Assembly: GCF_030160755.1 (NCBI RefSeq)
Contig: NZ_BSOY01000006.1
Span: 1 to 64,000, forward strand
Source: Brevundimonas denitrificans
GTDB taxonomy: Bacteria; Pseudomonadota; Alphaproteobacteria; Caulobacterales; Caulobacteraceae
Length of the DNA stretch: 64,000 nt
Direction: 5' to 3'
Below, in pieces: positions 1 to 64,000 of the stretch. Position 1 is the stretch's first letter; each line of letters opens with the position of its first letter. The translations under genes and the position numbers were made by a program. The notes under the pieces were generated by a model. It had not been told where the DNA came from, ran no database searches, and saw only the letters and a list, made by a program, of their open reading frames with translations.

Positions 1-62
1 CGGTCGCCGCCGCGCCGCGCGCGGCCGCGCCGGTTCGCGCCGCCGCCCCGGCCAAGAACTAG
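1..62 (+). CDS. C-terminal end of an upstream gene, probably the RND periplasmic adaptor
   Basis: An open frame runs from the window edge to a TAG at 60-62 and encodes only an Ala/Pro-rich tail ending in AAAPAKN. The next gene, an RND pump, starts 10 bp later, so the two are almost certainly cotranscribed. RND pumps are usually preceded by their HlyD/MFP-type adaptor gene, and Ala/Pro-rich tails are common on such proteins. The identity is inferred from position only, since no domain lies inside the window. Confidence 0.5.
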   Translation, partial: VAAAPRAAAPVRAAAPAKN

Positions 63-72
63 GGCCGGGACC

Positions 73-3000
73 ATGAAAAACCTGTCGTCCTGGTCCATCC
101 GGAACCCGGTTCCGATCATCCTCATGTTCGTGCTGCTGACCCTCGCGGGGATCAACGGCTTCATGGGGATGCGGATCAACAACAACCCCGACATCGATTT
201 CCCGCTGATCAACGTCTATGCGGGCCGCCCCGGCGCGGCGCCCAGCGAGATGGAGGTCCAGGTCACCCGGCTGATCGAGGATTCCCTCGCCGGCCTGCCG
301 GGCGTGCGCCACATCAACTCCCAGGTCACGGACGGCTCATCCTCGACCACGATCGAGTTCGAACTGGGGACCGACACCGAACGCGCCACCAACGACGTGC
401 GCAACGCCATGAGCGGCCTGCGCGCCGACCTGCCGCAAGACATGCAGGAACCCAGCGTCCAGCGCATCGACATCACCGGCGACGCCCTGATCACCTGGGT
501 GGTCCGATCGTCGACCATGACGCCGGAAGAGATCAGCTGGTTCATCGACAACGAGGTCAGCCGTTCGCTGCTGTCGATCCAGGGCGTCGGCGAGGTCAAT
601 CGCTCCGGCGGCGTGGACCGGGAAATCCGGGTCGAACTGGATCCCGACCGTCTCGCCTCCGTCGGCCTGACGGCGGCTGCGGTCAGCCAGGCCCTGACCT
701 CGGTGAACAACGACCTGCCCGGCGGGCGGGTGACCATCTCGGGCTCCGAACGGTCCATCCGGACCCTCGGCGCCGCGGGTTCGATCGAACAGCTGCGCGA
801 GACCCTGATCCCCCTGGGCGGCGGCCGGTCCGCCCGCCTCGGCGATCTCGGAACGGTCACAGACCACTGGAGCGAACCCCGCCGTCTGGCCCGCTACAAC
901 GGCCAGGAGGCTGTGACCTTCAACTTCCTGCGTTCACGGAGCGCCAGCGAGGTCAAGGTCGCCGAAAAGGTTCGCGACCGCGTCGCCGAGATCGACGAGG
1001 CCCATCCCGAGCTGACCATCGAAAAAGTCACCGCCAGCGTCGAATATATCGAGGAAAGCTATCTCGCCTCGCTGGAGGCGCTGGGCCTTGGCGCATTGCT
1101 CGCCGTCATCGTCGTCTTCATCTTCCTGCGGGACTGGCGCGCCACCTTCATCACGGCCATGGCCATGCCGCTGTCGCTGATCCCGGCGTTCGCCATTCTG
1201 GGGCCGCTGGACCAGTCGCTGAACGTGGTCACCCTGCTGGCTCTGTCGCTGACGGTCGGCATTCTGGTCGACGACGCGATCGTGGAGATCGAGAACATCG
1301 TCCGGCACATGCGGGACGGAAAGTCTCCGTACAATGCGTCGATGGAGGCCGCCGACGAGATCGGCCTGGCCGTCGTGGCCACCACGGCCACCATTCTGGC
1401 GGTGTTCGCGCCCGTCGGCTTCATGCCGGGCATCATCGGCCAGTTCTTCAAGGCCTTTGCCCTGGCGGCGTGCGTCTCGGTCGCCTTCTCGCTGGTCGTG
1501 GCGCGGACGCTGACGCCGCTGATGGCCGCCTATATGCTCAAGCACCAGAAGCACGAGGACGCCGATCCGTTCTGGATGAGCGGCTATCTGAAGGCCCTGC
1601 GCTGGTCGCTCGCCAACCGCTGGAAGGTGTTCGCCCTCGGCACCGTCCTGTTCATCGGTTGCGGCTTCCTGGCGTCCAGGGTGCCCTTCGAATTCTCGCC
1701 TTCGGGCGACGAGGGCCGGGCGGCCTTCTCGGTCGAACTGCCGCCCGGCGCGACCCTGGCCCAGACCGACGCCATCGTCCAACGGCTGACCCGCGACCTG
1801 CGACAGCGGCCGGAGGTGACCTCGGTCTATGCCTCGATCGGCGGCCAGGAGGTCAGTCAGGCCTTTGTCTATGCCGACATGGTCGACAAGGGCGAGCGCG
1901 CGCTGAGCCAGCAGGAATTCGCCCGCGAGATGGTCGACGGGTGGAAGACGATTCCAGGCGCCCGGATCGGCGCCGGGACCGGCAACCAGGGCGGCGGACC
2001 TTCGGACGGCACCAGCTACACCTTCGCCATTCTGGGCGACAATCCGGAGGCGCTGGCGACCGCGGCCCGCCAGATCGAGGCCGAGATGCGGACCGTTCCG
2101 GGGCTGGCCAATGTGGTCAACACCGCCTCGATCGCCCGACCCGAAATCCTCGTCACGCCACGGGCCGATGAGGCCGCCCTGATGGGCGTCTCGACCCGCG
2201 ATATCTCCCAGACGATCCGCGTCGCCACCCTCGGCGACGTGGCGCAGAACCTGCCGAAATACAATCTCGGCGACCGGCAGGTGCCGATCCGGCTGCAGCT
2301 GACCCGCGAGGCTCGCGAGGACCTTTCGGTGCTGGAGACCCTGCGCGTGCCGACAGACAGCGGCGGGTCCGTGCCGCTGAGCGCCGTGGCCGACATCCAG
2401 TTCGGCGCCGGGCCGTCGCAGGTGCTGCGTCAGGATCGGTCGCGGATCGCCTCGATCACGGCCGAGCTGGACGGCATCCGCTCCGGCGAAGCCGATGCGG
2501 CGGTCAAGAAGCTGCCGTCGGTCAACAATCTTCCCGCGGGCGTACGTCAGGTGCCCGCCGGCGACGCCGAGTTCATCCAGGAGATGATCACCGGTTTCGC
2601 CGTCGCCTTCCTGACCGGCATCCTGCTGATGTACGCGGTGCTGGTGCTGCTGTTCCGCAGCTTCGCCTATCCGGTGACCATCATGGCCTCGCTGCCGCTG
2701 GCCATCGGCGGCGCCTTCGTGGCCCTGATGATCGGCGGCTCGAGCTTCTCGATCTCGTCCCTCATCGGCATCCTGATGCTGATGGGGATCGCGGCCAAGA
2801 ACTCCATCCTCCTGGTCGACTACGTCATCATGTCCGAGAAGGATGGAATGGCGCGCTTCGACGCCATCATGGACGCGGCCCACAAGCGCGCCCGACCGAT
2901 CCTGATGACCACCTTCGCCATGGGCGCCGGCATGATGCCGGTGGCCATGGGCTGGGGCGCCGACGTCGAATTCCGCCAGCCCATGGCCATCGCGGTGGTG

Positions 3001-3183
3001 GGGGGGCTGATCTCCTCGACCTTCCTGTCGCTTCTGTTCATCCCGCCGATCTTCACCATCGTCGACGACATTCCGGGCTTCGTGAAACGCGGGCCGGGCA
3101 ATGTGATGAAGGCGGGACGGTGGGTCGCCCGGAAGGCGCGTGGCGGTCGCACGGTCAGCTTCGGCGGGTCGCGGGAGCGGTAG
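73..3183 (+). CDS. RND efflux pump inner-membrane permease, HAE1/AcrB-like
   Basis: This 1036-residue protein has the full length of a resistance-nodulation-division permease. It has an N-terminal membrane anchor (about 10-30), two large periplasmic porter regions and two blocks of membrane helices. The proton-relay aspartates sit in GILVDDAIVEIEN of the first helix block, and the partner lysine is in GIAAKNSILLVDY of the second. The protein should form a trimer that exports hydrophobic compounds using the proton gradient, with an adaptor and an outer-membrane channel. The double Asp and overall sequence fit the HAE (drug) class better than the heavy-metal class. A GGGA ribosome site precedes the ATG. 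No outer-membrane factor gene follows, so the channel must come from elsewhere. The substrate cannot be read from sequence. Confidence 0.93.
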   Translation: MKNLSSWSIRNPVPIILMFVLLTLAGINGFMGMRINNNPDIDFPLINVYAGRPGAAPSEMEVQVTRLIEDSLAGLPGVRHINSQVTDGSSSTTIEFELGTDTERATNDVRNAMSGLRADLPQDMQEPSVQRIDITGDALITWVVRSSTMTPEEISWFIDNEVSRSLLSIQGVGEVNRSGGVDREIRVELDPDRLASVGLTAAAVSQALTSVNNDLPGGRVTISGSERSIRTLGAAGSIEQLRETLIPLGGGRSARLGDLGTVTDHWSEPRRLARYNGQEAVTFNFLRSRSASEVKVAEKVRDRVAEIDEAHPELTIEKVTASVEYIEESYLASLEALGLGALLAVIVVFIFLRDWRATFITAMAMPLSLIPAFAILGPLDQSLNVVTLLALSLTVGILVDDAIVEIENIVRHMRDGKSPYNASMEAADEIGLAVVATTATILAVFAPVGFMPGIIGQFFKAFALAACVSVAFSLVVARTLTPLMAAYMLKHQKHEDADPFWMSGYLKALRWSLANRWKVFALGTVLFIGCGFLASRVPFEFSPSGDEGRAAFSVELPPGATLAQTDAIVQRLTRDLRQRPEVTSVYASIGGQEVSQAFVYADMVDKGERALSQQEFAREMVDGWKTIPGARIGAGTGNQGGGPSDGTSYTFAILGDNPEALATAARQIEAEMRTVPGLANVVNTASIARPEILVTPRADEAALMGVSTRDISQTIRVATLGDVAQNLPKYNLGDRQVPIRLQLTREAREDLSVLETLRVPTDSGGSVPLSAVADIQFGAGPSQVLRQDRSRIASITAELDGIRSGEADAAVKKLPSVNNLPAGVRQVPAGDAEFIQEMITGFAVAFLTGILLMYAVLVLLFRSFAYPVTIMASLPLAIGGAFVALMIGGSSFSISSLIGILMLMGIAAKNSILLVDYVIMSEKDGMARFDAIMDAAHKRARPILMTTFAMGAGMMPVAMGWGADVEFRQPMAIAVVGGLISSTFLSLLFIPPIFTIVDDIPGFVKRGPGNVMKAGRWVARKARGGRTVSFGGSRER

Positions 3184-3205
3184 GCCCGGACCGGCCGGGG
3201 CTGGC

Positions 3206-3230
3206 GGCTAGTGGCTAGTGGCTAGTGGTT
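3206..3230. repeat. Tandem GGCTAGTG repeat
   Basis: Three consecutive copies of GGCTAGTG are followed by GTT. The same word occurs at 24490-24504 and, inverted, at 24582-24596, so it is a dispersed intergenic repeat and not a local slippage product only. No coding function is visible. Confidence 0.7.
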
Positions 3231-3297
3231 CGGCGCGTCCGGCGCGTCCGGCGCTGAACACCGTGCAGGCGGCGATCCGGCTGACCAGACCTTCCTT

Positions 3298-3440
3298 CCC
3301 TCCCCTTCAGGGGGACGGGCGGCGAGGCGCAGCCGGCCCCCGGGGGGGGCGCCAGTCACGCACCGGCGGCGCCCGGCCTGCAATTCCCCACCCTCTCGTC
3401 GCTCCGCGCCGACATCCCTCCCCACTTCGGGTGAGGGAAA
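3298..3440. repeat. GC-rich two-hairpin intergenic repeat, copy 1
   Basis: The element opens with CTCCCCTTCAGGGGGA followed by a GGCG...GCAGCC segment. It closes with CCCTCCCCACTTCGGGTGAGGGA. The same arrangement occurs at 13052-13194. Both copies lie between genes and each end can fold into a small hairpin. This resembles the long intergenic repeats typical of Caulobacteraceae genomes. The exact borders are approximate. Confidence 0.6.
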
Positions 3441-3468
3441 GGCATCCGCGCGCCCTGTGCCGCGGCCC

Positions 3469-3503
3469 AAAACAAAACCGGCCGGGGTTTCCCCCGGCCG
3501 GCT
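3469..3503 (-). terminator. Rho-independent terminator of the TonB receptor gene
   Basis: On the minus strand a perfect 10-bp stem (arms 3478-3487 and 3492-3501) with a 4-nt loop is followed by TTTTGTTTTGG. It begins about 28 bp after the stop codon of the TonB-dependent receptor at 3532, which is the expected place for its terminator. Confidence 0.85.
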
Positions 3504-3531
3504 GGTTCGACCCGCCTTGCGGCGAGGCGGT

Positions 3532-6135
3532 CTAGTATTTGAAGCGCAGGGTCGCGCCGTAAGTGCGCGGCTGACCCAGGAAGGCGTCGTAGGTCTGGGA
3601 GTCCAGCGCCGGGTTGTAGTAGGTGCCGTTCGGCTGGATCGTGGACTGGAACGCCGAGCCTTGCAGCGGAGCGTTGTAGGCGACCTGGATATACTCTTCG
3701 TCGGTCAGGTTCTGGACCCAGAACTCGGCGGTCCAGCGCTCATCCTCGGCGCCCAGCATGATGCGGCCGTTCAAGGTCGTGAAGGCCTCCTGCATCTTGT
3801 AGGGCAGCAGGTCGGAGCCGGTGTTGTAGTCGTCCATGTATTTGGCCGCCAGGCTGAAGCCGGCGCGGAGGCCGTTGCCGACGTTGCGGTCATAGTTGAT
3901 CGAGCCGGTGGCCGACCATTCCGGAGCGAACGAGGCGCGGGCGCCCGGCAGCAGGGAAAGCTGCGGGAAGTTGCCCGGGCTGGACAGGTCGGCGGCGGTG
4001 AAGTTTCCGTACTGGGCGTCGGTGTAGGTGACGCCGCCCTGGAAGCTCAGGCCCTCGATCGGGGTGAACCAGACCATGTCGGCATCGACGCCGCGCGAGG
4101 TCAGCTCGGGGATCGACTCCACCACGAAGGCGGTGCCGAGGAAGGTGTTGAGCTGGAAGTTCTCGAACGTCTGGTCGAAGTAGGTGGCGTTCAGCAGCAG
4201 GGTGCGATCCAGCAGCGTCATCTTCACGCCGGCTTCGTAGCTGTCGACCACTTCCGACGGGAAGAACAGCGAGGCGTTGGGCGTGATGCCCGTCTGCACG
4301 CGGTCCAGGTTGTAGCCGAAGCTCTTGTAGCCGCGGGCGTACGACACATAGGTCAGGATCGACGGGTTCAGGCGGAAGGCGGCCTTGATCGTGCCGCTCA
4401 GTTCGCCGTCATCGAAGCTCTCGGAAACGCCACGGTTGGCATAGGCCGCGTTCGACCAGGGAAGGCAGAAGTTGCCGAGAATGGTCGGGGTGTTGGCGGC
4501 GCCGAGAACGGCGCCGATCGCTGCGGCGTTGCCGAGGGCGGCGGCGCAGGCGCCGCCGTTGCCGTTCACGTTGCGCTGCAGGCCCTGCAGGCTCTTGTCA
4601 TCCATGGTGTAGCGAAGACCCAGGGTGATGTCGAACTGCTCGGTGACGTGCCAGGTGTTGTTGGTGAAGACCGCGTACGAGGTCGAATCCTGGTCGTAGA
4701 CGTCTTCGAAGCCCTGCCCGACGGTGAAGCCGGGGCCCCCGCCGTTGACAGCGCCGCCGGTGCCCAGGCAGGCGCCGAAGCCCGGCGCCGTCTGGGCGGC
4801 GCGGGTGTAGCAGCCGATGGTGCTCGGGCTGATCGGCAGGGCCGGGTTGACGGCGTTCAGACGGGCGCTGAGCAGGAAGGACAGGAAGGGCGTGTAGTCG
4901 GCGCCGAAATACCAGCTGTCGGTGCGGCCGACCTCTTCCGAGGTGGCGAACACGCCGAGCAGCCAGTCGAACCGGTCGTTCGAGCCGGCCAGACGGAACT
5001 CCTGGGTCAGGTTGTCGACCGTGAAGCCGTAGTCGCCGTCGTTGACGCGGTAGGCGATGTCGGCGCCGGTGTAGTCGATGTCCTGGCCGAGGGTGGATTC
5101 CCACTCACGCCAGGAGGTGACCGAGGTCAGGGCGCCGTTGATGCCCGGGATGTCGATGTTGGCCTCGAGCGAAACGCCGCGGTCCGTGACTTCCTGATAC
5201 GACGAACGGTTGGCGAAGCCCGTGCGCAGGAAGGGCAGCGGGCCGTTGCCGGCGGCCGGCGGGCGCTGGCCCGTGCCGGTCGAGAGGCCGTCGACGAACG
5301 GATAGGTCGGGCCCGTGCGAATCTGGGTGCCGACGCAGCAGAACTCGTCACGGCGCGAATAGTCGCCGATCAGGCGGAAGGAGACGTTGTCGCTGGGCAG
5401 CCACAGCAGCTGGCCGCGAACGGTGCCGAAGTCCTGGTTGTTGTCGGTGGTCTCGGGCCGCGGGCCGTCGCCGGTGTCGATGTTCATGAAGCCGTCGCGG
5501 ACGCGGCGACCGGCGTACAGGCGGAAGGCGAGAGTGTCGCTGATCGGGCCGGTGACCGAGCCCGAGGCGCCCATGGCGCCGTAGTTGCCGACGTTCAGTT
5601 CGGCGTTGAACTCAGGCGTGAACGACGGGGCCTCGGTGATGATGTTGATGACGCCGGCCGAGGTGTTCTTGCCGAACAGCGTGCCTTGCGGGCCCTTCAG
5701 GACCTCAATGCGGGCCATTTCGCCCAGATCGCCGAAGCCGACCGAGTTGCGCGAGCGATAGACGCCGTCGATGACCACGCCGACCGAGCTTTCCAGACCG
5801 GGGTTGTCGCCGACCGTGCCGACGCCGCGGATACGGGCGGTGGTCGAGGCTTCCGACGACGTCGAGGTGACGGTCATCCCGGGGGTCAGGATCTGCAGGT
5901 CCTTGATGTCCCGAACGCCGGCGTCCTGCAGGGTCTCGGCCGACAGGCTGGTGACCACGATCGGCACGTCCTGCAGGTTCTGCTCACGCTTCTGGGCCGT
6001 GACGATGATGTCGTCGATGGTCTGCGGACCCTCCTGGGGCGCGTCCTGGGCGGAGGCGGCGCCGGCGAGGCCGAAGGCGCAGGCCCCGACCACGGCGGCC
6101 GACACTGTGGTGCGAAGAAGGTTGGTAAGGCGCAT
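3532..6135 (-). CDS. TonB-dependent outer-membrane receptor
   Basis: The product is 867 residues. A signal peptide ends near AGAASAQD. The TonB box region (IDDIIVTAQKREQ, about 40-52) is typical of sphingomonad and caulobacter receptors. A plug domain follows, with the motif VLKGPQGTLFGKNTSAGVINI near 145-165, and then a long beta-barrel ending in the aromatic signature LRFKY. The protein should sit in the outer membrane and import a substrate using TonB-ExbBD energy. The ligand is unknown: no sugar, haem or metal genes adjoin it. It is transcribed alone on the minus strand, with a 228-bp upstream gap from nhaA and a strong terminator downstream. Confidence 0.93.
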   Translation of the reverse strand: MRLTNLLRTTVSAAVVGACAFGLAGAASAQDAPQEGPQTIDDIIVTAQKREQNLQDVPIVVTSLSAETLQDAGVRDIKDLQILTPGMTVTSTSSEASTTARIRGVGTVGDNPGLESSVGVVIDGVYRSRNSVGFGDLGEMARIEVLKGPQGTLFGKNTSAGVINIITEAPSFTPEFNAELNVGNYGAMGASGSVTGPISDTLAFRLYAGRRVRDGFMNIDTGDGPRPETTDNNQDFGTVRGQLLWLPSDNVSFRLIGDYSRRDEFCCVGTQIRTGPTYPFVDGLSTGTGQRPPAAGNGPLPFLRTGFANRSSYQEVTDRGVSLEANIDIPGINGALTSVTSWREWESTLGQDIDYTGADIAYRVNDGDYGFTVDNLTQEFRLAGSNDRFDWLLGVFATSEEVGRTDSWYFGADYTPFLSFLLSARLNAVNPALPISPSTIGCYTRAAQTAPGFGACLGTGGAVNGGGPGFTVGQGFEDVYDQDSTSYAVFTNNTWHVTEQFDITLGLRYTMDDKSLQGLQRNVNGNGGACAAALGNAAAIGAVLGAANTPTILGNFCLPWSNAAYANRGVSESFDDGELSGTIKAAFRLNPSILTYVSYARGYKSFGYNLDRVQTGITPNASLFFPSEVVDSYEAGVKMTLLDRTLLLNATYFDQTFENFQLNTFLGTAFVVESIPELTSRGVDADMVWFTPIEGLSFQGGVTYTDAQYGNFTAADLSSPGNFPQLSLLPGARASFAPEWSATGSINYDRNVGNGLRAGFSLAAKYMDDYNTGSDLLPYKMQEAFTTLNGRIMLGAEDERWTAEFWVQNLTDEEYIQVAYNAPLQGSAFQSTIQPNGTYYNPALDSQTYDAFLGQPRTYGATLRFKY

Positions 6136-6363
6136 GGTGGCTCCCCGACATGGGCCGGGCCCCCGTCATGGACGGCGACCGCAGCGTTTCCTGATCCCTG
6201 GACCGCACCCTTCTGTGGAGCGCGGTAAGTCCAGTCTCCGGGGTAATCCAAGCGGGACTCAGCGACAAGGAGCGGGGGCCCTCAGCGCCTCATTTCCGCC
6301 ACGGGGGAAGCCTGACTGTGACGCAAAAGCGACAGAAATCGATGACGCTAGGTCAATATTCGC

Positions 6364-7578
6364 CTAGTCCGTGCGAGTATCCATGGCCGCTTGGGCCAAA
6401 ATCTTGCGCCTTCGTGTCGCCACGGCAAGAACCGCAGCCCCGGCGACGGCGGACAGGAACGAGCCGCCCAGCACCCCCAACTTGACCTCGACCTGTTCCG
6501 GCGAGTCGATGGCGCCCGGGAAGGCCAGAATCCCGACAAACAGGCTCATGGTGAACCCGACTCCGCACAGCAGACTGACGCCATAGAGCTCCAGCCAGGT
6601 CGCATCGGTCGGGCGGCGGCCGATCCTGAGGGCCGACGCCAGCCAGGCGGCGCCGAACACCCCGATCTGCTTGCCGGCAAACAGGCCGAAGGTGATGCCC
6701 AGCACCAGCGGCGCAAACGCCTGTTCCAGCGACAGGCCGGCGAAGGAGACGCCGGCCTTGGCGAAGGCGAACAGCGGCAGGATCAGATAGGCGACCCACG
6801 GATGGAGGTCGTGCATCGCCTCCCTCAACGGACTCTGGCCGTCTTCAGTCCGGTTGGAGACGGGCACGATAAGGGCGAAGGCCACGGCTGTCAGGGAGGT
6901 CGAAAGGCCAGCCAGCACGGTCAGGTACCAGACGAGGCCGAAACCCAGCACCCAGAAGGGGGCGGCGACCTTGCGCCGCGCGGCGAACAGGGCGCCGACC
7001 GCCAGCAGGCCCGCGACCCAGGCCAGAGGGACCCAATCGACGCCGCTGGAGAACAGGACGGCGATCAGGGCGATGGCGCCGAGGTCGTCGACGATGGCGA
7101 GGGTCAGCAGGAAGACCCGCAGCGAGGAGGGCAGCCTGCGCGCGGCCACGGCGAAAACCGCAAGGGCGAAGGCGATGTCGGTCGCCAGCGGGATCGGCCA
7201 GCCCTCGTGTGGTCCGTTCAGAAGGCCTGAAACGGCCAGATAGACCAGCGCCGGCGCGGCCATGCCGCCGACCGCGGCCAGGACCGGCGTCGCCAGCTTG
7301 CGCGGATCGCTGAGTTCGCCCTTGAGAATCTCGTATTTGATCTCCAGCCCGACCACGAGGAAGAAGACCGCCATCAGGCCTTCCTTGATCCACTCCGAGA
7401 TCGTCAGCTCCAGCATCAGCGGGCCGATCTGGAGGATATGCTCGCTCTTCAGCCAGCCGAAATAGGCTGCCGACAGGGGCGAATTGGCCGCTATCAGGGC
7501 CATCGCCGCGGCGAGGCCCAGCACGATGCCCGAGGCGGCCTCGGTCTTGAGGAAGTCGAGGGTGATCTTGCGCGCCAC
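6364..7578 (-). CDS. nhaA: Na+/H+ antiporter NhaA
   Basis: The 404-residue protein matches the NhaA family in length and in its membrane-helix pattern. The key residues are visible: Asp134 in LATDIAFALAV, and the Asp164-Asp165 pair in LAIVDDLGAIA, which form the cation-binding and proton-exchange site in the Escherichia coli enzyme. NhaA exports Na+ in exchange for protons at the inner membrane and controls pH and salt tolerance. The gene is alone on its strand, divergent from selO. NhaA is often controlled by NhaR, but no such regulator gene is nearby. Confidence 0.96.
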   Translation of the reverse strand: MARKITLDFLKTEAASGIVLGLAAAMALIAANSPLSAAYFGWLKSEHILQIGPLMLELTISEWIKEGLMAVFFLVVGLEIKYEILKGELSDPRKLATPVLAAVGGMAAPALVYLAVSGLLNGPHEGWPIPLATDIAFALAVFAVAARRLPSSLRVFLLTLAIVDDLGAIALIAVLFSSGVDWVPLAWVAGLLAVGALFAARRKVAAPFWVLGFGLVWYLTVLAGLSTSLTAVAFALIVPVSNRTEDGQSPLREAMHDLHPWVAYLILPLFAFAKAGVSFAGLSLEQAFAPLVLGITFGLFAGKQIGVFGAAWLASALRIGRRPTDATWLELYGVSLLCGVGFTMSLFVGILAFPGAIDSPEQVEVKLGVLGGSFLSAVAGAAVLAVATRRRKILAQAAMDTRTD

Positions 7579-7783
7579 GGCGGCCTCCGGAAACCTGGAA
7601 AGGACTGTCGTGGCGTCAGGTTATCGACGGACGCCGGACCGGATTCACGCCGCATCGGCGGGCGCGCCAGCCTGACCGGTGAAGCCCGGCCTGATCTCTG
7701 CGTCCTACAATACGCGAGGGCGCGCGGTATTCAACCGCCGGGCGGCGGTTGCGTCCGAAGGCCGGAGGCCGCATCTGCGGCGG

Positions 7784-9250
7784 ATGCCCGTCTCGCCCAA
7801 CTATGCTCCCGATCCGCGCTTCTTCGATCTGGGAGAGGACTATGGCGACGCCGTCCGGGCGGCGGCGTTCCCGAAGACCATCCTGCGGGTCCGCAACGAC
7901 CGGGCCGCCGCGAGCGTGGGCCTGGAAACGCTGACCGACGAGGAATGGATCGCCCATTTCGGCCGGTTCGAGCCCCTGCCCGGCCAGCCCGGCCCCGTCG
8001 CCATGCGCTATCACGGACATCAATTCCGCACCTACAACCCCGACCTCGGCGACGGCCGCGGCTTCCTTGCGGCGCAGATGCGCGAAGCCCCCCTTGGCGC
8101 TCAGGCAGCGAGCGACCGCGTCGCAAGGGATAGCGCCTCCCCGGGTCGACTTCTCGACCTGGGAACAAAAGGCTCAGGACAGACGCCGTGGTCGCGGGCG
8201 GGGGACGGGCGGCTGACGCTGAAGGGCGGCGTGCGCGAGGTGCTGGCGGCGGCGATGCTGGAGTCGCAGGGCGTGCCGACCAGCCGGGCCTTTTCGCTCA
8301 TCGAGACCGGGGAGGATCTGGAACGCGGCGACGAGCCGTCGCCGACGCGGTCGGCGGTGCTGGTGCGGCTGTCGCACAGTCATATCCGCTTCGGGACTTT
8401 CCAGCGGGCGGCGTATCTGGGCCGGACCGACATGGTCGAGGCGCTGGTCGAGCACGCGCGGTCCCTTTACCACCCAGGCGTCGCGGCCGGCGATGCGCCC
8501 GGCTTCCTGCGCGCCGTGGTCGAGGCGTCGGCGCGGCTGACGGCGCGCTGGATCGCGGCCGGCTTCGTCCATGGCGTGCTGAACACCGACAATCTGAACG
8601 TCACGGGCGAGAGTTTCGACTACGGCCCGTGGCGGTTCCTGCCGCACTACGAGCCCGGCTTCACCGCCGCCTATTTCGACCAGACCGGCCTCTACGCCTT
8701 CGCCCGTCAGCCCGAGGCGGTGTTCTGGGCCCTGACCCAGCTGGGCGGCGCGCTGAAGCTGGTCGCCGACGCCGGGCCGCTGACCGAGGCGCTGAACGGG
8801 TTCGGGCCGGCCTATATCCGCGAACTGCGCGCCGCCTTCCTGGCGCGGCTGGGGGTGCAGAGCCTTGGCGAGGCCGCCGACCAGCGGCTGCTGGACGCGA
8901 CCCTGGCCCTGCTGCGCGAGGGTGGCGAGGCGCAGCGCTGGGAGCCGCTGTTCTTCGACTGGTTCGGCGGCTTCGCCTCTTCGGCGCGGGCGCTGCAGGG
9001 GCCGCGCGGGAAGCTGTATCAGGGCGAGGCCTTCGACGCCTTCCGCTTCGCCCTGTTCGAGCATGCCCCGGACCGTCCCGAGCGGCTTGAGGCGCCGATG
9101 TTCGCCGCCGCAGAGCCCGAAGAGATGCTGATCGACGAGGTCGAGGCGATCTGGGCCGCAATCGAGGCCGACGACCACTGGGCCCCGCTGCACGCCAAGC
9201 TGGCCCGGCTGGAGACCGCGCGTCAGGTTCTGTCGCTTAACCCCGCCTAA
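7784..9250 (+). CDS. selO: SelO-family protein adenylyltransferase (YdiU/UPF0061)
   Basis: The protein is about 488 residues. SelO is a pseudokinase-fold enzyme that transfers AMP from ATP to protein hydroxyls and is linked to redox stress. The expected residues are present: Lys129 in LGTKGSGQTPWSR, Glu152 in VREVLAAAML, Asn267 in GVLNTDN and Asp279 in SFDYGPWRFLPHYEPGF. I chose the ATG before PVSPNYAPDPRFF because the family begins there. An upstream in-frame start would add 35 arginine-rich residues unlike the family. GGAGG lies 15 nt upstream, which is rather far. An extra segment at about residues 102-122 is palindromic at DNA level. Enterobacterial SelO carries a C-terminal Cys/Sec motif, and this one ends without it. 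Confidence 0.92.
   Translation: MPVSPNYAPDPRFFDLGEDYGDAVRAAAFPKTILRVRNDRAAASVGLETLTDEEWIAHFGRFEPLPGQPGPVAMRYHGHQFRTYNPDLGDGRGFLAAQMREAPLGAQAASDRVARDSASPGRLLDLGTKGSGQTPWSRAGDGRLTLKGGVREVLAAAMLESQGVPTSRAFSLIETGEDLERGDEPSPTRSAVLVRLSHSHIRFGTFQRAAYLGRTDMVEALVEHARSLYHPGVAAGDAPGFLRAVVEASARLTARWIAAGFVHGVLNTDNLNVTGESFDYGPWRFLPHYEPGFTAAYFDQTGLYAFARQPEAVFWALTQLGGALKLVADAGPLTEALNGFGPAYIRELRAAFLARLGVQSLGEAADQRLLDATLALLREGGEAQRWEPLFFDWFGGFASSARALQGPRGKLYQGEAFDAFRFALFEHAPDRPERLEAPMFAAAEPEEMLIDEVEAIWAAIEADDHWAPLHAKLARLETARQVLSLNPA
8096..8137. repeat. Palindromic in-frame insert within selO
   Basis: An outer inverted repeat, GGCGCT (8096-8101) with AGCGCC (8132-8137), encloses an inner hairpin, GCGAC-CGC-GTCGC (8112-8124). 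The stretch encodes roughly LGAQAASDRVARDSASPGR, inserted just before the conserved LGTKGSGQTPWSR motif. Escherichia coli SelO has only a short linker there. It looks like a palindromic element that landed in a surface loop and stayed in frame. Confidence 0.5.
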
Positions 9251-9424
9251 ATCGGATTCAGATTACAGAGAATTATGCATACGGCCACGCTTCGGCCCCG
9301 TAGCTCTCGCAGAAGGCGGTCACGGATGGTTACGCTCACGCTTCGCGCACTTGCGGAACGGGTCATGCGATCCGACATCGCTACTGTTGCAAATCAAGAG
9401 AGCGCCCTCCCCGGCGTAGCCAAA

Positions 9425-9847
9425 ATGACGACCCAGACCCTCACCCCCGCCCGCGCACGTCTCAACGCCAGCTATCGCAACCTGACCCTCTGGACGCTGC
9501 AGGGATGGATCGCGATGTTCTTCATCGCGGCCGGCTACGCCAAGCTGAGCGAGCCGATGGAGAACCTCGTCGAGCTGATGCGCTGGCCCGCCCTGGTGGC
9601 GCCGGAGATGGTGCGCGGCCTCGGCGTCGCCGAGATCATCCTCGCCGTTCTGGTGCTGGCCCCGCTGGTGTCGTGGACACACGGGCGACCCCTGCTGGTC
9701 ATGGCCGCGAGCGGCCTGCTGGCGCTGGAGGCGGCGATGCTGACCCTCCACGCGGCGGGGATGGACGTGGGCCCGGCCGTGACCAATCTGATCCTGATCG
9801 CCATGACTGCGACCGTGCTCTGGAAGCGGGCGCGCGAGGTCCGCTGA
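9425..9847 (+). CDS. DoxX-like small membrane protein
   Basis: The product is 140 residues from the ATG before TTQTLTPARARLN. It has four predicted membrane helices, the first containing GWIAMFFIAAGYAKLSEP, where the pattern AGYxKL is typical of DoxX-like proteins. The upstream in-frame extension to 9275 is arginine-rich and unlike the family, so I reject it. DoxX-like proteins are small membrane proteins of ill-defined, often redox-related function. The gene sits alone after selO with a 174-bp upstream gap that shows no other gene. Confidence 0.75.
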   Translation: MTTQTLTPARARLNASYRNLTLWTLQGWIAMFFIAAGYAKLSEPMENLVELMRWPALVAPEMVRGLGVAEIILAVLVLAPLVSWTHGRPLLVMAASGLLALEAAMLTLHAAGMDVGPAVTNLILIAMTATVLWKRAREVR

Positions 9848-9955
9848 GGCCTGGCCCTTGAGTGACGAATCCCGTCCCGCAAGCGGGCATGGCTGAAGAC
9901 CGGGCCGGCGCCGCGCGAGGTGCGCGCCGGTCCAGAACGCCTGTCCTGAACTCAT

Positions 9956-10339
9956 TCAGCCGGAGCCGGTGGCGCGTTCACGGGGCGCAGCGCTGCAATC
10001 CTGACTGACGGCCTCCCGGTCGGGGCGCATGGCCTGTTTGAGGCGAGCGATCTCTTCCTCGTCCAGTTCTTCGGCTCCCATCAGATCATTCCGGGCGCGA
10101 CGGCTCGCATGGACCAGTTCGTCGAGTTTGGCGTGCAGGGCGACGTCCCGGCGATGCGCGTCCGCCGATCGCTCCTTCTGCTGGTTCAGAACCATTTGCG
10201 TCAGCGTAATGGCGAGGATCGACAGCGCGGCCGTCAATATCTCGACCGGCAGCCTGAGGGCGAACCAGGCGAAGCAAAAGGCGATCAGCGCGATCTGGGC
10301 GAAGGGATGTGCGGAGAGGTCGGCCACTCCGCTGCTCAC
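9956..10339 (-). CDS. Low-affinity iron permease family protein
   Basis: The product is 127 residues from a GTG start. It has two hydrophobic segments (about 13-28 and 32-50), then QKERSADAHRRDVALHAKLDELVHASRRARNDLMGAEELDEEEIARL. The phrase AKLDEL(I/V)xASxxARN followed by an acidic helix is characteristic of the bacterial low-affinity iron permease family. A real iron transport role is unproven for most members. I chose the GTG because GGAG and GGGG sequences lie upstream. The longer frame to 10624 adds low-complexity Arg/Ser sequence and overlaps the DUF2256 gene. Confidence 0.65.
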   Translation of the reverse strand: MSSGVADLSAHPFAQIALIAFCFAWFALRLPVEILTAALSILAITLTQMVLNQQKERSADAHRRDVALHAKLDELVHASRRARNDLMGAEELDEEEIARLKQAMRPDREAVSQDCSAAPRERATGSG

Positions 10340-10542
10340 ACGGCAGCCCCAGGTCTCCAGCTTGTTTCGATCGTCGCCCAAGGTGCGCCTCGCGGTCGGC
10401 TGCTGACATGACGCCGGACCCGCAGACGACCGCCTCCCGTACGACGGTCGCCCGCGCCTTGTCCGCAGAACCCGTGTTCGCGCCGCCCCATAAGCACACG
10501 GCGCTGCCGACGGGTTCCATATCGCCGCGCGCCCGGAGGGGG

Positions 10543-10713
10543 TCAGGATCCGGGAGCCGCCATCCGGCAACGGTCGGAACAGACCTTCACACTTTCCCAG
10601 TCCCGCGCCCATTTGCGTCGCCATGAGAACGGCCGGCCGCAGACGACGCAGGTCTTCTGCGGCAGGTCGCGCTTGTCCGGGGCGCGGCCCAGATTGACGT
10701 GTTTGCGAGCCAT
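10543..10713 (-). CDS. DUF2256 small zinc-ribbon-like protein
   Basis: A 56-residue frame starts with [20 protein letters not shown]. It contains [19 protein letters not shown] and then KVCSDRCR, giving a C-x2-C...C-x3-C pattern. This arrangement is the hallmark of the DUF2256 family, a tiny conserved bacterial protein of unknown function. The four cysteines suggest a zinc ribbon. It is divergent from the merR gene, so the palindrome at 10733-10748 lies just upstream of both. Confidence 0.9.
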
Positions 10714-10732
10714 GCCGACCTAAAGGCTTCCC

Positions 10733-10748
10733 TTTACGTCCACGTCAA
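10733..10748. promoter_or_regulatory. MerR-type palindromic operator
   Basis: TTTACGTCCACGTCAA is an inverted repeat of two 7-bp halves around CC with one mismatch. It lies 14 bp before the merR ATG and 20 bp before the divergent DUF2256 start. LiuR-like MerR regulators of branched-chain amino acid and fatty acid breakdown bind similar TTTACG/CGTAAA palindromes. In the minus direction the site begins with TTGACG, a plausible -35. Confidence 0.65.
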
Positions 10749-10762
10749 GTTATGACTTGGCC

Positions 10763-11248
10763 ATGGCGACCGCCGACGATCATCGCACCTATTCGATCCG
10801 CCAGCTCTGCCGGGAGTTCGGGGCGACCGCGCGCGCCCTGCGATTCTATGAGGACAAGGGCCTGCTGACCCCGGCCCGCAAGGGTCAGACGCGGGTCTAT
10901 GACGCCCGCGACCGGGCCCGGCTGAAGCTGATCCTGCGCGGCCGACGCATCGGCTTTTCGCTGCTCGAGATCCAGGAGATGCTGGATCTGTACGACCACG
11001 ACAATCACAACGCCCACCAGATGTCGGTCGCCCTGCGCCGGCACCGGGCCCAGATCGCCGCCCTGAAACAGCAGCGCGAGGACCTCGACGCCGCCATCGA
11101 GACGGCCGAGGAGGCCTGCGCGGTGATGGAGCGCAAGCTGGCCGAGTTCCGCCCCGACCTGCTGCCCGGCGCCGACGAATACGCCGACCTGCTCAAATCC
11201 CGTCTGAGCCCCGACCCCCTTCACCAGCCCTTCAAAGCGAGAGCGTAG
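10763..11248 (+). CDS. MerR-family transcriptional regulator, LiuR-like
   Basis: The product is 161 residues. An N-terminal winged helix-turn-helix (YSIRQLCREFGATARALRFYEDKGLLTPAR) is followed by the MerR effector helix region (RARLKLILRGRRIGFSLLEIQEMLDLYD) and a long dimerisation coiled coil. No metal-binding cysteine cluster is present, which argues against a metal sensor. The stop lies 4 bp before an acyl-CoA dehydrogenase gene, so the regulator probably controls acyl-CoA breakdown, as LiuR does. The ATG at 10763 is preferred over the TTG two codons upstream. A self-regulatory palindrome lies just upstream. Confidence 0.85.
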   Translation: MATADDHRTYSIRQLCREFGATARALRFYEDKGLLTPARKGQTRVYDARDRARLKLILRGRRIGFSLLEIQEMLDLYDHDNHNAHQMSVALRRHRAQIAALKQQREDLDAAIETAEEACAVMERKLAEFRPDLLPGADEYADLLKSRLSPDPLHQPFKARA

Positions 11249-11252
11249 TTCC

Positions 11253-13037
11253 ATGGCCTACAAGGCGCCTGTCCGCGACCTGACGTTCGTCCTGAACGAG
11301 GTGCTGGAGATCGATCGCTATTCCAACCAGCCCGGTTTCGCCGACGTCTCGTCGGACCTGGTCGGCCAGATCCTCGAGGAAGGCGCCAAATTCGCCGAGG
11401 AGGTCATCGCCCCCCTGAACCGCATCGGCGACCAGGAAGGCTGCAAATGGGTCGACGGCAAGGTCACCGGTCCGACCGGCTGGAAGGAAGCCTACAAGGC
11501 CATGGTCGAGGCCGGCTGGCCCGCCCTGTCGGCCCTGCCGGAACACGGCGGCCAGGGCATGCCGGCCGTGGTGGCCATGGCTTTCGGCCAGATGACCGCC
11601 GCCGCCAGCGCCGCCTTCTCGATGTATCCGGGTCTGACGGCCGGCGCCTATTGGGGCCTGAACGCCAACGGCTCGGACGAGCAGAAGGCGATGTATCTGC
11701 CGAAGATGGCCACCGGCGAATGGGGCGGGACCATGAACCTGACCGAGCCGCAGTGTGGCACGGACCTGGGCCTGATCCGCACCAAGGCGGTCCCGAACGG
11801 CGACGGCAGCTATAATATCACCGGCCAGAAGATCTGGATCTCGTCGGGCGAGCACGACTTCACCGACAACATCATCCATCTGGTGCTGGCCCGGATCGAG
11901 GGCGCGCCGGCCGGGATCAAGGGCATCAGCCTGTTCGTGGTGCCGAAATTCTTCGTCAATGAGGACGGCAGCCTGGGCGCGCGCAACGAAGGCGCGGCCT
12001 GCGCCGGGCTCGAGCACAAGATGGGCATCCACGGCAACGCCACCTGCGTCATGGCCTATGAGAACGCCAGGGGCTGGCTGGTCGGCACCGAGAACAAGGG
12101 CATGGCGGCCATGTTCGTGATGATGAACGAGGCCCGCCTCGGCACCGGCCTGCAGGGTCTGTCGATCGGGACCGCCGCCTATCAGGCCGCCGTGGAGTTC
12201 GCCCACGACCGGCTGCAGGGCCGGTCGCTGACCGGGCCGAAGAACCCGGACGGCCCGGCCGATTCCATCATGGTTCACCCGGACGTGCGCCGCATGCTGC
12301 TGGAGGCCAAGGCCTTCGTCGAGGGCGGCCAGGCCTTCACCCTGTGGACCGCGCTGCAGGCCGATCTGCAGCATTCGAACGACGAGGCCGAGGCCCAGAA
12401 GGCCCGCGACTACATGGGTCTGATCACCCCGGTGCTGAAGGCCTATCTGACCGACAAGGGCTTCCACGTCGCCAGCCTCGCCATGCAGGTGCACGGCGGC
12501 AGCGGCTACACCGAGCATTTCCCGGCGTCGCAGTATCTGCGCGATGCGCGGATCACCATGATCTATGAGGGCGCCAACGGCATCCAGGCGCTCGACCTGG
12601 TGGGCCGCAAACTGCCGGCCAACGGCGGCCGGGCGATCATGACCTGGTTCGCCGACATCGACGCCTTCGTGTCCGAGAACGGCGCCGAGGGCCCGATCAA
12701 GCCCTTCGTCGACGGCCTGGCCGACGCCAAGAAGAAGCTGCAGGAAGGCACGATGTGGCTGATGCAGAACGGCATGCAGAACCCGGACAACGCCGGGGCG
12801 GCGAGCACCGACTATCTGCACATCTTCGGCCTGACGGCCCTGGCCTATATGTGGGCGCAGATGGCCAAGGCGGCGCAGGCGCAGGTGGACGCGGGGTCGA
12901 GCGACCCCTTCTACGCCACCAAGCTGATGACCGGCCGCTATTTCGTCGAGCGGATCCTGCCGGATACGGCGGCGCATCTGGCCAAGTTGAAGACCGGCGC
13001 GGACGTGCTGATGGCGATGCCGGCAGAGGCGTTCTAG
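11253..13037 (+). CDS. Acyl-CoA dehydrogenase with C-terminal extension
   Basis: The product is 594 residues, longer than the usual 380-400. It contains an N-terminal acyl-CoA dehydrogenase fold with TEPQCGTDLGLIRT (FAD/substrate loop) and a C-terminal domain carrying RDARITMIYEGANGIQALDLVGRK, whose Glu is the expected catalytic base. An extra all-helical domain follows (about 470-594). This architecture is common among alphaproteobacterial FadE-like enzymes. The enzyme should catalyse the first, FAD-dependent step of fatty acyl-CoA beta-oxidation and pass electrons to ETF. It is cotranscribed with the upstream merR gene. The chain-length preference cannot be judged. Confidence 0.93.
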   Translation: MAYKAPVRDLTFVLNEVLEIDRYSNQPGFADVSSDLVGQILEEGAKFAEEVIAPLNRIGDQEGCKWVDGKVTGPTGWKEAYKAMVEAGWPALSALPEHGGQGMPAVVAMAFGQMTAAASAAFSMYPGLTAGAYWGLNANGSDEQKAMYLPKMATGEWGGTMNLTEPQCGTDLGLIRTKAVPNGDGSYNITGQKIWISSGEHDFTDNIIHLVLARIEGAPAGIKGISLFVVPKFFVNEDGSLGARNEGAACAGLEHKMGIHGNATCVMAYENARGWLVGTENKGMAAMFVMMNEARLGTGLQGLSIGTAAYQAAVEFAHDRLQGRSLTGPKNPDGPADSIMVHPDVRRMLLEAKAFVEGGQAFTLWTALQADLQHSNDEAEAQKARDYMGLITPVLKAYLTDKGFHVASLAMQVHGGSGYTEHFPASQYLRDARITMIYEGANGIQALDLVGRKLPANGGRAIMTWFADIDAFVSENGAEGPIKPFVDGLADAKKKLQEGTMWLMQNGMQNPDNAGAASTDYLHIFGLTALAYMWAQMAKAAQAQVDAGSSDPFYATKLMTGRYFVERILPDTAAHLAKLKTGADVLMAMPAEAF

Positions 13038-13051
13038 GGACGCACTGATTT

Positions 13052-13194
13052 TCTCCCTCCCCCTCCGGGGGAGGATCGTCGGCGCAGCCGACGGGGTGGA
13101 GAGGGCTCGGCAATCCAGCCGCAGCGCCCTCGTCGCCCAGCCCCTCCCACCCGGCCGCTTCGCGGCCACCCTCCCTCGGAGAGGGAGGGAGAAG
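13052..13194. repeat. GC-rich two-hairpin intergenic repeat, copy 2
   Basis: The element lies between the two acyl-CoA dehydrogenase genes. It starts with CTCCCCCTCCGGGGGAG, contains the hairpin GTCGGCGCAGCCGAC, and ends with GGCCGCTTCGCGGCC and CCCTCCCTCGGAGAGGGAGGG. The layout matches 3298-3440. Its final GGAGGGAG lies 9 nt before the next ATG, so it may double as that gene's ribosome binding site. Confidence 0.7.
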
Positions 13195-13202
13195 CTGAGC
13201 GT

Positions 13203-14372
13203 ATGCCCATGAACGTCCTCAACGTCCCCGAGCCCGATTTCATGCAGGAAGAGGAGATCGTCCTCTTCTCCGACTCCGTCGGCAAATGGATCGACGAGCA
13301 CGCCTCGCCCGAGACCGTGCAGACCTGGCTGGCCAATTCCAGCGTGCCGCGTGAACTGTGGAACGCGTCGGGCGACGCCGGCCTGCTGGGCCTGTCGATG
13401 CCGGAGGAAGACGGCGGCATGGGCGGGGACTACCGGCATGAGGTGGTGCTGATGCGCCAGCTGGGCTGGAAGGGCGCGGATCACTTCGGCATCTCGCTGC
13501 ACAATGCGATCGTCATGCCCTACATCTGGCACTACGGCACCGCCGAGCAGAAGGCGCGCTGGCTGCCGCGGCTGCAGTCGGGCGAACTGGTCGGCGCCAT
13601 CGCCATGACCGAGCCGGGCGCCGGCTCCGACCTGCAGGGGGTCAAGACCACCGCCATCAAACAGGGCAACCAGTATGTGGTGAACGGCTCCAAGACCTTC
13701 ATCACCAACGGCCAGCTGGCCAATTTCATCATCGTCGTGGCCAAGACCGACCCGTCCGAAGGCGCCAAGGGCACCTCGCTCATCGTGGTCGAGACGGACG
13801 GGGCCGAGGGCTTCGAGCGCGGCCGGAACCTGCACAAGATCGGCATGGAGGGGAACGACACCTCCGAGCTGTTCTTCAACGACGTGAAGGTCCCCGGCGA
13901 AAACATCATCGGCGGCGGCGAGGGCCAGGGCTTCATCCAGCTGATGCAGCAGCTGCCGCAGGAGCGGCTGAACATCGCCGTCCAGGGGGTCGCCGCAGCC
14001 GAGCGCGGGCTGAAGGAGACGCTGGCCTACGTCAAGGAACGCAAGGCCTTCGGCAAGCGGGTGATCGACTTCCAGAACACCCAGTTCAAACTGGCCGAGG
14101 TGAAGACCAAGCTGACGGTGGCCAAGGTGTTCGTCGACCACTGCATCGGCCTGCATCTGAAGGGCCAGCTGGACGCCGTCACCGCCTCAATGGCCAAATA
14201 CTGGGTCACCGACATCCAGGGCGAGGTCATCGACGAGATGCTCCAGCTCCACGGCGGCTACGGCTATATGAACGAATATCCGATCGCCCAGCTGTACAAG
14301 GACGCCCGCGTCCAGCGCATCTACGGCGGGACGAACGAGATCATGAAGCTGCTGATCGCGCGGACTCTGTAG
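13203..14372 (+). CDS. Acyl-CoA dehydrogenase, short/medium/long-chain type
   Basis: The product is 389 residues, the standard length. It shows IAMTEPGAGSDLQGVKTTA (FAD-binding signature), KTFITNGQLANFIIVVAKTD and LHGGYGYMNEYPIAQLYKDARVQRIYGGTNEI. The last Glu is the likely catalytic base. It should oxidise an acyl-CoA to the trans-2-enoyl-CoA with ETF as electron acceptor. It follows another acyl-CoA dehydrogenase, separated by a repeat element, and both probably answer to the MerR regulator upstream. A GGAGGGAG ribosome site comes from the repeat. The substrate could be branched or straight chain. Confidence 0.93.
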   Translation: MPMNVLNVPEPDFMQEEEIVLFSDSVGKWIDEHASPETVQTWLANSSVPRELWNASGDAGLLGLSMPEEDGGMGGDYRHEVVLMRQLGWKGADHFGISLHNAIVMPYIWHYGTAEQKARWLPRLQSGELVGAIAMTEPGAGSDLQGVKTTAIKQGNQYVVNGSKTFITNGQLANFIIVVAKTDPSEGAKGTSLIVVETDGAEGFERGRNLHKIGMEGNDTSELFFNDVKVPGENIIGGGEGQGFIQLMQQLPQERLNIAVQGVAAAERGLKETLAYVKERKAFGKRVIDFQNTQFKLAEVKTKLTVAKVFVDHCIGLHLKGQLDAVTASMAKYWVTDIQGEVIDEMLQLHGGYGYMNEYPIAQLYKDARVQRIYGGTNEIMKLLIARTL

Positions 14373-14619
14373 GCGGGGTCCCGTCCTCGGGCCCGGCGCA
14401 GATGGCGAGGGCGTTGATCTGCGCCACGGGCCACAGCTGGCCTGCCCCGTCCTGGACCAGCACTTCGACGTCGTGGTCCGACGCCACCGCCTCGCGCGCC
14501 AGCGCCATGGCCGCGATGGCCGCCTTCTCGCAGGTCGCATACCGGCCGATGCGGCGGCGTTCGCAGACGATGCGCCAGCATCCGTCCGCCCTGATGATCG
14601 CGTAGACGAGCCGGGACAT
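14341..14619 (-). CDS. Small conserved hypothetical protein
   Basis: A 92-residue frame begins MSRLVYAIIRADGCWRIVCE. It is followed by a helix with CEKAAIAAMALAREAVASDHDVEVLVQDGAGQLWPVAQI. The pattern of beta-strands around an alanine-rich helix resembles DUF2188-type proteins, which are small and uncharacterised. It overlaps the 3' end of the convergent acyl-CoA dehydrogenase by 32 bp. A GAGGTGG ribosome site precedes the ATG, which favours this start over one six codons upstream. Confidence 0.6.
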   Translation of the reverse strand: MSRLVYAIIRADGCWRIVCERRRIGRYATCEKAAIAAMALAREAVASDHDVEVLVQDGAGQLWPVAQINALAICAGPEDGTPPTESARSAAS

Positions 14620-14772
14620 GGCCACCTCCACGATCAAAAATTACCGCGATATGTTAACGGGATTTTACGGCCAAGCTACGTTAACCGCGAATGATTTGAT
14701 TTACACAGCTTTAGATGGTCACCAGGAGCCGGGCCGCAGACAAGACCGGGGGCCGTGGACTATGAAACCCCG

Positions 14773-15492
14773 ATGATCCGCCTCCATGTCCCCACGCCCC
14801 TCGCCCCCGACGCCGCCGTCCTGCCGACGCTCGACCAGTCGCGCTACCTGACCCAGGTGATGCGGCTGAAGATCGGGGACGGGCTGCTGGTCTTCAACGG
14901 CGTCGACGGGGAGTGGCGGTGTGTGATCGCAGAGGCGCTCAAGAAAGGCGTGGTTCTGCGGGCCGCAGAACAGGTGCGGCCGCAGACCCTGGGGCCGGAC
15001 GTGCAGTTGCTGATCAGCGTGGTGAAGAAGTCCGCACTGGAGTTCGCGGTCGAAAAGGCGACCGAACTGGGGGTGCGGCGCATCCGGCTGGTGGTTACCC
15101 ACCGGACCCAGGTCCAGCATGTGCGGATGGACCGGCTGGACGCCATCGCCATCGAGGCGGCCGAACAGACCGGGCGGATGGACGTGCCCATGATCGATGA
15201 ACCGGTGAAGCTGGGCGAGGTGCTGGACGACTGGGAAGCCGGCCGGCGGCTGATGTTCTGCGACGAGACCGGCGGGGCGCCGGCGGGGCCCGCCCTTCAG
15301 GCCGCGGGCGGGGACCCATGGGCCGTCCTGATCGGTCCCGAGGGCGGGTTTTCGCCGGAGGAGCGGGAGCGACTGCGGGCCCTGCCCTTCGCCACCGCCG
15401 TGTCGCTGGGTCCCCGGATCCTGCGGGCCGACACCGCCGCCGTCTCCGCCCTCACCCTCTGGCAGGCGGCCGTCGGCGACTGGGACCGCTAG
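14773..15492 (+). CDS. rsmE: 16S rRNA m3U1498 methyltransferase RsmE
   Basis: The product is 239 residues. It has an N-terminal PUA-like part (MIRLHVPTPL...QSRYLTQVMRLKIGDGLLVFNG) and a C-terminal SPOUT methyltransferase domain with the knot motifs LIGPEGGFSPEERE and SLGPRILRADTA. RsmE methylates N3 of U1498 in 16S rRNA on the assembled 30S subunit using SAM. The in-frame GTG at 14755 is possible, but the ATG before IRLHVP matches the family start. A channel-like gene and gshA follow on the same strand within 32-48 bp and may be cotranscribed. Confidence 0.95.
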   Translation: MIRLHVPTPLAPDAAVLPTLDQSRYLTQVMRLKIGDGLLVFNGVDGEWRCVIAEALKKGVVLRAAEQVRPQTLGPDVQLLISVVKKSALEFAVEKATELGVRRIRLVVTHRTQVQHVRMDRLDAIAIEAAEQTGRMDVPMIDEPVKLGEVLDDWEAGRRLMFCDETGGAPAGPALQAAGGDPWAVLIGPEGGFSPEERERLRALPFATAVSLGPRILRADTAAVSALTLWQAAVGDWDR

Positions 15493-15523
15493 CGGGAGCG
15501 CCGGCTTCGGAGCAGGATGCCGC

Positions 15524-15982
15524 ATGTTCAACGAATTGGCCCTGTCGACGGTTATGGCCCTGCTCGCCGTCAGCATCCACGGCTTCGGCCTGTTCAGCCT
15601 CGGCCGCGTCCTTGAACTCTACGAAATCCGGGCCGGGCGATCCTATGTCGAGGGGCCGCTGTGGCGGCACGTGCTGCTGACCATCGCCGTGGTCCTGGGC
15701 CTGTTCGTCATCCATGGGGTCGAAATCTGGATGTACGCCGCCCTCTACAAGATGATCGGCGCGGTGCCCGACCTGCGCGAGGCGGTCTATTTCTCCAGCA
15801 TCAGCTATGGCTCGATCGGCTACGACGACTCGCTGATGGCGCCGCAGTGGCGGCTGCTGGGCGCGATCGAGGGTGTGGCGGGCGCGATTCTGCTGGGCTG
15901 GTCGGTCGCCTTCTTCGTCAGCGTCATGACCCCGTTCACCGCCCGCAAGAAACACGGCATGGTCCACCGCGACATCCCTTGA
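15524..15982 (+). CDS. Potassium-channel-like membrane protein with altered filter
   Basis: The product is 152 residues with three hydrophobic helices (about 5-25, 50-68 and 110-132). Before the last helix lies YFSSISYGSIGYDDS, which resembles the pore loop and selectivity filter of two-TM ion channels (usual T-x-G-Y-G). Here the filter reads S-I-G-Y-D. The second filter glycine is thus replaced by Asp, so potassium selectivity is doubtful. It lies between rsmE and gshA on the same strand. The call rests on the pore-like motif only; it might be a non-conducting relative. Confidence 0.6.
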   Translation: MFNELALSTVMALLAVSIHGFGLFSLGRVLELYEIRAGRSYVEGPLWRHVLLTIAVVLGLFVIHGVEIWMYAALYKMIGAVPDLREAVYFSSISYGSIGYDDSLMAPQWRLLGAIEGVAGAILLGWSVAFFVSVMTPFTARKKHGMVHRDIP

Positions 15983-16030
15983 GGAACGCGTCGTTTCGCC
16001 CCATCTAGCCGCGACAAGAGGGCTGAATGC

Positions 16031-17392
16031 ATGACCGACGCCGCGCCGCTTTCCCGCGAAGACCTGATCAGGGCCATGTCGAAGGGCGCCAAGCCGAAGG
16101 ACCAGTGGCGCATCGGCGCCGAGCACGAGAAATTCGGCTTCGACCGGTCGACGCTGCGTCGCCCCGCCTACGAGGGCGAGGGCGGCATCCTGGCCATGCT
16201 GACCGGCCTGCAACGGTTCGGCTGGGCGCCGGTCGAGGAGGCCGGCTACGTCATCGCCCTTGAGCGCAAGAACGAGGAAGGGATGACCGCCTCCATCTCG
16301 CTGGAGCCGGGCGGGCAGTTCGAACTGTCGGGCGCGCCGCTGAAGGACGTGCACGACATCTGCAACGAGACCGGCCAGCATCTGATGGAGGTCAAACAGG
16401 TCGCCGACCAGTTGAACCTCGGCTTCATCGGCGCCGGCTTCGACCCGCTGTGGCGGCGCGAAGACGTGCCGGTCATGCCGAAGGGCCGCTACAAGATCAT
16501 GCGCGCCTATATGCCGAAGAAGGGGTCGCTGGGCCTCGACATGATGCTGCGCACCTGCACCATCCAGTCGAATCTCGATTTCTCGGACGAGGCCGACATG
16601 GTGGCCAAATTCCGCACCTCTTTGGCCCTGCAGCCGGTCGCCACCGCCCTGTTCGCCTGCTCGCCCTTCATCGAGGGCAAACCCAGCGGCTTCCTGTCCT
16701 CCCGCGCCAATGTCTGGACCGACACCGATCCGGACCGGACGGGCATGCTGGACTTCGTCTTCCAGGACGGCTTCGGCTACGAGCGCTACGCCGACTATGC
16801 GCTGGACGTGCCGATGTATTTCGCCAAGCGCGGCGAGACCTATGTCGACCTGTCGGGCCAGTCCTTCCGCCGCTTCATGACCGAGGGGCTGGACGCCCTG
16901 CCCGGCGAGCGGGCGACGAAGAAGGACTGGAACGACCACCTGACCACGCTTTTCCCCGAAGTTCGGCTGAAGTCGTATCTGGAGATGCGCGGCGCCGACG
17001 GCGGGCCGTGGAGCCGCATCTGCGCGCTTCAGGCCCTGTGGGCCGGGGTGCTGTACGACGGCGCGGCGCTGGCCGCCGCCTGGGATCTCGTCAAGAACTG
17101 GGACATCGCCGACCACGAGCGACTGCGCCGCGACGTGACCCGGCTGGGCCTCAAGGCCGAGGTGGCGGGCCGGTCGGTGCGCGACGTCGCCGTGGACATG
17201 GTCCACATCGCCCGCGAGGGACTGAAGAACCGCGCGCGCTTCAGCGGCGGCATGGTCGACGAGCGCGGCTATCTGTCAGAGCTGGAAGACATCGCGGACA
17301 GCGGCATCACCCCCGCCGACCGGCTGCTGGCGCTGTACAACGGAGAGTGGCAGGGCGACCTGACGCGGATGTACCGGGATTTCGCCTACTAG
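16031..17392 (+). CDS. gshA: Glutamate-cysteine ligase GshA
   Basis: The 453-residue protein belongs to the plant/alphaproteobacterial type of glutamate-cysteine ligase. The motifs are [13 protein letters not shown] near the N-terminus, [17 protein letters not shown] (about 88-104, ATP/glutamate site) and [18 protein letters not shown]. It joins glutamate and cysteine with ATP in the first step of glutathione synthesis in the cytoplasm. Glutathione is also used by other products in this window: glyoxalase II, the Prx5-type peroxiredoxin and the glutaredoxin-dependent type of ArsC. No gshB is present here. Confidence 0.94.
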
Positions 17393-17459
17393 GCGGAAAT
17401 GCGCCCTTAACACTGCCGGGCCTAACCTGTTTTCCATTGGGGACGGGGACGGCAGTATC

Positions 17460-19079
17460 GTGAGTTGCACCGCACAGATCGCACCGGATGATCAGGGCTT
17501 TGCATCAGCCTTTCTCGCCAGTCCGACCGCGGAAGGCGGCGGCGACCTTTCCACCTTCTTCGACGTCTCCCTCGACCTGCTGGTCATTCGCGAGATCGGC
17601 GGACGCGTGGCCAGGGTGAGTCCGTCCTGGCACACGACGCTGGGCTATACCCCCGAGGAGATGCGCGGCTTCCCCCTGCTGGCGCTGGTCCACCCAGATG
17701 ACCTGCCAGGGACGCAGGACAGCGTCCAGGAGGTCGAGAACCGGCGGCCGGACGCCCCCGTCCTGGGCCATATCAATCGGTATCGTCACAAGGACGGGCA
17801 CTATCGCACCCTGGAATGGCGCGCCCGTCGGGTCGGCGATCACGTCTACGCCGTCGCCCGGGACGTCACCGACCGGGTCGCCGCCGAACAGGCCCTGATC
17901 GACGCCAAGGCGGCGGCCGAGGCGGCCAACACCGCCAAATCCGAATTCCTCGCCAATATGAGCCATGAGATCCGGACGCCGCTGAACGGGGTCATCGGCA
18001 TCGTCGACGCGCTGTCGCGCACCCCGCTCTCGCCGGAACAGGCGGAGATGGTCGACCTGATCCGGGGGTCTGGCGTGACCCTCGAACGGCTGGTCTCGGA
18101 CATCCTCGACGTCTCCAAGATCGAGGCCGGTCAGCTGGATCTGGAATCCCGGCCCTTCGATCTGGAGGAGGCGCTGGAGCCCCTCGCGGTCATGGGCGCG
18201 CGGGCCGAGGACAAGGGTTTGGCCTTCCATGTCGAGCGCACGCCGGAGGCCCGCGGCGTATTCGTGGGCGACAGCACCCGCATCCGTCAGGTGCTGGGCA
18301 ATCTGCTGTCCAACGCGATCAAATTCACGGCCTCCGGTTCGGTCACCGTCCGCATCGAGGCCTGGCCGGATGATCCGGACGCGCCGTCGGCCGCACACCA
18401 GCTGGCGATCATGGTCGAGGACACCGGCGTCGGCTTCAACGCCGGGCACGCATCCCGGCTGTTCGAGCGTTTCAACCAGGCCGACAGCACCATCACCCGG
18501 CGGTTCGGCGGCACGGGCCTGGGTCTGTCCATCTGCCGGTCTCTGGTGGTGATGATGGGCGGATCGATCGAGGCCCGCTCGACTCCCGGGGTCGGCAGCC
18601 GCTTCCGTTTCGTCCTGCCGCTGGACCGCGCAGGGAGCCTCGCCGACTATGACGCGCGCGAGACCAGCGCCGGACCGGCGGTCCCGACCCTCGCCGGGCG
18701 ACCCATGCGGGTCCTGCTGGCCGAGGATCACCCGACCAACCAGCGGGTGGTGCAACTGATCCTCGGCGGTCAGGGGGCCGAAGTCATCACCGCCGACGAC
18801 GGCGCCCAGGCGGTCGCGGCCTTTGAGGCCGGGACCTTCGACGTCGTGCTGATGGACATGCAGATGCCCGTCATGGACGGCCTGACCGCGACCCGGGCGA
18901 TCCGCGCCTTCGAGGCCGCCATGCCCCACCGGCCGCGCACGCCCATCGTCATGCTGAGCGCCAACGCCATGGCCGAGCACCGGGCCGAATCCCGGGCTGC
19001 GGGCGCAGACAGCCATGTGGCCAAGCCGATTACGGCGGTCAGCCTCATTGCGGGCATTCAGGCTGTGCTTGAGGCCTGA
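17460..19079 (+). CDS. PAS hybrid histidine kinase with receiver domain
   Basis: The product is 539 residues from a GTG start. A PAS domain (about 30-142, containing [22 protein letters not shown]) is followed by a HisKA dimerisation helix with His169 in [12 protein letters not shown]. The HATPase_c domain has an N box near 281-288, DTGVGF near 321 and GGTGLGLSI near 350. A C-terminal receiver has Asp466 in [13 protein letters not shown] and Lys in AKPI. No membrane helix is visible, so it should be cytosolic. The signal and output are unknown, since no response regulator with a DNA-binding domain is adjacent. It probably feeds a phosphotransferase or acts by phosphorelay. Confidence 0.9.
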
Positions 19080-19213
19080 GCGCGGGCTGCTGTCCGGGTC
19101 CGGGCCCCACCATGCTGAGCCGGTTGAGCCTCGGGGCCGGAACTGCGCGGGCCAGGCCTTGATCACCGGCCCCAACGGGCACAGGCTCGGCCGCAGCAGG
19201 CGGGAGGCTGATC

Positions 19214-19783
19214 ATGAACGGGTTTGGCGTTGTCGCGGTCGTGGCCACACTGGGACTTGCCGGATGCCGGGAGCCCGCCGCGGTCGCCGGGCCTGAAGCG
19301 CTCCAGGCGGCGCCCCGACCGCCCGCGGCTCTGGGCGTCGCTTTCGACAAGGCCGCCGGCCTGCAGATGCGACCCTGCGATGCAGAGATGGGGCCGCGCT
19401 GCATGATCCTGTCTGACCCGGCCGCCGAGGAATTCATGCGCGACCTGCTCACCGTCCAGGTTCACGCCGGTCCGCTTGAGGCCGTCGCGGCTGAAGAAGC
19501 GGGATTCGTGCGCGACGCCGGGGGACGGCTGATGACCACCTACGGCCGGTTCGAGCCGGTCGCGGTCGAGGCGTTCGAAGTGAACGGCAAATCCGGCCTG
19601 CGCGCCGTGGTCGCCTGCGGCATCAGCGACCCCGAGACCGGCTTCCACGCCGCCGCCGGTGAATGCCTGTGGGCTGTCGTCAGCGACGGGGCGCAGTCCG
19701 TGGTGATCTCATCGAGCGGTTTCGGCAACGGCCTGGACGCCGCCGAGACGGCAGTGCGATCGGTGCGGTTCACGGCGGATTGA
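19214..19783 (+). CDS. Hypothetical lipoprotein
   Basis: The product is 189 residues. A short hydrophobic leader ends in the lipobox LAGC (residues 15-18), so the mature protein should be lipid-anchored. The rest has two further cysteine pairs (MRPCDAEMGPRC and VVACG...GECLW). I recognise no family. It stands alone between the hybrid kinase and parDE. The GGGAGG ribosome site before the ATG is good. Confidence 0.6.
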   Translation: MNGFGVVAVVATLGLAGCREPAAVAGPEALQAAPRPPAALGVAFDKAAGLQMRPCDAEMGPRCMILSDPAAEEFMRDLLTVQVHAGPLEAVAAEEAGFVRDAGGRLMTTYGRFEPVAVEAFEVNGKSGLRAVVACGISDPETGFHAAAGECLWAVVSDGAQSVVISSSGFGNGLDAAETAVRSVRFTAD

Positions 19784-19830
19784 CAAGGATTGCCATTAAT
19801 CGGACCCTTTGGGTTGAAGGAGCACCGCCC

Positions 19831-20076
19831 ATGGCCACCATGAACATCTCCCTTCCCGACCAGATGAAGGCGTGGGTCGAGGAACAGACCCGCAGCGGCC
19901 GCTACGGCAATTCCAGCGATGTTGTTCGCGACCTGATCCGGCGCGAACAGGTCAGGGCCGAGAAGATCGCCCACATGCAGCGGCTTGTGGACGAAGGGCG
20001 CGCAAGCGGCACTAGCAACAGAACGCCCCGCCAGATCATAGACGCGGCGCGCGGCGACCTTCGCAAGCGAGCCTAG
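19831..20076 (+). CDS. parD: ParD-family antitoxin
   Basis: The product is 81 residues. It begins MATMNISLPDQMKAWVEEQ, a ribbon-helix-helix DNA-binding start, followed by YGNSSDVVRDLIRREQ and a charged C-terminal tail that should wrap the toxin. ParD neutralises ParE and represses its own operon. A GAAGGAG ribosome site precedes the ATG at 19831. The parE frame begins 3 nt after its stop. The intergenic region before it is short (47 bp), so its promoter overlaps the end of the lipoprotein gene. Confidence 0.9.
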   Translation: MATMNISLPDQMKAWVEEQTRSGRYGNSSDVVRDLIRREQVRAEKIAHMQRLVDEGRASGTSNRTPRQIIDAARGDLRKRA

Positions 20077-20078
20077 AC

Positions 20079-20387
20079 CTGCCTCGGCTGACGGTCAGTG
20101 AGGAAGCCGACCGCGACCTCGACACCCTATACCGTCTGGGTGTCGAGATGTTCGGCGTTGCGCAGGCTGACCGCTATATCGACGGGCTGCTTGGCGCGCT
20201 TGACCTGATCGCGGACTTTCCCGCCGCCGCCCGCTTGCGAACCGAGCTAAAGCCGCCGATCCGGGCCTATCCATACAAGTCGCATGTAATTCTCTACGAC
20301 ATCGAAGCGACAGGCGACGTTCTCGTCGTGCGCATCCGTCACGGGCATGAAGAGTGGTCCGACCTGGCCGGTGACATCCCGGACTGA
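20079..20387 (+). CDS. parE: ParE/RelE-superfamily toxin
   Basis: The product is about 102 residues. From a CTG at 20079 the frame reads LPRLTVSEEADRDLDTLYRLGVEMFG, the usual ParE N-terminus, and ends with ILYDIEATGDVLVVRIRHGHEEW. The first in-frame ATG (20148) would delete the first conserved helix, so a CTG start 3 nt after the parD stop, by translational coupling, is more likely. ParE toxins of the parDE type often inhibit DNA gyrase. Without the CTG start the gene would be N-terminally truncated and perhaps inactive. Confidence 0.85.
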   Translation: MPRLTVSEEADRDLDTLYRLGVEMFGVAQADRYIDGLLGALDLIADFPAAARLRTELKPPIRAYPYKSHVILYDIEATGDVLVVRIRHGHEEWSDLAGDIPD

Positions 20388-20439
20388 CATCGCGACCAGG
20401 CCTGGGCCTCGTGACCGCGCCGAGCCCATGCGCGCGCCC

Positions 20440-20748
20440 CTACCGCACCGCCGCCGTATTGCACTGGGCCAGTTGCACGTCCGTCAGGGCCGCACCGTCG
20501 CGCTCGTAGCGGGTGACCGCGCCGAAGCGGGCGACGAAGCGGCGGCATTCGCGACCGATCGGTTGGGAGACGCCGGGGCCGCGGGCGACGCAGACGCCGT
20601 CGGGGCCGCAGGTCCAGTTGCGTCCGTCGAAGATTTCGCTGCGAGCCTCCCCGGGCGCGGCCAGGACAGCGGCGGCGCCCGGGGTCAGGGCCGGAGCGGG
20701 TTGGGCGGAGATCAGGGCCGCCGTCGAGATCAGGGTCATGAGAAGCAT
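20440..20748 (-). CDS. Small secreted protein of unknown function
   Basis: The product is 102 residues. A signal peptide (MLLMTLISTAALISAQPAPA) is followed by a short domain with WTCGPDGVCVARGPGVSQPIGRECRRFVARFG. Two or three cysteines could form disulphides in the periplasm. GGAGGAAG precedes the ATG at 20748 and decides this start over one nine codons upstream. It is divergent from a TetR regulator across a large operator, so it is probably repressed by that regulator. Confidence 0.65.
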   Translation of the reverse strand: MLLMTLISTAALISAQPAPALTPGAAAVLAAPGEARSEIFDGRNWTCGPDGVCVARGPGVSQPIGRECRRFVARFGAVTRYERDGAALTDVQLAQCNTAAVR

Positions 20749-20792
20749 GGCGCTTCCTCCAATGGGTCTTTCCAAACCGACCGGCTCAGGAT

Positions 20793-20838
20793 AAAAGTAA
20801 CCGGTCGGTCACCGATAAGTGCACGATCGGTCACTTTT
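20793..20838. promoter_or_regulatory. Putative TetR operator, imperfect 20-bp inverted repeat
   Basis: The left half AAAAGTAACCGGTCGGTCAC (20793-20812) and the reverse complement of 20819-20838 (AAAAGTGACCGATCGTGCAC) agree at 16 of 20 positions, around a 6-bp centre. It lies in the divergent gap between the secreted-protein gene and the tetR gene, ending 18 bp before the TTG start. It is a strong candidate autoregulatory site. Confidence 0.75.
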
Positions 20839-20856
20839 GGTCAAGAGGTAATTTCG

Positions 20857-21429
20857 TTGGGCAAGGGCGAGGACACGCGGGCGCGGATTCTGGACGAGGC
20901 GATGCGTCAGGTCAGCGTGCGCGGCATGACCGGCGTCAGCCTGGGCGACCTCGCCGCCGCGATGAACCTGTCCAAGAGCGGGGTGCTGAAGCATTTCCAG
21001 TCGATGGAGACGCTGCAACTGGCCCTGCTGGACGCCATGACCGACCGGTTCGTGGCCGAGGTGTGGAAGCCGGCCGAGCCGTTCGCGCCGGGCCGTGAGC
21101 GGCTGGAGAAGCTGTTCGAGCGCGAACTGGCCTGGAACGACAGCGAGAACCTGCCAGGCGGCTGTCCCCTCACCTCCGCCGCGACCGAACTGGACGACCA
21201 GCCCGGCCCGTTGCGCGACAAGCTGAAGGACAACCGGGTGCGCTGGGGCCGCACGCTGAAGCGCGAGTTCCGCGCCCTGAGGCCCGAGGCCGACGACGCG
21301 ACGCTGGAGACGCTGGTGTTCCAGTGGAAGGGCATATTGCTGGCCTATGGGCATTCCAAGCGGCTGCTGGACGACGAGTCGGCCCGGGCCCAGGCGACGG
21401 CGGCCTACCGGATGCTGATCGGCGGCTGA
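20857..21429 (+). CDS. TetR-family transcriptional regulator, TTG start
   Basis: The product is 190 residues. A helix-turn-helix domain (DTRARILDEAMRQVSVRGMTGVSLGDLAAAMNLSKSGVLKHFQSMETLQLALLDAMTD, split over three helices) is followed by an all-helical ligand domain. No ATG or GTG lies in frame near the family start. AAGAGG at 20843-20848 is spaced 8 nt from the TTG at 20857, which I take as the start. It likely represses itself and the divergent secreted-protein gene through the operator at 20793-20838. The ligand is unknown. Confidence 0.85.
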   Translation: MGKGEDTRARILDEAMRQVSVRGMTGVSLGDLAAAMNLSKSGVLKHFQSMETLQLALLDAMTDRFVAEVWKPAEPFAPGRERLEKLFERELAWNDSENLPGGCPLTSAATELDDQPGPLRDKLKDNRVRWGRTLKREFRALRPEADDATLETLVFQWKGILLAYGHSKRLLDDESARAQATAAYRMLIGG

Positions 21430-21494
21430 GACCGCAGCCGAAGTCCGCCAGACGCGCGTTTCCAGCGGGGCCGCCGCCGCGCTAGAACCGCGCC

Positions 21495-22004
21495 ATGCCG
21501 ACCGAGAACGAGCGCAAATACGTCCTGTCCGATCCGGCGGCGGTGCTGGCCCTGTGGGCCCCGGCGGAATGGAGCGAGATCCGGCAGGGCTACCTCCCCG
21601 GCGACGCCCGCATCCGGCGGCAGACCCGGGACGGGGTCGCGTCCGACAGCTTCACCTACAAGATCGATGCGGCGGGCCGGCTGATCGAGATCGAGACGGC
21701 GATGACCGAGCCGCGCGACTTCGACGACCTGTGGCCGCTCACCACGCGGCGCATCCACAAACTGCGGCGGACCGAGACCGACCGCTACGGTCTGCAGTGG
21801 GATATCGACCTGCTGCTGGACGCGGCGGGGGCCTGCTATTTCGCCATGGCTGAATGCGAGATGCCGGAGACCATGGACGCCCCGCCGGAGGTCCTGCCCG
21901 CGCTGGCGCCGTTCATCGCCTGCGCCGTGCCGCGCGAGAGGCAGGCGGAGTTCGCCAATGCCCGGCTGGCCGATCCCGGCTATGCTGCGGCGCTGAGATT
22001 CTGA
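21495..22004 (+). CDS. CYTH domain protein
   Basis: The product is 169 residues. The N-terminal MPTENERKYVL is the ExExK-type signature of CYTH proteins. Charged beta-strands follow (RIRRQTRDG, SFTYKIDAAGRLIEIE, RRIHKLRRTETDRYGLQWDID). CYTH proteins form a tunnel that binds triphosphates with divalent metals, and bacterial members are often tripolyphosphatases. A DUF72 gene follows 17 bp later. The exact substrate is unclear. Confidence 0.8.
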   Translation: MPTENERKYVLSDPAAVLALWAPAEWSEIRQGYLPGDARIRRQTRDGVASDSFTYKIDAAGRLIEIETAMTEPRDFDDLWPLTTRRIHKLRRTETDRYGLQWDIDLLLDAAGACYFAMAECEMPETMDAPPEVLPALAPFIACAVPRERQAEFANARLADPGYAAALRF

Positions 22005-22021
22005 CCCGAGCGGAGCACGAC

Positions 22022-22771
22022 ATGACCGGAACCATTCGCGTCGGCATCGGCGGCTGGACCTATGAGCCATGGCGCGGCGTCTTCTATCCGGACAAGCTGA
22101 GCCAGAAGAAGGAGCTGGAATACGCCAGTTCGAAGCTGACCTCGATCGAGATCAACGGCACCTACTATTCCGGCTTCAAGCCCGAGACCTGGATGAAGTG
22201 GCGCGACGAGACGCCCGACGACTTCGTCTTCGCGGTCAAGGCCAGCCGGTTCTGCACCAACCGGAAAGTCCTGGCCGAGGGCGGCGAGAGCGTGGGACGG
22301 TTCCTCGACCAGGGGCTGACGGCGCTGGGCGACAAGCTGGGCCCGATCAACTGGCAGTTCATGGCCACCAAGAAATTCGATCCAGTCGATTTCGAGGGCT
22401 TCCTGAAGCTGTTGCCGAAGGAGAAGGACGGGATCCGGCTGCGCCACGCGCTGGAGGTCCGGAGCGGGACGTTCGACACGCCGCAGTTCCATGATCTGGC
22501 GGCGAAATACGGCGCGGCCATCGTCTATGCGGTCGATGAGGAAGCGCCCGAGTGGCCGCGGATCGACCAGCCGACGGCCGACTTCAGATACGCCCGGCTG
22601 ATGTCGAGCCGCGAGGACGAGCCGACCGGCATGTCCCCGGCCGAGCTGGACGCCATCGTCAAACAGACGCGTGCCTGGGCGAAGGACGGCGACGTCTTCG
22701 CCTATTTCATCGCGGGGGCGAAGGTCCGCAATCCGGCGGCGGCGCAGGCGCTGATCGCCAGGCTGGGCTGA
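22022..22771 (+). CDS. DUF72 family protein
   Basis: The product is 249 residues. It starts MTGTIRVGIGGWTYEPWRGVFYP, followed by SIEINGTYYSG and FVFAVKASRFCTNRK. These are hallmarks of DUF72 (YecE-like) proteins, which have a TIM-barrel-like fold and no firmly established reaction. It lies 17 bp after the CYTH gene and is probably cotranscribed with it. The ATG at 22022 has GAGCAC upstream, a weak ribosome site. Confidence 0.9.
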   Translation: MTGTIRVGIGGWTYEPWRGVFYPDKLSQKKELEYASSKLTSIEINGTYYSGFKPETWMKWRDETPDDFVFAVKASRFCTNRKVLAEGGESVGRFLDQGLTALGDKLGPINWQFMATKKFDPVDFEGFLKLLPKEKDGIRLRHALEVRSGTFDTPQFHDLAAKYGAAIVYAVDEEAPEWPRIDQPTADFRYARLMSSREDEPTGMSPAELDAIVKQTRAWAKDGDVFAYFIAGAKVRNPAAAQALIARLG

Positions 22772-22889
22772 GGGGAAAGGGTCTTCCGGCGGTCCGCGGC
22801 CGTTCGACCGCGCCGCCGCCCGTCTTGAGCTGGATCAAGGCGCTGCACCCCCGGAAGGGGGGACCATCGGCTGATCGCCGGAGGACCTC

Positions 22890-23363
22890 ATGGACGCGCA
22901 GTGGAAGCAGAAGATCGTCGCCATACTCGACGGCCACCGGACCATGACCATCGCCACGAACAGACCGGACGGCTGGCCGCAAACGACGGCCGTCGGCTAC
23001 TCCAACGACGGGCTCACCCTCTACTTCCTGTGCGGGAAGGACAGCCAGAAGGCGGCCAACCTGGCCCGGGACGAGCGGGTCTCGCTGGCGATCAACAACG
23101 ATCCCGATCAGGTGATGGCCATCAAGGGACTGTCGATGGCGGCGCATGCCCGGCGGGTGGTCGACCGGGCCGAGGGCGAGAAGGCCCTGGCCTTGCTATT
23201 CGCCCGGTATCCCGCCCAGAACGGGGTGACCATGACCCTGCCCTCGCCGGACGATGTCGCGCTCTTCCGCGTCGTGCCGAAGGTGATCTCGATCCTCGAC
23301 TACACCCTCGGCTTCGCCCACACCGATCTCGTCCCCTGCGACGACGAGCCGGCCGGCCAATGA
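22890..23363 (+). CDS. Pyridoxamine 5'-phosphate oxidase-family protein
   Basis: The product is 157 residues. It has the split-barrel FMN-binding pattern: GHRTMTIATNRPDGWPQTTAVGY, then LYFLCGKDSQKAANLARDERVSLAI. Small members of this family bind FMN, F420 or haem and reduce varied substrates, so the reaction cannot be assigned. GGAGGACCTC precedes the ATG closely. A zinc alcohol dehydrogenase gene follows 62 bp downstream on the same strand. Confidence 0.8.
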   Translation: MDAQWKQKIVAILDGHRTMTIATNRPDGWPQTTAVGYSNDGLTLYFLCGKDSQKAANLARDERVSLAINNDPDQVMAIKGLSMAAHARRVVDRAEGEKALALLFARYPAQNGVTMTLPSPDDVALFRVVPKVISILDYTLGFAHTDLVPCDDEPAGQ

Positions 23364-23425
23364 GCGGTCCGGACTTGTGCCGGACAGGGTGAAGGCACAA
23401 GTGGAGGCCAAAGGAGCCCTCCCCC

Positions 23426-24484
23426 ATGCCCATCGCCACCCGCGCCTTCGCCGCCACGTCCAGCACCGCCCCGCTGTCGCCCTGGAGCTTCGACCGGCGC
23501 GACCCGGGCCCGGACGACGTGGCCATCGAGATCAAATTCGCGGGGGTCTGCCACTCCGACCTGCACATCGTGAAGAACGACCTGGGCAATACGACCTATC
23601 CGATCGTGCCGGGTCACGAGATCGCCGGCGTGGTGACGGCGGTTGGCGCCAATGTCGCCCGCTTCAAGGTCGGGGACCGGGTCGGCGTCGGCTGCATGGT
23701 CGACAGCTGCCGCCAGTGCAAACCCTGTCTGGAGGGCGAGGAGCAATACTGCGTGCCCGGCATGGTCCAGACCTATGGCTCGCCCGATCCCAAGGGCGCC
23801 GCCGTCGGCCAGAAGATCACCCAGGGCGGCTATTCCACCGCCATCGTCGTCGACCAGAACTATGTCGTCACCATCCCGGACAGCATCCCGCTGGACGCGG
23901 CGGCGCCGCTGCTGTGCGCCGGCATCACCACCTATTCGCCGCTGCGGCACTGGAAGGTCGGGCCGGGCTCGAAGGTGGCGGTGATCGGTCTGGGCGGCCT
24001 CGGTCATATGGCGGTCAAACAGGCGGCGGCCATGGGGGCGGAGGTGACCGTCCTGTCGACCTCGGACCGCAAGAAGGCCGACGCCGAGCGGATGGGGGCC
24101 AGGCATTTCCTCATCAACTCCGACAAGGCGGCGATGCAGGCGGCGGGCGAGAGCTTCGACCTGATCATCAACACCGTCTCTGCCACGCACGAGATCGCCA
24201 GCCATGTCCAGCTGCTGGCCAAGGACGGCACCATGGTCATGCTGGGTCTGACCACCGAGGGTCTGCCGGTCTACGCCATGGGCCTGTTGTGGCGCCGTCG
24301 GGCGGTCGCCGGGTCGCTGATCGGCGGCATCCGCGAGACCCAGGAGATGCTGGACTTCTGCGCCGAGCACGGTCTGGCCTGCGACATCGAGGTGATCGCC
24401 CCTGACCAGATCAACGACGCCTATGCGCGACTGCAGAAGTCCGACGTGCGGTACCGGTTCGTGCTGGATATGGCGCGGATCTGA
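23426..24484 (+). CDS. Zinc-dependent alcohol dehydrogenase (YahK/cinnamyl-type)
   Basis: The product is 352 residues. Catalytic zinc ligands are in GVCHSDLHIVKND and PGHEIAGVVTAVG. Structural zinc cysteines are in CRQCKPCLEGEEQYC, and the Rossmann motif is VIGLGGLGHMAVK. This is the NADP-preferring YahK/AdhC-like branch, which reduces broad aldehydes to alcohols in the cytoplasm. An AAAGGAG ribosome site precedes the ATG. It follows the PPOX gene on the same strand and may serve with it in detoxification, which is inference. Confidence 0.92.
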   Translation: MPIATRAFAATSSTAPLSPWSFDRRDPGPDDVAIEIKFAGVCHSDLHIVKNDLGNTTYPIVPGHEIAGVVTAVGANVARFKVGDRVGVGCMVDSCRQCKPCLEGEEQYCVPGMVQTYGSPDPKGAAVGQKITQGGYSTAIVVDQNYVVTIPDSIPLDAAAPLLCAGITTYSPLRHWKVGPGSKVAVIGLGGLGHMAVKQAAAMGAEVTVLSTSDRKKADAERMGARHFLINSDKAAMQAAGESFDLIINTVSATHEIASHVQLLAKDGTMVMLGLTTEGLPVYAMGLLWRRRAVAGSLIGGIRETQEMLDFCAEHGLACDIEVIAPDQINDAYARLQKSDVRYRFVLDMARI

Positions 24485-24489
24485 AGAGT

Positions 24490-24596
24490 GGCTAGTGGTT
24501 AGTGACGAGCGGCGAGTGATTGCCGCTTCACTGACGGCGGGGGGCGGCGCTGACAGCGCCACTGCGCAGCCGGCGACCAGCCACTGACCACTAGCC
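24490..24596. repeat. Inverted GGCTAGTGG repeat pair
   Basis: GGCTAGTGGTTAGTG (24490-24504) and its inverted copy (24582-24596) agree at 14 of 15 positions and enclose a GC-rich segment with a GGCGCTGACAGCGCC hairpin. The word GGCTAGTG also occurs three times at 3206-3230. The element fills most of the gap between the alcohol dehydrogenase and phaB. Confidence 0.75.
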
Positions 24597-24690
24597 ACCA
24601 GCCGCCCTTCCCGCGCACCCGCCATCCGGCTAAAGCGTAGTCCTTGAAGGCCGTGCGTCAGACGCGGCTCCAAGGGACAAGGAAACGCAC

Positions 24691-25416
24691 ATGGCTCGAG
24701 TGGCTCTGGTCACGGGTGGAACCCGCGGCATCGGCAAGGCGATCGTTCAGCGGCTCAAGGAAGACGGCATGCTCGTCGCCGCCGGCTATTCCGGCAATGT
24801 CGAGGCGGCCGAGGCCACGGCGAAGGAACTGGGCGTCTCCATCGTCAAGGGCAACGTCGGCTCGTTCGACGACTGCGCCCGGGCCGTGAAGGAGATCGAG
24901 GACCAGCTCGGCCCCATCGACATCCTGGTCAACAACGCCGGCATCACCCGCGACGGCTTCTTCCACAAGATGAGCTCGGAGCAGTGGTCGGACGTGATCC
25001 GGGTGAACATGGACAGCGTGTTCAACATGACGCGCCAGGTCATCAACGGCATGCGCGACCGCGGCTTCGGCCGGATCGTCAACATCAGCTCCATCAACGG
25101 GCAGAAGGGCCAGATCGGCCAGACCAACTACTCGGCAGCCAAGGCCGGGATGATCGGCTTCACCAAGGCGCTGGCGCTGGAGAACGCGCGCAAGGGCGTG
25201 ACGGTCAACTGTATCGCGCCGGGCTATATCGACACCGAAATGGTCGGGGCCATGGACGAGAAGGTCCTGGCCGGGATCATCGCCCAGATTCCCGTGGGAA
25301 GGCTCGGAAAAGGCGAGGAAATCGCCGACATGGTGTCCTGGCTGGCCGGTGAACGTGCCGGATATGTCACAGGCTGCACCCTGTCGCTGAACGGGGGTCA
25401 GTATCTGGTCGGCTGA
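24691..25416 (+). CDS. phaB: Acetoacetyl-CoA reductase PhaB
   Basis: The product is 241 residues, a short-chain dehydrogenase. It shows VTGGTRGIGKAI (NADPH site, 7-18), NNAG at 81-84, a catalytic Ser near 133-134, and Tyr147 and Lys151 in NYSAAKAG. The stretch INGQKGQIGQTNYSAAKAGMIGF is the signature of PhaB rather than FabG. The enzyme reduces acetoacetyl-CoA to (R)-3-hydroxybutyryl-CoA, the monomer of polyhydroxybutyrate. No phaA or phaC is in the window. A GGGACAAGGA ribosome site precedes the ATG. Confidence 0.92.
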   Translation: MARVALVTGGTRGIGKAIVQRLKEDGMLVAAGYSGNVEAAEATAKELGVSIVKGNVGSFDDCARAVKEIEDQLGPIDILVNNAGITRDGFFHKMSSEQWSDVIRVNMDSVFNMTRQVINGMRDRGFGRIVNISSINGQKGQIGQTNYSAAKAGMIGFTKALALENARKGVTVNCIAPGYIDTEMVGAMDEKVLAGIIAQIPVGRLGKGEEIADMVSWLAGERAGYVTGCTLSLNGGQYLVG

Positions 25417-25465
25417 CCGGGTCCTGCCCAAAATCCGCCGCGTGCCGATTGCACCACTGCTCGCC

Positions 25466-26278
25466 ATGGAGTTGACGGCGAGGGTCAGAACGGCGCGAAC
25501 GCCGCTTCCGGCGGCGATTGCGATCGCCCTCGCCGCGGCGGCGCTGTCGTCTCTGCCCATGGCCTCCCAGGCTCAGGCCCAGAACCAGGCCAACGCCCAG
25601 GCCGAACAGGCCCAGGCCCTGCGCAACCGCAACGCGGCGGCCGCACGCGCCGTGCCGCCGACCGGCCGCTATGTGGCGGAGTCGGGCGAGGCCTTCATTC
25701 TCGACCGGTCCGGCCAGCGCCCCCTGTTGCGCTTCGATCGACGGGACGAGACCTGGGTGCTGCGGCCCACCGCGGCCCCGCGCGGCGACGTGATCTATCG
25801 CAATGACGCCGGCGACCAGTTGCTGCGGGTCACCCCCGGCGGCGGCATGACCGTTTATACGCCGCGCGCGCCCGGCGGCTCGCCCGCCTCCTTCACCGGC
25901 CCTGGCCAGAGCCTGACCCCGCCGATTCTGGGGCCTTTACAGCTATGGAGCTTGATGGCGCGACGGAGCGACATGATCAGTCAGGCCCTTGGCCGTCTGG
26001 TCGGCATCAATCTGACCGGCGAGCGCTCCGAGCCCCTGTGCGTCGAGGCCCTGATTGTGACGACCGACGCCGTCCTTCGCATCGCCCGTTCGCCGACGGC
26101 ACGACGAAGCCTCGACAGACTCACCAGCATCACCATCATCGAGGGCGAGCGCGCCTCCGTCACCTATATTGGCGGACGACTCGTGGTGACGGTGGATCCC
26201 GATGAAGGAATGGCGGGCCGACCATCCTCGGCGCGCGTTATCCAGGTCTTCCTGGCGGCGCCGCCAGCGCGACGCTGA
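25466..26278 (+). CDS. DUF4908 domain protein, secreted
   Basis: The product is about 270 residues. An arginine-containing leader and alanine-rich hydrophobic core end at MASQAQAQ. The mature part has GRYVAESGEAFILDRSG and DVIYRNDAGDQLLRVTPGGGMTVYTPRAPGGSPAS, the pattern of the Caulobacterales DUF4908 family of unknown function. The C-terminal half, TSITIIEGERASVTYIGGRLVVTVDPDEG, looks like beta-strands. The start is uncertain, since an upstream in-frame GTG at 25442 is possible. It follows phaB by 49 bp and may be cotranscribed. Confidence 0.75.
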   Translation: MELTARVRTARTPLPAAIAIALAAAALSSLPMASQAQAQNQANAQAEQAQALRNRNAAAARAVPPTGRYVAESGEAFILDRSGQRPLLRFDRRDETWVLRPTAAPRGDVIYRNDAGDQLLRVTPGGGMTVYTPRAPGGSPASFTGPGQSLTPPILGPLQLWSLMARRSDMISQALGRLVGINLTGERSEPLCVEALIVTTDAVLRIARSPTARRSLDRLTSITIIEGERASVTYIGGRLVVTVDPDEGMAGRPSSARVIQVFLAAPPARR

Positions 26279-26325
26279 CTCTCCCTCTCCGAACTCTTCA
26301 CGCGGTCCGAGGTCGTCTGGACCCG

Positions 26326-27054
26326 CTAGGTTGTGAAGACGTCCTTGGCGGCCCGCACGGCCGCGAAGACCTCGGCGTCGCTCGCCCGCACGAACGGATT
26401 TGAGGCCTTTTCCGCGCCGATGGTGGTCGGGACCGTCGCCTCGCCCCGCTCACGCATCGCGAAAATCTCCGCCGCCCGCGCGGCCATTTCAGGCCGGTCG
26501 TCGACGCTGAGGGCGAAACGGGCGTTGGCCGCGGTGTATTCATGGGCGCACCAGACGACAGTCTCCTCCGGCCAGGCCGCCAGGGTCTGCAGACTGTTCC
26601 ACATCTGCGCCGGCGTGCCCTCGAACAGCCGTCCGCAGCCGAGGGTGAACAGCACGTCGCCGACGAAGGCCTGGGCGTCCGCGGGCGAGCGGTAGACGAT
26701 GTGGCCGAGGGTGTGGCCGGGCGCGGCGGTCACCTCCAGCGCCGTGGTTCCCAGCATGACGGTGTCGCCGCCGGTGACGATCCGGTCGATCGGCGCGGCC
26801 TTGCGCACCTCTTCCGGGCCGACGATCTCGCAACCGGTCTCCGCCTTCAGCCGGGCGTTGCCCTGGGTATGGTCGGGGTGCCAGTGGGTGTTGAGGATCA
26901 GGTCGAGCCGACCCCAGCCGCTGCGCTCCAGATCGGCCAGAATGGCGTCCGCATCGGGCGTATCGATCGTAGCCACCGCCCCTGTGTCCCGGTCCCGAAC
27001 CAGAAAGCCGTAGTTGTCGTTGAGACAGGGAAACAGGCGCACGTCGAGGGTCAT
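26326..27054 (-). CDS. gloB: Hydroxyacylglutathione hydrolase (glyoxalase II)
   Basis: The product is 242 residues. The metallo-beta-lactamase zinc motif THWHPDH is at 56-62. Further ligands are in AAPGHTLGHI, FVGDVLFTLGCGRLFEG and VWCAHEYTAANARFAL, the last being characteristic of glyoxalase II. It hydrolyses S-D-lactoylglutathione to D-lactate and glutathione, completing methylglyoxal detoxification. It is divergent from a methyltransferase gene with 45 bp between the starts. Confidence 0.95.
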   Translation of the reverse strand: MTLDVRLFPCLNDNYGFLVRDRDTGAVATIDTPDADAILADLERSGWGRLDLILNTHWHPDHTQGNARLKAETGCEIVGPEEVRKAAPIDRIVTGGDTVMLGTTALEVTAAPGHTLGHIVYRSPADAQAFVGDVLFTLGCGRLFEGTPAQMWNSLQTLAAWPEETVVWCAHEYTAANARFALSVDDRPEMAARAAEIFAMRERGEATVPTTIGAEKASNPFVRASDAEVFAAVRAAKDVFTT

Positions 27055-27099
27055 GCGCGCATTCTAGCAGCCGCCCCCGGCGCGGCCTATGGTGGCTCC

Positions 27100-27873
27100 A
27101 TGCGGCGCAGTATCGAGGAACTCCGGACCTTCTACGGCGAGCCCACGGGGGCCCTGGCGCGCCGGCTGCTGGCGCGACGACTGGAGGACGCCTGGGGCGA
27201 GGCGACCAACAGCGACGTCCTGGGCATCGGCTACGCCACGCCCTGGCTCGACGCCTTCGTCGGGGCCCGTCGGGTGATCGCCGCCATGCCGGGCGGCCAG
27301 GGCGTGGAGCCCTGGCCCTCGATCGGCAAGAACCGCAGCCTGCTGGTCGACGACCGCCGCCTGCCCTTCGCCGCCGGGTCGTTCGACCGTATTCTGCTGA
27401 TCCATGCCCTCGAGGAGGCGGACGACGCCCAGGGGCTGATGAATGAGGCGGTGCGCGCCCTGTCTCCGGCCGGGCGGATCATCCTGGTCGCGGCGGCGCG
27501 CGGCGGCCTGTGGGCGCGGGCCGAGACGACGCCTTTCGGTCACGGACGGCCCTTCACCCGCCGCCAGCTGGAAAAACTGGTGCGCGGCGCGGGTCTGGAG
27601 CCGACCGCCTGGTCCCAGACCCTGTATGTGCCCCCCTGGGGGCCGCTGCTGCCGCTGGCCGACGGGTTCGAACAGGTGGGCAAGCGGGTCATGCCGGGCG
27701 CGGCGGGCGTCATCCTGCTGGAGGCGACGCGGCAGGCCTATGCCCGCATCCGGCCCGGCGGGGCCGTGGCCACGGCGCCGGTGATGACGCCCGCGATGCA
27801 GCCGCAGCCGGCGTCGCGATCATCGCGCGATCTGCCCGGTGATGATCTGGCGGGAAGCGGCGAACGCCCTTAA
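27100..27873 (+). CDS. Class I SAM-dependent methyltransferase
   Basis: The product is 257 residues. Motif I is DVLGIGYATPWLDAF, lacking the classic GxGxG but in the right place. Motif II/III follows in LLVDDRRLPFAAGSFDRILLIHALEEADD, typical of the Methyltransf_11 group. The C-terminal part after about 190 is Pro/Ala-rich and probably disordered. Methyltransferases divergent from gloB are common in alphaproteobacteria, but the substrate is unknown. Confidence 0.82.
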   Translation: MRRSIEELRTFYGEPTGALARRLLARRLEDAWGEATNSDVLGIGYATPWLDAFVGARRVIAAMPGGQGVEPWPSIGKNRSLLVDDRRLPFAAGSFDRILLIHALEEADDAQGLMNEAVRALSPAGRIILVAAARGGLWARAETTPFGHGRPFTRRQLEKLVRGAGLEPTAWSQTLYVPPWGPLLPLADGFEQVGKRVMPGAAGVILLEATRQAYARIRPGGAVATAPVMTPAMQPQPASRSSRDLPGDDLAGSGERP

Positions 27874-27883
27874 AGCCCTGCCC

Positions 27884-28387
27884 ATGCAGCGATTGATCCT
27901 GATGCGTCACGCCGAGGCGGAACGGGCGGCCGGTTCCGGTCGCGACCGCGACCGCGTGCTTTCCGCGCGCGGCCGCAGGGACGCCGCCGCCATGGGTCGG
28001 GCGCTGGCCGCGCGCGGCATGCGTCCCGATCTGGCGCTGGTCTCGCCCGCCGCCCGCACGCGCCAGACGTGGGACCTGCTGCATGACGCCTTCGGGGACG
28101 TGCAGGTCCGCGACGACGAGCCCCTGTACAACGGCGGTTCCGAAACCCTGCGCCGCTTCGTGGAAGCCGGAGAGGATGAGGCCGGCTGTCTGATGGTCGT
28201 GGCCCACAATCCGGGAATCCACCTGCTGGCGGTGGAATATCTGGTCGAGGGCGCGGCCTCGCCGGCCATTCTGGACCGGATGAGCGGCGGCTTTCCGCCG
28301 GGGGCGGCGGCGATCTTCACCGTCGACGTCGCCGGACGCTGCGCCTTCGAGGGCTTCATCCAGCCGCGTGATCTGGGCGGCGAATGA
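27884..28387 (+). CDS. SixA-like histidine phosphatase
   Basis: The product is 167 residues. The catalytic RHG-type motif appears as LMRHAEAER at the N-terminus, and the second histidine as VVAHNPGIHLLAVEYL. This belongs to the short histidine phosphatases (SixA group), which dephosphorylate phosphohistidine or small phosphoesters. I start at the ATG before QRLILMRHAE. The earlier in-frame starts would overlap the preceding methyltransferase gene. Its stop overlaps the DUF952 start by 4 bp, and DUF952 in turn overlaps pyrD, so these form one operon. Confidence 0.88.
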   Translation: MQRLILMRHAEAERAAGSGRDRDRVLSARGRRDAAAMGRALAARGMRPDLALVSPAARTRQTWDLLHDAFGDVQVRDDEPLYNGGSETLRRFVEAGEDEAGCLMVVAHNPGIHLLAVEYLVEGAASPAILDRMSGGFPPGAAAIFTVDVAGRCAFEGFIQPRDLGGE

Positions 28388-28740
28388 CCGGGGTCGCCTA
28401 CAAGCTGGTCGACCGGGCCGAATGGACGGCGGCGCTGGCCGCCGGCGCCTATGCGGGCTCGGCGGTCGATCTCGCCGACGGCTATATCCATATGTCCACG
28501 GCGGCCCAGCTGGCCGAGACCGCGCGGCGGCACTATGCCGGACGGACCGGTCTGGTGCTGGTCGAGGTCGCCCTGGAGCCGCTGGGCGAGGCGCTGAAAT
28601 GGGAGGCGTCGCGCGGCGGCGACCTGTTTCCGCACCTGTTCGCCCCCCTTCCCGCCACGGCCGATGCGCCGCAGCGCGGGTTGTCGGTCGATGCCCAGGG
28701 CGTGATGCGATTTGAGGACGGAACCGTCGGATGGCCGTAA
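28384..28740 (+). CDS. DUF952 family protein
   Basis: The product is 118 residues. It contains AYKLVDRAEWTAALAAGAYAGSAVDLADGYIHMSTAAQLAETARRHY. The run DGYIHMST(A) is the DUF952 hallmark. The function is unknown. The ATG overlaps the phosphatase stop (ATGA), and its own 3' end overlaps pyrD by 10 bp, which implies translational coupling. Confidence 0.9.
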   Translation: MTGVAYKLVDRAEWTAALAAGAYAGSAVDLADGYIHMSTAAQLAETARRHYAGRTGLVLVEVALEPLGEALKWEASRGGDLFPHLFAPLPATADAPQRGLSVDAQGVMRFEDGTVGWP

Positions 28741-29768
28741 CCGACATCGGCGCGGCCCTGCTGCGCGCGCTTGATCCGGAAACCGCCCATGGGCTGGCCA
28801 TCCGGGCCCTGCAGCTGGCGCCCCTGCCGCCCGCGCGGGCCGATGACCCCATACTCGCCACCACCGTTGCCGGTCTGGCCCTGCCCAATCCGGTCGGTCT
28901 GGCCGCCGGTCTGGACAAGAACGGCGAGGCCCTGCACGGCCTGTCGCGGCTGGGCTTCGGCTTTGTGGAATGCGGCTCGGTCACGCCGCTGCCGCAGCCC
29001 GGCAATCCGAAGCCGCGCCTGTTCCGCCTGAGCGAGGACCGCGCGATCATCAACCGGATGGGGTTCAACAACGCCGGTCTGGAGGCCTTCGCCGCCCGGC
29101 TGGCCGACCGGCCCCGCGACGCTGTCGTCGGCGCCAATCTGGGAGCCAACAAGGATACGGAGGACAAGGCCGCAGACTATGTCGCCGGACTGATCCGGCT
29201 GAAGGGTCTGGCCGACTATGTGACGGTCAATGTCTCCTCGCCGAACACGCCGGGCCTGCGCGCCCTGCAGGGGCGGGCCGCCCTGGACGACCTTCTGGGC
29301 CGGCTGGCTGAGGCTCGCGGGGACGACCCGACTCCCGTCTTCCTCAAGATCGCGCCGGACCTGACACCGGCCGAAATCGCCCTGATCGTCGAGGCCAGTC
29401 TGGACCACGGGATCGACGCGCTGATCGTATCCAACACGACCCTGGACCGGCCCGACAGCCTGCGTTCGAGCCATCGGGCCGAAGCCGGAGGACTGTCCGG
29501 CGCGCCGCTGAAGGCGCGGGCCGGGGCGGCCCTGCGCGCCGCGGCGGAGGCCGCAGCCGGCCGCCTGCCCCTGATCGCGGCCGGGGGGATCGACAGCGGG
29601 GCCGAGGCCTATGCCCGCATCCGGGCCGGCGCGTCCGCCGTCCAACTGTATTCCGCCCTGATCTATGAGGGTCCGGGCCTGATCGGGCGGATCAAGCGAG
29701 ACCTCGCCGCCCGCCTGCGTGCCGACGGGTTTTCCACCGTCGGCGAGGCTGTTTCGACCGCCCGTTGA
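28731..29768 (+). CDS. pyrD: Dihydroorotate dehydrogenase (quinone)
   Basis: The product is 345 residues, class 2 type. An N-terminal helix (DPETAHGLAIRALQLAPL) associates with the membrane. The FMN barrel has NPVGLAAGLDKNGEAL, NRMGFNNAG, VTVNVSSPNTPGLRALQ (with the catalytic Ser), and LIAAGGIDSGAEAYARIRAGASAVQLYSALIYEGPGL near the end. It oxidises dihydroorotate to orotate with ubiquinone in pyrimidine synthesis at the inner membrane. It is translationally coupled to the DUF952 gene. Confidence 0.96.
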   Translation: MAVTDIGAALLRALDPETAHGLAIRALQLAPLPPARADDPILATTVAGLALPNPVGLAAGLDKNGEALHGLSRLGFGFVECGSVTPLPQPGNPKPRLFRLSEDRAIINRMGFNNAGLEAFAARLADRPRDAVVGANLGANKDTEDKAADYVAGLIRLKGLADYVTVNVSSPNTPGLRALQGRAALDDLLGRLAEARGDDPTPVFLKIAPDLTPAEIALIVEASLDHGIDALIVSNTTLDRPDSLRSSHRAEAGGLSGAPLKARAGAALRAAAEAAAGRLPLIAAGGIDSGAEAYARIRAGASAVQLYSALIYEGPGLIGRIKRDLAARLRADGFSTVGEAVSTAR

Positions 29769-29791
29769 CGGAGCGTTAGGGCAAGCAGGCC

Positions 29792-31885
29792 ATGATCACG
29801 GGACGGGCGAAAACGCTCATTCCGGGGACCCGCATGGCGATAGCCACAGCCGACATGCCAGCTGACGAGTCCGTCGCCGATCCCGGCGACTGGGCCGGCG
29901 CGATCCGTCAGCGGCGCAAGGCGCTGCTGCAGCGGCTCGGCATGGCCTCGGCCAGCGCCCTGATCTTCAGCCCGCTTCTGGGCTGGTCGCTGAGCTTCGC
30001 CTGGGTCGTCGGCTATTTCGTCGTCCAGCTGCTGGACCTGTGGGTCTTCGCGCCGATCGTCAGCGGCAAGACCGAGCGGCTGCGCGGCCTGCGCCGTGTC
30101 GCCGGCTGGATCATGCTGTCCGTGAACGCGGCCTATTTCGGCAGCCTGTCGGTGCCGCTGTGGATGACTGGCGGAGCCATGGGCGGCATCTGCGCCGTCA
30201 TGCTGCTGTCAGCCGCCGCCATCTACGCGGTGGTCAACGCCCCCCGGTCGACCTCGGTCATGCTGATGACCGCCTCGATCCAGTTCCTGTATCTGGCGGC
30301 GACGCCGGTGTTCATGGCCATCCACGGGGCGACGCCCGGCTTCGTCACGGCGGCGGCCATCGCCGTCGGCGTCTTCATCACCTACTGCCTCTCGACCTGG
30401 CAGCGCATGAACGAGGCGCGACTGTCCGAGAGCGCCGCCCGTGTCGAGGCCGAGGAAAAACGGGCCCAGGCCGAGCACATCATGGCCGGCCGCAGCGCCT
30501 TCCTGGCCGCGATCGGACACGACCTGCGCACCCCGATCAGCGCCATCCTGACCGGCGCCGCGGAACTGGAGCGCGGCGCGACGGACGCCGCGGCCCGCTC
30601 ACAGGCCCATCTGATCACCGACGCCGGCTTCATGATGAAGGCCATGCTCGACGACCTGCTGGACCACGCCAAGCTGGAAGCCGGCCACATGACGGTCGAC
30701 CAGGTCGACTTCAACCTTCGCGACCTGCTGAACCAGACCACCCGCCTGTGGCGCGGACCGGCCCGGGCCAAGGGGCTGAAGCTGCGGGTCGAGGGCGCCG
30801 CATGCATCCCGGCCTCCGTACGGGGCGATCCGATGCGGGTGCGTCAGGTGCTGAACAATCTGATCTCCAACGCGATGAAATTCACCGAGACGGGGTCGAT
30901 CACCCTGCGTCTCAACGCCTGGAGCGAGGAGCCCGCCGGGCATGCGGTGCTGATCACGGTGGAGGACACCGGGCCCGGCATGACCGCCGACCAGGTCTCG
31001 CGCCTGTTCACCCCCTTCGACCAGACCATGTCGGGTGTCAGCGCCGTCCACGGCGGCACCGGCCTGGGCCTCGCCATCAGCCGCCAGCTGGCGGAACTGA
31101 TGGGCGGCCGGGTGACCGTCCGCACACGTCCCGGCGCCGGCGCCAGCTTCACCCTCTCCCTGTCCCTGCTGCAGGGCGACGCCGTCGCGGCCGCGCCACA
31201 GGCGCTGGATCAGGAAAGCCGCGACGCCGTCGCCCACGCCCTGTCCGGCCGTCCGGCCAGTCCTTCCGCGCCCGCGCCGGCTGCGCAGCCGCTGGCGCCG
31301 GCGTCCCGGCCCGTCGCGGCGGCGGCTCCCACGGCTCCGGTCCCTGAGGCCCTGTCCGCCGAAGCCATGGCCGCCCGGATCCTGGGCTCGGTGGCGGACC
31401 CGATGGATATCGCCGTCGCGGCCGGGGCCCAGCCTGATCCGGTCATGGAGGACGGCGAGGAGGACGAGGATCGGCCGATGCGGGTGCTGGTGGTGGACGA
31501 CCACGACATCAACCGCCGCGCCATCCAGTTGATCCTGCAGCCGCTCGGCTGCGACATCGCCACGGCCGCCGACGGCATGGCCGCGCTGAAGATCTGCGAG
31601 CACACGGCGTTCGACCTGATCTTCATGGATGTGCGGATGCCCGAGCTGGACGGCCGCGAGACCACCCGCCGCATCCGGGCCGGGGACGGTCCCAACGCCG
31701 GCGTGCCGATCATCGCCGTCACGGCCGACACGGCGGCCGAAGACATCGCCGCCTGCACCGCAGCCGGCATGACCTATTTCGTGCCCAAGCCGATCACGCC
31801 GCCGATGCTGCTGGGGGCCATCACCCATGTGATGACCATGGCTCAGGCGGACGAGGCCCCGGAGCCCGAAACCGTGGCGGCCTGA
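29792..31885 (+). CDS. Membrane hybrid histidine kinase with receiver domain
   Basis: The product is up to 697 residues. About six hydrophobic segments between 50 and 200 form a membrane sensor. A short coiled coil (205-230) leads into HisKA with His243 in AAIGHDLRTPIS. The HATPase has VEDTGPGM and GGTGLGLAISRQLAELMGG, and a Pro/Ala linker (about 440-550) joins it to a receiver with Asp613 in LIFMDVRMPELDG and the lysine in VPKPI. The signal is unknown. A second start, ATG at 29834, has a good GGGGA site and cannot be excluded. The 3' end overlaps the convergent vsr gene by 43 bp. Confidence 0.9.
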   Translation: MITGRAKTLIPGTRMAIATADMPADESVADPGDWAGAIRQRRKALLQRLGMASASALIFSPLLGWSLSFAWVVGYFVVQLLDLWVFAPIVSGKTERLRGLRRVAGWIMLSVNAAYFGSLSVPLWMTGGAMGGICAVMLLSAAAIYAVVNAPRSTSVMLMTASIQFLYLAATPVFMAIHGATPGFVTAAAIAVGVFITYCLSTWQRMNEARLSESAARVEAEEKRAQAEHIMAGRSAFLAAIGHDLRTPISAILTGAAELERGATDAAARSQAHLITDAGFMMKAMLDDLLDHAKLEAGHMTVDQVDFNLRDLLNQTTRLWRGPARAKGLKLRVEGAACIPASVRGDPMRVRQVLNNLISNAMKFTETGSITLRLNAWSEEPAGHAVLITVEDTGPGMTADQVSRLFTPFDQTMSGVSAVHGGTGLGLAISRQLAELMGGRVTVRTRPGAGASFTLSLSLLQGDAVAAAPQALDQESRDAVAHALSGRPASPSAPAPAAQPLAPASRPVAAAAPTAPVPEALSAEAMAARILGSVADPMDIAVAAGAQPDPVMEDGEEDEDRPMRVLVVDDHDINRRAIQLILQPLGCDIATAADGMAALKICEHTAFDLIFMDVRMPELDGRETTRRIRAGDGPNAGVPIIAVTADTAAEDIAACTAAGMTYFVPKPITPPMLLGAITHVMTMAQADEAPEPETVAA

Positions 31886-32295
31886 CCACGGACCTCGGCG
31901 ACCAGTCGGTCGGCGAACCCCGGGTCCTTCATCCCGCATTCCCAGACCGTGACCACGCGCCAACCCGCAGCCTCCAGCGCAGCCGTCGCTGACAGGTCGC
32001 GGGCGCGGTTGCGCCCGATCTTGGCGGACCAGTAGTCCGCATTGGCCTTCGGCGCCCGCGCGCCGCGGGGGCAGTCGTGGCCATGCCAGAAACAGCCGTG
32101 GACGAAGACCGCCACGCGCCGCCCCGGCATCACCAGATCGGGCCGCCCCGGCAGGCCGCGCCCGCCGAGCCGGTAGCCGATGCCCGCCGCGCGCAGAATG
32201 CGACGCACGGCGAGCTCAGGCGTGGTGTCGCGGCCCTTCACGGCGCGCATGACGGCGCTGCGCTTTTCCGGGGTGAAGACGTCGGTGCTTTTCAC
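31843..32295 (-). CDS. vsr: Very short patch repair endonuclease Vsr
   Basis: The product is 150 residues from a GTG start. It contains DVFTPEKRSAVMRAVKGRDTTPE, LPGRPDLVMPGRRVAVFVHGCFWHGHDC and ERDL-like NRARDLSATAALEAAGWRVVTVWEC, as in Escherichia coli Vsr. The catalytic Asp (Asp53) and the histidines after FVHGCFW are present. Vsr nicks next to T:G mismatches made by deamination of 5-methylcytosine and is usually beside a cytosine methyltransferase, but none is in this window. The longer frame to 32403 runs through an inverted repeat and is rejected. Confidence 0.9.
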   Translation of the reverse strand: MKSTDVFTPEKRSAVMRAVKGRDTTPELAVRRILRAAGIGYRLGGRGLPGRPDLVMPGRRVAVFVHGCFWHGHDCPRGARAPKANADYWSAKIGRNRARDLSATAALEAAGWRVVTVWECGMKDPGFADRLVAEVRGQAATVSGSGASSA

Positions 32296-32298
32296 GAT

Positions 32299-32432
32299 CC
32301 GCTCATCCCGGCGAAAGCCGGGACCCAGTTCTGTCCAGCATGACGCCGGCGCCTCAGGACAACCGCCCCTCATCACAACACCATGCCCATCACCCAAAAG
32401 CACTGGGTCCCGGCTTTCGCCGGGATGAGCGG
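32299..32432. repeat. Perfect 31-bp inverted repeat around a 72-bp core
   Basis: Arms at 32299-32329 and 32402-32432 are perfect inverted copies. Each contains CCCGGCGAAAGCCGGG, a hairpin with a GAAA tetraloop, next to TCATC or GACCCAGT flanks. This is a widespread alphaproteobacterial intergenic repeat type. One arm abuts the vsr start codon and the other lies just downstream of the peroxiredoxin gene, where the hairpins may limit transcription. Confidence 0.85.
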
Positions 32433-32445
32433 AGAGAGAAGGATC

Positions 32446-32931
32446 CTAAAGCTGAGCCAGAAGATGCTCGGCCGAGGAGACGCGGAATTCGCCGGGCTGT
32501 TCGATGTTCAGCTGGCTGACCACGCCGTCCTTGACGATCATGGAATAGCGCTGCGAGCGCTCGCCCATGCCGAAACCCTTGGCGTCCATGGACAGGCCCA
32601 GCTGGCGGGTGAAGTCGCCGTTGCCGTCGCCCAGCATGATGATCTCGTCCTTGGCGATGCCCTGGCTGTCGGCCCAGGCGCCCATGACGAAGGCGTCATT
32701 GACCGAGACGCAGGCGATGGTGTCGACGCCCTTGGCGGTCATCTCGCCGCGAAGATCCTTGAAGCCCGGAAGATGGCGGGCCGAACAGGTCGGGGTGAAG
32801 GCGCCGGGCACTGCGAACAGGGCCACGGTCTTGCCTGCGAAGATCTCGTCGGTGGTGACGGGCTTGGGGCCGTCGTCGGTGGCGCGGGTCAGGTTGGCCG
32901 AGGGGATGCGGTCGCCGATCTGGACGGTCAT
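32446..32931 (-). CDS. Peroxiredoxin, Prx5 type
   Basis: The product is 161 residues. The peroxidatic Cys49 lies in FAVPGAFTPTCSARHLPGF, the signature of Prx5/atypical peroxiredoxins. The later KGVDTIACVSVNDAFVMGAW and RYSMIVKDGVV complete the fold. It reduces hydrogen peroxide and organic peroxides, probably with glutathione or glutaredoxin as the thiol donor. It is divergent from yqgE with 141 bp between the starts. A long upstream frame extension to 33444 is a shadow of yqgE and is rejected. Confidence 0.93.
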   Translation of the reverse strand: MTVQIGDRIPSANLTRATDDGPKPVTTDEIFAGKTVALFAVPGAFTPTCSARHLPGFKDLRGEMTAKGVDTIACVSVNDAFVMGAWADSQGIAKDEIIMLGDGNGDFTRQLGLSMDAKGFGMGERSQRYSMIVKDGVVSQLNIEQPGEFRVSSAEHLLAQL

Positions 32932-33072
32932 GGGCAGGCTCCGAAGGGGTGTGAGGACGCAACGTCCCCGACCAGATAGGGGTTGCGGCGTCGGACGCCA
33001 ACCGCATCGTGTTCCCATATCGTGTACCGGCGCCGCCTTGCGTCCGCGGGCCCGCGTCCCGATGATAGGACC

Positions 33073-33642
33073 ATGGACGATTTCCAATCCCTGGTCGGAC
33101 GGCTGCTGGTGGCCATGCCGGGCATCAGCGACAGCCGGTTCGAACACGCCGTGATCCTGATCTGCGCCCACCGGCCGGACCACGCCATGGGGCTGAGACT
33201 GGACCGGCCCGCGCCGGGGGTGAACCTGAAGAAGGTGCTGACCAAGCTGGCGACCGAGGCCCCGGACGACGCGGCCGGGCGGCAGGTGCTGATCGGCGGG
33301 CCGGTGGAGCGGGAGCGCGGCTTCGTACTGCACACCGACGACTGGCTGATCGACGACGCCTCCGTAGCCTTCGCCGAGGGTCTGGCCATGACGGGCACGC
33401 GCGAGGCCCTGCTGGCCATGGTCGACCCCGCGTCGGGGCCGCACCGGTCCGTGCTGCTGCTCGGCTACGCCGGCTGGGGCGAGGGTCAGCTGGAGGATGA
33501 GCTGGGTGAGAACGTCTGGCTGACGGCCGACGCCGATCCGGAACTGATCTTCGACCCCGACTACGAAGGGAAATGGGCCAAGGCGCTGGCGGGACTGGGC
33601 GTGGACCCGGCGCAGTTGTCGGGGCAGAGCGGGCGGGCGTAG
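33073..33642 (+). CDS. YqgE/AlgH family protein (UPF0301)
   Basis: The product is 189 residues. It begins SLVGRLLVAMPGISDSRFEHAVILICAH and contains GLRLDRPAPGVNLKKVL and VLLLGYAGWGEGQLEDELGENVWLTADADPELIF. These are UPF0301 hallmarks. The family is widely conserved, and its biochemical role is not settled despite the AlgH name. The ATG at 33073 follows an AGGACC ribosome site. Confidence 0.94.
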   Translation: MDDFQSLVGRLLVAMPGISDSRFEHAVILICAHRPDHAMGLRLDRPAPGVNLKKVLTKLATEAPDDAAGRQVLIGGPVERERGFVLHTDDWLIDDASVAFAEGLAMTGTREALLAMVDPASGPHRSVLLLGYAGWGEGQLEDELGENVWLTADADPELIFDPDYEGKWAKALAGLGVDPAQLSGQSGRA

Positions 33643-33719
33643 GCGGCCGAACGGCGATCAAAGGCCAGCAGAGCTTCAGCCCTCAGACGATCATCGCGTT
33701 CCGGCCGTCATGGCTCGCT

Positions 33720-34025
33720 TCAGGGACACGTGCGGGTGGGCCTCCGGCTCTGGAGGGTCCAGTCATTGGCCGACTCATTCCATCGCGCATAGATCGTGTG
33801 CCGGCAGGTCTCCCGGATAATCTGCTGGCCAACCCTGTCGGTGCGCGGCTTGCGCCACTGGTACTGGCGGCGGCCGTCCGGCATGTCCAGAACGGTGTCA
33901 GGCTGCCCGTAGCGGGCGATCGCGACCTCAACGGGCTGGTTGAGGAAGTCGATCCTGTGCGTCGGGGTCGTGGCGCACGCGCCCAGCGCCAGCACGCCCG
34001 CGAGCACGGTGATTATCCGGTGCAT
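33720..34025 (-). CDS. Small lipoprotein
   Basis: The product is 101 residues. The leader MHRIITVLAGVLALGACATT contains a lipobox (LGAC, Cys17). The mature part, RIDFLNQPVEVAIARYGQPDTVLDMPDGRRQYQW, resembles small envelope lipoproteins of Caulobacteraceae of unknown role. GGGAGGAATC precedes the ATG at 34025, which decides the start against a much longer open frame in the same phase. It lies downstream of the pdeA-like gene with an 86-bp gap. Confidence 0.8.
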   Translation of the reverse strand: MHRIITVLAGVLALGACATTPTHRIDFLNQPVEVAIARYGQPDTVLDMPDGRRQYQWRKPRTDRVGQQIIRETCRHTIYARWNESANDWTLQSRRPTRTCP

Positions 34026-34111
34026 GTCGATTCCTCCCAGAGATGCATCCAGCACACGATAACACAACCTCTGCGCCCGACCTAACCGCGCCAGGCGGGC
34101 GGGATCCGTGC

Positions 34112-35779
34112 CTAAGCCGACCGCGCCTTGATCGGCGCCGTCCCGTCGGCCAGCGACTCGTTCAGATAGACCTCGGCCTCCTGGGCTGGGAGGGCCTGGG
34201 CGTAGCCGAAGCCTTGGCCGTAGTGGCACTGGGCCTCGAGCAGGAGCTTGGCGAGGCCGGCGTTCTCGACGCCCTCGGCGACGACTTCCAGCGACAGGTC
34301 GCGGCCCAGGTTGACCACCGACTTGACGATCTTGGCCGAGCCCTCGTCCTTGTCCATGGTCAGAACGAAATAGCGGTCGATCTTCAGCGTATCGAACGGC
34401 AGCTTGGCCAGCCAGGTCAGGGAGCTGAAGCCGGTGCCGAAGTCGTCGAGCGCCAGCGAGGCGCCGGCCTCGCGCAGCCGGGTCAGGGTCTCGGCGGCGC
34501 GCGAGGTGTCGCGCATGATGTCGCCCTCGGTGACCTCCAGCTTCAGCGCGCCCTTGGGCAGGCCGGCGTCGGCGATGATGCGGGTCACGTCCTCGACCAG
34601 ATTGGGCCGTTCGATCTCGCCGACCGACAGGTTCACGCTGCAGAACAGCTTGCCCGCCGAAGGGTGCCGCCCCAGCCATTCGGCCAGCTGGCGCGAGGCG
34701 GAGGTCATCATCAGCAGGCCGAGGTCGTTCATCAGGCCCATCTCGTCGGCCAGGCCGAGGAATTCGTCCGGCGGCACCAGACCGCGCTTGGGGTGGCGCC
34801 AGCGGGCCAGGGCCTCGAACCCGGCCACGGCGCCGGTCAGCAGGTTCACGATGGGCTGGTAGAAGGGCTCGATCTCGCCGCGCACGAAGGCGTTGCGCAA
34901 ATCCGCCTCAAGAGCCAGCCGGGACAGGCTGTCGCTTTCCAGCGCCCGGCCATAGGCGGCGACCCCGCCGCGGCCCGCCGTCTTGGCCTGTTCGACGGCC
35001 AGCTCGACCCGGCGCAGCATTTCCGCCGGGTCCGGCGCGTCGGGACCGCCCTCGGCCTGGGCCGAGCCGATCGAGACGGTCGGATAGATGTCGAAACCGG
35101 CGACCCGAAGGGGCTGTTCCAGCGCCTCGCGCACCCGCTCGGCCACCGTGCCGGTTCCGCGCGGGGCCAGGACGGCGAACTCGTCCTCGCCGATGCGGGC
35201 GGCGTTGGCGTCCTGGGCAAAGGCCGCGTTCAGGCGCGACCCCAGGGCCGCCAGCACCAGATCGGTGCGCTCATGCCCGAGGGCCTCGTTCAGGCGGCGG
35301 AGGCGATCCACATCGGCCACCACCAGCTCATAATCGCCCGGCTGGGTCAGCTGCTCGCCGGCGCGGACCAGGAAGGTGCGCCGGTCCAGCAGGCCGGTGA
35401 GGTGATCCCGGTGCGAGGCGGCGAATTTGGTTTCCAGGGCGACCACGCCCGCGGCGCGCAGGCCGTCCTCCAGCCAGACGCCGCGCCAGATGCAGGTCTC
35501 GGAATCGCGCATGCGCAGGCGGACGGCGACCTCGGTCCCCTCTTCCTGCGGCTTGAGGATCTTTTCGGCCAGCGAGCGATCCTGGGGAATAGCCACGGCG
35601 GTGAAGGCGGCGCCCGAACACTCCGGCGCCAGCGGGCCGAGCCCCAGCGCCCGGGTCGCGCCGGTGAAGCGCATCTGGTCGTCGGACGGCGTCCAGATCC
35701 ACAGGGCGGTGTCCGCGGCGGCCAACGCCTCAATGGCGGTCGTCGCGTCCCAGGCCAGACTTCTGGAGCGAGTGTTCAA
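34112..35779 (-). CDS. pdeA: PdeA-like c-di-GMP phosphodiesterase (PAS-GEDEF-EAL)
   Basis: The product is 555 residues. A PAS-like region (about 15-115) precedes a degenerate GGDEF domain with GEDEF at 197-201 and an EAL domain whose motif FEALARWRHP starts near 321. Caulobacter PdeA has the same length, order and GEDEF motif. There the GEDEF domain binds GTP and activates EAL-mediated hydrolysis of c-di-GMP, and the protein is destroyed by ClpXP with CpdR at the swarmer-to-stalked transition. The EAL residues ExLxR and DDFGTG are present, so the enzyme should be active. The C-terminus is KARSA. Orthology is supported by its place after the cta-surf1-M16-GNAT genes. Confidence 0.78.
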   Translation of the reverse strand: MNTRSRSLAWDATTAIEALAAADTALWIWTPSDDQMRFTGATRALGLGPLAPECSGAAFTAVAIPQDRSLAEKILKPQEEGTEVAVRLRMRDSETCIWRGVWLEDGLRAAGVVALETKFAASHRDHLTGLLDRRTFLVRAGEQLTQPGDYELVVADVDRLRRLNEALGHERTDLVLAALGSRLNAAFAQDANAARIGEDEFAVLAPRGTGTVAERVREALEQPLRVAGFDIYPTVSIGSAQAEGGPDAPDPAEMLRRVELAVEQAKTAGRGGVAAYGRALESDSLSRLALEADLRNAFVRGEIEPFYQPIVNLLTGAVAGFEALARWRHPKRGLVPPDEFLGLADEMGLMNDLGLLMMTSASRQLAEWLGRHPSAGKLFCSVNLSVGEIERPNLVEDVTRIIADAGLPKGALKLEVTEGDIMRDTSRAAETLTRLREAGASLALDDFGTGFSSLTWLAKLPFDTLKIDRYFVLTMDKDEGSAKIVKSVVNLGRDLSLEVVAEGVENAGLAKLLLEAQCHYGQGFGYAQALPAQEAEVYLNESLADGTAPIKARSA

Positions 35780-35811
35780 ACGCCTGAAGGGTCCCGACAG
35801 GACGGCCGGAA

Positions 35812-36402
35812 TCAGCCGCCGCGCCCGACCCCGTCATTAACGACGCCGAACAGGAGATGATCTGCCCAAGCGCCGTTAATTTTGAGATAAGCCCGGGCCT
35901 GTCCCTCAAGCTGGAAGCCGGTCTTTTCGAGCACCCGGCGCGACGCCGTGTTGTCCGGCACACAGGCCGCCTCGACCCGGTGCAGGTTCAGCTCATCGAA
36001 GGCCCAGGCGACCATGGCCCGGACCGCGGCCGTGCCGTAGCCGCGACCGGCGAAGCTTCGTCCGATCCAGTAGCCCAGCGTCCCGGTCTCGGCGACGCCC
36101 CTGCGGACGTTGGACAGGGTGATGGCCCCGACCAGCGACTGATCCGAATCGGCGAAAACGAAGAAGGGCCAGGCGTTCCCGGCCTCCATTTCCCGACCGT
36201 AGATCGACAGGCGCCGCTTGAAGGCCGCGCGGGTCAGGTCATCCTCGGGCCAGATCGGCTCCCACGGCTGGAGATAGGCGTGCGACGCCAGCCGCTCGGC
36301 CGCCCAGGCCTCATGATCCGACGCGCGGGGGGGACGCAGGGTCACGCCCTGGCCCTTCACCACCGGCCCGGTCGCCTCATTGATCCAGTCCAGCAGGGCC
36401 AT
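35812..36402 (-). CDS. RimJ-type GNAT N-acetyltransferase
   Basis: The product is 196 residues. The pattern LRPPRASDHEAWAAERLASHAYLQPWEP near the N-terminus and TLGYWIGRSFAGRGYGTAAVRAMVAWAFDELNLHRVEAACVPDNTASRRVLEKTGFQLEG is typical of ribosomal-protein-alanine N-acetyltransferases. The acetyl-CoA site is RSFAGRGYGT. It may acetylate a ribosomal protein N-terminus, but many relatives have other substrates. It lies 24 bp downstream of the M16 peptidase gene in the same operon. Confidence 0.88.
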   Translation of the reverse strand: MALLDWINEATGPVVKGQGVTLRPPRASDHEAWAAERLASHAYLQPWEPIWPEDDLTRAAFKRRLSIYGREMEAGNAWPFFVFADSDQSLVGAITLSNVRRGVAETGTLGYWIGRSFAGRGYGTAAVRAMVAWAFDELNLHRVEAACVPDNTASRRVLEKTGFQLEGQARAYLKINGAWADHLLFGVVNDGVGRGG

Positions 36403-36426
36403 GGGCGAACGATAGCGGGCCGGAGA

Positions 36427-37692
36427 TCAGCCGAAAAGGGCTTCGCGGAAGGCCGCGCCCGCCGGGGCTGCGGCCCTGGGTCCCAGCACCGCCGTGGCGC
36501 AGCGGCCGGGTGTCAGGGAGGCCGCGGCGGCGCTCCGGACCGTGTCGACGGTCTGGGCCAGCGTCCGTTCGGACATGGTCTGCGAGGGGATCAGGGCGCC
36601 GAAGATCAGCACCTGGGCCGCGGCGCGGGCGGCGCGGGCGGCGGGGCTGTCATCCGACATCCACAGGCCGGCGTTGAGCACCGCCTTGGCGCGGGACAGT
36701 TCGGCGGCGGTCGGACCGGTTTCGGCCAGCCCCTTCAGCTCGGCGGCGCACACCCGGGCGAGCTCGACGGCCCGGTCGGCGGCGGCCCCGGCGTAGACGC
36801 CCAGCAGGCCGGCGTCCTCATAGGGCTCGTGATAGGCGTCGATGGCATAGGCCAGGCCGCGCTCCTCGCGGGCGCTCTGGAACAGGCGCGAGGCCATGCC
36901 GCCGCCGAGGATCTCGGTCATCAGCCGCGCCGCCGCATAGGCCGGATCGGCGGCCGAGGGCGCGGGCAGCTGGAAGACGATGTTGGCCTGTTCGATCCGA
37001 CGGGTCAGGGCGGCGGCGCCGCCGGTGAAGCGCGGCGCGTCGGGCGCTTCGGCGGCCGTTGACGTCTCGCCCCCGAACCAGCGCTCGGCCAGGGCCAGGA
37101 GTTCGTCCTCGTCGACGGCGCCCGAGACGGCGACGACCATCCGGTCGGGCGAATACAGGCGGGCGCGCCAGTCGCCGATGGCGGCGCGGGTGATGGGCTT
37201 CAGGCTGGCGATGGAGCCGAGGATCGGCCGCCCGAGGGGCTGGCCCTCGAAAGCGCGGGTCTGGGCCATTTCGAAGACGTGGTCGTCGGGCGTGTCGAAG
37301 GCCTCGGCGATCTCCTGGGCGACCACGTCCTTCTCACGCTCGATCTCGGCCGGATCGAGCGTGGGCCGGAAGACGAGGTCGGACACCACCTGCATGGCCA
37401 GCGGCAGGGAACCGTGCAGGGCGCGGACCTCGAAACTGGTGCGCTCATAGCCCGTGGCGGCGTTGAGCGACCCGCCCTCGGCCTCGATCCGTTCGACGAT
37501 CTCGCGCGCGCCCATGTCGCCGGCGCCCTTGAACACCAGGTGTTCGAGGCAGTGGGACCAGCCGGAGGTCGCTTCGGTCTCCCACTTGGCCCCGCCGCGC
37601 ACGGCGACGGTCAGGGCCAGGGTGCGCAGGCCGGGCATGGGATCACAGACGACGCGGACGCCGTTGGACAGGGTGTGGAGCGTGGCGGTCAG
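36427..37692 (-). CDS. M16-family zinc peptidase (mitochondrial-processing-peptidase-like)
   Basis: The product is 421 residues if a CTG at 37692 is the start. The inverted zinc motif is HCLEHLVFKG (HxxEH), followed by TGYERTSFEVRALHG and the ligand Glu further on. The C-terminal half carries GGGMASRLFQSAREERGLAYAI. M16B peptidases are periplasmic or cytosolic processing enzymes. The CTG overlaps the surf1 stop (CTGA), and GAAGG lies upstream. An ATG at 37758 inside surf1 is the alternative and would add 22 poorly conserved residues. Both choices keep the core intact. Confidence 0.88.
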   Translation of the reverse strand: MTATLHTLSNGVRVVCDPMPGLRTLALTVAVRGGAKWETEATSGWSHCLEHLVFKGAGDMGAREIVERIEAEGGSLNAATGYERTSFEVRALHGSLPLAMQVVSDLVFRPTLDPAEIEREKDVVAQEIAEAFDTPDDHVFEMAQTRAFEGQPLGRPILGSIASLKPITRAAIGDWRARLYSPDRMVVAVSGAVDEDELLALAERWFGGETSTAAEAPDAPRFTGGAAALTRRIEQANIVFQLPAPSAADPAYAAARLMTEILGGGMASRLFQSAREERGLAYAIDAYHEPYEDAGLLGVYAGAAADRAVELARVCAAELKGLAETGPTAAELSRAKAVLNAGLWMSDDSPAARAARAAAQVLIFGALIPSQTMSERTLAQTVDTVRSAAAASLTPGRCATAVLGPRAAAPAGAAFREALFG

Positions 37693-38396
37693 GAGGTGAG
37701 CCTTCGGCGAAGCAGGACGACGTAGAAAACCGCCAGCGCCAGCGCCAGCCCGAACCATGTCAACGCATAGCCGAGGTGGTTGTTCGAAAAGGCGGCGGGC
37801 GGGGCGGACGGCTGGAGCGCCTCCCACTCCGGATTGGACGAGGTCAGGGCGAACAGGGTGTTCGGATCGGGATCAGCCACGCCCAGAGCCCGCGCCATGG
37901 CCGGCGTATCCCGGGCGAAGAACCGCCCTTCGTCCACCGGCAGGGCCATCGGACCCGGCGGCGGCGTTTCGCGCACCTCGGCCACCAGGGAGAAGGACTC
38001 CGTCGAGGCCGCGACGGGCGGGCGGGCGGAAATGGTCTCCGCGACAAAGCCGCGGTCGATCAGGAAGACCGCCGGGAAGCCTGCGGGACGACAGACCGAG
38101 ATAAGCCGGACGCCCGGCTCGCCGGCGTGAATGGTCTGCAATTCGACATACGGGGCCGTCGCCAGCCCCGGACAGTCGACGGCGACCTTGCGGAAGGCGG
38201 GGTCGTGCAGGGCCATCACCGAGGCGAGCGGTGCGGGCGGGGTCGCGGCGGCCGCCTCCGCCCGGTCGATCAGGCCGTTCTTCCACTGCATCCGCTGCAC
38301 CTGCCAGACGCCGAGACCGCAGAGCAGGGCGAAGGCCAGGGCGGCTGCGAGGGTCAGGAGGACGGGAAACCGTGCGCGTGTCGCCTCAGCTGTCAT
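37689..38396 (-). CDS. surf1: SURF1-family cytochrome oxidase assembly protein
   Basis: The product is 235 residues. Two membrane helices flank a periplasmic domain: the first at about 13-31 (LLTLAAALAFALLCGLGVWQVQRMQWK) and the second near the C-terminus (LGYALTWFGLALALAVFYVVLLRRR). The motif LGVWQVQRMQWK and the end NNHLGYALTWFGLALAL are SURF1 signatures. It helps insert haem a into subunit I of aa3-type oxidase. Its stop overlaps the next gene's proposed start. Confidence 0.93.
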   Translation of the reverse strand: MTAEATRARFPVLLTLAAALAFALLCGLGVWQVQRMQWKNGLIDRAEAAAATPPAPLASVMALHDPAFRKVAVDCPGLATAPYVELQTIHAGEPGVRLISVCRPAGFPAVFLIDRGFVAETISARPPVAASTESFSLVAEVRETPPPGPMALPVDEGRFFARDTPAMARALGVADPDPNTLFALTSSNPEWEALQPSAPPAAFSNNHLGYALTWFGLALALAVFYVVLLRRRLTS

Positions 38397-38409
38397 GGCG
38401 CGACTGTCC

Positions 38410-38778
38410 CTACTTGTTGCGCATCTGCAGGGCGATCATCACGCCCTTGCCGGGTCGCATCAGCCCCAGCGACAGGCCCGCGACCAGCGGCAGGGCGACG
38501 AGGAGCATGGCCCAGATCGGGGGATTGTACGCGACCTGAACGAACAGGGCGCCGAACACCACGATCCCGCCGGCGATCTGCATGATGAAGATGGCGGCGC
38601 CGTCGCCGGTGTTCAGGCGGGTGAAGTCGAACCCGCAGGCGGCGCAGCGATCGACCACCTTGAGAAAGCCCGTGAACAGCGTCCCCTTGCCGCAATGCGG
38701 ACAGCGGCAAAGCAGACCGGCGCGGATCGGGTTGATCCGCGCCGGCTCAATATCAAGCCCTGTGGGGCCGTCGGTCAC
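38410..38778 (-). CDS. DUF983 membrane protein
   Basis: The product is 122 residues. A zinc-ribbon-like CRCPHCGKGTLFTGFLKVVDRCAACG precedes two membrane helices (about 62-84 and 88-106). DUF983 genes are regularly found between ctaE and surf1 in alphaproteobacteria, and their role in oxidase assembly is presumed but not proven. The ATG overlaps the ctaE stop by 4 bp. Confidence 0.9.
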   Translation of the reverse strand: MTDGPTGLDIEPARINPIRAGLLCRCPHCGKGTLFTGFLKVVDRCAACGFDFTRLNTGDGAAIFIMQIAGGIVVFGALFVQVAYNPPIWAMLLVALPLVAGLSLGLMRPGKGVMIALQMRNK

Positions 38779-39683
38779 CCGAAGGTGACGTAGACGAAGG
38801 CGAAGAGGAACAGCCAGACCACGTCCACGAAATGCCAGTACCAGGCCGCCGCCTCGAAGCCGAAATGCTTCTGCGGGGTCATCTGGCCGGCCATCAGACG
38901 CAACAGGCAGACCAGCAGGAAGATGGTGCCGAGCAGGACGTGGAAACCGTGGAAGCCGGTCGCCATGAAGAAGATCGAGCCATAGAGCCCCGAGTTCGCC
39001 GCCTCTTCGTTGAAGAACAGGTTCTCGTGGAGAATGTGCTGGTACTCATAGACCTGCACGGCCGTGAACAGGACGCCGAGCAGCACGGTGATGAGCAGGC
39101 CGGTCTTGGCCGCCTTGCGGTCGCCGACCTGCAGCGCATGGTGGGCCCAGGTCACCGTCGTGCCGCTGAGCAGCAGGATGACGGTGTTCAGCAGCGGCAG
39201 TTGCCAGGCGTCCAGGGTCTCGATGCCCTTGGGCGGCCAGGTGGACCAGGCGGCGGCGGTGTCGGCCCAGTTGCTGATTTCCGGAATGTGGGCGCGGGCC
39301 TCGTTGAAGACCGCCATTTCGAAGAAGATCCAGAAGAAGGCGGCGAAGAACATCACCTCGGAGGCGATGAACATGATCATGCCGTAGCGCAGACCGATCG
39401 AGACGACCGGCGTGTGGTCGCCGGCCTTGCTTTCCTTGATCACATCCGCCCACCAGGCGAAGGCGGACAGCAGCACCCCGGCCAGGCCCGCGAAGAACAG
39501 CGCAGCCTTGCCGTCCGACAGCAGGGCGGTCGCGATCGGGCCGGCGTCAGGGCCGACGATGCCCTTCATCCACACCACCGCCCCGACCATCATGATCGTG
39601 ACCGCGATCGAGGCGATCAGCGGCCAGGGGCTGGGATTCACCAGGTGATAGTCGTGATGCGGAGTGGCGTGTGCGTCGGCCAT
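38775..39683 (-). CDS. ctaE: Cytochrome c oxidase subunit III
   Basis: The product is 302 residues with seven membrane helices. The sequence has HDYHLVNPSPWPL at the N-terminus, SEVMFFAAFFWIFFEMAVF with the conserved acidic residues, NTVILLLSGTTVTWAHHAL, ATGFHGFHVLLGTIFL and AAWYWHFVDVVWLFLFAFVYVTFG at the end. This is the standard aa3 subunit III, which stabilises the enzyme and may guide oxygen. It lies between ctaG and DUF983. Confidence 0.96.
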   Translation of the reverse strand: MADAHATPHHDYHLVNPSPWPLIASIAVTIMMVGAVVWMKGIVGPDAGPIATALLSDGKAALFFAGLAGVLLSAFAWWADVIKESKAGDHTPVVSIGLRYGMIMFIASEVMFFAAFFWIFFEMAVFNEARAHIPEISNWADTAAAWSTWPPKGIETLDAWQLPLLNTVILLLSGTTVTWAHHALQVGDRKAAKTGLLITVLLGVLFTAVQVYEYQHILHENLFFNEEAANSGLYGSIFFMATGFHGFHVLLGTIFLLVCLLRLMAGQMTPQKHFGFEAAAWYWHFVDVVWLFLFAFVYVTFG

Positions 39684-39734
39684 CTGGGTCTCTTGCAGCA
39701 GTCGAGAGTCGTATGAGGCAGGCTATAGCGTCGG

Positions 39735-40307
39735 CTATCCGGCCGCGCCAGTGGGGGCGGCGGCGTTTGCGGCCTGATCGAAGCCCTGGGTGGGGTAGAA
39801 GGTGTAGCTGAGGGTGATCTCCTCGACCCCGCGGGCCTCGCGATCGGTCGCCATCTCGGGGGCCACGAAATACTGGACGGGGAATTTCATCGTCTGGCCG
39901 GGCTGGATGGTCTGCCCCTCGAAGCAGAAACACTGCAGCTTCTGGAAATAGGGTCCGGCCCGTTCCGGCACGACATTGTAGGACGCCGTCGCGTGGATCG
40001 GCGCGTCAGAGGTGTTGGTCACGTCGAAGAAGGCGATGCCGGTCTCGCCGATTCGCACCCGCTGGGTGACCTGTTCGGCGCGGAAGGTCATGGGCAGGCC
40101 GCGCACATTGGTGTCGAAACGGATCAGGACGGACTGGTCCAGCTGCACGTCCGGCGCCTTGTCGGCCTTGCGAACCGTGCCGTCGAAGCCGGTGACCTGG
40201 CAGAACATGCGATACAGCGGCACGGCGGCGAAGGCCGCGCCCGTCATGAACATCACCCCGCCCACACAGGCGATGGCCGCCATGGCGTTGGCGCCGGGCC
40301 TCTTCAT
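39735..40307 (-). CDS. ctaG: Cytochrome c oxidase assembly protein CtaG/Cox11
   Basis: The product is 190 residues. One N-terminal membrane helix (AIACVGGVMFMTGAAFAAVPLYRMFCQVTGF) is followed by a periplasmic copper-binding domain with the conserved CFCFEGQTI motif. CtaG delivers copper to the CuB centre of subunit I. Its start codon overlaps the stop of the upstream 59-residue membrane protein, so the two are coupled. Confidence 0.95.
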   Translation of the reverse strand: MKRPGANAMAAIACVGGVMFMTGAAFAAVPLYRMFCQVTGFDGTVRKADKAPDVQLDQSVLIRFDTNVRGLPMTFRAEQVTQRVRIGETGIAFFDVTNTSDAPIHATASYNVVPERAGPYFQKLQCFCFEGQTIQPGQTMKFPVQYFVAPEMATDREARGVEEITLSYTFYPTQGFDQAANAAAPTGAAG

Positions 40308-40483
40308 CGGGCGTATTCGACCGGCTGACCGGCCGCGATGGCGTCGGCCCGGGCGTCGATGTTGCGCTTCAGGTTCAGCACGGTGACGGCGAACACCAGC
40401 ACGATGAAGGCCACGAGGGCGCCGGCGATGGCGAGATTGCGCTTGTTGCGGGCGGACAGTTCTTCAGGTGTCAGACGGCGCAT
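40304..40483 (-). CDS. 59-residue membrane protein of the cta cluster
   Basis: A short frame (MRRLTPEELSARNKRNLAIA, then a single membrane helix of about GALVAFIVLVFAVTVLNLKR) ends in AAGQPVEYAR. Its stop overlaps the ctaG ATG, and it lies 5 bp after the ctaB stop. Small single-helix proteins at this place between ctaB and ctaG are a regular feature of alphaproteobacterial oxidase operons (CoxF-like). The function is probably assembly but is not established. It is too short for most gene callers. Confidence 0.88.
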   Translation of the reverse strand: MRRLTPEELSARNKRNLAIAGALVAFIVLVFAVTVLNLKRNIDARADAIAAGQPVEYAR

Positions 40484-40488
40484 GATCT

Positions 40489-41457
40489 TTACAGTCCGGG
40501 AAGTGTGGTCAGGCTCTCGACCAGCAGGGCGGCGAACAGGGCCATCAGATACAGGATCGAGAAGGCGAACAGGTTGCGCGCCGGTTTGGCCTCGGCGCGG
40601 ACATCATACAATGCGGCCTCTCGTCCCACGGCCTCGGCCTTGTCGGGCTGGTCGCCGGCGCGGCTGCGCCACAGGCGGACGGCGAGGAACAGGAAGCCCA
40701 GGCCGCCGATCCCCGACACCGCCAGATACAGGACCCCGCCGAGGCCCAGCAGGCCCGGAGCGACGGCCACCGGCACGAAGACGAGGCTGTAGATGAGGAT
40801 CTGCAGGCGGGTGCTCTTCGCCCCGCGCGCCACCGGCATCATGGGAATGCCCGCGCGGGCGTAGTCTCCGGCCGAATACAGCGCGAGGGCCCAGCTGTGC
40901 GGCGGGGTCCACAGGAAGATGATGGCGAACAGCAACCAGGCCTGCCACGGGGCCTGACCCGTCGCCGCCGCCCAGCCGATCACCGGCGGAAAGGCCCCCG
41001 CGGCGCCGCCGATCACGATGTTCTGGGGCGTCCGGCGCTTCAGCAGCAGGGTGTAGAAGACGGCGTAGTAGAGAATGGTCATCAACAGCAGGCCGCCGGC
41101 CAGCCAGTTGGCGGTCATGCCGAGCAGCATGACCGAGAAGATCGACAGGATGACGCCGAAGGTCATGGCGTCATTCTTGTTGACCCGCCCGGCCGCCACG
41201 GGCCGTCCGCGGGTGCGCCGCATCAGGGCGTCGGTCTCGCCCTCCAGCGCCATGTTCAGGGCCCCGGCCGCCCCCGCCCCGACCGCGATGCACAGGATGG
41301 CGATCGCAGCCGACAGCCAGTCGAGCTCGCCGCCCGCCACGACCAGACCGGTCACGGCGGTGAAGATGACCAGCGACATCACGCGCGGCTTCAGCAGCTG
41401 GAAGAAGTCATCCGGCTGGGCCATCGAGATCGCGGGCGGGGGGGCGGTTTCGGTCAT
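40489..41457 (-). CDS. ctaB: Protoheme IX farnesyltransferase CtaB/CyoE
   Basis: The product is 322 residues with about nine membrane helices. It has [22 protein letters not shown] near the start, [22 protein letters not shown] with the aspartate-rich prenyl-binding motif context, and [31 protein letters not shown]. This enzyme adds farnesyl to haem b to make haem o, the precursor of haem a for CtaD. A hairpin with a T-run separates it from ctaD, so its own promoter or partial read-through is likely. Confidence 0.95.
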
Positions 41458-41465
41458 CGCATTTT

Positions 41466-41506
41466 CAAAAAGCCAGAGGCCGCCCTTTCGAACTGAAAGA
41501 GCGGCC
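41466..41506 (-). terminator. Hairpin terminator or attenuator between ctaD and ctaB
   Basis: The minus strand reads GGCCGC-T-CTTTC, a 5-nt loop, then GAAAG-G-GCGGCC with one mismatch, followed within 5 nt by CTTTTTG. It lies 30 bp after the ctaD stop. It probably lowers ctaB-ctaG-ctaE expression relative to the structural subunits I and II. Confidence 0.65.
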
Positions 41507-41535
41507 CCCGATTGGTGTGGTCCGGACGGACCGGT

Positions 41536-44216
<2,681 letters not shown>

Positions 44217-44413
44217 GCGAGATATCCTCATTAAACCGTTTCGCCGCAAACGCTTGCGAGTGAATCGCAAACAATCGCCGGGACCCGGCGGTCCGCAGCG
44301 GTACTTCGCGCGGTCCATATCGCCCCCTCCTGCACTTGCCAAGCGATTGCGGTCGGAATGAACGCCGCAGGACATTCCGTCGCTGGATTAAATCTCCGTC
44401 ATGTTATGACAGC

Positions 44414-44439
44414 TACCTTGCGTCACCAGATACCTTGCG
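44414..44439. promoter_or_regulatory. Two direct TACCTTGCG repeats, candidate PadR sites
   Basis: TACCTTGCG occurs at 44414-44422 and again at 44431-44439, 17 bp apart, and the second is followed by ATACGT. They lie 33-58 bp before the GTG start of the PadR regulator. The position suggests autoregulation. The divergent ctaC gene starts about 200 bp away on the other side, so control of the oxidase from this site is possible but less likely. Confidence 0.6.
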
Positions 44440-44471
44440 ATACGTCATCTTCATCACAAGGAGGGCTCACA

Positions 44472-44858
44472 GTGCCTGAAACAATCGAGATACAGCTGAA
44501 GAAGGGGGTCCTGACGCTCTGCGTCCTGGCCCTGCTGAACCGGCACGACAGCTACGCCTACGAGATCGCCTCCACGCTTTCGGACGCGATCGACATGGGC
44601 GAGGGCACCATCTACCCGCTGATGCGGCGGATGCAGTCCGACGGGCAGGTGGAGACCTACATGGTCGAATCACCCTCGGGGCCTTCCCGCAAATATTACC
44701 GCCTGACCGACGCCGGACGCCGGGCCTTCGAGGCCCAGACGACCGAGTGGCGGGCCTTCGCCCGCGCGGTCGAATCCATCCTGGACGCCACGGCGCAACC
44801 CGCCGCGCCGGTCCGGACCACCGAAGACGTGACCGCCGAAAGGGGAGCTGAACAATGA
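44472..44858 (+). CDS. PadR-family transcriptional regulator
   Basis: The product is 128 residues from a GTG start with a strong AAGGAGG site 8 nt upstream. The winged helix-turn-helix is VLALLNRHDSYAYEIASTLSDAIDMGEGTIYPLMRRMQSDGQVETY. The following SGPSRKYYRLTDAG is the PadR wing. It overlaps the DUF1700 gene by 4 bp. PadR-DUF1700-DUF2807 operons form a recurrent envelope-related module whose physiological signal is unclear. Confidence 0.9.
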   Translation: MPETIEIQLKKGVLTLCVLALLNRHDSYAYEIASTLSDAIDMGEGTIYPLMRRMQSDGQVETYMVESPSGPSRKYYRLTDAGRRAFEAQTTEWRAFARAVESILDATAQPAAPVRTTEDVTAERGAEQ

Positions 44859-45439
44859 CCCGCGCCGAATTCATGGGCCGGTTGAGGCGAGGACTGGTCG
44901 GCATGCCGGCCGCCGCCGCCGACGAGATCGCCGCCGACTACGAGATCCATTTCGAGGACGGCGCCGCCGCCGGCCGGTCCGAGGCCGAAGTGGCCGCGGC
45001 GCTGGGCGACCCGGACCGTCTGGCCCGCGAGTTGCGCGCCGAGGCGGGGGCGCAGCGCTGGCACCAGGAGCAGAACCCGTCCGCCGCGGCCGGGGCCATC
45101 TTCGGCCTGATCGGCCTGGGCGCGATCGACATCCTGATCCTGCTGCCGATCGTCTTCCCCGTCTTCGGGGCGGTGCTGGCCGTGCTGGTCAGCGGCGTGG
45201 CGATCTTCCTGGCCGGCGGCGCCGTGCTGGTCGCGGGGCCCTTCCTCGGCGCCCCCGGCGGGGTGCTGGCGGCCATACTGATGGGGGTCGGCCTGATGGG
45301 GCTGGGCCTGTTCATGGGCGGCCTCATGGCGGTCCTGACCAAATGGCTGATCGACGCCACCGTCTGGTACGCCCGTCTTCACTACCGGGTGCTGAAGCCC
45401 GCGCTCGACAACCAGCCTCAAGCCTGGGGGAGGAACTGA
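44855..45439 (+). CDS. DUF1700 membrane protein
   Basis: The product is 194 residues. An N-terminal helical domain (MTRAEFMGRLRRGLVGMPAAAADEIAADYEIHFEDG, then AAALGDPDRLARELRAEAG) is the DUF1700/HAAS signature. Four or more glycine-rich membrane helices follow (about 80-165). Such proteins are thought to partner PadR regulators at the membrane, but the mechanism is unknown. It is coupled to padR by an ATGA overlap and followed by a DUF2807 gene one base later. Confidence 0.88.
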   Translation: MTRAEFMGRLRRGLVGMPAAAADEIAADYEIHFEDGAAAGRSEAEVAAALGDPDRLARELRAEAGAQRWHQEQNPSAAAGAIFGLIGLGAIDILILLPIVFPVFGAVLAVLVSGVAIFLAGGAVLVAGPFLGAPGGVLAAILMGVGLMGLGLFMGGLMAVLTKWLIDATVWYARLHYRVLKPALDNQPQAWGRN

Positions 45440-45440
45440 C

Positions 45441-46223
45441 ATGATCCGCAATCTTCTGATTATCACCGGCGTCGGCTTCGTCCTGGCCCTGGCCGGGATC
45501 GGGGGCGCCGTGGCCCTGGTCGGCAATGACGTCCAGCGCCACGACTGGACCTGGGTCGTCACCGAAGGCCCCGCCGGCGACGACAGCATTCGCTTCGAGC
45601 GCGGCGAGGTCGATCCCGAGGTCACCCGCACCCTCCCCTGGACGGGCGGCGACCAGTTGTCCGTGATGATGCCGGGGCACGTCGTCTATCGTCAGGGCGA
45701 GGAGGCCGGCGTCTCGGTCACCGGTCCCCGGGGCATGGTCGACCGCGTCCGCCTCGAGAACGGGCGACTGACCCTGACCGGCTATGACGAGGACGAGGAG
45801 GAGCGGGGCTATATCCGCTGGAGCCGTAACGGCATCCGCGCCTGGAGCGCCACCGAGGCCCTCAAGGTCGTGGTCACCGCCCCCTCGGTCACCCGTTTCG
45901 AGACCGCCGCCGACGGCGACCTGTCGATCCGGGACTACGACCAGCCGGCGCTGGAGGTGACCGTCAACGGCTCGGGCGACGTCCGCGCCCGGGGCCGGGC
46001 GACCACGCTGAACCTGACCGTCAACGGCTCGGGCGACGTCGAGCTCGACGAGCTTGTGGTGACCGACGCCAAGGTCTCGGTCGCCGGACGGGGCGATGTC
46101 CGTGTCGGGCCCACGGGCCGGGCGGATATCGAGGTCTCGGGGCGGGGCGACGTGACCCTGACCCGGACCCCGGCCCAACTGGCCCAGTCGATCACGGGGT
46201 GGGGCGAGGTCGATCAGGACTGA
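45441..46223 (+). CDS. DUF2807 head-GIN domain protein
   Basis: The product is 260 residues. An N-terminal membrane helix (LLIITGVGFVLALAGIGGAVALVG) anchors an exported right-handed beta-solenoid. The repeats VTVNGSGDVRARGRATTLNL and LTVNGSGDVELDELVVTDAKVSVAGRGDVRVG are the G-x-N/G-S-G-D-V turns typical of DUF2807. Its role is unknown. It ends the padR operon. The ATG follows a GGGAGGAAC ribosome site that overlaps the DUF1700 stop. Confidence 0.88.
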   Translation: MIRNLLIITGVGFVLALAGIGGAVALVGNDVQRHDWTWVVTEGPAGDDSIRFERGEVDPEVTRTLPWTGGDQLSVMMPGHVVYRQGEEAGVSVTGPRGMVDRVRLENGRLTLTGYDEDEEERGYIRWSRNGIRAWSATEALKVVVTAPSVTRFETAADGDLSIRDYDQPALEVTVNGSGDVRARGRATTLNLTVNGSGDVELDELVVTDAKVSVAGRGDVRVGPTGRADIEVSGRGDVTLTRTPAQLAQSITGWGEVDQD

Positions 46224-46273
46224 ATACGGACGCCCCCGGTGACGCGGGGACGGTCAGCCCCTACTTAGGCTCC

Positions 46274-47704
46274 ATGACCGTCCCCGTATCCCTCCCCGCG
46301 ATTCTCGATTCCGCCGACGTCGGCTCCGATGAAGCCCTTTCCATTCTCCAGGACGTCCTGACCGGGGCGGACGACGGCGAACTGTTCCTCGAGCGGTCCG
46401 AGCTCGAATCCCTGGTCTTCGACGACGGACGGCTGAAGTCCGCCGCCTATGACGCCTCCGAGGGCTTTGGACTGCGGGTGGTGGCCGGCGAGACGGCCGG
46501 CTACGCCCACGCCAATGAGATCAGCGGCCCGGCCATCCGCCGCGCGGCCGACAGCGCGGGCCTCGCCCGATCCGGTCATGCCGGGGTCGTCGCCGAGGCG
46601 CCGCGCGCCACCAACCAGCAACTGTACGCACCGGTCGATCCCCTCGCCTCGCCCGCCTTCTCCGACAAGATCGCCCTGCTGGCCGAGATCGACGCCTGGG
46701 CGCGCGCCCGCGATCCGCGCGTCGTCCAGGTCTCCGCCAGCATGGTCGGCGAGCGTCGCCACATCGAGATCCTGCGCGGCGACGGCCGGCGCGTCACCGA
46801 CATCCGGCCGCTGGTCCGGCTGAACGTCTCCGTCACGGTCGAGAAGGACGGCAAGCGCGAGAGCGCCTCGTCCGGCGCCGGGGGCCGGGCCGGGTTCGAG
46901 ACCTGGATCGCGCCCGAGCGCTGGCAATGGCAGGTCGACGAGGCCCTGCGGCAGGCGCTGGTCAACCTCGAGGCCGTCGACTGCCCCGCCGGCGAGATGG
47001 ACGTGGTGCTGGGCGCCGGGTGGCCGGGCGTGCTGCTGCACGAGGCCATCGGCCATGGCTTCGAGGGCGATTTCCACCGCAAGGGCAGTTCCGTCTTCAC
47101 CGGCATGATGGGCAAGCGGGTCGCGGCGCCGGGCGTCACCGTCGTCGACGACGGCTCCATCGCGGGCCGCCGCGGCTCCCTGTCGGTCGATGACGAGGGC
47201 ACGCCGACCTCGCGCACCGTCCTGATCGAGGACGGGATCATGGTCGGGCTGATGCACGACCGGCTGTCGGCGCGTCAGCTGGGCGCCAAGGCCACGGGCA
47301 ACGGCCGGCGCCAGTCCTTCGCCCATATGCCCATGCCGCGCATGACCAACACCTTCATGGAGGGCGGCAGGGACTCGCAGGCCGATATGATCGCCTCGAC
47401 CAAGCGCGGCCTCTACGCCGCCAATTTCGGCGGCGGGCAGGTCGACATCACCAACGGGAAGTTCGTCTTCCAGTGCACCGAGGCCTACCTCATCGAGGAC
47501 GGGAAGATCACCGCCCCGGTGCGCGGCGCGACCCTGATCGGCGACGGGGCCACGGCCCTGCAGCACGTGCAGATGATCGGCGACGACTTCGCCTTCGACC
47601 CCGGCGTCGGCGTCTGCGGCAAGGGCGGCCAGGGCGTGCCGGTCGGCATCGGCCAGCCCAGCCTGAAGATCGCCGGACTGACGGTGGGCGGGACGGCGGT
47701 CTAG
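46274..47704 (+). CDS. tldD: Metalloprotease TldD
   Basis: The product is 476 residues. The zinc motif HEAIGHGFEGD (HExxxH) is in the C-terminal half. GVCGKGGQGVPVGIGQPSLKIAGLTVGG at the end is a TldD hallmark. TldD works with TldE/PmbA as a heterodimer that degrades unfolded peptides and matures some modified peptides; tldE is not in this window. I chose the ATG before TVPVSLPAIL, since the longer frame overlaps the DUF2807 gene. Its 3' end overlaps the convergent GumN-like gene by 4 bp. Confidence 0.95.
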   Translation: MTVPVSLPAILDSADVGSDEALSILQDVLTGADDGELFLERSELESLVFDDGRLKSAAYDASEGFGLRVVAGETAGYAHANEISGPAIRRAADSAGLARSGHAGVVAEAPRATNQQLYAPVDPLASPAFSDKIALLAEIDAWARARDPRVVQVSASMVGERRHIEILRGDGRRVTDIRPLVRLNVSVTVEKDGKRESASSGAGGRAGFETWIAPERWQWQVDEALRQALVNLEAVDCPAGEMDVVLGAGWPGVLLHEAIGHGFEGDFHRKGSSVFTGMMGKRVAAPGVTVVDDGSIAGRRGSLSVDDEGTPTSRTVLIEDGIMVGLMHDRLSARQLGAKATGNGRRQSFAHMPMPRMTNTFMEGGRDSQADMIASTKRGLYAANFGGGQVDITNGKFVFQCTEAYLIEDGKITAPVRGATLIGDGATALQHVQMIGDDFAFDPGVGVCGKGGQGVPVGIGQPSLKIAGLTVGGTAV

Positions 47705-48666
47705 GGGGCGGGCTTCCACTCCGGCCCCACGACGTCGAACCCCCGCGCCACGAGCCCGTCCAGCACGCCGCCTTCGTCCGCCAGCAGGCGGAGCGGGGCG
47801 ACACCCATGGTCACGCCCGGCGAGATCATCGCTGTCTCGATCGCCGCCGCCCATTGCTGTCTCAACTGGGGTGCGATCTCGGGGTCGCCCCACGGCCAGC
47901 ACTGGTTCAGCGCCCGGTCGATCGGAGACGCCACGACGTCGGCGACGCGCAGGGCGCGCCAGTCCTCGGCCCGCTCGCGCGCGGCGTCAGGGCCCTGTTC
48001 GGCGGCGGCGATGGCGGCCTCGACACAGGGGACGTGGGCGGTCTGGGGGGCGGTGATCAGGCTGTCGATCAGTTCGTCGCCGCGAACCGTGCCGACCGGC
48101 CGCACCGACACCCGCGCCCGCCGCGCCGCGCGCCGGATCACGTCCATGGCGTCGTCGCCGCTTCGGCCCTGCCTGTAGCCGGCCTTGTCCTGCATCAGGT
48201 CGAAGCCGACGAAGAGCAGGCTTTTGGTCCGCCAGTCCTGATTGCGGTCGTCGGCCATGATCGCCTCCAGCCGCGCCTGGTATTCCGGCGTCAGATAGTC
48301 GGCCGTCGTCTGTCCCTGCGGCATCAGGCCGATGGTCCGGGCGCGCCAGATGACCCGCAACAGGTCTGTGACCGAGGCCCGGCCCTCCTGCGGGGACAGG
48401 ATCTGGTCCGACCGCGCCGCCGCCGCCTCAAGGTCGTCGGGACGCCAGGCCAGGTCACGCGGAATGCCGGTGATGGCGCCGACGAGAATCAGGGTGCTGT
48501 CGCCCCGGGTCACCGTCCACATCGGCGCGCCGGAGCGGCGGGCCAGCACCACGATCTCGTCCAGTTCCGCCGCCTGCGGCTCCGGCGTCTGGGCCCCGGA
48601 CCGGTCCGGCAGCCCCGCCCCGGCCAGCAGAACCAGGGCTGAGACGGCGATGGCGAATATTCTCAC
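47701..48666 (-). CDS. TraB/GumN family protein
   Basis: The product is 321 residues. A signal peptide (MRIFAIAVSALVLLAGAGLPDRSGAQT) precedes PMWTVTRGDSTLILVGAITGIPRDLAWRPDDLEAAAARSDQIL, the start typical of TraB/GumN proteins. A distant relation to Tiki-type metalloproteases is known for the superfamily. The usual GxxH motif is here GAITG, so the first histidine is missing and catalytic activity is doubtful. It is divergent from the tandem TonB receptors. Confidence 0.75.
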   Translation of the reverse strand: MRIFAIAVSALVLLAGAGLPDRSGAQTPEPQAAELDEIVVLARRSGAPMWTVTRGDSTLILVGAITGIPRDLAWRPDDLEAAAARSDQILSPQEGRASVTDLLRVIWRARTIGLMPQGQTTADYLTPEYQARLEAIMADDRNQDWRTKSLLFVGFDLMQDKAGYRQGRSGDDAMDVIRRAARRARVSVRPVGTVRGDELIDSLITAPQTAHVPCVEAAIAAAEQGPDAARERAEDWRALRVADVVASPIDRALNQCWPWGDPEIAPQLRQQWAAAIETAMISPGVTMGVAPLRLLADEGGVLDGLVARGFDVVGPEWKPAP

Positions 48667-48751
48667 GACTATACCTGTTTCATTTCAATATAACCAAGTA
48701 ACGCCGCGCCCACTTCAGAACACAAGCGTGACATTCTCGTAATGATGACTT

Positions 48752-48782
48752 CGATTTAATCCACCTGTCTGTCTTGTAACTG
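48752..48782 (+). promoter_or_regulatory. Shared upstream element of TonB receptor pair, copy 1
   Basis: The element reads CGATTTAAT-C-CACCTGTC-TGT-CTTGTAACTG and lies 55 bp before the ATG of the first receptor. It matches 28 of 31 positions with 50910-50940, which sits at nearly the same distance before the second receptor. It is probably a promoter or activator site common to both. Confidence 0.75.
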
Positions 48783-48837
48783 GAGAGCGGCGCGACAGGA
48801 CGCCACACCTTCGTCACACGACGAGGGGAATCCTGCA

Positions 48838-50877
48838 ATGACCAAGACCATCCTGCTGGCGACGACGGCCATCCTGTTGAGCGCCGGCGCGACCGCGGCC
48901 CAGACGCCGCCGCCGGCCCCCGCGCCCCAGGCGGAAGCCTCGCAGCAGGGCGTGCTTGTCTTCACCCCCGACTTTTTCGCCAGCCAGCGCCCGAACACGG
49001 CTCTCGACATGGTCAGCCGGGTCCCGGGCTTCTCGGTTCAGGACGGCGACGGCTCGCGCGGCTTCGAAGGCGCGGTCGGCAACATCCTGATCAACGGCTC
49101 GCGACCGGCGTCCAAGAACGACACGGGCTCCTCGGTCCTGTCGCGAACCCTGGTCCCCCAGGTCGAACGCATCGAGCTGATCCGGGGCGGAGCGCCCGGC
49201 ATCGACATGCAGGGCTATTCCGTCGTCGTGAACGTCATCACCAAGGGCCAGGCCAGCACCGAGCAGATCCTGACGGCCAATATGGCCTTCTTCGAAGGCG
49301 GTACCGATCGCGGTTTCGGCCAGTACCAGTTCACCCGCCGCAACGGCGACCGGGTCTGGGGCTTCACCATTGCCGACGGCGTGTCGATAAACGATTCGAA
49401 CGGCGTAGGCCGTGTCATCCGCCGCGACTCCAACGGCGCCGTGACCCGCGACGAGGGCTACTTCGACGACCAGACCGGCGGGGGTCAGGCCGTGCGGGTC
49501 AATTTCGCCGACGCCTTCATGGGCGGAAAGATCGACCTGACCGCCCGCCTGGGCGTCAACGACTACAGCCAGTACAGCCTCCAGGACGGGCCGACGACCC
49601 TGCGCGACAGCCGCTTCGCCGAAGAAGGCACGAGCGGCGAGGTCGGCGCGGTCTTCACCCGGCCGATGGGCACGGGCCTCACGTCCGAGACCCGCTTCAT
49701 CCGCGAGTGGAACGACTTCGAGAACGCCTCCACCTTTGTCACCACGACAAACGGCGTCGCCGGACCGCTTCAGCGCTTCGCCTCGGAGGGCAACGCCTCC
49801 GAAACCATCCTGCGCTCGCTGCTGCGCTGGGAACGTTCGCCGGCCCTGACGCTCGAGGCCGGCGGCGAGGTCGCCTACAATATGCTCGAAATCGACCAGG
49901 CGCTCACGGACGGCGGAGTCGCCATTCCCCTGCCGTCCGATCAGATCATGGTCGAGGAGACCCGGGGCGAGCTGTTCGGCAAGGCGACGTGGCGCGTGCG
50001 GCCGGACCTGAATTTCGAAGGCGGACTGCGACTCGAGGCTTCGACCATCACCCAGTCCGGGGACGCCGACCAGGAGAAGAGCTTCTATTACGCCAAGCCG
50101 CGCCTGCAGCTGACCTGGACGCCACGCCCGCAGAATCAGGTCCGTTTCCGCTTCGAGCGCGACGTCGGCCAGCTGGACTTCGGTGACTTCGCGGCGGGCG
50201 CGGACCTGGAAGACGAACAGCTGTTCGGCGGCAATGTGAACCTCGAGCCCGAGGAGCGCTGGATCTCCGAGCTCACCTATGAGCGCCGGTTCCTGGGCGA
50301 CGGCATCTTCTCCATCGGTTACCGGCACGACGAGATCATCGGCGTCATCGACCGTCTGCCCCTGCCGCAAGGCCTGTCGGCAGTCGGCAACATCGGCGAC
50401 GGGACGCTGGATCAGCTGGCCGTCAACTTCGTTCTGCCGCTCGACTGGACCGGCTTCTCGGGCGGCCAGTTCCAGTTCCGGAACACCTGGAACGACACGG
50501 CCGTGACCGATCCGACCTCGGGCGAGGAACGGCCGATCTCGGGCGTGCGGCCTTCGCAACCCGCCTTCACCATCTCCCAGGACATCACCACCTGGAAGAT
50601 CAACTGGGCGGTGACCTATCTCGAGAGCCTGCGCCAGTTCAACTACGCCCCGGACCAGGTCTCGGGCTTCACGGGCAGCGACTATTTCGAGGCCAATATC
50701 GAATACAAGCCGACCCCGACCCTGGCCATCCGCGCCCAGGTCAATGTCTGGAATGACTTCCAGGTGGAACGCACCGTCTTCGCCGACCGGTCGCTCGCCC
50801 GCCCCGTCGCCTTCACCGAACTGCGCCCCACGGATCCGCGCACCTTCTGGCAGATACGGGTGCGCAAGACGTTCTGA
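48838..50877 (+). CDS. TonB-dependent receptor-like outer-membrane protein, tandem copy 1
   Basis: The product is 679 residues. A signal peptide ends at GATAAQT, followed by QQGVLVFTPDFFASQRPNTALDMVSRVPGF. The plug region has NILINGSRPASKND and VERIELIRGGAPGIDMQGYSVVVNVITKG. A long beta-barrel follows, ending in FWQIRVRKTF. The plug is shorter than in classic receptors and no clear TonB box is visible. The next gene encodes a close paralogue with the same motifs. The substrate is unknown. GACGAGGGG precedes the ATG. Confidence 0.9.
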   Translation: MTKTILLATTAILLSAGATAAQTPPPAPAPQAEASQQGVLVFTPDFFASQRPNTALDMVSRVPGFSVQDGDGSRGFEGAVGNILINGSRPASKNDTGSSVLSRTLVPQVERIELIRGGAPGIDMQGYSVVVNVITKGQASTEQILTANMAFFEGGTDRGFGQYQFTRRNGDRVWGFTIADGVSINDSNGVGRVIRRDSNGAVTRDEGYFDDQTGGGQAVRVNFADAFMGGKIDLTARLGVNDYSQYSLQDGPTTLRDSRFAEEGTSGEVGAVFTRPMGTGLTSETRFIREWNDFENASTFVTTTNGVAGPLQRFASEGNASETILRSLLRWERSPALTLEAGGEVAYNMLEIDQALTDGGVAIPLPSDQIMVEETRGELFGKATWRVRPDLNFEGGLRLEASTITQSGDADQEKSFYYAKPRLQLTWTPRPQNQVRFRFERDVGQLDFGDFAAGADLEDEQLFGGNVNLEPEERWISELTYERRFLGDGIFSIGYRHDEIIGVIDRLPLPQGLSAVGNIGDGTLDQLAVNFVLPLDWTGFSGGQFQFRNTWNDTAVTDPTSGEERPISGVRPSQPAFTISQDITTWKINWAVTYLESLRQFNYAPDQVSGFTGSDYFEANIEYKPTPTLAIRAQVNVWNDFQVERTVFADRSLARPVAFTELRPTDPRTFWQIRVRKTF

Positions 50878-50909
50878 GGACCGCCATTCCAGCGCCCCAA
50901 GCCTGACGG

Positions 50910-50940
50910 CGATTTAATGCACCTGTCCGGCTTGTAACTG
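50910..50940 (+). promoter_or_regulatory. Shared upstream element of TonB receptor pair, copy 2
   Basis: The element reads CGATTTAAT-G-CACCTGTC-CGG-CTTGTAACTG and ends 50 bp before the ATG of the second receptor. It differs from 48752-48782 at only three positions, while most flanking bases differ. It implies that the second receptor has its own start of transcription. Confidence 0.75.
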
Positions 50941-50990
50941 TATGCGCGGCCGATCGCCGGGCACCGTTCGTCCAGCAGGGAGAGGGACGT

Positions 50991-53039
50991 ATGACCAAGG
51001 CGATCTGGCTGGCCGGAGCGGCCGCGTGCGCGTTGCTGGGCGGCCCCGCCGCGGCCCAGACCGCGCCGGGCCAGAGCCTGCCCGCGGCCGGCGCCGCCCA
51101 GCAGGGCGTGCTGGTCTTCGAGCCCGTCTTCTTCACTGACGCCCGTCCCGATACGGCCCTGGACATGATCGCCCGCCTGCCGGGCTTCGCCTTCGAGTCG
51201 GGCGACAGCGGGACGCGCGGCCTCGCGGGCACGGCGGGCAATGTCCTGATCGACGGCCGCCGGCCTTCGACCAAGAGCGACAACCTGGATCAGATCCTGC
51301 GCCGCATCTCGGCCGCCGGCGTCGCCCGCGTGGAGCTGATCCGTGGCGGCGCTCCCGGCATCGACATGCAGGGCCGGTCCGTGGTCGCGAACGTCGTCCT
51401 GATCCGCACCGTGACCACCGAGCGGGTGATTGAGACCAACGCCTATTTCTATCCCGACGGCTATATCGGCCCGGTGCTCTCGGCGCGGTATTCGCGGCGC
51501 GAAGGCGACGACCAGATCGAAGGCTCGATCAGCGGCTTTTCGGACCGCACCGACGGCACCGGGGACGGCTTTCGCCGCCGTTACGACGCGGCCGGCACTC
51601 TGATCCAGGACGCCGATCTGGTGTTGTGGGACCGGATCCGGAACCTGCGCGCCACCGGCGCCGTCCAGCGTCGCGTCGGCGGCGGCCTGCTGCGCGTCAA
51701 CGGCCTGCTGGGCTGGTTCGGCAATGAGAACGCCCAGGACCTGCTGATCCGCTCGGGCGCCGGCGTCGACAGTTTCAACGACGAGGAGGCGGACAACGTC
51801 AACAGCGAGCTGGGCGCCAACTGGACCCTCGACCTCGGCCCCCGCACCGGTCTCGAACTGACCGGCCTGCAACGCTATTCCACCGAGGACTACACCGGCG
51901 TCTCGGAAAGCAGCGGCGACAGCTCGACCTTCTCCGCCGACTCGACGTCGGGCGAATCCATCGGCCGGGCCATCCTGCGGTTCCGCCCCAATGACCGCTG
52001 GTCGTTCGAGACCGGCGGCGAGGTGGCCTACAACTTCCTCGACAGCGCCACCGCCTATTCGGAAAACGGCGTGCCGATCCCGCTGCCGTCGTCCTCGGTC
52101 AAGGTCGAGGAACTGCGCGGCGAGGTCTTCGGCCAGGCGACCTGGCGGCCCGCCCCGACCCTGACCGTCGAGGGCGGCCTGCGCGTCGAGGTGTCGGAGA
52201 TCAGCCAGTCCGGCGACAGCGATCTGACCAAGGCCTTCGTCTATCCCAAGCCCCGCATCCAGGCGACCTGGACGCCCTGGACCGGCCACCAGTTCCGCTT
52301 CCGCGCCGAGCGCGAGGTCGGCCAGCTCGACTTCGGCGACTTCATCGCCTCGGCCGACATCGACATCGGCCAGGTCGAGGGCGGCAACCCCGATCTGGAG
52401 CCGCAGAAGCAGACGGTTCTCGAGGCCATCTACGAGCGCCGCTTCTGGGGCGAGGGCGTGTTCGACGCCACCTACCAGTATGCCGAGGTCGAGGACGTCG
52501 TGGACGTCATCCCCCTGACCGGCGGCTTCGACGGCGTCGGCAACATCGGCGACGGAACCGCCAGCTTCTTTCAGCTGCGGCTGACCCTGCCGACCGATCG
52601 GCTGGGCATTCCCAACGGCCGGCTCCAGACGCGCGGAAGCTGGTCTTCGACATCGGTGCTCGACCCGGTCACGGGCGAGGAGCGCCGCTTCCAGGGCAAC
52701 CAGGCATTCGGTTGCGGCGTCGGCTTCAACCAGGACCTCATGGGCGGCCGGTGGTCGTGGGGCTTCAACCACGGCTGCAATGTCGACAAGGGCCGCGGCT
52801 TCAGGGTGCGCGAGATCCGCGCCTTTTATGCCGAGCCCGAGGTCAGCGCCTTCGTGCAGTGGAAGCCGGAGCGGGACCTGACGGTGAAGATCGACCTCGG
52901 CAACGCGAGCGATCGCGCCACCGGCTATGATCGCGAAATCTACTCCGGCCCCCGCGACGCCGCCCCGCTGGCCTTCCGTGAGACGCGCCGCACCCGGATG
53001 AGCCCCTGGCTGTTCGTCCAGATAAGAAAGACCTTCTGA
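50991..53039 (+). CDS. TonB-dependent receptor-like outer-membrane protein, tandem copy 2
   Basis: The product is 682 residues and a paralogue of the preceding gene. The shared segments are QQGVLVFEPVFFTDARPDTALDM, NVLIDGRRPSTKSDN, VELIRGGAPGIDMQGRSVVANVV and a barrel end LFVQIRKTF. A signal peptide ends near PAAAQT. Several barrel blocks (GEVAYNFLDSATAYSENGVPIPLPSS, REVGQLDFGDFIASADI) align with copy 1, while extracellular loops differ, suggesting duplication and change of ligand. GGGAGAGGG precedes the ATG, and a shared terminator follows. Confidence 0.9.
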   Translation: MTKAIWLAGAAACALLGGPAAAQTAPGQSLPAAGAAQQGVLVFEPVFFTDARPDTALDMIARLPGFAFESGDSGTRGLAGTAGNVLIDGRRPSTKSDNLDQILRRISAAGVARVELIRGGAPGIDMQGRSVVANVVLIRTVTTERVIETNAYFYPDGYIGPVLSARYSRREGDDQIEGSISGFSDRTDGTGDGFRRRYDAAGTLIQDADLVLWDRIRNLRATGAVQRRVGGGLLRVNGLLGWFGNENAQDLLIRSGAGVDSFNDEEADNVNSELGANWTLDLGPRTGLELTGLQRYSTEDYTGVSESSGDSSTFSADSTSGESIGRAILRFRPNDRWSFETGGEVAYNFLDSATAYSENGVPIPLPSSSVKVEELRGEVFGQATWRPAPTLTVEGGLRVEVSEISQSGDSDLTKAFVYPKPRIQATWTPWTGHQFRFRAEREVGQLDFGDFIASADIDIGQVEGGNPDLEPQKQTVLEAIYERRFWGEGVFDATYQYAEVEDVVDVIPLTGGFDGVGNIGDGTASFFQLRLTLPTDRLGIPNGRLQTRGSWSSTSVLDPVTGEERRFQGNQAFGCGVGFNQDLMGGRWSWGFNHGCNVDKGRGFRVREIRAFYAEPEVSAFVQWKPERDLTVKIDLGNASDRATGYDREIYSGPRDAAPLAFRETRRTRMSPWLFVQIRKTF

Positions 53040-53090
53040 AGAAGGCGTCCCCACACCCCCAACTGACGGCGCGCCCGCCCTCGACGCGCC

Positions 53091-53121
53091 AAAAAGGGCG
53101 GAACCTTGCGGTTCCGCCCTT
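53091..53121. terminator. Bidirectional hairpin terminator
   Basis: A perfect 12-bp stem (AAGGGCGGAACC, 53094-53105, with 53110-53121) has a TTGC loop. On the minus strand it continues into TTTTTGG, a good terminator for the peptide transporter gene that stops at 53145. On the plus strand it lies 55 bp after the second TonB receptor and may also end that transcript. Confidence 0.88.
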
Positions 53122-53144
53122 CCTGTATTCAGCACCCGGCCCGA

Positions 53145-55022
53145 TCAGTGGGACGGATGGTTGCCCGCGTCATTGGCCCCGTGGGACCAGCCCTTGATCA
53201 GGAAGCTGATCAGGATGAAGCCGATGCCGATGCCGACACCCCACCAGCCGAGCTTGCCGAAGCCGTCCAGCGAGGTGGCGAGCGCCCCCTCCGGATCCAG
53301 CACCTGGCCACCGACGGTTTCGGTGCCCATCAGGCCGGCGATCTTGCCGCCGACGAACTGGGCGATGGAGCTGGCCAGGAACCACACAGCCATCATGAAG
53401 CTGACCACGGAGGGCAGCGACAGCTTGGTGATCTCCGACAGGCCCACCGGCGACAGGAACAGCTCACCCGTCGTGTGCAGCATGTAGAGCAGGGCCAGGA
53501 TGATCAGCGGCATCTGGAAGGCGCTGCTGACCATGCCCGAACCGGCGGCCCAGACCACCACCAGGAAGCCGAGGCCGACCTGCACGAGGCCGAGACCGAA
53601 CTTCATGGTCGGGTTGGGGTCCATCTTCTTGCTGGCCAGCCAGGCCCACAGGGCCGCGAAGATCGGCGCGAAGATGAGGATGAAGCCGGCGTTGAACGAC
53701 TGGACCTGGGCGGCCGTGATGGTCGCGTCGATCCAGAAGCCGGTGGGCGTGATGCCCGCCGCCTCCAGCTGGGCCGGCGTGCCGATGGTGATGCCGAGGA
53801 ACTGCATCGCGGTCGGGGCGATGGTCAGGTCCACGTTGCGGTCGGCGAACAGGTTCAGCGAGGTGCCGGCCTGTTCGAACAGGGTGAAGAAGACCACGGC
53901 GCCGAAGATCAGCACCACGGCCAGCATCATCCGCTGGCGTTCGACCCAGGTCTTGCACACGAAGGCGATGATCCAGGCGATGAAGGCCAGCGACAGCAGG
54001 GTGGAGACGGCCAGAACCGAGCCGACCAGGGCGTTGCGCTGGACCATGAACCAGACGATGCCGACGCCGAGAATGGCGAGGATGTAGATCAGCCATTCGC
54101 GGTTGAGCGGGCCGAACAGCGGCCGCTTGAGCAGCTCGGGATTCGGCGGCTCGCCGTTGCCTTGCAGCAGGGGCTTGCCGAGAACGAAGACGACGAAGCC
54201 GAGGGCCATGCCGACGCCGGCGAGTCCGAAGCCGGCCCACCAGCCCACGGTCTGGCCGAGGAAGCCGCACAGCACGGCGGCCCAGAAGGCGCCGAGGTTG
54301 ATGCCGTAGTAGTAGAGGGTGAAGCCCGAATCGCGCCGGGGATCGCCCTGCGGATACAGCTGGCCGACGATGGTCGAGATGTTGGGCTTCAGGAAGCCGA
54401 CGCCCATGATGATCAGGGACAGGGCCAGGTAGAAGCTGTTGACGCCCGTCGTGTCGCGCGTCGCCTCCATCGTGTAGGTCCCGGGCTCCATGACCAGCGG
54501 CAGGCTGGCGTTGGCCGGCAGGTTCGTCAGGGCCAGGCCGCCGCTTTCGGCGGCGGTGAAGGCGTAGCGCTGGCCGTCGACCATGATGCCGACCTCGCGG
54601 GCGGCGCCGCGGCCTTCGCTGACGACCTCATACTGCGCGCCGGCGTAGGTCAGGGTCTCGGTCGCCGGGCGGCCCTCATAGGCCATCAGGCTGTGGCCCG
54701 CGACCAGCAGCAGGGCGCCGAAGGCGATGGCCTTGCGGGTGCCGATGTAGCGGTCGGCCAGAATGCCGCCGACCAGGGGCAGCAGGTAAACCAGCGAGGT
54801 GTACGAGCCGTAGGTTGAGGACGCGGTGGCGTCGTCGAACAGGAAATGTTGGGTGAGATAGAAGATCAGGATGCCGCGCATGCCGTAGTAGGAGAACCGC
54901 TCCCACATCTCGGCGAAGAACAGGATGATCAGTCCGCGCGGATGGTTCTTCAGAATCTGCATCAGCACGGGGATGCCCGTGAGCAGCGTGATGATCAGAC
55001 CTGCGATGATGACGATGTTCAT
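53145..55022 (-). CDS. Proton-dependent oligopeptide transporter (POT/PTR2)
   Basis: The product is 625 residues, longer than the usual 450-500. The POT signature is FFAEMWERFSYYGMRGIL (Glu38, Glu41, Arg42). FYLALSLIIMGVGFLKPNISTIVGQLYP and FTLYYYGINLGAFWAAVLCGFLG follow. Between the third and fourth helices lies an extra hydrophilic stretch (about 116-192), probably periplasmic. The protein imports di- and tripeptides with protons across the inner membrane. The leader upstream of the ATG holds a tRNA-like shape. A strong terminator lies downstream. Confidence 0.95.
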   Translation of the reverse strand: MNIVIIAGLIITLLTGIPVLMQILKNHPRGLIILFFAEMWERFSYYGMRGILIFYLTQHFLFDDATASSTYGSYTSLVYLLPLVGGILADRYIGTRKAIAFGALLLVAGHSLMAYEGRPATETLTYAGAQYEVVSEGRGAAREVGIMVDGQRYAFTAAESGGLALTNLPANASLPLVMEPGTYTMEATRDTTGVNSFYLALSLIIMGVGFLKPNISTIVGQLYPQGDPRRDSGFTLYYYGINLGAFWAAVLCGFLGQTVGWWAGFGLAGVGMALGFVVFVLGKPLLQGNGEPPNPELLKRPLFGPLNREWLIYILAILGVGIVWFMVQRNALVGSVLAVSTLLSLAFIAWIIAFVCKTWVERQRMMLAVVLIFGAVVFFTLFEQAGTSLNLFADRNVDLTIAPTAMQFLGITIGTPAQLEAAGITPTGFWIDATITAAQVQSFNAGFILIFAPIFAALWAWLASKKMDPNPTMKFGLGLVQVGLGFLVVVWAAGSGMVSSAFQMPLIILALLYMLHTTGELFLSPVGLSEITKLSLPSVVSFMMAVWFLASSIAQFVGGKIAGLMGTETVGGQVLDPEGALATSLDGFGKLGWWGVGIGIGFILISFLIKGWSHGANDAGNHPSH

Positions 55023-55035
55023 GCCTGGTCTCCCC

Positions 55036-55111
55036 GGATGCGTCGGGATTCGAACCCGCCAGGCGCCGAAAGCGCCTCCCCAATGTCCGTTCTACTCAAC
55101 GGCTCACTCCC
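55036..55111 (-). other. tRNA-like leader structure upstream of the POT gene
   Basis: On the minus strand a 76-nt segment ends 13 nt before the POT start codon. Its ends can pair as a 7-bp acceptor-like stem (GGGAGTG with CGCATCC, one mismatch and two G-U pairs). Inside are a D-arm-like hairpin CCGT/ACGG with loop TGAGTAGA, a hairpin GGCGC-TTTCG-GCGCC, and a T-arm CGGG-TTCGAAT-CCCG. The TTCGAAT loop is that of true tRNAs. The middle is not a normal anticodon arm and no CCA is encoded, so it is not a standard tRNA gene. It may be a degenerate tRNA or a leader RNA element. Confidence 0.4.
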
Positions 55112-55296
55112 AAATTGCTGCGCCCCACCTGACGCGCGAGGCCGCATAAGCAGCACGCGGCGCAACACCGGACAAGTGTTAAGGGTAAATTGGCTGTGAG
55201 ATTGCGCGTCGCCCGGGACGGTCCTCGCGACGTTCAGGCCTTGAGTTGAGCCCGCGCTTGCCCGACTCTGACGCATCGCTTTCCGGAAGGTCGACC

Positions 55297-56361
55297 ATGT
55301 TCCGTTCCCGCCTGACCCTCGCCGCCCTCGCGCTCGCCCTGTTCGCCTCCCCAGCCGCCGCCCAGGAGGCGCCGCGCTGGTCGTTCGCCATTCACGGCGG
55401 GGCGGGGGTGATCGAGCGCGCCAGCCTGACGCCCGAACAGGACGCCGCCTATCGCGCCGCCCTGCACCGCGCGCTGGAGGCCGGGTCGGCGGTGCTGGCC
55501 GGCGGCGGTTCGGCGCTGGATGCGGTCCAGGCGGCGATCGAGCTGATGGAGGACGACCCCCTGTTCAACGCCGGGCGCGGCGCGGTCTTCACAGCCGCCG
55601 GCCGCAACGAGCTGGACGCCGCCGTGATGAACGGCTCGGACCTGACCGCCGGGGCCGTCGCCGGCCTGACCACCACCCGCCATCCGATCGCCGCCGCCCG
55701 GGCGGTGATGGACCGGTCGCCGCACGTCATGCTGATCGGCGAGGGCGCCGACACCTTCGCCGCCTCGGTCGGGCTGGAACAGGTCGATCCCGCCTTCTTC
55801 TTCACCGAGCGCCGCTGGCGGGGGCTGGAGTCGGCGCTGCGGGCGCAGAACCTGCCGATCCCCGCGCGGCCCGCCGGGGCGCCGGGGCTGCAGGCCGAAA
55901 ACACCCTGCCCGCCCCGCCGCTGAACGAGCGCAAATTCGGCACGGTCGGCGCCGTGGCGCTGGACAACCAGGGCCGCCTCGCCGCCGGCACCTCGACCGG
56001 CGGGATGACGGCCAAACGCTGGGGCCGGGTCGGCGACGTGCCGGTGATCGGGGCGGGCACCTATGCGTCGAACCGCGAGGGCTGCGCGGTCTCGGCCACG
56101 GGAGACGGGGAGTTCTACATCCGCGCCAGCGTGGCCCGCGACATCTGCGCCCGTATCGCGGACGGATCGGCCACCCAGGCCGCCGCTCAGGCCGAGGTGG
56201 ACGACGCCCTGTCGCTGGGCGGGTCCGGCGGCGTCATCGTCATGGATCTGCAGGGACAGCCCAGTTTCGCCATGACCAGTTCGGGCATGTATCGCGGCTC
56301 GGTCTCCAGCAGCGCACCCGCCGCTGTCGCCATCTACGGCGACGAGGACCTGCGCCGGTGA
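55297..56361 (+). CDS. iaaA: Isoaspartyl peptidase/L-asparaginase, Ntn-hydrolase family
   Basis: The product is 354 residues. A signal peptide ends at SPAAAQEA, so the enzyme is periplasmic. The core has FAIHGGAGVI, ALDAVQAAIELMEDDPLFNAGRGAVFTAAGRNELDAAVMNG, and KFGTVGAVALDNQGRLAAGTSTGG. The Thr in FGTVGAVALD is the expected nucleophile exposed by self-cleavage. It hydrolyses beta-aspartyl dipeptides and asparagine. The ATG at 55297 is preceded by GGAAGG. Its stop overlaps the cupin gene's GTG start. Confidence 0.92.
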   Translation: MFRSRLTLAALALALFASPAAAQEAPRWSFAIHGGAGVIERASLTPEQDAAYRAALHRALEAGSAVLAGGGSALDAVQAAIELMEDDPLFNAGRGAVFTAAGRNELDAAVMNGSDLTAGAVAGLTTTRHPIAAARAVMDRSPHVMLIGEGADTFAASVGLEQVDPAFFFTERRWRGLESALRAQNLPIPARPAGAPGLQAENTLPAPPLNERKFGTVGAVALDNQGRLAAGTSTGGMTAKRWGRVGDVPVIGAGTYASNREGCAVSATGDGEFYIRASVARDICARIADGSATQAAAQAEVDDALSLGGSGGVIVMDLQGQPSFAMTSSGMYRGSVSSSAPAAVAIYGDEDLRR

Positions 56362-56729
56362 CCCAGGGCGCCGTCCTTGATCTGGACGACAGGTTCGCCG
56401 CCTTCTCCGACCACTGGCGGCCTCGCGTCGCGGCGCGGCTGAACGGGCAGGACGTGCGGCTGGTCAAGGTGCAGGGCGTCTTCCCGTGGCACAGCCACGC
56501 CGAGGCCGACGAGATGTTCCTGGTCTGGAAGGGCCGGTTCCGGGTCGAGTTCCGCGACCGGATCGAGACCCTTGATCCGGGCCAGTTCATCGTCGTGCCG
56601 CGCGGCGTGGAGCACCGCACCGCAGCCGACGCGGAGGCCGAGGTGCTGATCTTCGAACCGTCGCAGGTGATCAACACCGGCGACGCCGCCGTCTCCGACT
56701 TCACCGCCCCGCAGGGACAGACGATCTGA
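56358..56729 (+). CDS. Cupin-domain protein
   Basis: The product is 123 residues from a GTG start overlapping the asparaginase stop. The cupin motifs are FPWHSHAEADEMFLVWKGRFRVEF (two His and a Glu as metal ligands) and LDPGQFIVVPRGVEHRTAADAEAEVLIFEP. It is probably a metal-binding small enzyme or sensor of unknown substrate. Its stop overlaps the following methyltransferase start, so translation is coupled along the operon. Confidence 0.9.
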   Translation: MTQGAVLDLDDRFAAFSDHWRPRVAARLNGQDVRLVKVQGVFPWHSHAEADEMFLVWKGRFRVEFRDRIETLDPGQFIVVPRGVEHRTAADAEAEVLIFEPSQVINTGDAAVSDFTAPQGQTI

Positions 56730-57235
56730 TGGCCAAGTCCGACACCCCCGGCGTGATCGCTCCGCCGCCGCTGATCTATCTCGGCTTCCTGTTCGCCGGC
56801 TGGGGCCTGGCCGAGCTCGGCGCCCGACCCGGGGCGGTTGAGGCCGGCTACCACTGGCTGGCGGCCGGTTTCGGGCTGGAGATGGAGGTCCGCCGCGGCG
56901 TCGCCCTGACCCTGATCATCGGCGGCCTGCTGCTGGACGGCATGGCGGCCGGCCTGTTCCGCCGTCGCGGCACGGCGGTTGAGCCCTGGAAACCGTCGAC
57001 CGTCCTGATCAATGAGGGTCCGTACCGCTTCAGCCGGAACCCCATCTACGTCGGCTTCGCCATCACCTACGCCGGCCTGGCCATCGCCATGGACAGCGCC
57101 CTGGCCCTGTTCCTGCTGCTGCCCTGCCTGGCGGTCGTCGACCAGTTCGTGATCCAGCGCGAGGAGCGGTATCTCGCCGCGAAATTCGGCGCAGACTACG
57201 AGGCCTATCGCCAGAAGGTGCGGCGGTGGCTGTGA
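56729..57235 (+). CDS. Isoprenylcysteine-type membrane methyltransferase family protein
   Basis: The product is 168 residues with about four membrane helices. The C-terminal signature GPYRFSRNPIYVGFAITYAGLAIA, followed by QREERYLAAKFGADYEAYRQKVRRWL, is typical of the ICMT/PEMT-like methyltransferases, which use SAM at the membrane. Bacterial members methylate unknown lipids or small molecules. It begins on the cupin stop codon. Confidence 0.85.
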   Translation: MAKSDTPGVIAPPPLIYLGFLFAGWGLAELGARPGAVEAGYHWLAAGFGLEMEVRRGVALTLIIGGLLLDGMAAGLFRRRGTAVEPWKPSTVLINEGPYRFSRNPIYVGFAITYAGLAIAMDSALALFLLLPCLAVVDQFVIQREERYLAAKFGADYEAYRQKVRRWL

Positions 57236-57492
57236 GCGACGACGAGCTCTCCGCCATGGCCATCGAGGAACTGGATCAGGCCTGCAGCCTGATCTGGCCC
57301 GAGCTGGTGAAGATCACGCCCTGGGGCGACAGTTTCGTCGGCATCGCCCCCTCGGGCCGCGAGGTCGAGATCGAGCGCCGCTATCTGTGGGCGCATGAGC
57401 CGGAAGGCGCCGTGGCCGTCGAGATCGAGGTTCGCGACGTCGGCGCCCGCACCGGCGCCGAGGCGCGGGCGCTGATCACTCCGCCGCGCTGA
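57232..57492 (+). CDS. Small hypothetical protein of the asparaginase-cupin operon
   Basis: The product is 86 residues from a GTG overlapping the preceding stop (GTGA). It begins SDDELSAMAIEELDQACSLIWPELVKITPWGDSFVGIAPSGREVEIERRYLW and has no recognised family. An alternative GTG lies two codons upstream. The compact start-stop overlaps support it as a real fourth gene of the operon. It is acidic, with no membrane segment. Confidence 0.7.
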   Translation: MSDDELSAMAIEELDQACSLIWPELVKITPWGDSFVGIAPSGREVEIERRYLWAHEPEGAVAVEIEVRDVGARTGAEARALITPPR

Positions 57493-57612
57493 TCGTTCGC
57501 CCGAGATCGCCTCTGACGGGAATCAGTCGCGCCATTAACCTTTGTCGTTGCCAAGCGGAGCGGCGGGGGCAAGATGCGCCCCGAGCGGTTGACGATCTTC
57601 AGGGGAGAGCAG

Positions 57613-58380
57613 ATGTCCTACGGCGCAGACTTCGCCAATGCCGACCCGGCCAACGCTCCGCTGAACGGGCCCCTTTTCATCGGCGCCGATCCCTTCGTCT
57701 GGGCCGCGATCCTGCTGGCTCTGGCCGCCGCTCTTTTGCTGGGGTGGTATCTGGGAGCGCGGTCGAGCTCGCACCGCGCCGACGCCGCGCACGCGATCTG
57801 GGAGGCGATCCACGACGCCGCCCGCTCCGCCATGGGGGCTGACGACAACGCCCTGAAGGGCCGCGCCGAACATCTGCTGAAGATCGTCGACAACCGTCTG
57901 GGCAAGACGCTCGGCCTCGCCAAGGGGCTGTCCGGGCGGATCAGCAAGCTCAAGGACGCCGTCGACGGCAAGGGACCGGCTGACGCCCATGGGCACGGTC
58001 ACGGACACGGCGGCGGCCATGGAGCGGGACACGGCGGTCACGGCGCCCAGGCGCCAGCCCACGACGCGCACGCGGCCCATGACGTCCACGCCACGCCGGC
58101 GGTCACCATCGTCAACGTCAACGCCGGGGCGACGTCTCATGCGCCGGCCGAGAATCACGCGCCGGCCCATGACGCCAGGACGGAGAAGCGCGACCTGACC
58201 CAGCGCGAGCAGACCGACGCCCTGCGTCTGGCCGTGGCCGCCTTCAACCAGCACTGGCGCGACGAGTCCGCCCGCGTCCGCGAACTGCGCGACGCCTACG
58301 CCGAACTGTGCAACCCGGGGCCCCCGCGGGCTGCGCGTCCACCGGCCGGCCGTATCAGCGGAACCCGCGCCAAACACTGA
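57613..58380 (+). CDS. Histidine-rich single-pass membrane protein
   Basis: The product is 255 residues. One membrane helix (about 27-48) follows a short N-terminus, then a helical region (50-118). A histidine- and glycine-rich stretch spans about 126-187 (HGHGHGHGGGHGAGHGGHG then repeated HDAHAAHDVHA), and the C-terminus (193-235) is helical. His-rich tracts often bind zinc, nickel or copper. I recognise no family and no metal genes adjoin it. GGGGAGAG precedes the ATG at 57613. Confidence 0.7.
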   Translation: MSYGADFANADPANAPLNGPLFIGADPFVWAAILLALAAALLLGWYLGARSSSHRADAAHAIWEAIHDAARSAMGADDNALKGRAEHLLKIVDNRLGKTLGLAKGLSGRISKLKDAVDGKGPADAHGHGHGHGGGHGAGHGGHGAQAPAHDAHAAHDVHATPAVTIVNVNAGATSHAPAENHAPAHDARTEKRDLTQREQTDALRLAVAAFNQHWRDESARVRELRDAYAELCNPGPPRAARPPAGRISGTRAKH

Positions 58381-58424
58381 AAACCCGGTTTCGCCCTCCG
58401 GAGAAACCGCCTAAGCCTTGAGCC

Positions 58425-59432
58425 ATGAAACTCGCCTCGCTCAAGCACGGCCGTGACGGTCGCCTCGTCCTCGTCTCCAGCGACCTCGCCTGGTTTACCG
58501 ACGCCTTCCTGATCGCCCCGACGCTGCAGGCGGCGCTGGACGACTGGGACCGGCTGGAGCCCGACCTCCGCGCCCTGGCCGAAAGCCTCGAACACGGGGG
58601 CGTGCCGCGCGGCCGCTTCCACGAGCGTGAGGCCGCGGCGCCCCTGCCCCGCGCCTATCAGTGGGCCGACGGCTCGGCCTATGTGAACCACGTCGCCCTG
58701 GTGCGTCAGGCCCGCGGCGCGGAAATGCCCGACAGCTTCTGGACCGATCCCCTGATGTACCAGGGCGGGTCGGACGGCTTCCTCGCCCCGCGCGATCCCA
58801 TCCCCCTGGCCGACGAAAGCTGGGGCTGCGACCTCGAGGCCGAGGTGGTGGTCGTCACCGGCGACGTGCCGCAGGGCGTATCGCGCGAAGAGGCGCTGGA
58901 GTGCATCCGCCTGGTCGGCCTGGTCAACGACGTCTCCTTGCGCAACCTGATCCCGGCCGAACTGGCCAAGGGCTTCGGCTTCGTCCAGTCCAAGCCCGCC
59001 TCGGCCCTGTCGCCGGTCTTCGTCACCCCGCGCGCGCTCGGCGACCGCTGGGCCGACGGCAAGCTGAAGGGCGAACTGAACGTCCAGCTGAACGGCCAGG
59101 ACTTCGGCAAGGCCGACGCCGGGACCGACATGACCTTCGACTTCGGCACCCTGATCGCCCACCTGGCCAGGACCCGCAGCCTGTGCGCCGGCAGCATCAT
59201 CGGCTCGGGCACCGTCTCCAACCGGGACGCCGACGGCGGCCCGGGCAAGCCGGTCAGCGAAGGCGGCCTGGGCTATTCCTGCATCGCCGAGGTCCGCACG
59301 GTCGAGACCATCCTGCGCGGCAAGCCCGAGACGCCCTTCCTCAAGCATGGCGACACGGTCCGCATCGAGATGCTGGACGACCAGCACCACTCGATCTTCG
59401 GCGCCATCGAACAGACGGTCGCGGCGGTATAG
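58425..59432 (+). CDS. Fumarylacetoacetate hydrolase-family protein
   Basis: The product is 335 residues. The FAH core has WGCDLEAEVVVVTGDVPQG (metal-binding acidic residues), LVGLVNDVSLRNLIPAELAKGFGFVQSKPASALSPVFVTP and LCAGSIIGSGTVSN. A closely similar layout occurs in true fumarylacetoacetases of alphaproteobacteria, the last step of tyrosine breakdown. No homogentisate dioxygenase gene is nearby, so the exact substrate stays open. The start has no clear Shine-Dalgarno sequence. Confidence 0.88.
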   Translation: MKLASLKHGRDGRLVLVSSDLAWFTDAFLIAPTLQAALDDWDRLEPDLRALAESLEHGGVPRGRFHEREAAAPLPRAYQWADGSAYVNHVALVRQARGAEMPDSFWTDPLMYQGGSDGFLAPRDPIPLADESWGCDLEAEVVVVTGDVPQGVSREEALECIRLVGLVNDVSLRNLIPAELAKGFGFVQSKPASALSPVFVTPRALGDRWADGKLKGELNVQLNGQDFGKADAGTDMTFDFGTLIAHLARTRSLCAGSIIGSGTVSNRDADGGPGKPVSEGGLGYSCIAEVRTVETILRGKPETPFLKHGDTVRIEMLDDQHHSIFGAIEQTVAAV

Positions 59433-59512
59433 GGCTCCCGCGCCATCACCGCCGCCGGTCCCTGACAGGACAGCACCACACCGCCCAGGGCGATCGTCAG
59501 CCATCGTCTCAT
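59273..59512 (-). CDS. Possible small secreted protein, antisense to the FAH gene end
   Basis: A 79-residue minus-strand frame has an unusually good AGGAGG site 7 nt before its ATG and a leader-like start (MRRWLTIALGGVVLS then CQGPAAVMA). The second half, from about residue 27, runs antisense through the FAH gene and looks like a frame shadow. It may be a short or truncated secreted peptide. I am not sure it is expressed. Confidence 0.3.
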   Translation of the reverse strand: MRRWLTIALGGVVLSCQGPAAVMAREPYTAATVCSMAPKIEWCWSSSISMRTVSPCLRKGVSGLPRRMVSTVRTSAMQE

Positions 59513-59645
59513 CGCGCGCCTCCTGTGGTTTCCCGGACCAGAGGCCGCGCCGGCGCTTTACGGATGCGCCGGACGGATTAAGCTTTGGCCACGTCTGCGG
59601 CTCGTGGGGGGCAAGCAGGGCGCTGTCGGGACGGGATGGGCTTCC

Positions 59646-60191
59646 ATGCTGGATATGTCGCCTCAGGTTCTGGGACCGTTGATCGGACTGGCGATCGCCC
59701 TGCCCCTGATCTTCCTGCGCAACCGCAAGCCCCGGACGCTTAATCCACAGTGGATGTGGGTCATGCCCTCGATCATCGTCCCCTTGATGGGCCTCGCGCT
59801 CTGGGGAACCAGCATGGATCCGACAACGCCGCACGTCGCCTTCGACGGTATCGCCTGGGCCATCCTTGCGGTCGGCCTTATCCTCGGCGGGGCCTTCGGC
59901 TGGTGGCGGGGCAAGATGACCACCATCGAGAAACACCCCGACGGCACGCTGAGAGCGCAGGCCTCGCCCATCGGTCTGATCCTGATCATCGCCGTCATGC
60001 TGGGCCGCCGCGCCCTCAGCGCCTTTCTTGAACCGCACGCCGCGGAATGGGGCCTGAACGCCCTCGCCATCACCGACGCCTTCCTCCTCTTCGTCGTCGG
60101 CATGGTCGTCATCCAGCGCGTCGAGATGTTCATCCGCGCCCGCCGCATCCAGTCCGGCGCGAGCGACAGCCATGTGGAGGCGGTCGGATGA
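59646..60191 (+). CDS. CcdC-like membrane protein (DUF1453)
   Basis: The product is 181 residues with about five membrane helices. The run LIGLAIALPLIFLRNRKPRTLNPQWMWVMPSIIVPLMG, followed later by GAFGWWRGKMTTIEKHPDGTLRAQASPIGLILI, fits the CcdC/DUF1453 group, whose function is unclear. The start at 59646 is chosen because the longer frame adds a non-conserved stretch. Its stop overlaps the ATG of the next gene (ATGA). Confidence 0.7.
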   Translation: MLDMSPQVLGPLIGLAIALPLIFLRNRKPRTLNPQWMWVMPSIIVPLMGLALWGTSMDPTTPHVAFDGIAWAILAVGLILGGAFGWWRGKMTTIEKHPDGTLRAQASPIGLILIIAVMLGRRALSAFLEPHAAEWGLNALAITDAFLLFVVGMVVIQRVEMFIRARRIQSGASDSHVEAVG

Positions 60192-60997
60192 AGCGGTTCG
60201 CCCTGATCGCCCTCGCCGCACTGATCGCCACGCCGGCGACGGCCCAGGACGACTGGGACCTGGGCCGCGATCCCGAGCGCAAGCTGACCATCGCCGCCGT
60301 GACCTACGAGAATTTCGGCGTCGCCGTGCGCTGCATGGACGATGTGATGAGCGTCGTGGTGACGGGCCTGCCTCCGGGGCTCGGCATCCGCACCATCAGG
60401 CACCGGATCGGCGATCAGCCCGAAGCCACCGGCCGATGGGTTTCGGCGGGCGAAGGCTCCGTCGCCTTCTCCGTCTGGCCCGCGGCCACGGCCGCCTATC
60501 TTTCGGCCGGCGGGCGCTGGGTTCTGGAGGTGCCGGACAGGGAACGTCTGCGGCGGATATCGGCCGACCTTCCCGCCTCCCCCGCCGCCATCGGGGAGGT
60601 TTTCACCGCCTGCGGACGCACGCTTTCGTCCACTTCGCAGGACGATGAGCCCGATCAGGAGGACTTCGCAGGGCTTACCTGGGCCCGGGTTCCGGAGCCG
60701 GAGTATCCGAGCAGGACCGACGCCGGCGGAGGCCTTGCGGCCGTCACCTGCACCGTCGGCGCACGGGGCGACCTGCGCGATTGCCGGATCGAGAGCGAGT
60801 TCCCCGAGGGCGCCGGGTTCGGCAGGGCCGCGGTCTCGGCGGCGCATCGGCGGGGAAGGGTCGAGCCCCTGGATCCGGGGTCGACGCGGGATATGGAGGG
60901 TCTGAGAGTCGCCTATACGGCTCGCTTCAACCTGATCGACGACTTCCGCGAGCCCCTCCCGCCCATCGCGACCCGACTGCCCCTCCGAACCGACTAG
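60188..60997 (+). CDS. Periplasmic TonB_C-like protein, paralogue 1
   Basis: The product is 269 residues. A signal peptide ends at TPATAQD. The N-terminal domain has WDLGRDPERKLTIAAVTYENFGVAVRCMDD. The C-terminal domain contains PEPEYPSRTDAGGGLAAVTCTVGARGDLRDCRIESEFPEGAGFGRAAVSAAHRRGRVEPL, the pattern of a TonB C-terminal fold. There is no membrane anchor or proline-rich spacer, so it is not a normal TonB. The next gene is a paralogue. The two probably arose by duplication. Confidence 0.75.
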   Translation: MKRFALIALAALIATPATAQDDWDLGRDPERKLTIAAVTYENFGVAVRCMDDVMSVVVTGLPPGLGIRTIRHRIGDQPEATGRWVSAGEGSVAFSVWPAATAAYLSAGGRWVLEVPDRERLRRISADLPASPAAIGEVFTACGRTLSSTSQDDEPDQEDFAGLTWARVPEPEYPSRTDAGGGLAAVTCTVGARGDLRDCRIESEFPEGAGFGRAAVSAAHRRGRVEPLDPGSTRDMEGLRVAYTARFNLIDDFREPLPPIATRLPLRTD

Positions 60998-61104
60998 GGC
61001 GGGCGTCCGCCCGACCGCTCCGCCGAAACAACTGCCGCCAAGGTTGACGATCTGCACGCTCCGCTACAGAAAGTTGCGTCAGTAGCCGATCCGGATTGTT
61101 CCCC

Positions 61105-61986
61105 ATGAAGCGCCCCCTCATCGCCCTGCTCGCCTGCGCGGTCGCCCTTCCCGCCCTGGCCCAGGACGCCTCCGCGGATTGGGATTTCTCGAACGACGAA
61201 CGCCGGAAATTGATGGTCGCCTACACCCAGTTCAACAACGGCGTCGGGATCGCCACCCGGTGCGTCGACGGCGGCTTTGAAGCGGTGATCACCGGCCTGC
61301 CGCCGGCCGGCCGCGTCTCCAACCGGCCCCTCCGCACCGCGTTCGGCGATGAGGAACTGGTCCAGTACAGCTGGAGCGTCGGGATCGACGACACCGTCGC
61401 CGTCAGCCAGCTGCCGGCGCCATTCGCGCGCGAACTGCGGAACGGCGGGCGCCTGCGCATCCTCGTGCCCCGCGGAGCGGCCGACGGCCGCAACCTGATG
61501 TACGACCTGACCCTGCCGGCGTCGTCGGCCTCGATCGACCAGACGCTGACCACCTGCAACCGGCCGCTGGTCGACCCGCGGGACGCCGAGCTGGACGCCC
61601 TCCAGGAAGACGGCGTGCCGCGAAACCTGACCTGGGCCGTCCGGCCGACGCCGCGCTTTCCCCGCAGCAACTACGCCCGCGGCTTCGCCGTCGCGACTTG
61701 CGTTTCCAATCCGGACGGGACGCTGCGCGACTGCACGATCGAGTCCGAACATCCCCGCGACGGGCGGTTCGGACAGGCGACGCTCGACGCGGCGCGTCGG
61801 GCGCGGCTGCAGAATGTGGACCAGCCGGGCTCGCCGGTGCCGGTGACCCGGGTCCTTTTCAAGACCAACTATGTCGTCAGCGGCTACCAGACGGCGGAGG
61901 ACGAGGCGCGTCAGCGCGACGCCGCCCGGCGCGAGCGCGAGGAGCGCGCGGCCCGGCGCGCCGCGGGGGCCGCCAATCCCGATTGA
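61105..61986 (+). CDS. Periplasmic TonB_C-like protein, paralogue 2
   Basis: The product is 293 residues. A signal peptide (MKRPLIALLACAVALPALAQD) leads into WDFSNDERRKLMVAYTQFNNGVGIATRCVDG, matching the start of the preceding protein. The C-terminal domain has PTPRFPRSNYARGFAVATCVSNPDGTLRDCTIESEHPRDGRFGQATLDAARRARLQ, a TonB_C-like fold. The last 35 residues are charged (Arg/Glu-rich). It lies 107 bp after paralogue 1. The role is unknown. Confidence 0.75.
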   Translation: MKRPLIALLACAVALPALAQDASADWDFSNDERRKLMVAYTQFNNGVGIATRCVDGGFEAVITGLPPAGRVSNRPLRTAFGDEELVQYSWSVGIDDTVAVSQLPAPFARELRNGGRLRILVPRGAADGRNLMYDLTLPASSASIDQTLTTCNRPLVDPRDAELDALQEDGVPRNLTWAVRPTPRFPRSNYARGFAVATCVSNPDGTLRDCTIESEHPRDGRFGQATLDAARRARLQNVDQPGSPVPVTRVLFKTNYVVSGYQTAEDEARQRDAARREREERAARRAAGAANPD

Positions 61987-62043
61987 CCTGATCGGACCCC
62001 GCGAGCTACCAAGCGCGCCTGCCGAAGCGAGCAACCGGCCTGT

Positions 62044-62128
62044 GCGGGCGTGGTGGAACTGGTAGACGCGCCGGACTCAAAATCCGGTTCCGAAAGGAGT
62101 GTCGGTTCGAGCCCGACCGCCCGCACCA
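62044..62128 (+). tRNA. tRNA-Leu (anticodon CAA)
   Basis: An 85-nt cloverleaf has an acceptor stem GCGGGCG/CGCCCGC, anticodon arm CCGGA-CT-CAA-AA-TCCGG, a long type II variable arm (TTCCGAAAGGAGT region) and T-arm GTCGG-TTCGAGC-CCGAC. CCA is encoded at the 3' end. The type II arm and CAA anticodon identify leucine, reading UUG. Confidence 0.97.
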
Positions 62129-62137
62129 TGAATCTGC

Positions 62138-62572
62138 CTACCGGGTGGTCGCCCTGCCTGAGGCCGGGATGACCACTTCCCCGTCTTCCTTGACGAAACG
62201 GTCCGGGGTGCGCTCGAGCAGGTCGAACACACGTTCCGACGGGCGACACATCGCTGCGCCCCTGGGCGTGCGCACGATGGGGCGGTTCACCAGCACCGGA
62301 TGTTCGACCATGGCGGCGAGGATGGCGGCGTCGGACGCCGCAGGGTCCAGCAGGCCCCGTTCAGCGGCGACCGCCTCCTTCTCCCGCAGGGCCTCACGCG
62401 GCGTGATCCCCGCCTCGTCGAACAGGGCGCCCAGTTGGTCCGTGGTCCAGCCGGCCTTCAGATACTCCACCACCTCGGGCCGGTAGCCGGCGGCCTCAAC
62501 CATGGCCAGGACGTTGCGCGAGGTGCCGCAGGCAGGATTGTGGAAGACGGTGACGGGGAAGGCGTCGGACAT
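62138..62572 (-). CDS. arsC: Arsenate reductase ArsC, glutaredoxin type
   Basis: The product is 144 residues. The active site HNPACGTSRN places the catalytic Cys at 15. The later NRPIVRTPRGAAMCRPSERVFDLL includes the arginines that bind arsenate. It reduces arsenate to arsenite with glutathione and glutaredoxin. It follows the acr3 gene by one base, so the order arsR-acr3-arsC is one operon. The ATG at 62572 is chosen because the upstream start overlaps acr3. Confidence 0.94.
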   Translation of the reverse strand: MSDAFPVTVFHNPACGTSRNVLAMVEAAGYRPEVVEYLKAGWTTDQLGALFDEAGITPREALREKEAVAAERGLLDPAASDAAILAAMVEHPVLVNRPIVRTPRGAAMCRPSERVFDLLERTPDRFVKEDGEVVIPASGRATTR

Positions 62573-62573
62573 A

Positions 62574-63629
62574 TCAGCGCTCCTTTTGGGCATTGCGGCG
62601 GACGGCGGACCCGGCGTCGTACCAGCCCTTTGAGCGATTCACGATCCACACCACCGACAGCATCACAGGCACCTCGATCAGCACCCCGACCACCGTCGCC
62701 AGGGCCGCGCCGGAGTTGATGCCGAACAGGCTGATCGCCGCCGCCACGGCCAGTTCGAAGAAGTTCGACGCCCCGATGAGGGCCGACGGACCGGCCACGC
62801 AATGCGCCTCGCCCGTCGCCCGGTTCAGCCCGTAGGCGAGGCCGGCGTTGAAATAGACCTGGATCAGGATCGGGATGGCGAGGATGCCGATGACCAGCGG
62901 CTGGGCGAGGATTTGCTCGCCCTGGAAACCGAACAGCAGGATCAGGGTGGCCAGCAGGGCGGTGATCGAGACCGGACCGAGCCGGGTCAGAAGCCGCTCC
63001 AGCCCCGCCTCGCCCGACCGCGCCAGCACCATCCGACGAACGACCTGGGCGACGATGACGGGCAGGATGATGTAGAGGCCGACCGAGATCAGCAGGGTCG
63101 CCCACGGCACGGTGATCGCCGCCAGCCCCAGCAGCAGGCCGACGATCGGGGCGAAGGCGACGATCATGATGGCGTCGTTCAGCGCCACCTGGCTGAGGGT
63201 GAAGTTCGGCTCGCCGTTGGTCAGCCGGCTCCAGACGAAGACCATGGCGGTGCAAGGCGCGGCGGCGAGGATGATCAGGCCGGCGATATAGCTGTCGATC
63301 TGGTCGCCGGGCAGCCACGGCCGGAACAGCCCGGCGATGAACAGCCAGGCCAGTAGCGCCATGGAGAAGGGCTTGACCGCCCAGTTGACGAACAGGGTCA
63401 CGCCGATGCCGCGCCAGTACCGCCCCACCTGTCCGAGGGCGGCGAAGTCGACGCGCAGCAGCATGGGGGTGATCATCAGCCAGATCAGGCCGGCCACCGG
63501 CAGATTGACCCGGGCGATCTCGGCCCGGGCGATCAGCTCGAAGACGTCGGGGAACAGCCAGCCGAGGCCGATTCCGACGACGATGCACAGCAGGACCCAG
63601 AGGCTGAGCCACCGTTCAAAGACCGACAT
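62574..63629 (-). CDS. acr3: Arsenite efflux transporter, ACR3 family
   Basis: The product is 351 residues with about ten membrane helices. The motifs are GLIWLMITPMLLRVDF near the N-terminus, LAAAPCTAMVFVWSRLTNGEPNFTLSQVALND with the essential Cys126, and GASNFFELAVAAAISLFGINSGAALATVVGVLIEVPVML. It exports arsenite from the cytoplasm, coupled to the proton-motive force. It lies between arsR and arsC in one operon, with 3 bp to arsR. Confidence 0.95.
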   Translation of the reverse strand: MSVFERWLSLWVLLCIVVGIGLGWLFPDVFELIARAEIARVNLPVAGLIWLMITPMLLRVDFAALGQVGRYWRGIGVTLFVNWAVKPFSMALLAWLFIAGLFRPWLPGDQIDSYIAGLIILAAAPCTAMVFVWSRLTNGEPNFTLSQVALNDAIMIVAFAPIVGLLLGLAAITVPWATLLISVGLYIILPVIVAQVVRRMVLARSGEAGLERLLTRLGPVSITALLATLILLFGFQGEQILAQPLVIGILAIPILIQVYFNAGLAYGLNRATGEAHCVAGPSALIGASNFFELAVAAAISLFGINSGAALATVVGVLIEVPVMLSVVWIVNRSKGWYDAGSAVRRNAQKER

Positions 63630-63632
63630 GGT

Positions 63633-63983
63633 TCAGGCCTCCGCCGGAATGCACCGCGAGCGGGCGGCGGCCGCGGCGACCGGAGCGCAGACCTCCGCCG
63701 CCCCGCCACAGCAATCCTCGGCGAGAAAGGTCATCAGTTCGCCCATCCGGTCGAACCGCGCGGAATAGATGATCGAGCGCCCGTCACGACGGGACTGCGC
63801 CAGCCCGGCGTTGGCGAGAAGGGAGAGATTGGCCGAAAGGGTGTTGGGCGGCGTGCCGAGGCGGCGAGCAATCTCTCCGGCCGCCATGCCCGTCGGGCCC
63901 GCCGTCACCAGCAGGCGGAAGACCTTCAGACGGCCTTCGTGGGCCAGGGCGGACAGGCTCTCGACGGCGGCTATCATTTCCAT
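63633..63983 (-). CDS. arsR: ArsR-family arsenic-responsive repressor
   Basis: The product is 116 residues. The winged helix-turn-helix is ALAHEGRLKVFRLLVTAGPTGMAAGEIARRLGTPPNTLSANLSLLANAGLAQSRRDGRSIIYSA. The C-terminal cysteines in EDCCGGAAEVC, plus a later Cys in RSRCIPAEA, suit arsenite binding. The classic ELCVCDL metal site of other ArsR proteins is absent, as in the C-terminal-site subgroup. It should repress the acr3-arsC operon until arsenite binds. Confidence 0.92.
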   Translation of the reverse strand: MEMIAAVESLSALAHEGRLKVFRLLVTAGPTGMAAGEIARRLGTPPNTLSANLSLLANAGLAQSRRDGRSIIYSARFDRMGELMTFLAEDCCGGAAEVCAPVAAAAARSRCIPAEA

Positions 63984-63996
63984 ATTTCCAGAATAT
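63982..63996. promoter_or_regulatory. Candidate ArsR operator overlapping the start codon
   Basis: ATATT-TCCAG-AATAT is a perfect 5-bp inverted repeat around a 5-bp spacer, AT-rich in an otherwise GC-rich region. It covers the first bases of arsR and the upstream edge. ArsR operators are AT-rich palindromes of this kind. The window ends a few bases later, so the promoter cannot be seen. Confidence 0.5.
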
Positions 63997-64000
63997 CAGA

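Follow-up and report, generated by a model that had tools for sequence, protein, structure and literature searches.

A direct-repeat element before TonB-dependent receptor genes points to an undescribed control circuit in Caulobacteraceae

Introduction

To our knowledge, most TonB receptor genes of Caulobacter crescentus have no known regulator. The species carries more than 60 of them, according to PMC11005374. Several regulatory systems of Caulobacter come close to the case described here. ChvI recognizes TTGC-N3-GCAA, and ChvGI acts on a TonB receptor via the small RNA ChvR (PMC9731502); HigX has the motif ATGTTASC/GSTACCAT and envelope targets, the suggested ones including a TonB receptor (PMC13384398); SpdR and LexA have the motifs CTGCGAC-N5-GTCGCGG and (T/A)TGTTC-N6-TGTTC; and the small RNAs CrfA and SisA-D (alphaR8) control TonB receptors (PMC12559287).

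Here, we analyze an element shared by two tandem receptor genes in a window of 64,000 nucleotides, positions 1 to 64000 of contig C6 in a genome of 3,012,183 bases on 243 contigs. The element resembles class II activator sites of the AraC/XylS or OmpR type in its direct repeats about two helical turns apart, its place near a promoter and its few targets, but differs in having no known regulator, no visible -10 box and a repeat period of 20. With the ChvI system it shares the family Caulobacteraceae and a TonB receptor as target; however, the ChvI motif is palindromic and absent from the element. The HigX motif is an inverted repeat without spacer, whereas the element is a direct repeat. Compared by eye, none of the ChvI, SpdR, LexA and HigX motifs occurs in the element consensus. 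McGrath 2007 (reference 25 of PMC3073932) is reported to describe 14 cell-cycle promoter motifs; the comparison here covers those of ChvI, SpdR, LexA and HigX. The motif was not found in the literature covered, which includes the available parts of PMC9731502, PMC3073932, PMC12559287, PMC4830024, PMC11005374, PMC4287350 and PMC13384398.

Results

The element and its genes

The features of the locus are as follows.

46199..47704, + strand: TldD/PmbA-type protein, upstream
48746..48760, + strand: copy 1, first direct-repeat unit TGAC-N5-TTTAAT (20-bp repeat, matrix of 53 nonredundant sites)
48752..48782, + strand: copy 1 of the 31-bp element (28/31 to copy 2; 55.8 bits with model R2)
48766..48780, + strand: copy 1, second direct-repeat unit TGTC-N5-TGTAAC (repeat matrix)
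48804..48805, + strand: copy 1, conserved CA, candidate transcription start (A) or further contact (column CA, 47/61 leaders)
48808..48828, + strand: copy 1, hairpin pairing the Shine-Dalgarno GAGGGG (48823-48828), predicted for the near-identical leader L026
48838..50877, + strand: TonB-dependent receptor 1, 679 aa (PF00593, 36 bits, cut-off 27)
50904..50918, + strand: copy 2, first direct-repeat unit TGAC-N5-TTTAAT (repeat matrix)
50910..50940, + strand: copy 2 of the 31-bp element (28/31 to copy 1; 50.1 bits with R2)
50924..50938, + strand: copy 2, second direct-repeat unit TGTC-N5-TGTAAC (repeat matrix)
50962..50963, + strand: copy 2, conserved CA (CA column across leaders)
50991..53039, + strand: TonB-dependent receptor 2, 682 aa (PF00593, 43.2 bits, cut-off 27)
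53145..55022, - strand: POT-family oligopeptide:H+ symporter, convergent neighbor (PF00854, E 7.9e-61)

The match between 48752-48782 and 50910-50940, first reported in the first-pass annotation, is real, with 28 of 31 positions identical. Its further observations also hold: from the end of the copy to the ATG there are 55 bp in copy 1 (ATG at 48838) and 50 bp in copy 2 (ATG at 50991), and the flanks are unlike, with 13/31 identity over the 31 bases upstream and 11/31 over the 31 bases downstream. The plug domain PF07715 scores 23.7 bits in receptor 1 and 22.5 bits in receptor 2, against a cut-off of 23.9. The two receptors are 38% identical to each other over 694 aligned columns, and receptor 1 is 96% identical to a Brevundimonas homologue at locus L026. 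A recent duplication of the whole region is ruled out by the 38% protein identity and the unlike flanks.

The gene order is TldD-like, GumN-like (reverse), receptor 1, receptor 2, POT symporter (reverse) and isoaspartyl-peptidase-like, and this clustering suggests peptide uptake in Brevundimonas. In the window, the TldD-, GumN- and isoaspartyl-peptidase-like genes, the two receptors and the symporter stand side by side at 46199-56361.

With at most three mismatches allowed, the window holds two matches to a 30-base pattern, where 100 shuffles lead one to expect 0, and the entire 3.0-Mb genome holds two matches to a 26-base core. The first sequence model scores the two sites at 55.0 and 51.4 bits, with a runner-up at 14.0; model R2, which comprises the element plus CA, gives 55.8 bits for copy 1 and 50.1 bits for copy 2, with a runner-up at 13.2. 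Here and below, the sites scored by a model or matrix include some of those used to build it. Neither the pattern search nor the sequence models found a third comparable site in this genome. Random occurrence across the genome, a check set beforehand, is thus refuted for this genome, which holds two good sites only.

A third match on C52, at 14 bits with the first model, was discarded, as the stretch (L156) scores -17.5 on inspection. The model scans (two sites, the next at 14.0 and 13.2 bits) exclude a broad regulon in this genome.

Conservation across genomes

The 30-base pattern was found in 17 of 41 genomes (this one and 40 relatives), all of one genus and with one or two matches each, while the reversed control pattern gave 0 matches in the same 41. 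A protein search, from which 80 homologous loci were kept out of 86 found, extended this picture: the element matrix scores at least 25 upstream of the receptor in 73/80 loci, against 0/2000 random 360-bp stretches, with a matrix built partly from those loci. The seven loci below 25 are four distant homologues (three from Sphingomonas, one from an alphaproteobacterium), a diverged copy at L067 (18.6), and L079 and L100, where too little of the contig precedes the gene. Among the matched receptors, identity to those of the window falls as low as 28%. The receptors of Caulobacter have a different neighborhood, yet carry the element at much the same distance. Beside one of them (L074:6244-8882), a gene for a BlaI-type repressor (PF03965) adjoins a different TonB-type outer membrane protein.

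Among the 21 loci with both receptors, a count that excludes L100 for holding only a fragment of receptor 1, 15 carry both elements and 6 the first alone; L100 also has no second element. At L030, L053 and L100, remnants of the second copy stand at the right place and score -16 to -28, within the random range (maximum -11).

At E<=1e-3, R2 matches 154/249 Caulobacteraceae genomes from 10 of the 22 sampled genera, mostly with one to three sites each; these scans, like those of the wider class and with model R3 (below), ran under stricter filters, so that absence from a genome is not proof. In the wider class, 22/289 sampled alphaproteobacterial genomes match at E<=0.05, with strong full-length sites in the three Brevundimonas genomes. 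The other 19 have E values of 8e-4 to 0.045 and mostly partial matches, about 14 being expected by chance; G428 alone among them has a nearly full-length match (19.4 bits). Under these filters, no convincing R2 site was found outside Brevundimonas in the 289 genomes. In all site counts, relatedness is handled by a simple redundancy cut alone.

The earlier proposal that selection keeps the element is borne out: it is conserved in orthologues and paralogues across 10/22 genera. Its presence in 73/80 loci and 154/249 genomes, despite receptors that are 38% identical, argues that it is selected.

Anatomy of the element

Among the most conserved bases of 53 nonredundant sites are two direct-repeat units, T[GT]TC-N5-T[GT]TAA[CT], set 20 bp apart, and an A-C-C-T block between them. 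Conservation reaches beyond the 31 bp: its upstream edge lies about 7 bp before GATTTAAT, its downstream edge about 3 bp past CTTGTAACTG, and a CA follows that starts 24 nt after TTGTAAC. When the matrix is matched against itself, a shift of 20 is the best among 27, and 0/2000 column permutations reach its score at that shift; over all shifts the direct repeat is modestly significant, since 91/2000 permutations reach the observed maximum. For an inverted-repeat reading, scored on another scale and with no control, nothing stood out like shift 20.

Between the element and the CA, about 16 columns lie near background. The CA stands at the exact column in 47/61 leaders, all collected before any model contained it. 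In a set enlarged by later sites, which include some found with the CA-containing R2, it is at the column in 42/59, within one base in 53 and within two in 54; about 8% would be expected by chance at a given or the next position. No conserved -10 hexamer was found between element and CA, where the expected positions have 15-28% A+T. A possible start codon, chosen as the one nearest 54 bp, lies 50-75 bp after TTGTAAC in 98 of the 99 sites with an ORF of at least 500 aa, and at 121 bp in the remaining one; this count left out 32 of 131 unique sites without such an ORF in the stretch, many due to short flanks.

The leader downstream is predicted to pair the Shine-Dalgarno sequence. In 46 nonredundant leaders the mean pairing probability is 0.75, versus 0.60 with the upstream part shuffled (Wilcoxon p 4e-6, with relatedness ignored). 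In 10/46 leaders the pairing is below or barely above the shuffle mean, so the hairpin is frequent, not universal. Such a hairpin also appears in orthologous leaders, whose sequences differ between species.

Targets of the element

We classified 80 sites. A TonB receptor of this subfamily follows 62 of them, a small lipoprotein 6 and an RNA locus 11; 1 is unclear. This is not a random sample, as the loci were picked from model matches, partly in search of second sites; of the 80 stretches fetched, L245 contributed two sites and L156 none that reached the cut-off. The lipoprotein (L147-L151, L211) has about 70-90 aa, belongs to no Pfam family and carries a variant element in several Brevundimonas genomes. 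Its homologue in the genome of the window (L254, G000:C79:4096-4308, E 1.2e-15) has a doubtful, degenerate site that is in the right position and scores -13, against a best chance score of -16 in the window. The genome-wide regulon that the first-pass annotation had envisaged comes down, in this genome, to the two receptor genes and this one doubtful lipoprotein site. Nor does the regulon name the ligand, as had been hoped: the family-wide targets (receptor subfamily, lipoprotein and receptor-derived RNA) name none.

A receptor-derived RNA in Caulobacter

The 11 RNA sites are all from Caulobacter (L143, L144, L145, L154, L213, L217, L218 and L221-L224), and the element there precedes a folded RNA with a terminator; further stretches of the RNA locus are L257-L272 and L282-L285. 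In 4 loci with genes listed, the RNA adjoins the 3' end of a POT-like gene, recognized by eye. For the 11 sequences, RNAalifold predicts 40 pairs, 15 of them with double compensating changes. Model R3 finds the RNA in 16/249 Caulobacteraceae genomes, all Caulobacter. Three of the 16 (G513, G519, G534) have an intact receptor gene with the RNA as its 3'UTR; the ORF ends in KVRKSFG-stop, and those last codons begin the conserved RNA. In G490, the receptor is seemingly frameshifted near its end, which may be an assembly error. The other 12 have no receptor ORF at this place, and the promoter stands next to the RNA. In 4 of these 12 loci, the longest of the upstream ORFs listed has a TldD-like C terminus, so that the RNA locus apparently corresponds to the locus in the window. 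The gap between the CA and the RNA core differs between species, and there may thus have been several deletions.

The RNA bears the marks of a 3'UTR-derived small RNA, namely location in an mRNA 3'UTR, a terminator and a conserved fold. The likeness to this bacterial class lies in an RNA with a terminator at the 3' end of an mRNA, and the difference in the coding region missing in 12/16 genomes, with the promoter beside the RNA. In the genome of the window the RNA was not found, either by BLAST (best E 0.079) or by R3 under its stricter filters. Of the Rfam families compared, BjrC68 (RF02353) and ar15 (RF02345) score L145 below their gathering cut-offs (26.9 vs 39 and 18.5 vs 40 bits).

The loop of the second hairpin is CCCCUC in all 16 genomes. 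Its sequence is complementary to GAGGGG, the ribosome-binding site of a second receptor from the subfamily: in 15/15 genomes checked (all of the 16 but G488), that receptor in the same genome has GAGGGGA as its ribosome-binding site. Loop and ribosome-binding site are both invariant, so that covariation speaks neither for nor against their pairing. GAGGGG occurs in 46/81 receptor leaders vs 4/209 other ORFs. Predicted duplexes with two forms of the loop average -15.1 and -12.7 for 21 Caulobacter receptor leaders, compared with -7.6 and -8.1 for 142 others; in both comparisons the ORFs that served as background were chosen by their codon bias rather than from annotation. The alphaR8 core and an anti-Shine-Dalgarno string also favor receptor leaders, less strongly.

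The likeness to CrfA and SisA-D is that of small RNAs bearing on the ribosome-binding site of a TonB receptor. SisA-D differ in that the alphaR8 core is UUUCCUCCCU, whereas the Caulobacter RNA has the CCCCUC loop and originates from a receptor 3'UTR; CrfA may or may not be the same RNA.

Discussion

Each of the two receptor genes probably has a dedicated promoter of its own, with the element as the core to which the regulator binds. An activator would contact both repeats from the same side of the helix. The start of transcription would fall on the CA, which precedes the ATG by 33 nt in copy 1 and by 28 nt in copy 2; this would center the repeats near -42, the class II activator position. The leader would then fold the ribosome-binding site into a hairpin and so offer translation as a second level of control. 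Twelve Caulobacter genomes retain the element before the RNA without a receptor ORF, which argues for a promoter role at the DNA level. The best reading of the CA, judged by its position in the leaders, is that of a transcription initiator, the alternative being a further protein contact. No conserved -10 stands upstream of it; either the CA is not the start, or an unusual form of polymerase would be at work.

Who reads the element? The first-pass annotation had proposed a common sigma factor, possibly of the ECF type, or a common activator. A common regulator is likely; the ECF sigma factor found no positive support, given the lack of a well-conserved -10 and the 20-bp direct repeat. Our first choice is a direct-repeat activator, and the second an alternative sigma factor.

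Of the other explanations, the one that survives best, if still unlikely, is that an alternative, ECF-like sigma factor recognizes the element directly, with TGTAAC as its -35 box. ECF promoters combine an AAC-containing -35 box with a conserved -10 box that follows after 15-18 bp. TGTAAC, with its AAC core, resembles such a -35 box, the sites are few and gene-specific, a housekeeping -10 is not seen, and columns 46-50 show a weak G/C preference (0.2-0.5 bits). However, there is no well-conserved -10 block 15-18 bp downstream: columns 44-50 reach at most 0.5 bits, and the next strong bases, the CA, begin 24 bp on. The strongly conserved CCACCT and the upstream repeat are also unexpected for an ECF-like sigma factor alone.

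Two other described site types fit no better. Sigma-54 promoters carry GG at -24 and GC at -12; with the CA as start, the element has GG at -23/-22 and nothing conserved near -12. A Pho box consists of 7-bp CTGTCAT-like repeats with an 11-bp period, while the element has a period of 20, half-sites 9 and 11 apart and TGTAAC as its second half-site.

Less probable still is a housekeeping promoter with TGTAAC as -10 box and a start near element position 35, overlapped by a repressor or activator, the CA being a further contact. The A+T-rich blocks within the element are indeed TGTAAC and TTTAAT; the CA region, in our reading, weakly resembles CACCTTTC about 42 bp upstream. Yet the second base of the -10 box, normally A, is G or T in 53/53 sites, TKTAAY recurs 20 bp upstream as part of the repeat, and a simple consensus scan of 48600-53200 found no sigma-70-type promoter, with -35 and -10 hexamers separated by 16-18 bp, on the plus strand. 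Finally, it is very improbable that the element acts as an RNA signal in the mRNA leader: its distance to the ATG varies little, but it persists before a non-coding RNA after ORF loss, and the CA keeps a fixed register with the element though the ATG distance varies, which counts against such a signal.

Returning to the activator-driven promoter, the element before relatives of the receptor, and before an RNA where the receptor has been lost, points to an undescribed control circuit. A fuller scheme, which we put forward tentatively and with somewhat less than even confidence, would be a dedicated class of Caulobacteraceae promoters without recognizable -10, under an undescribed regulator, that controls a TonB receptor family; in Caulobacter, after loss of the ORF, this promoter may produce the receptor 3'UTR as an independent small RNA, and its CCCCUC loop would block the GAGGGG of another receptor in the regulon, a feedback RNA born by ORF deletion. 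The Caulobacter series can be read as a sequence record of the origin of a small RNA, from a 3'UTR RNA with its receptor, via a seemingly frameshifted receptor, to a promoter beside the RNA. The motif is precise and portable and its targets are defined family-wide, so that a single DNA probe could be enough to capture the regulator.

At one further site, L243 (G480:C585), the element stands before a short, terminator-bearing stretch that lacks a receptor and may be another RNA or a remnant.
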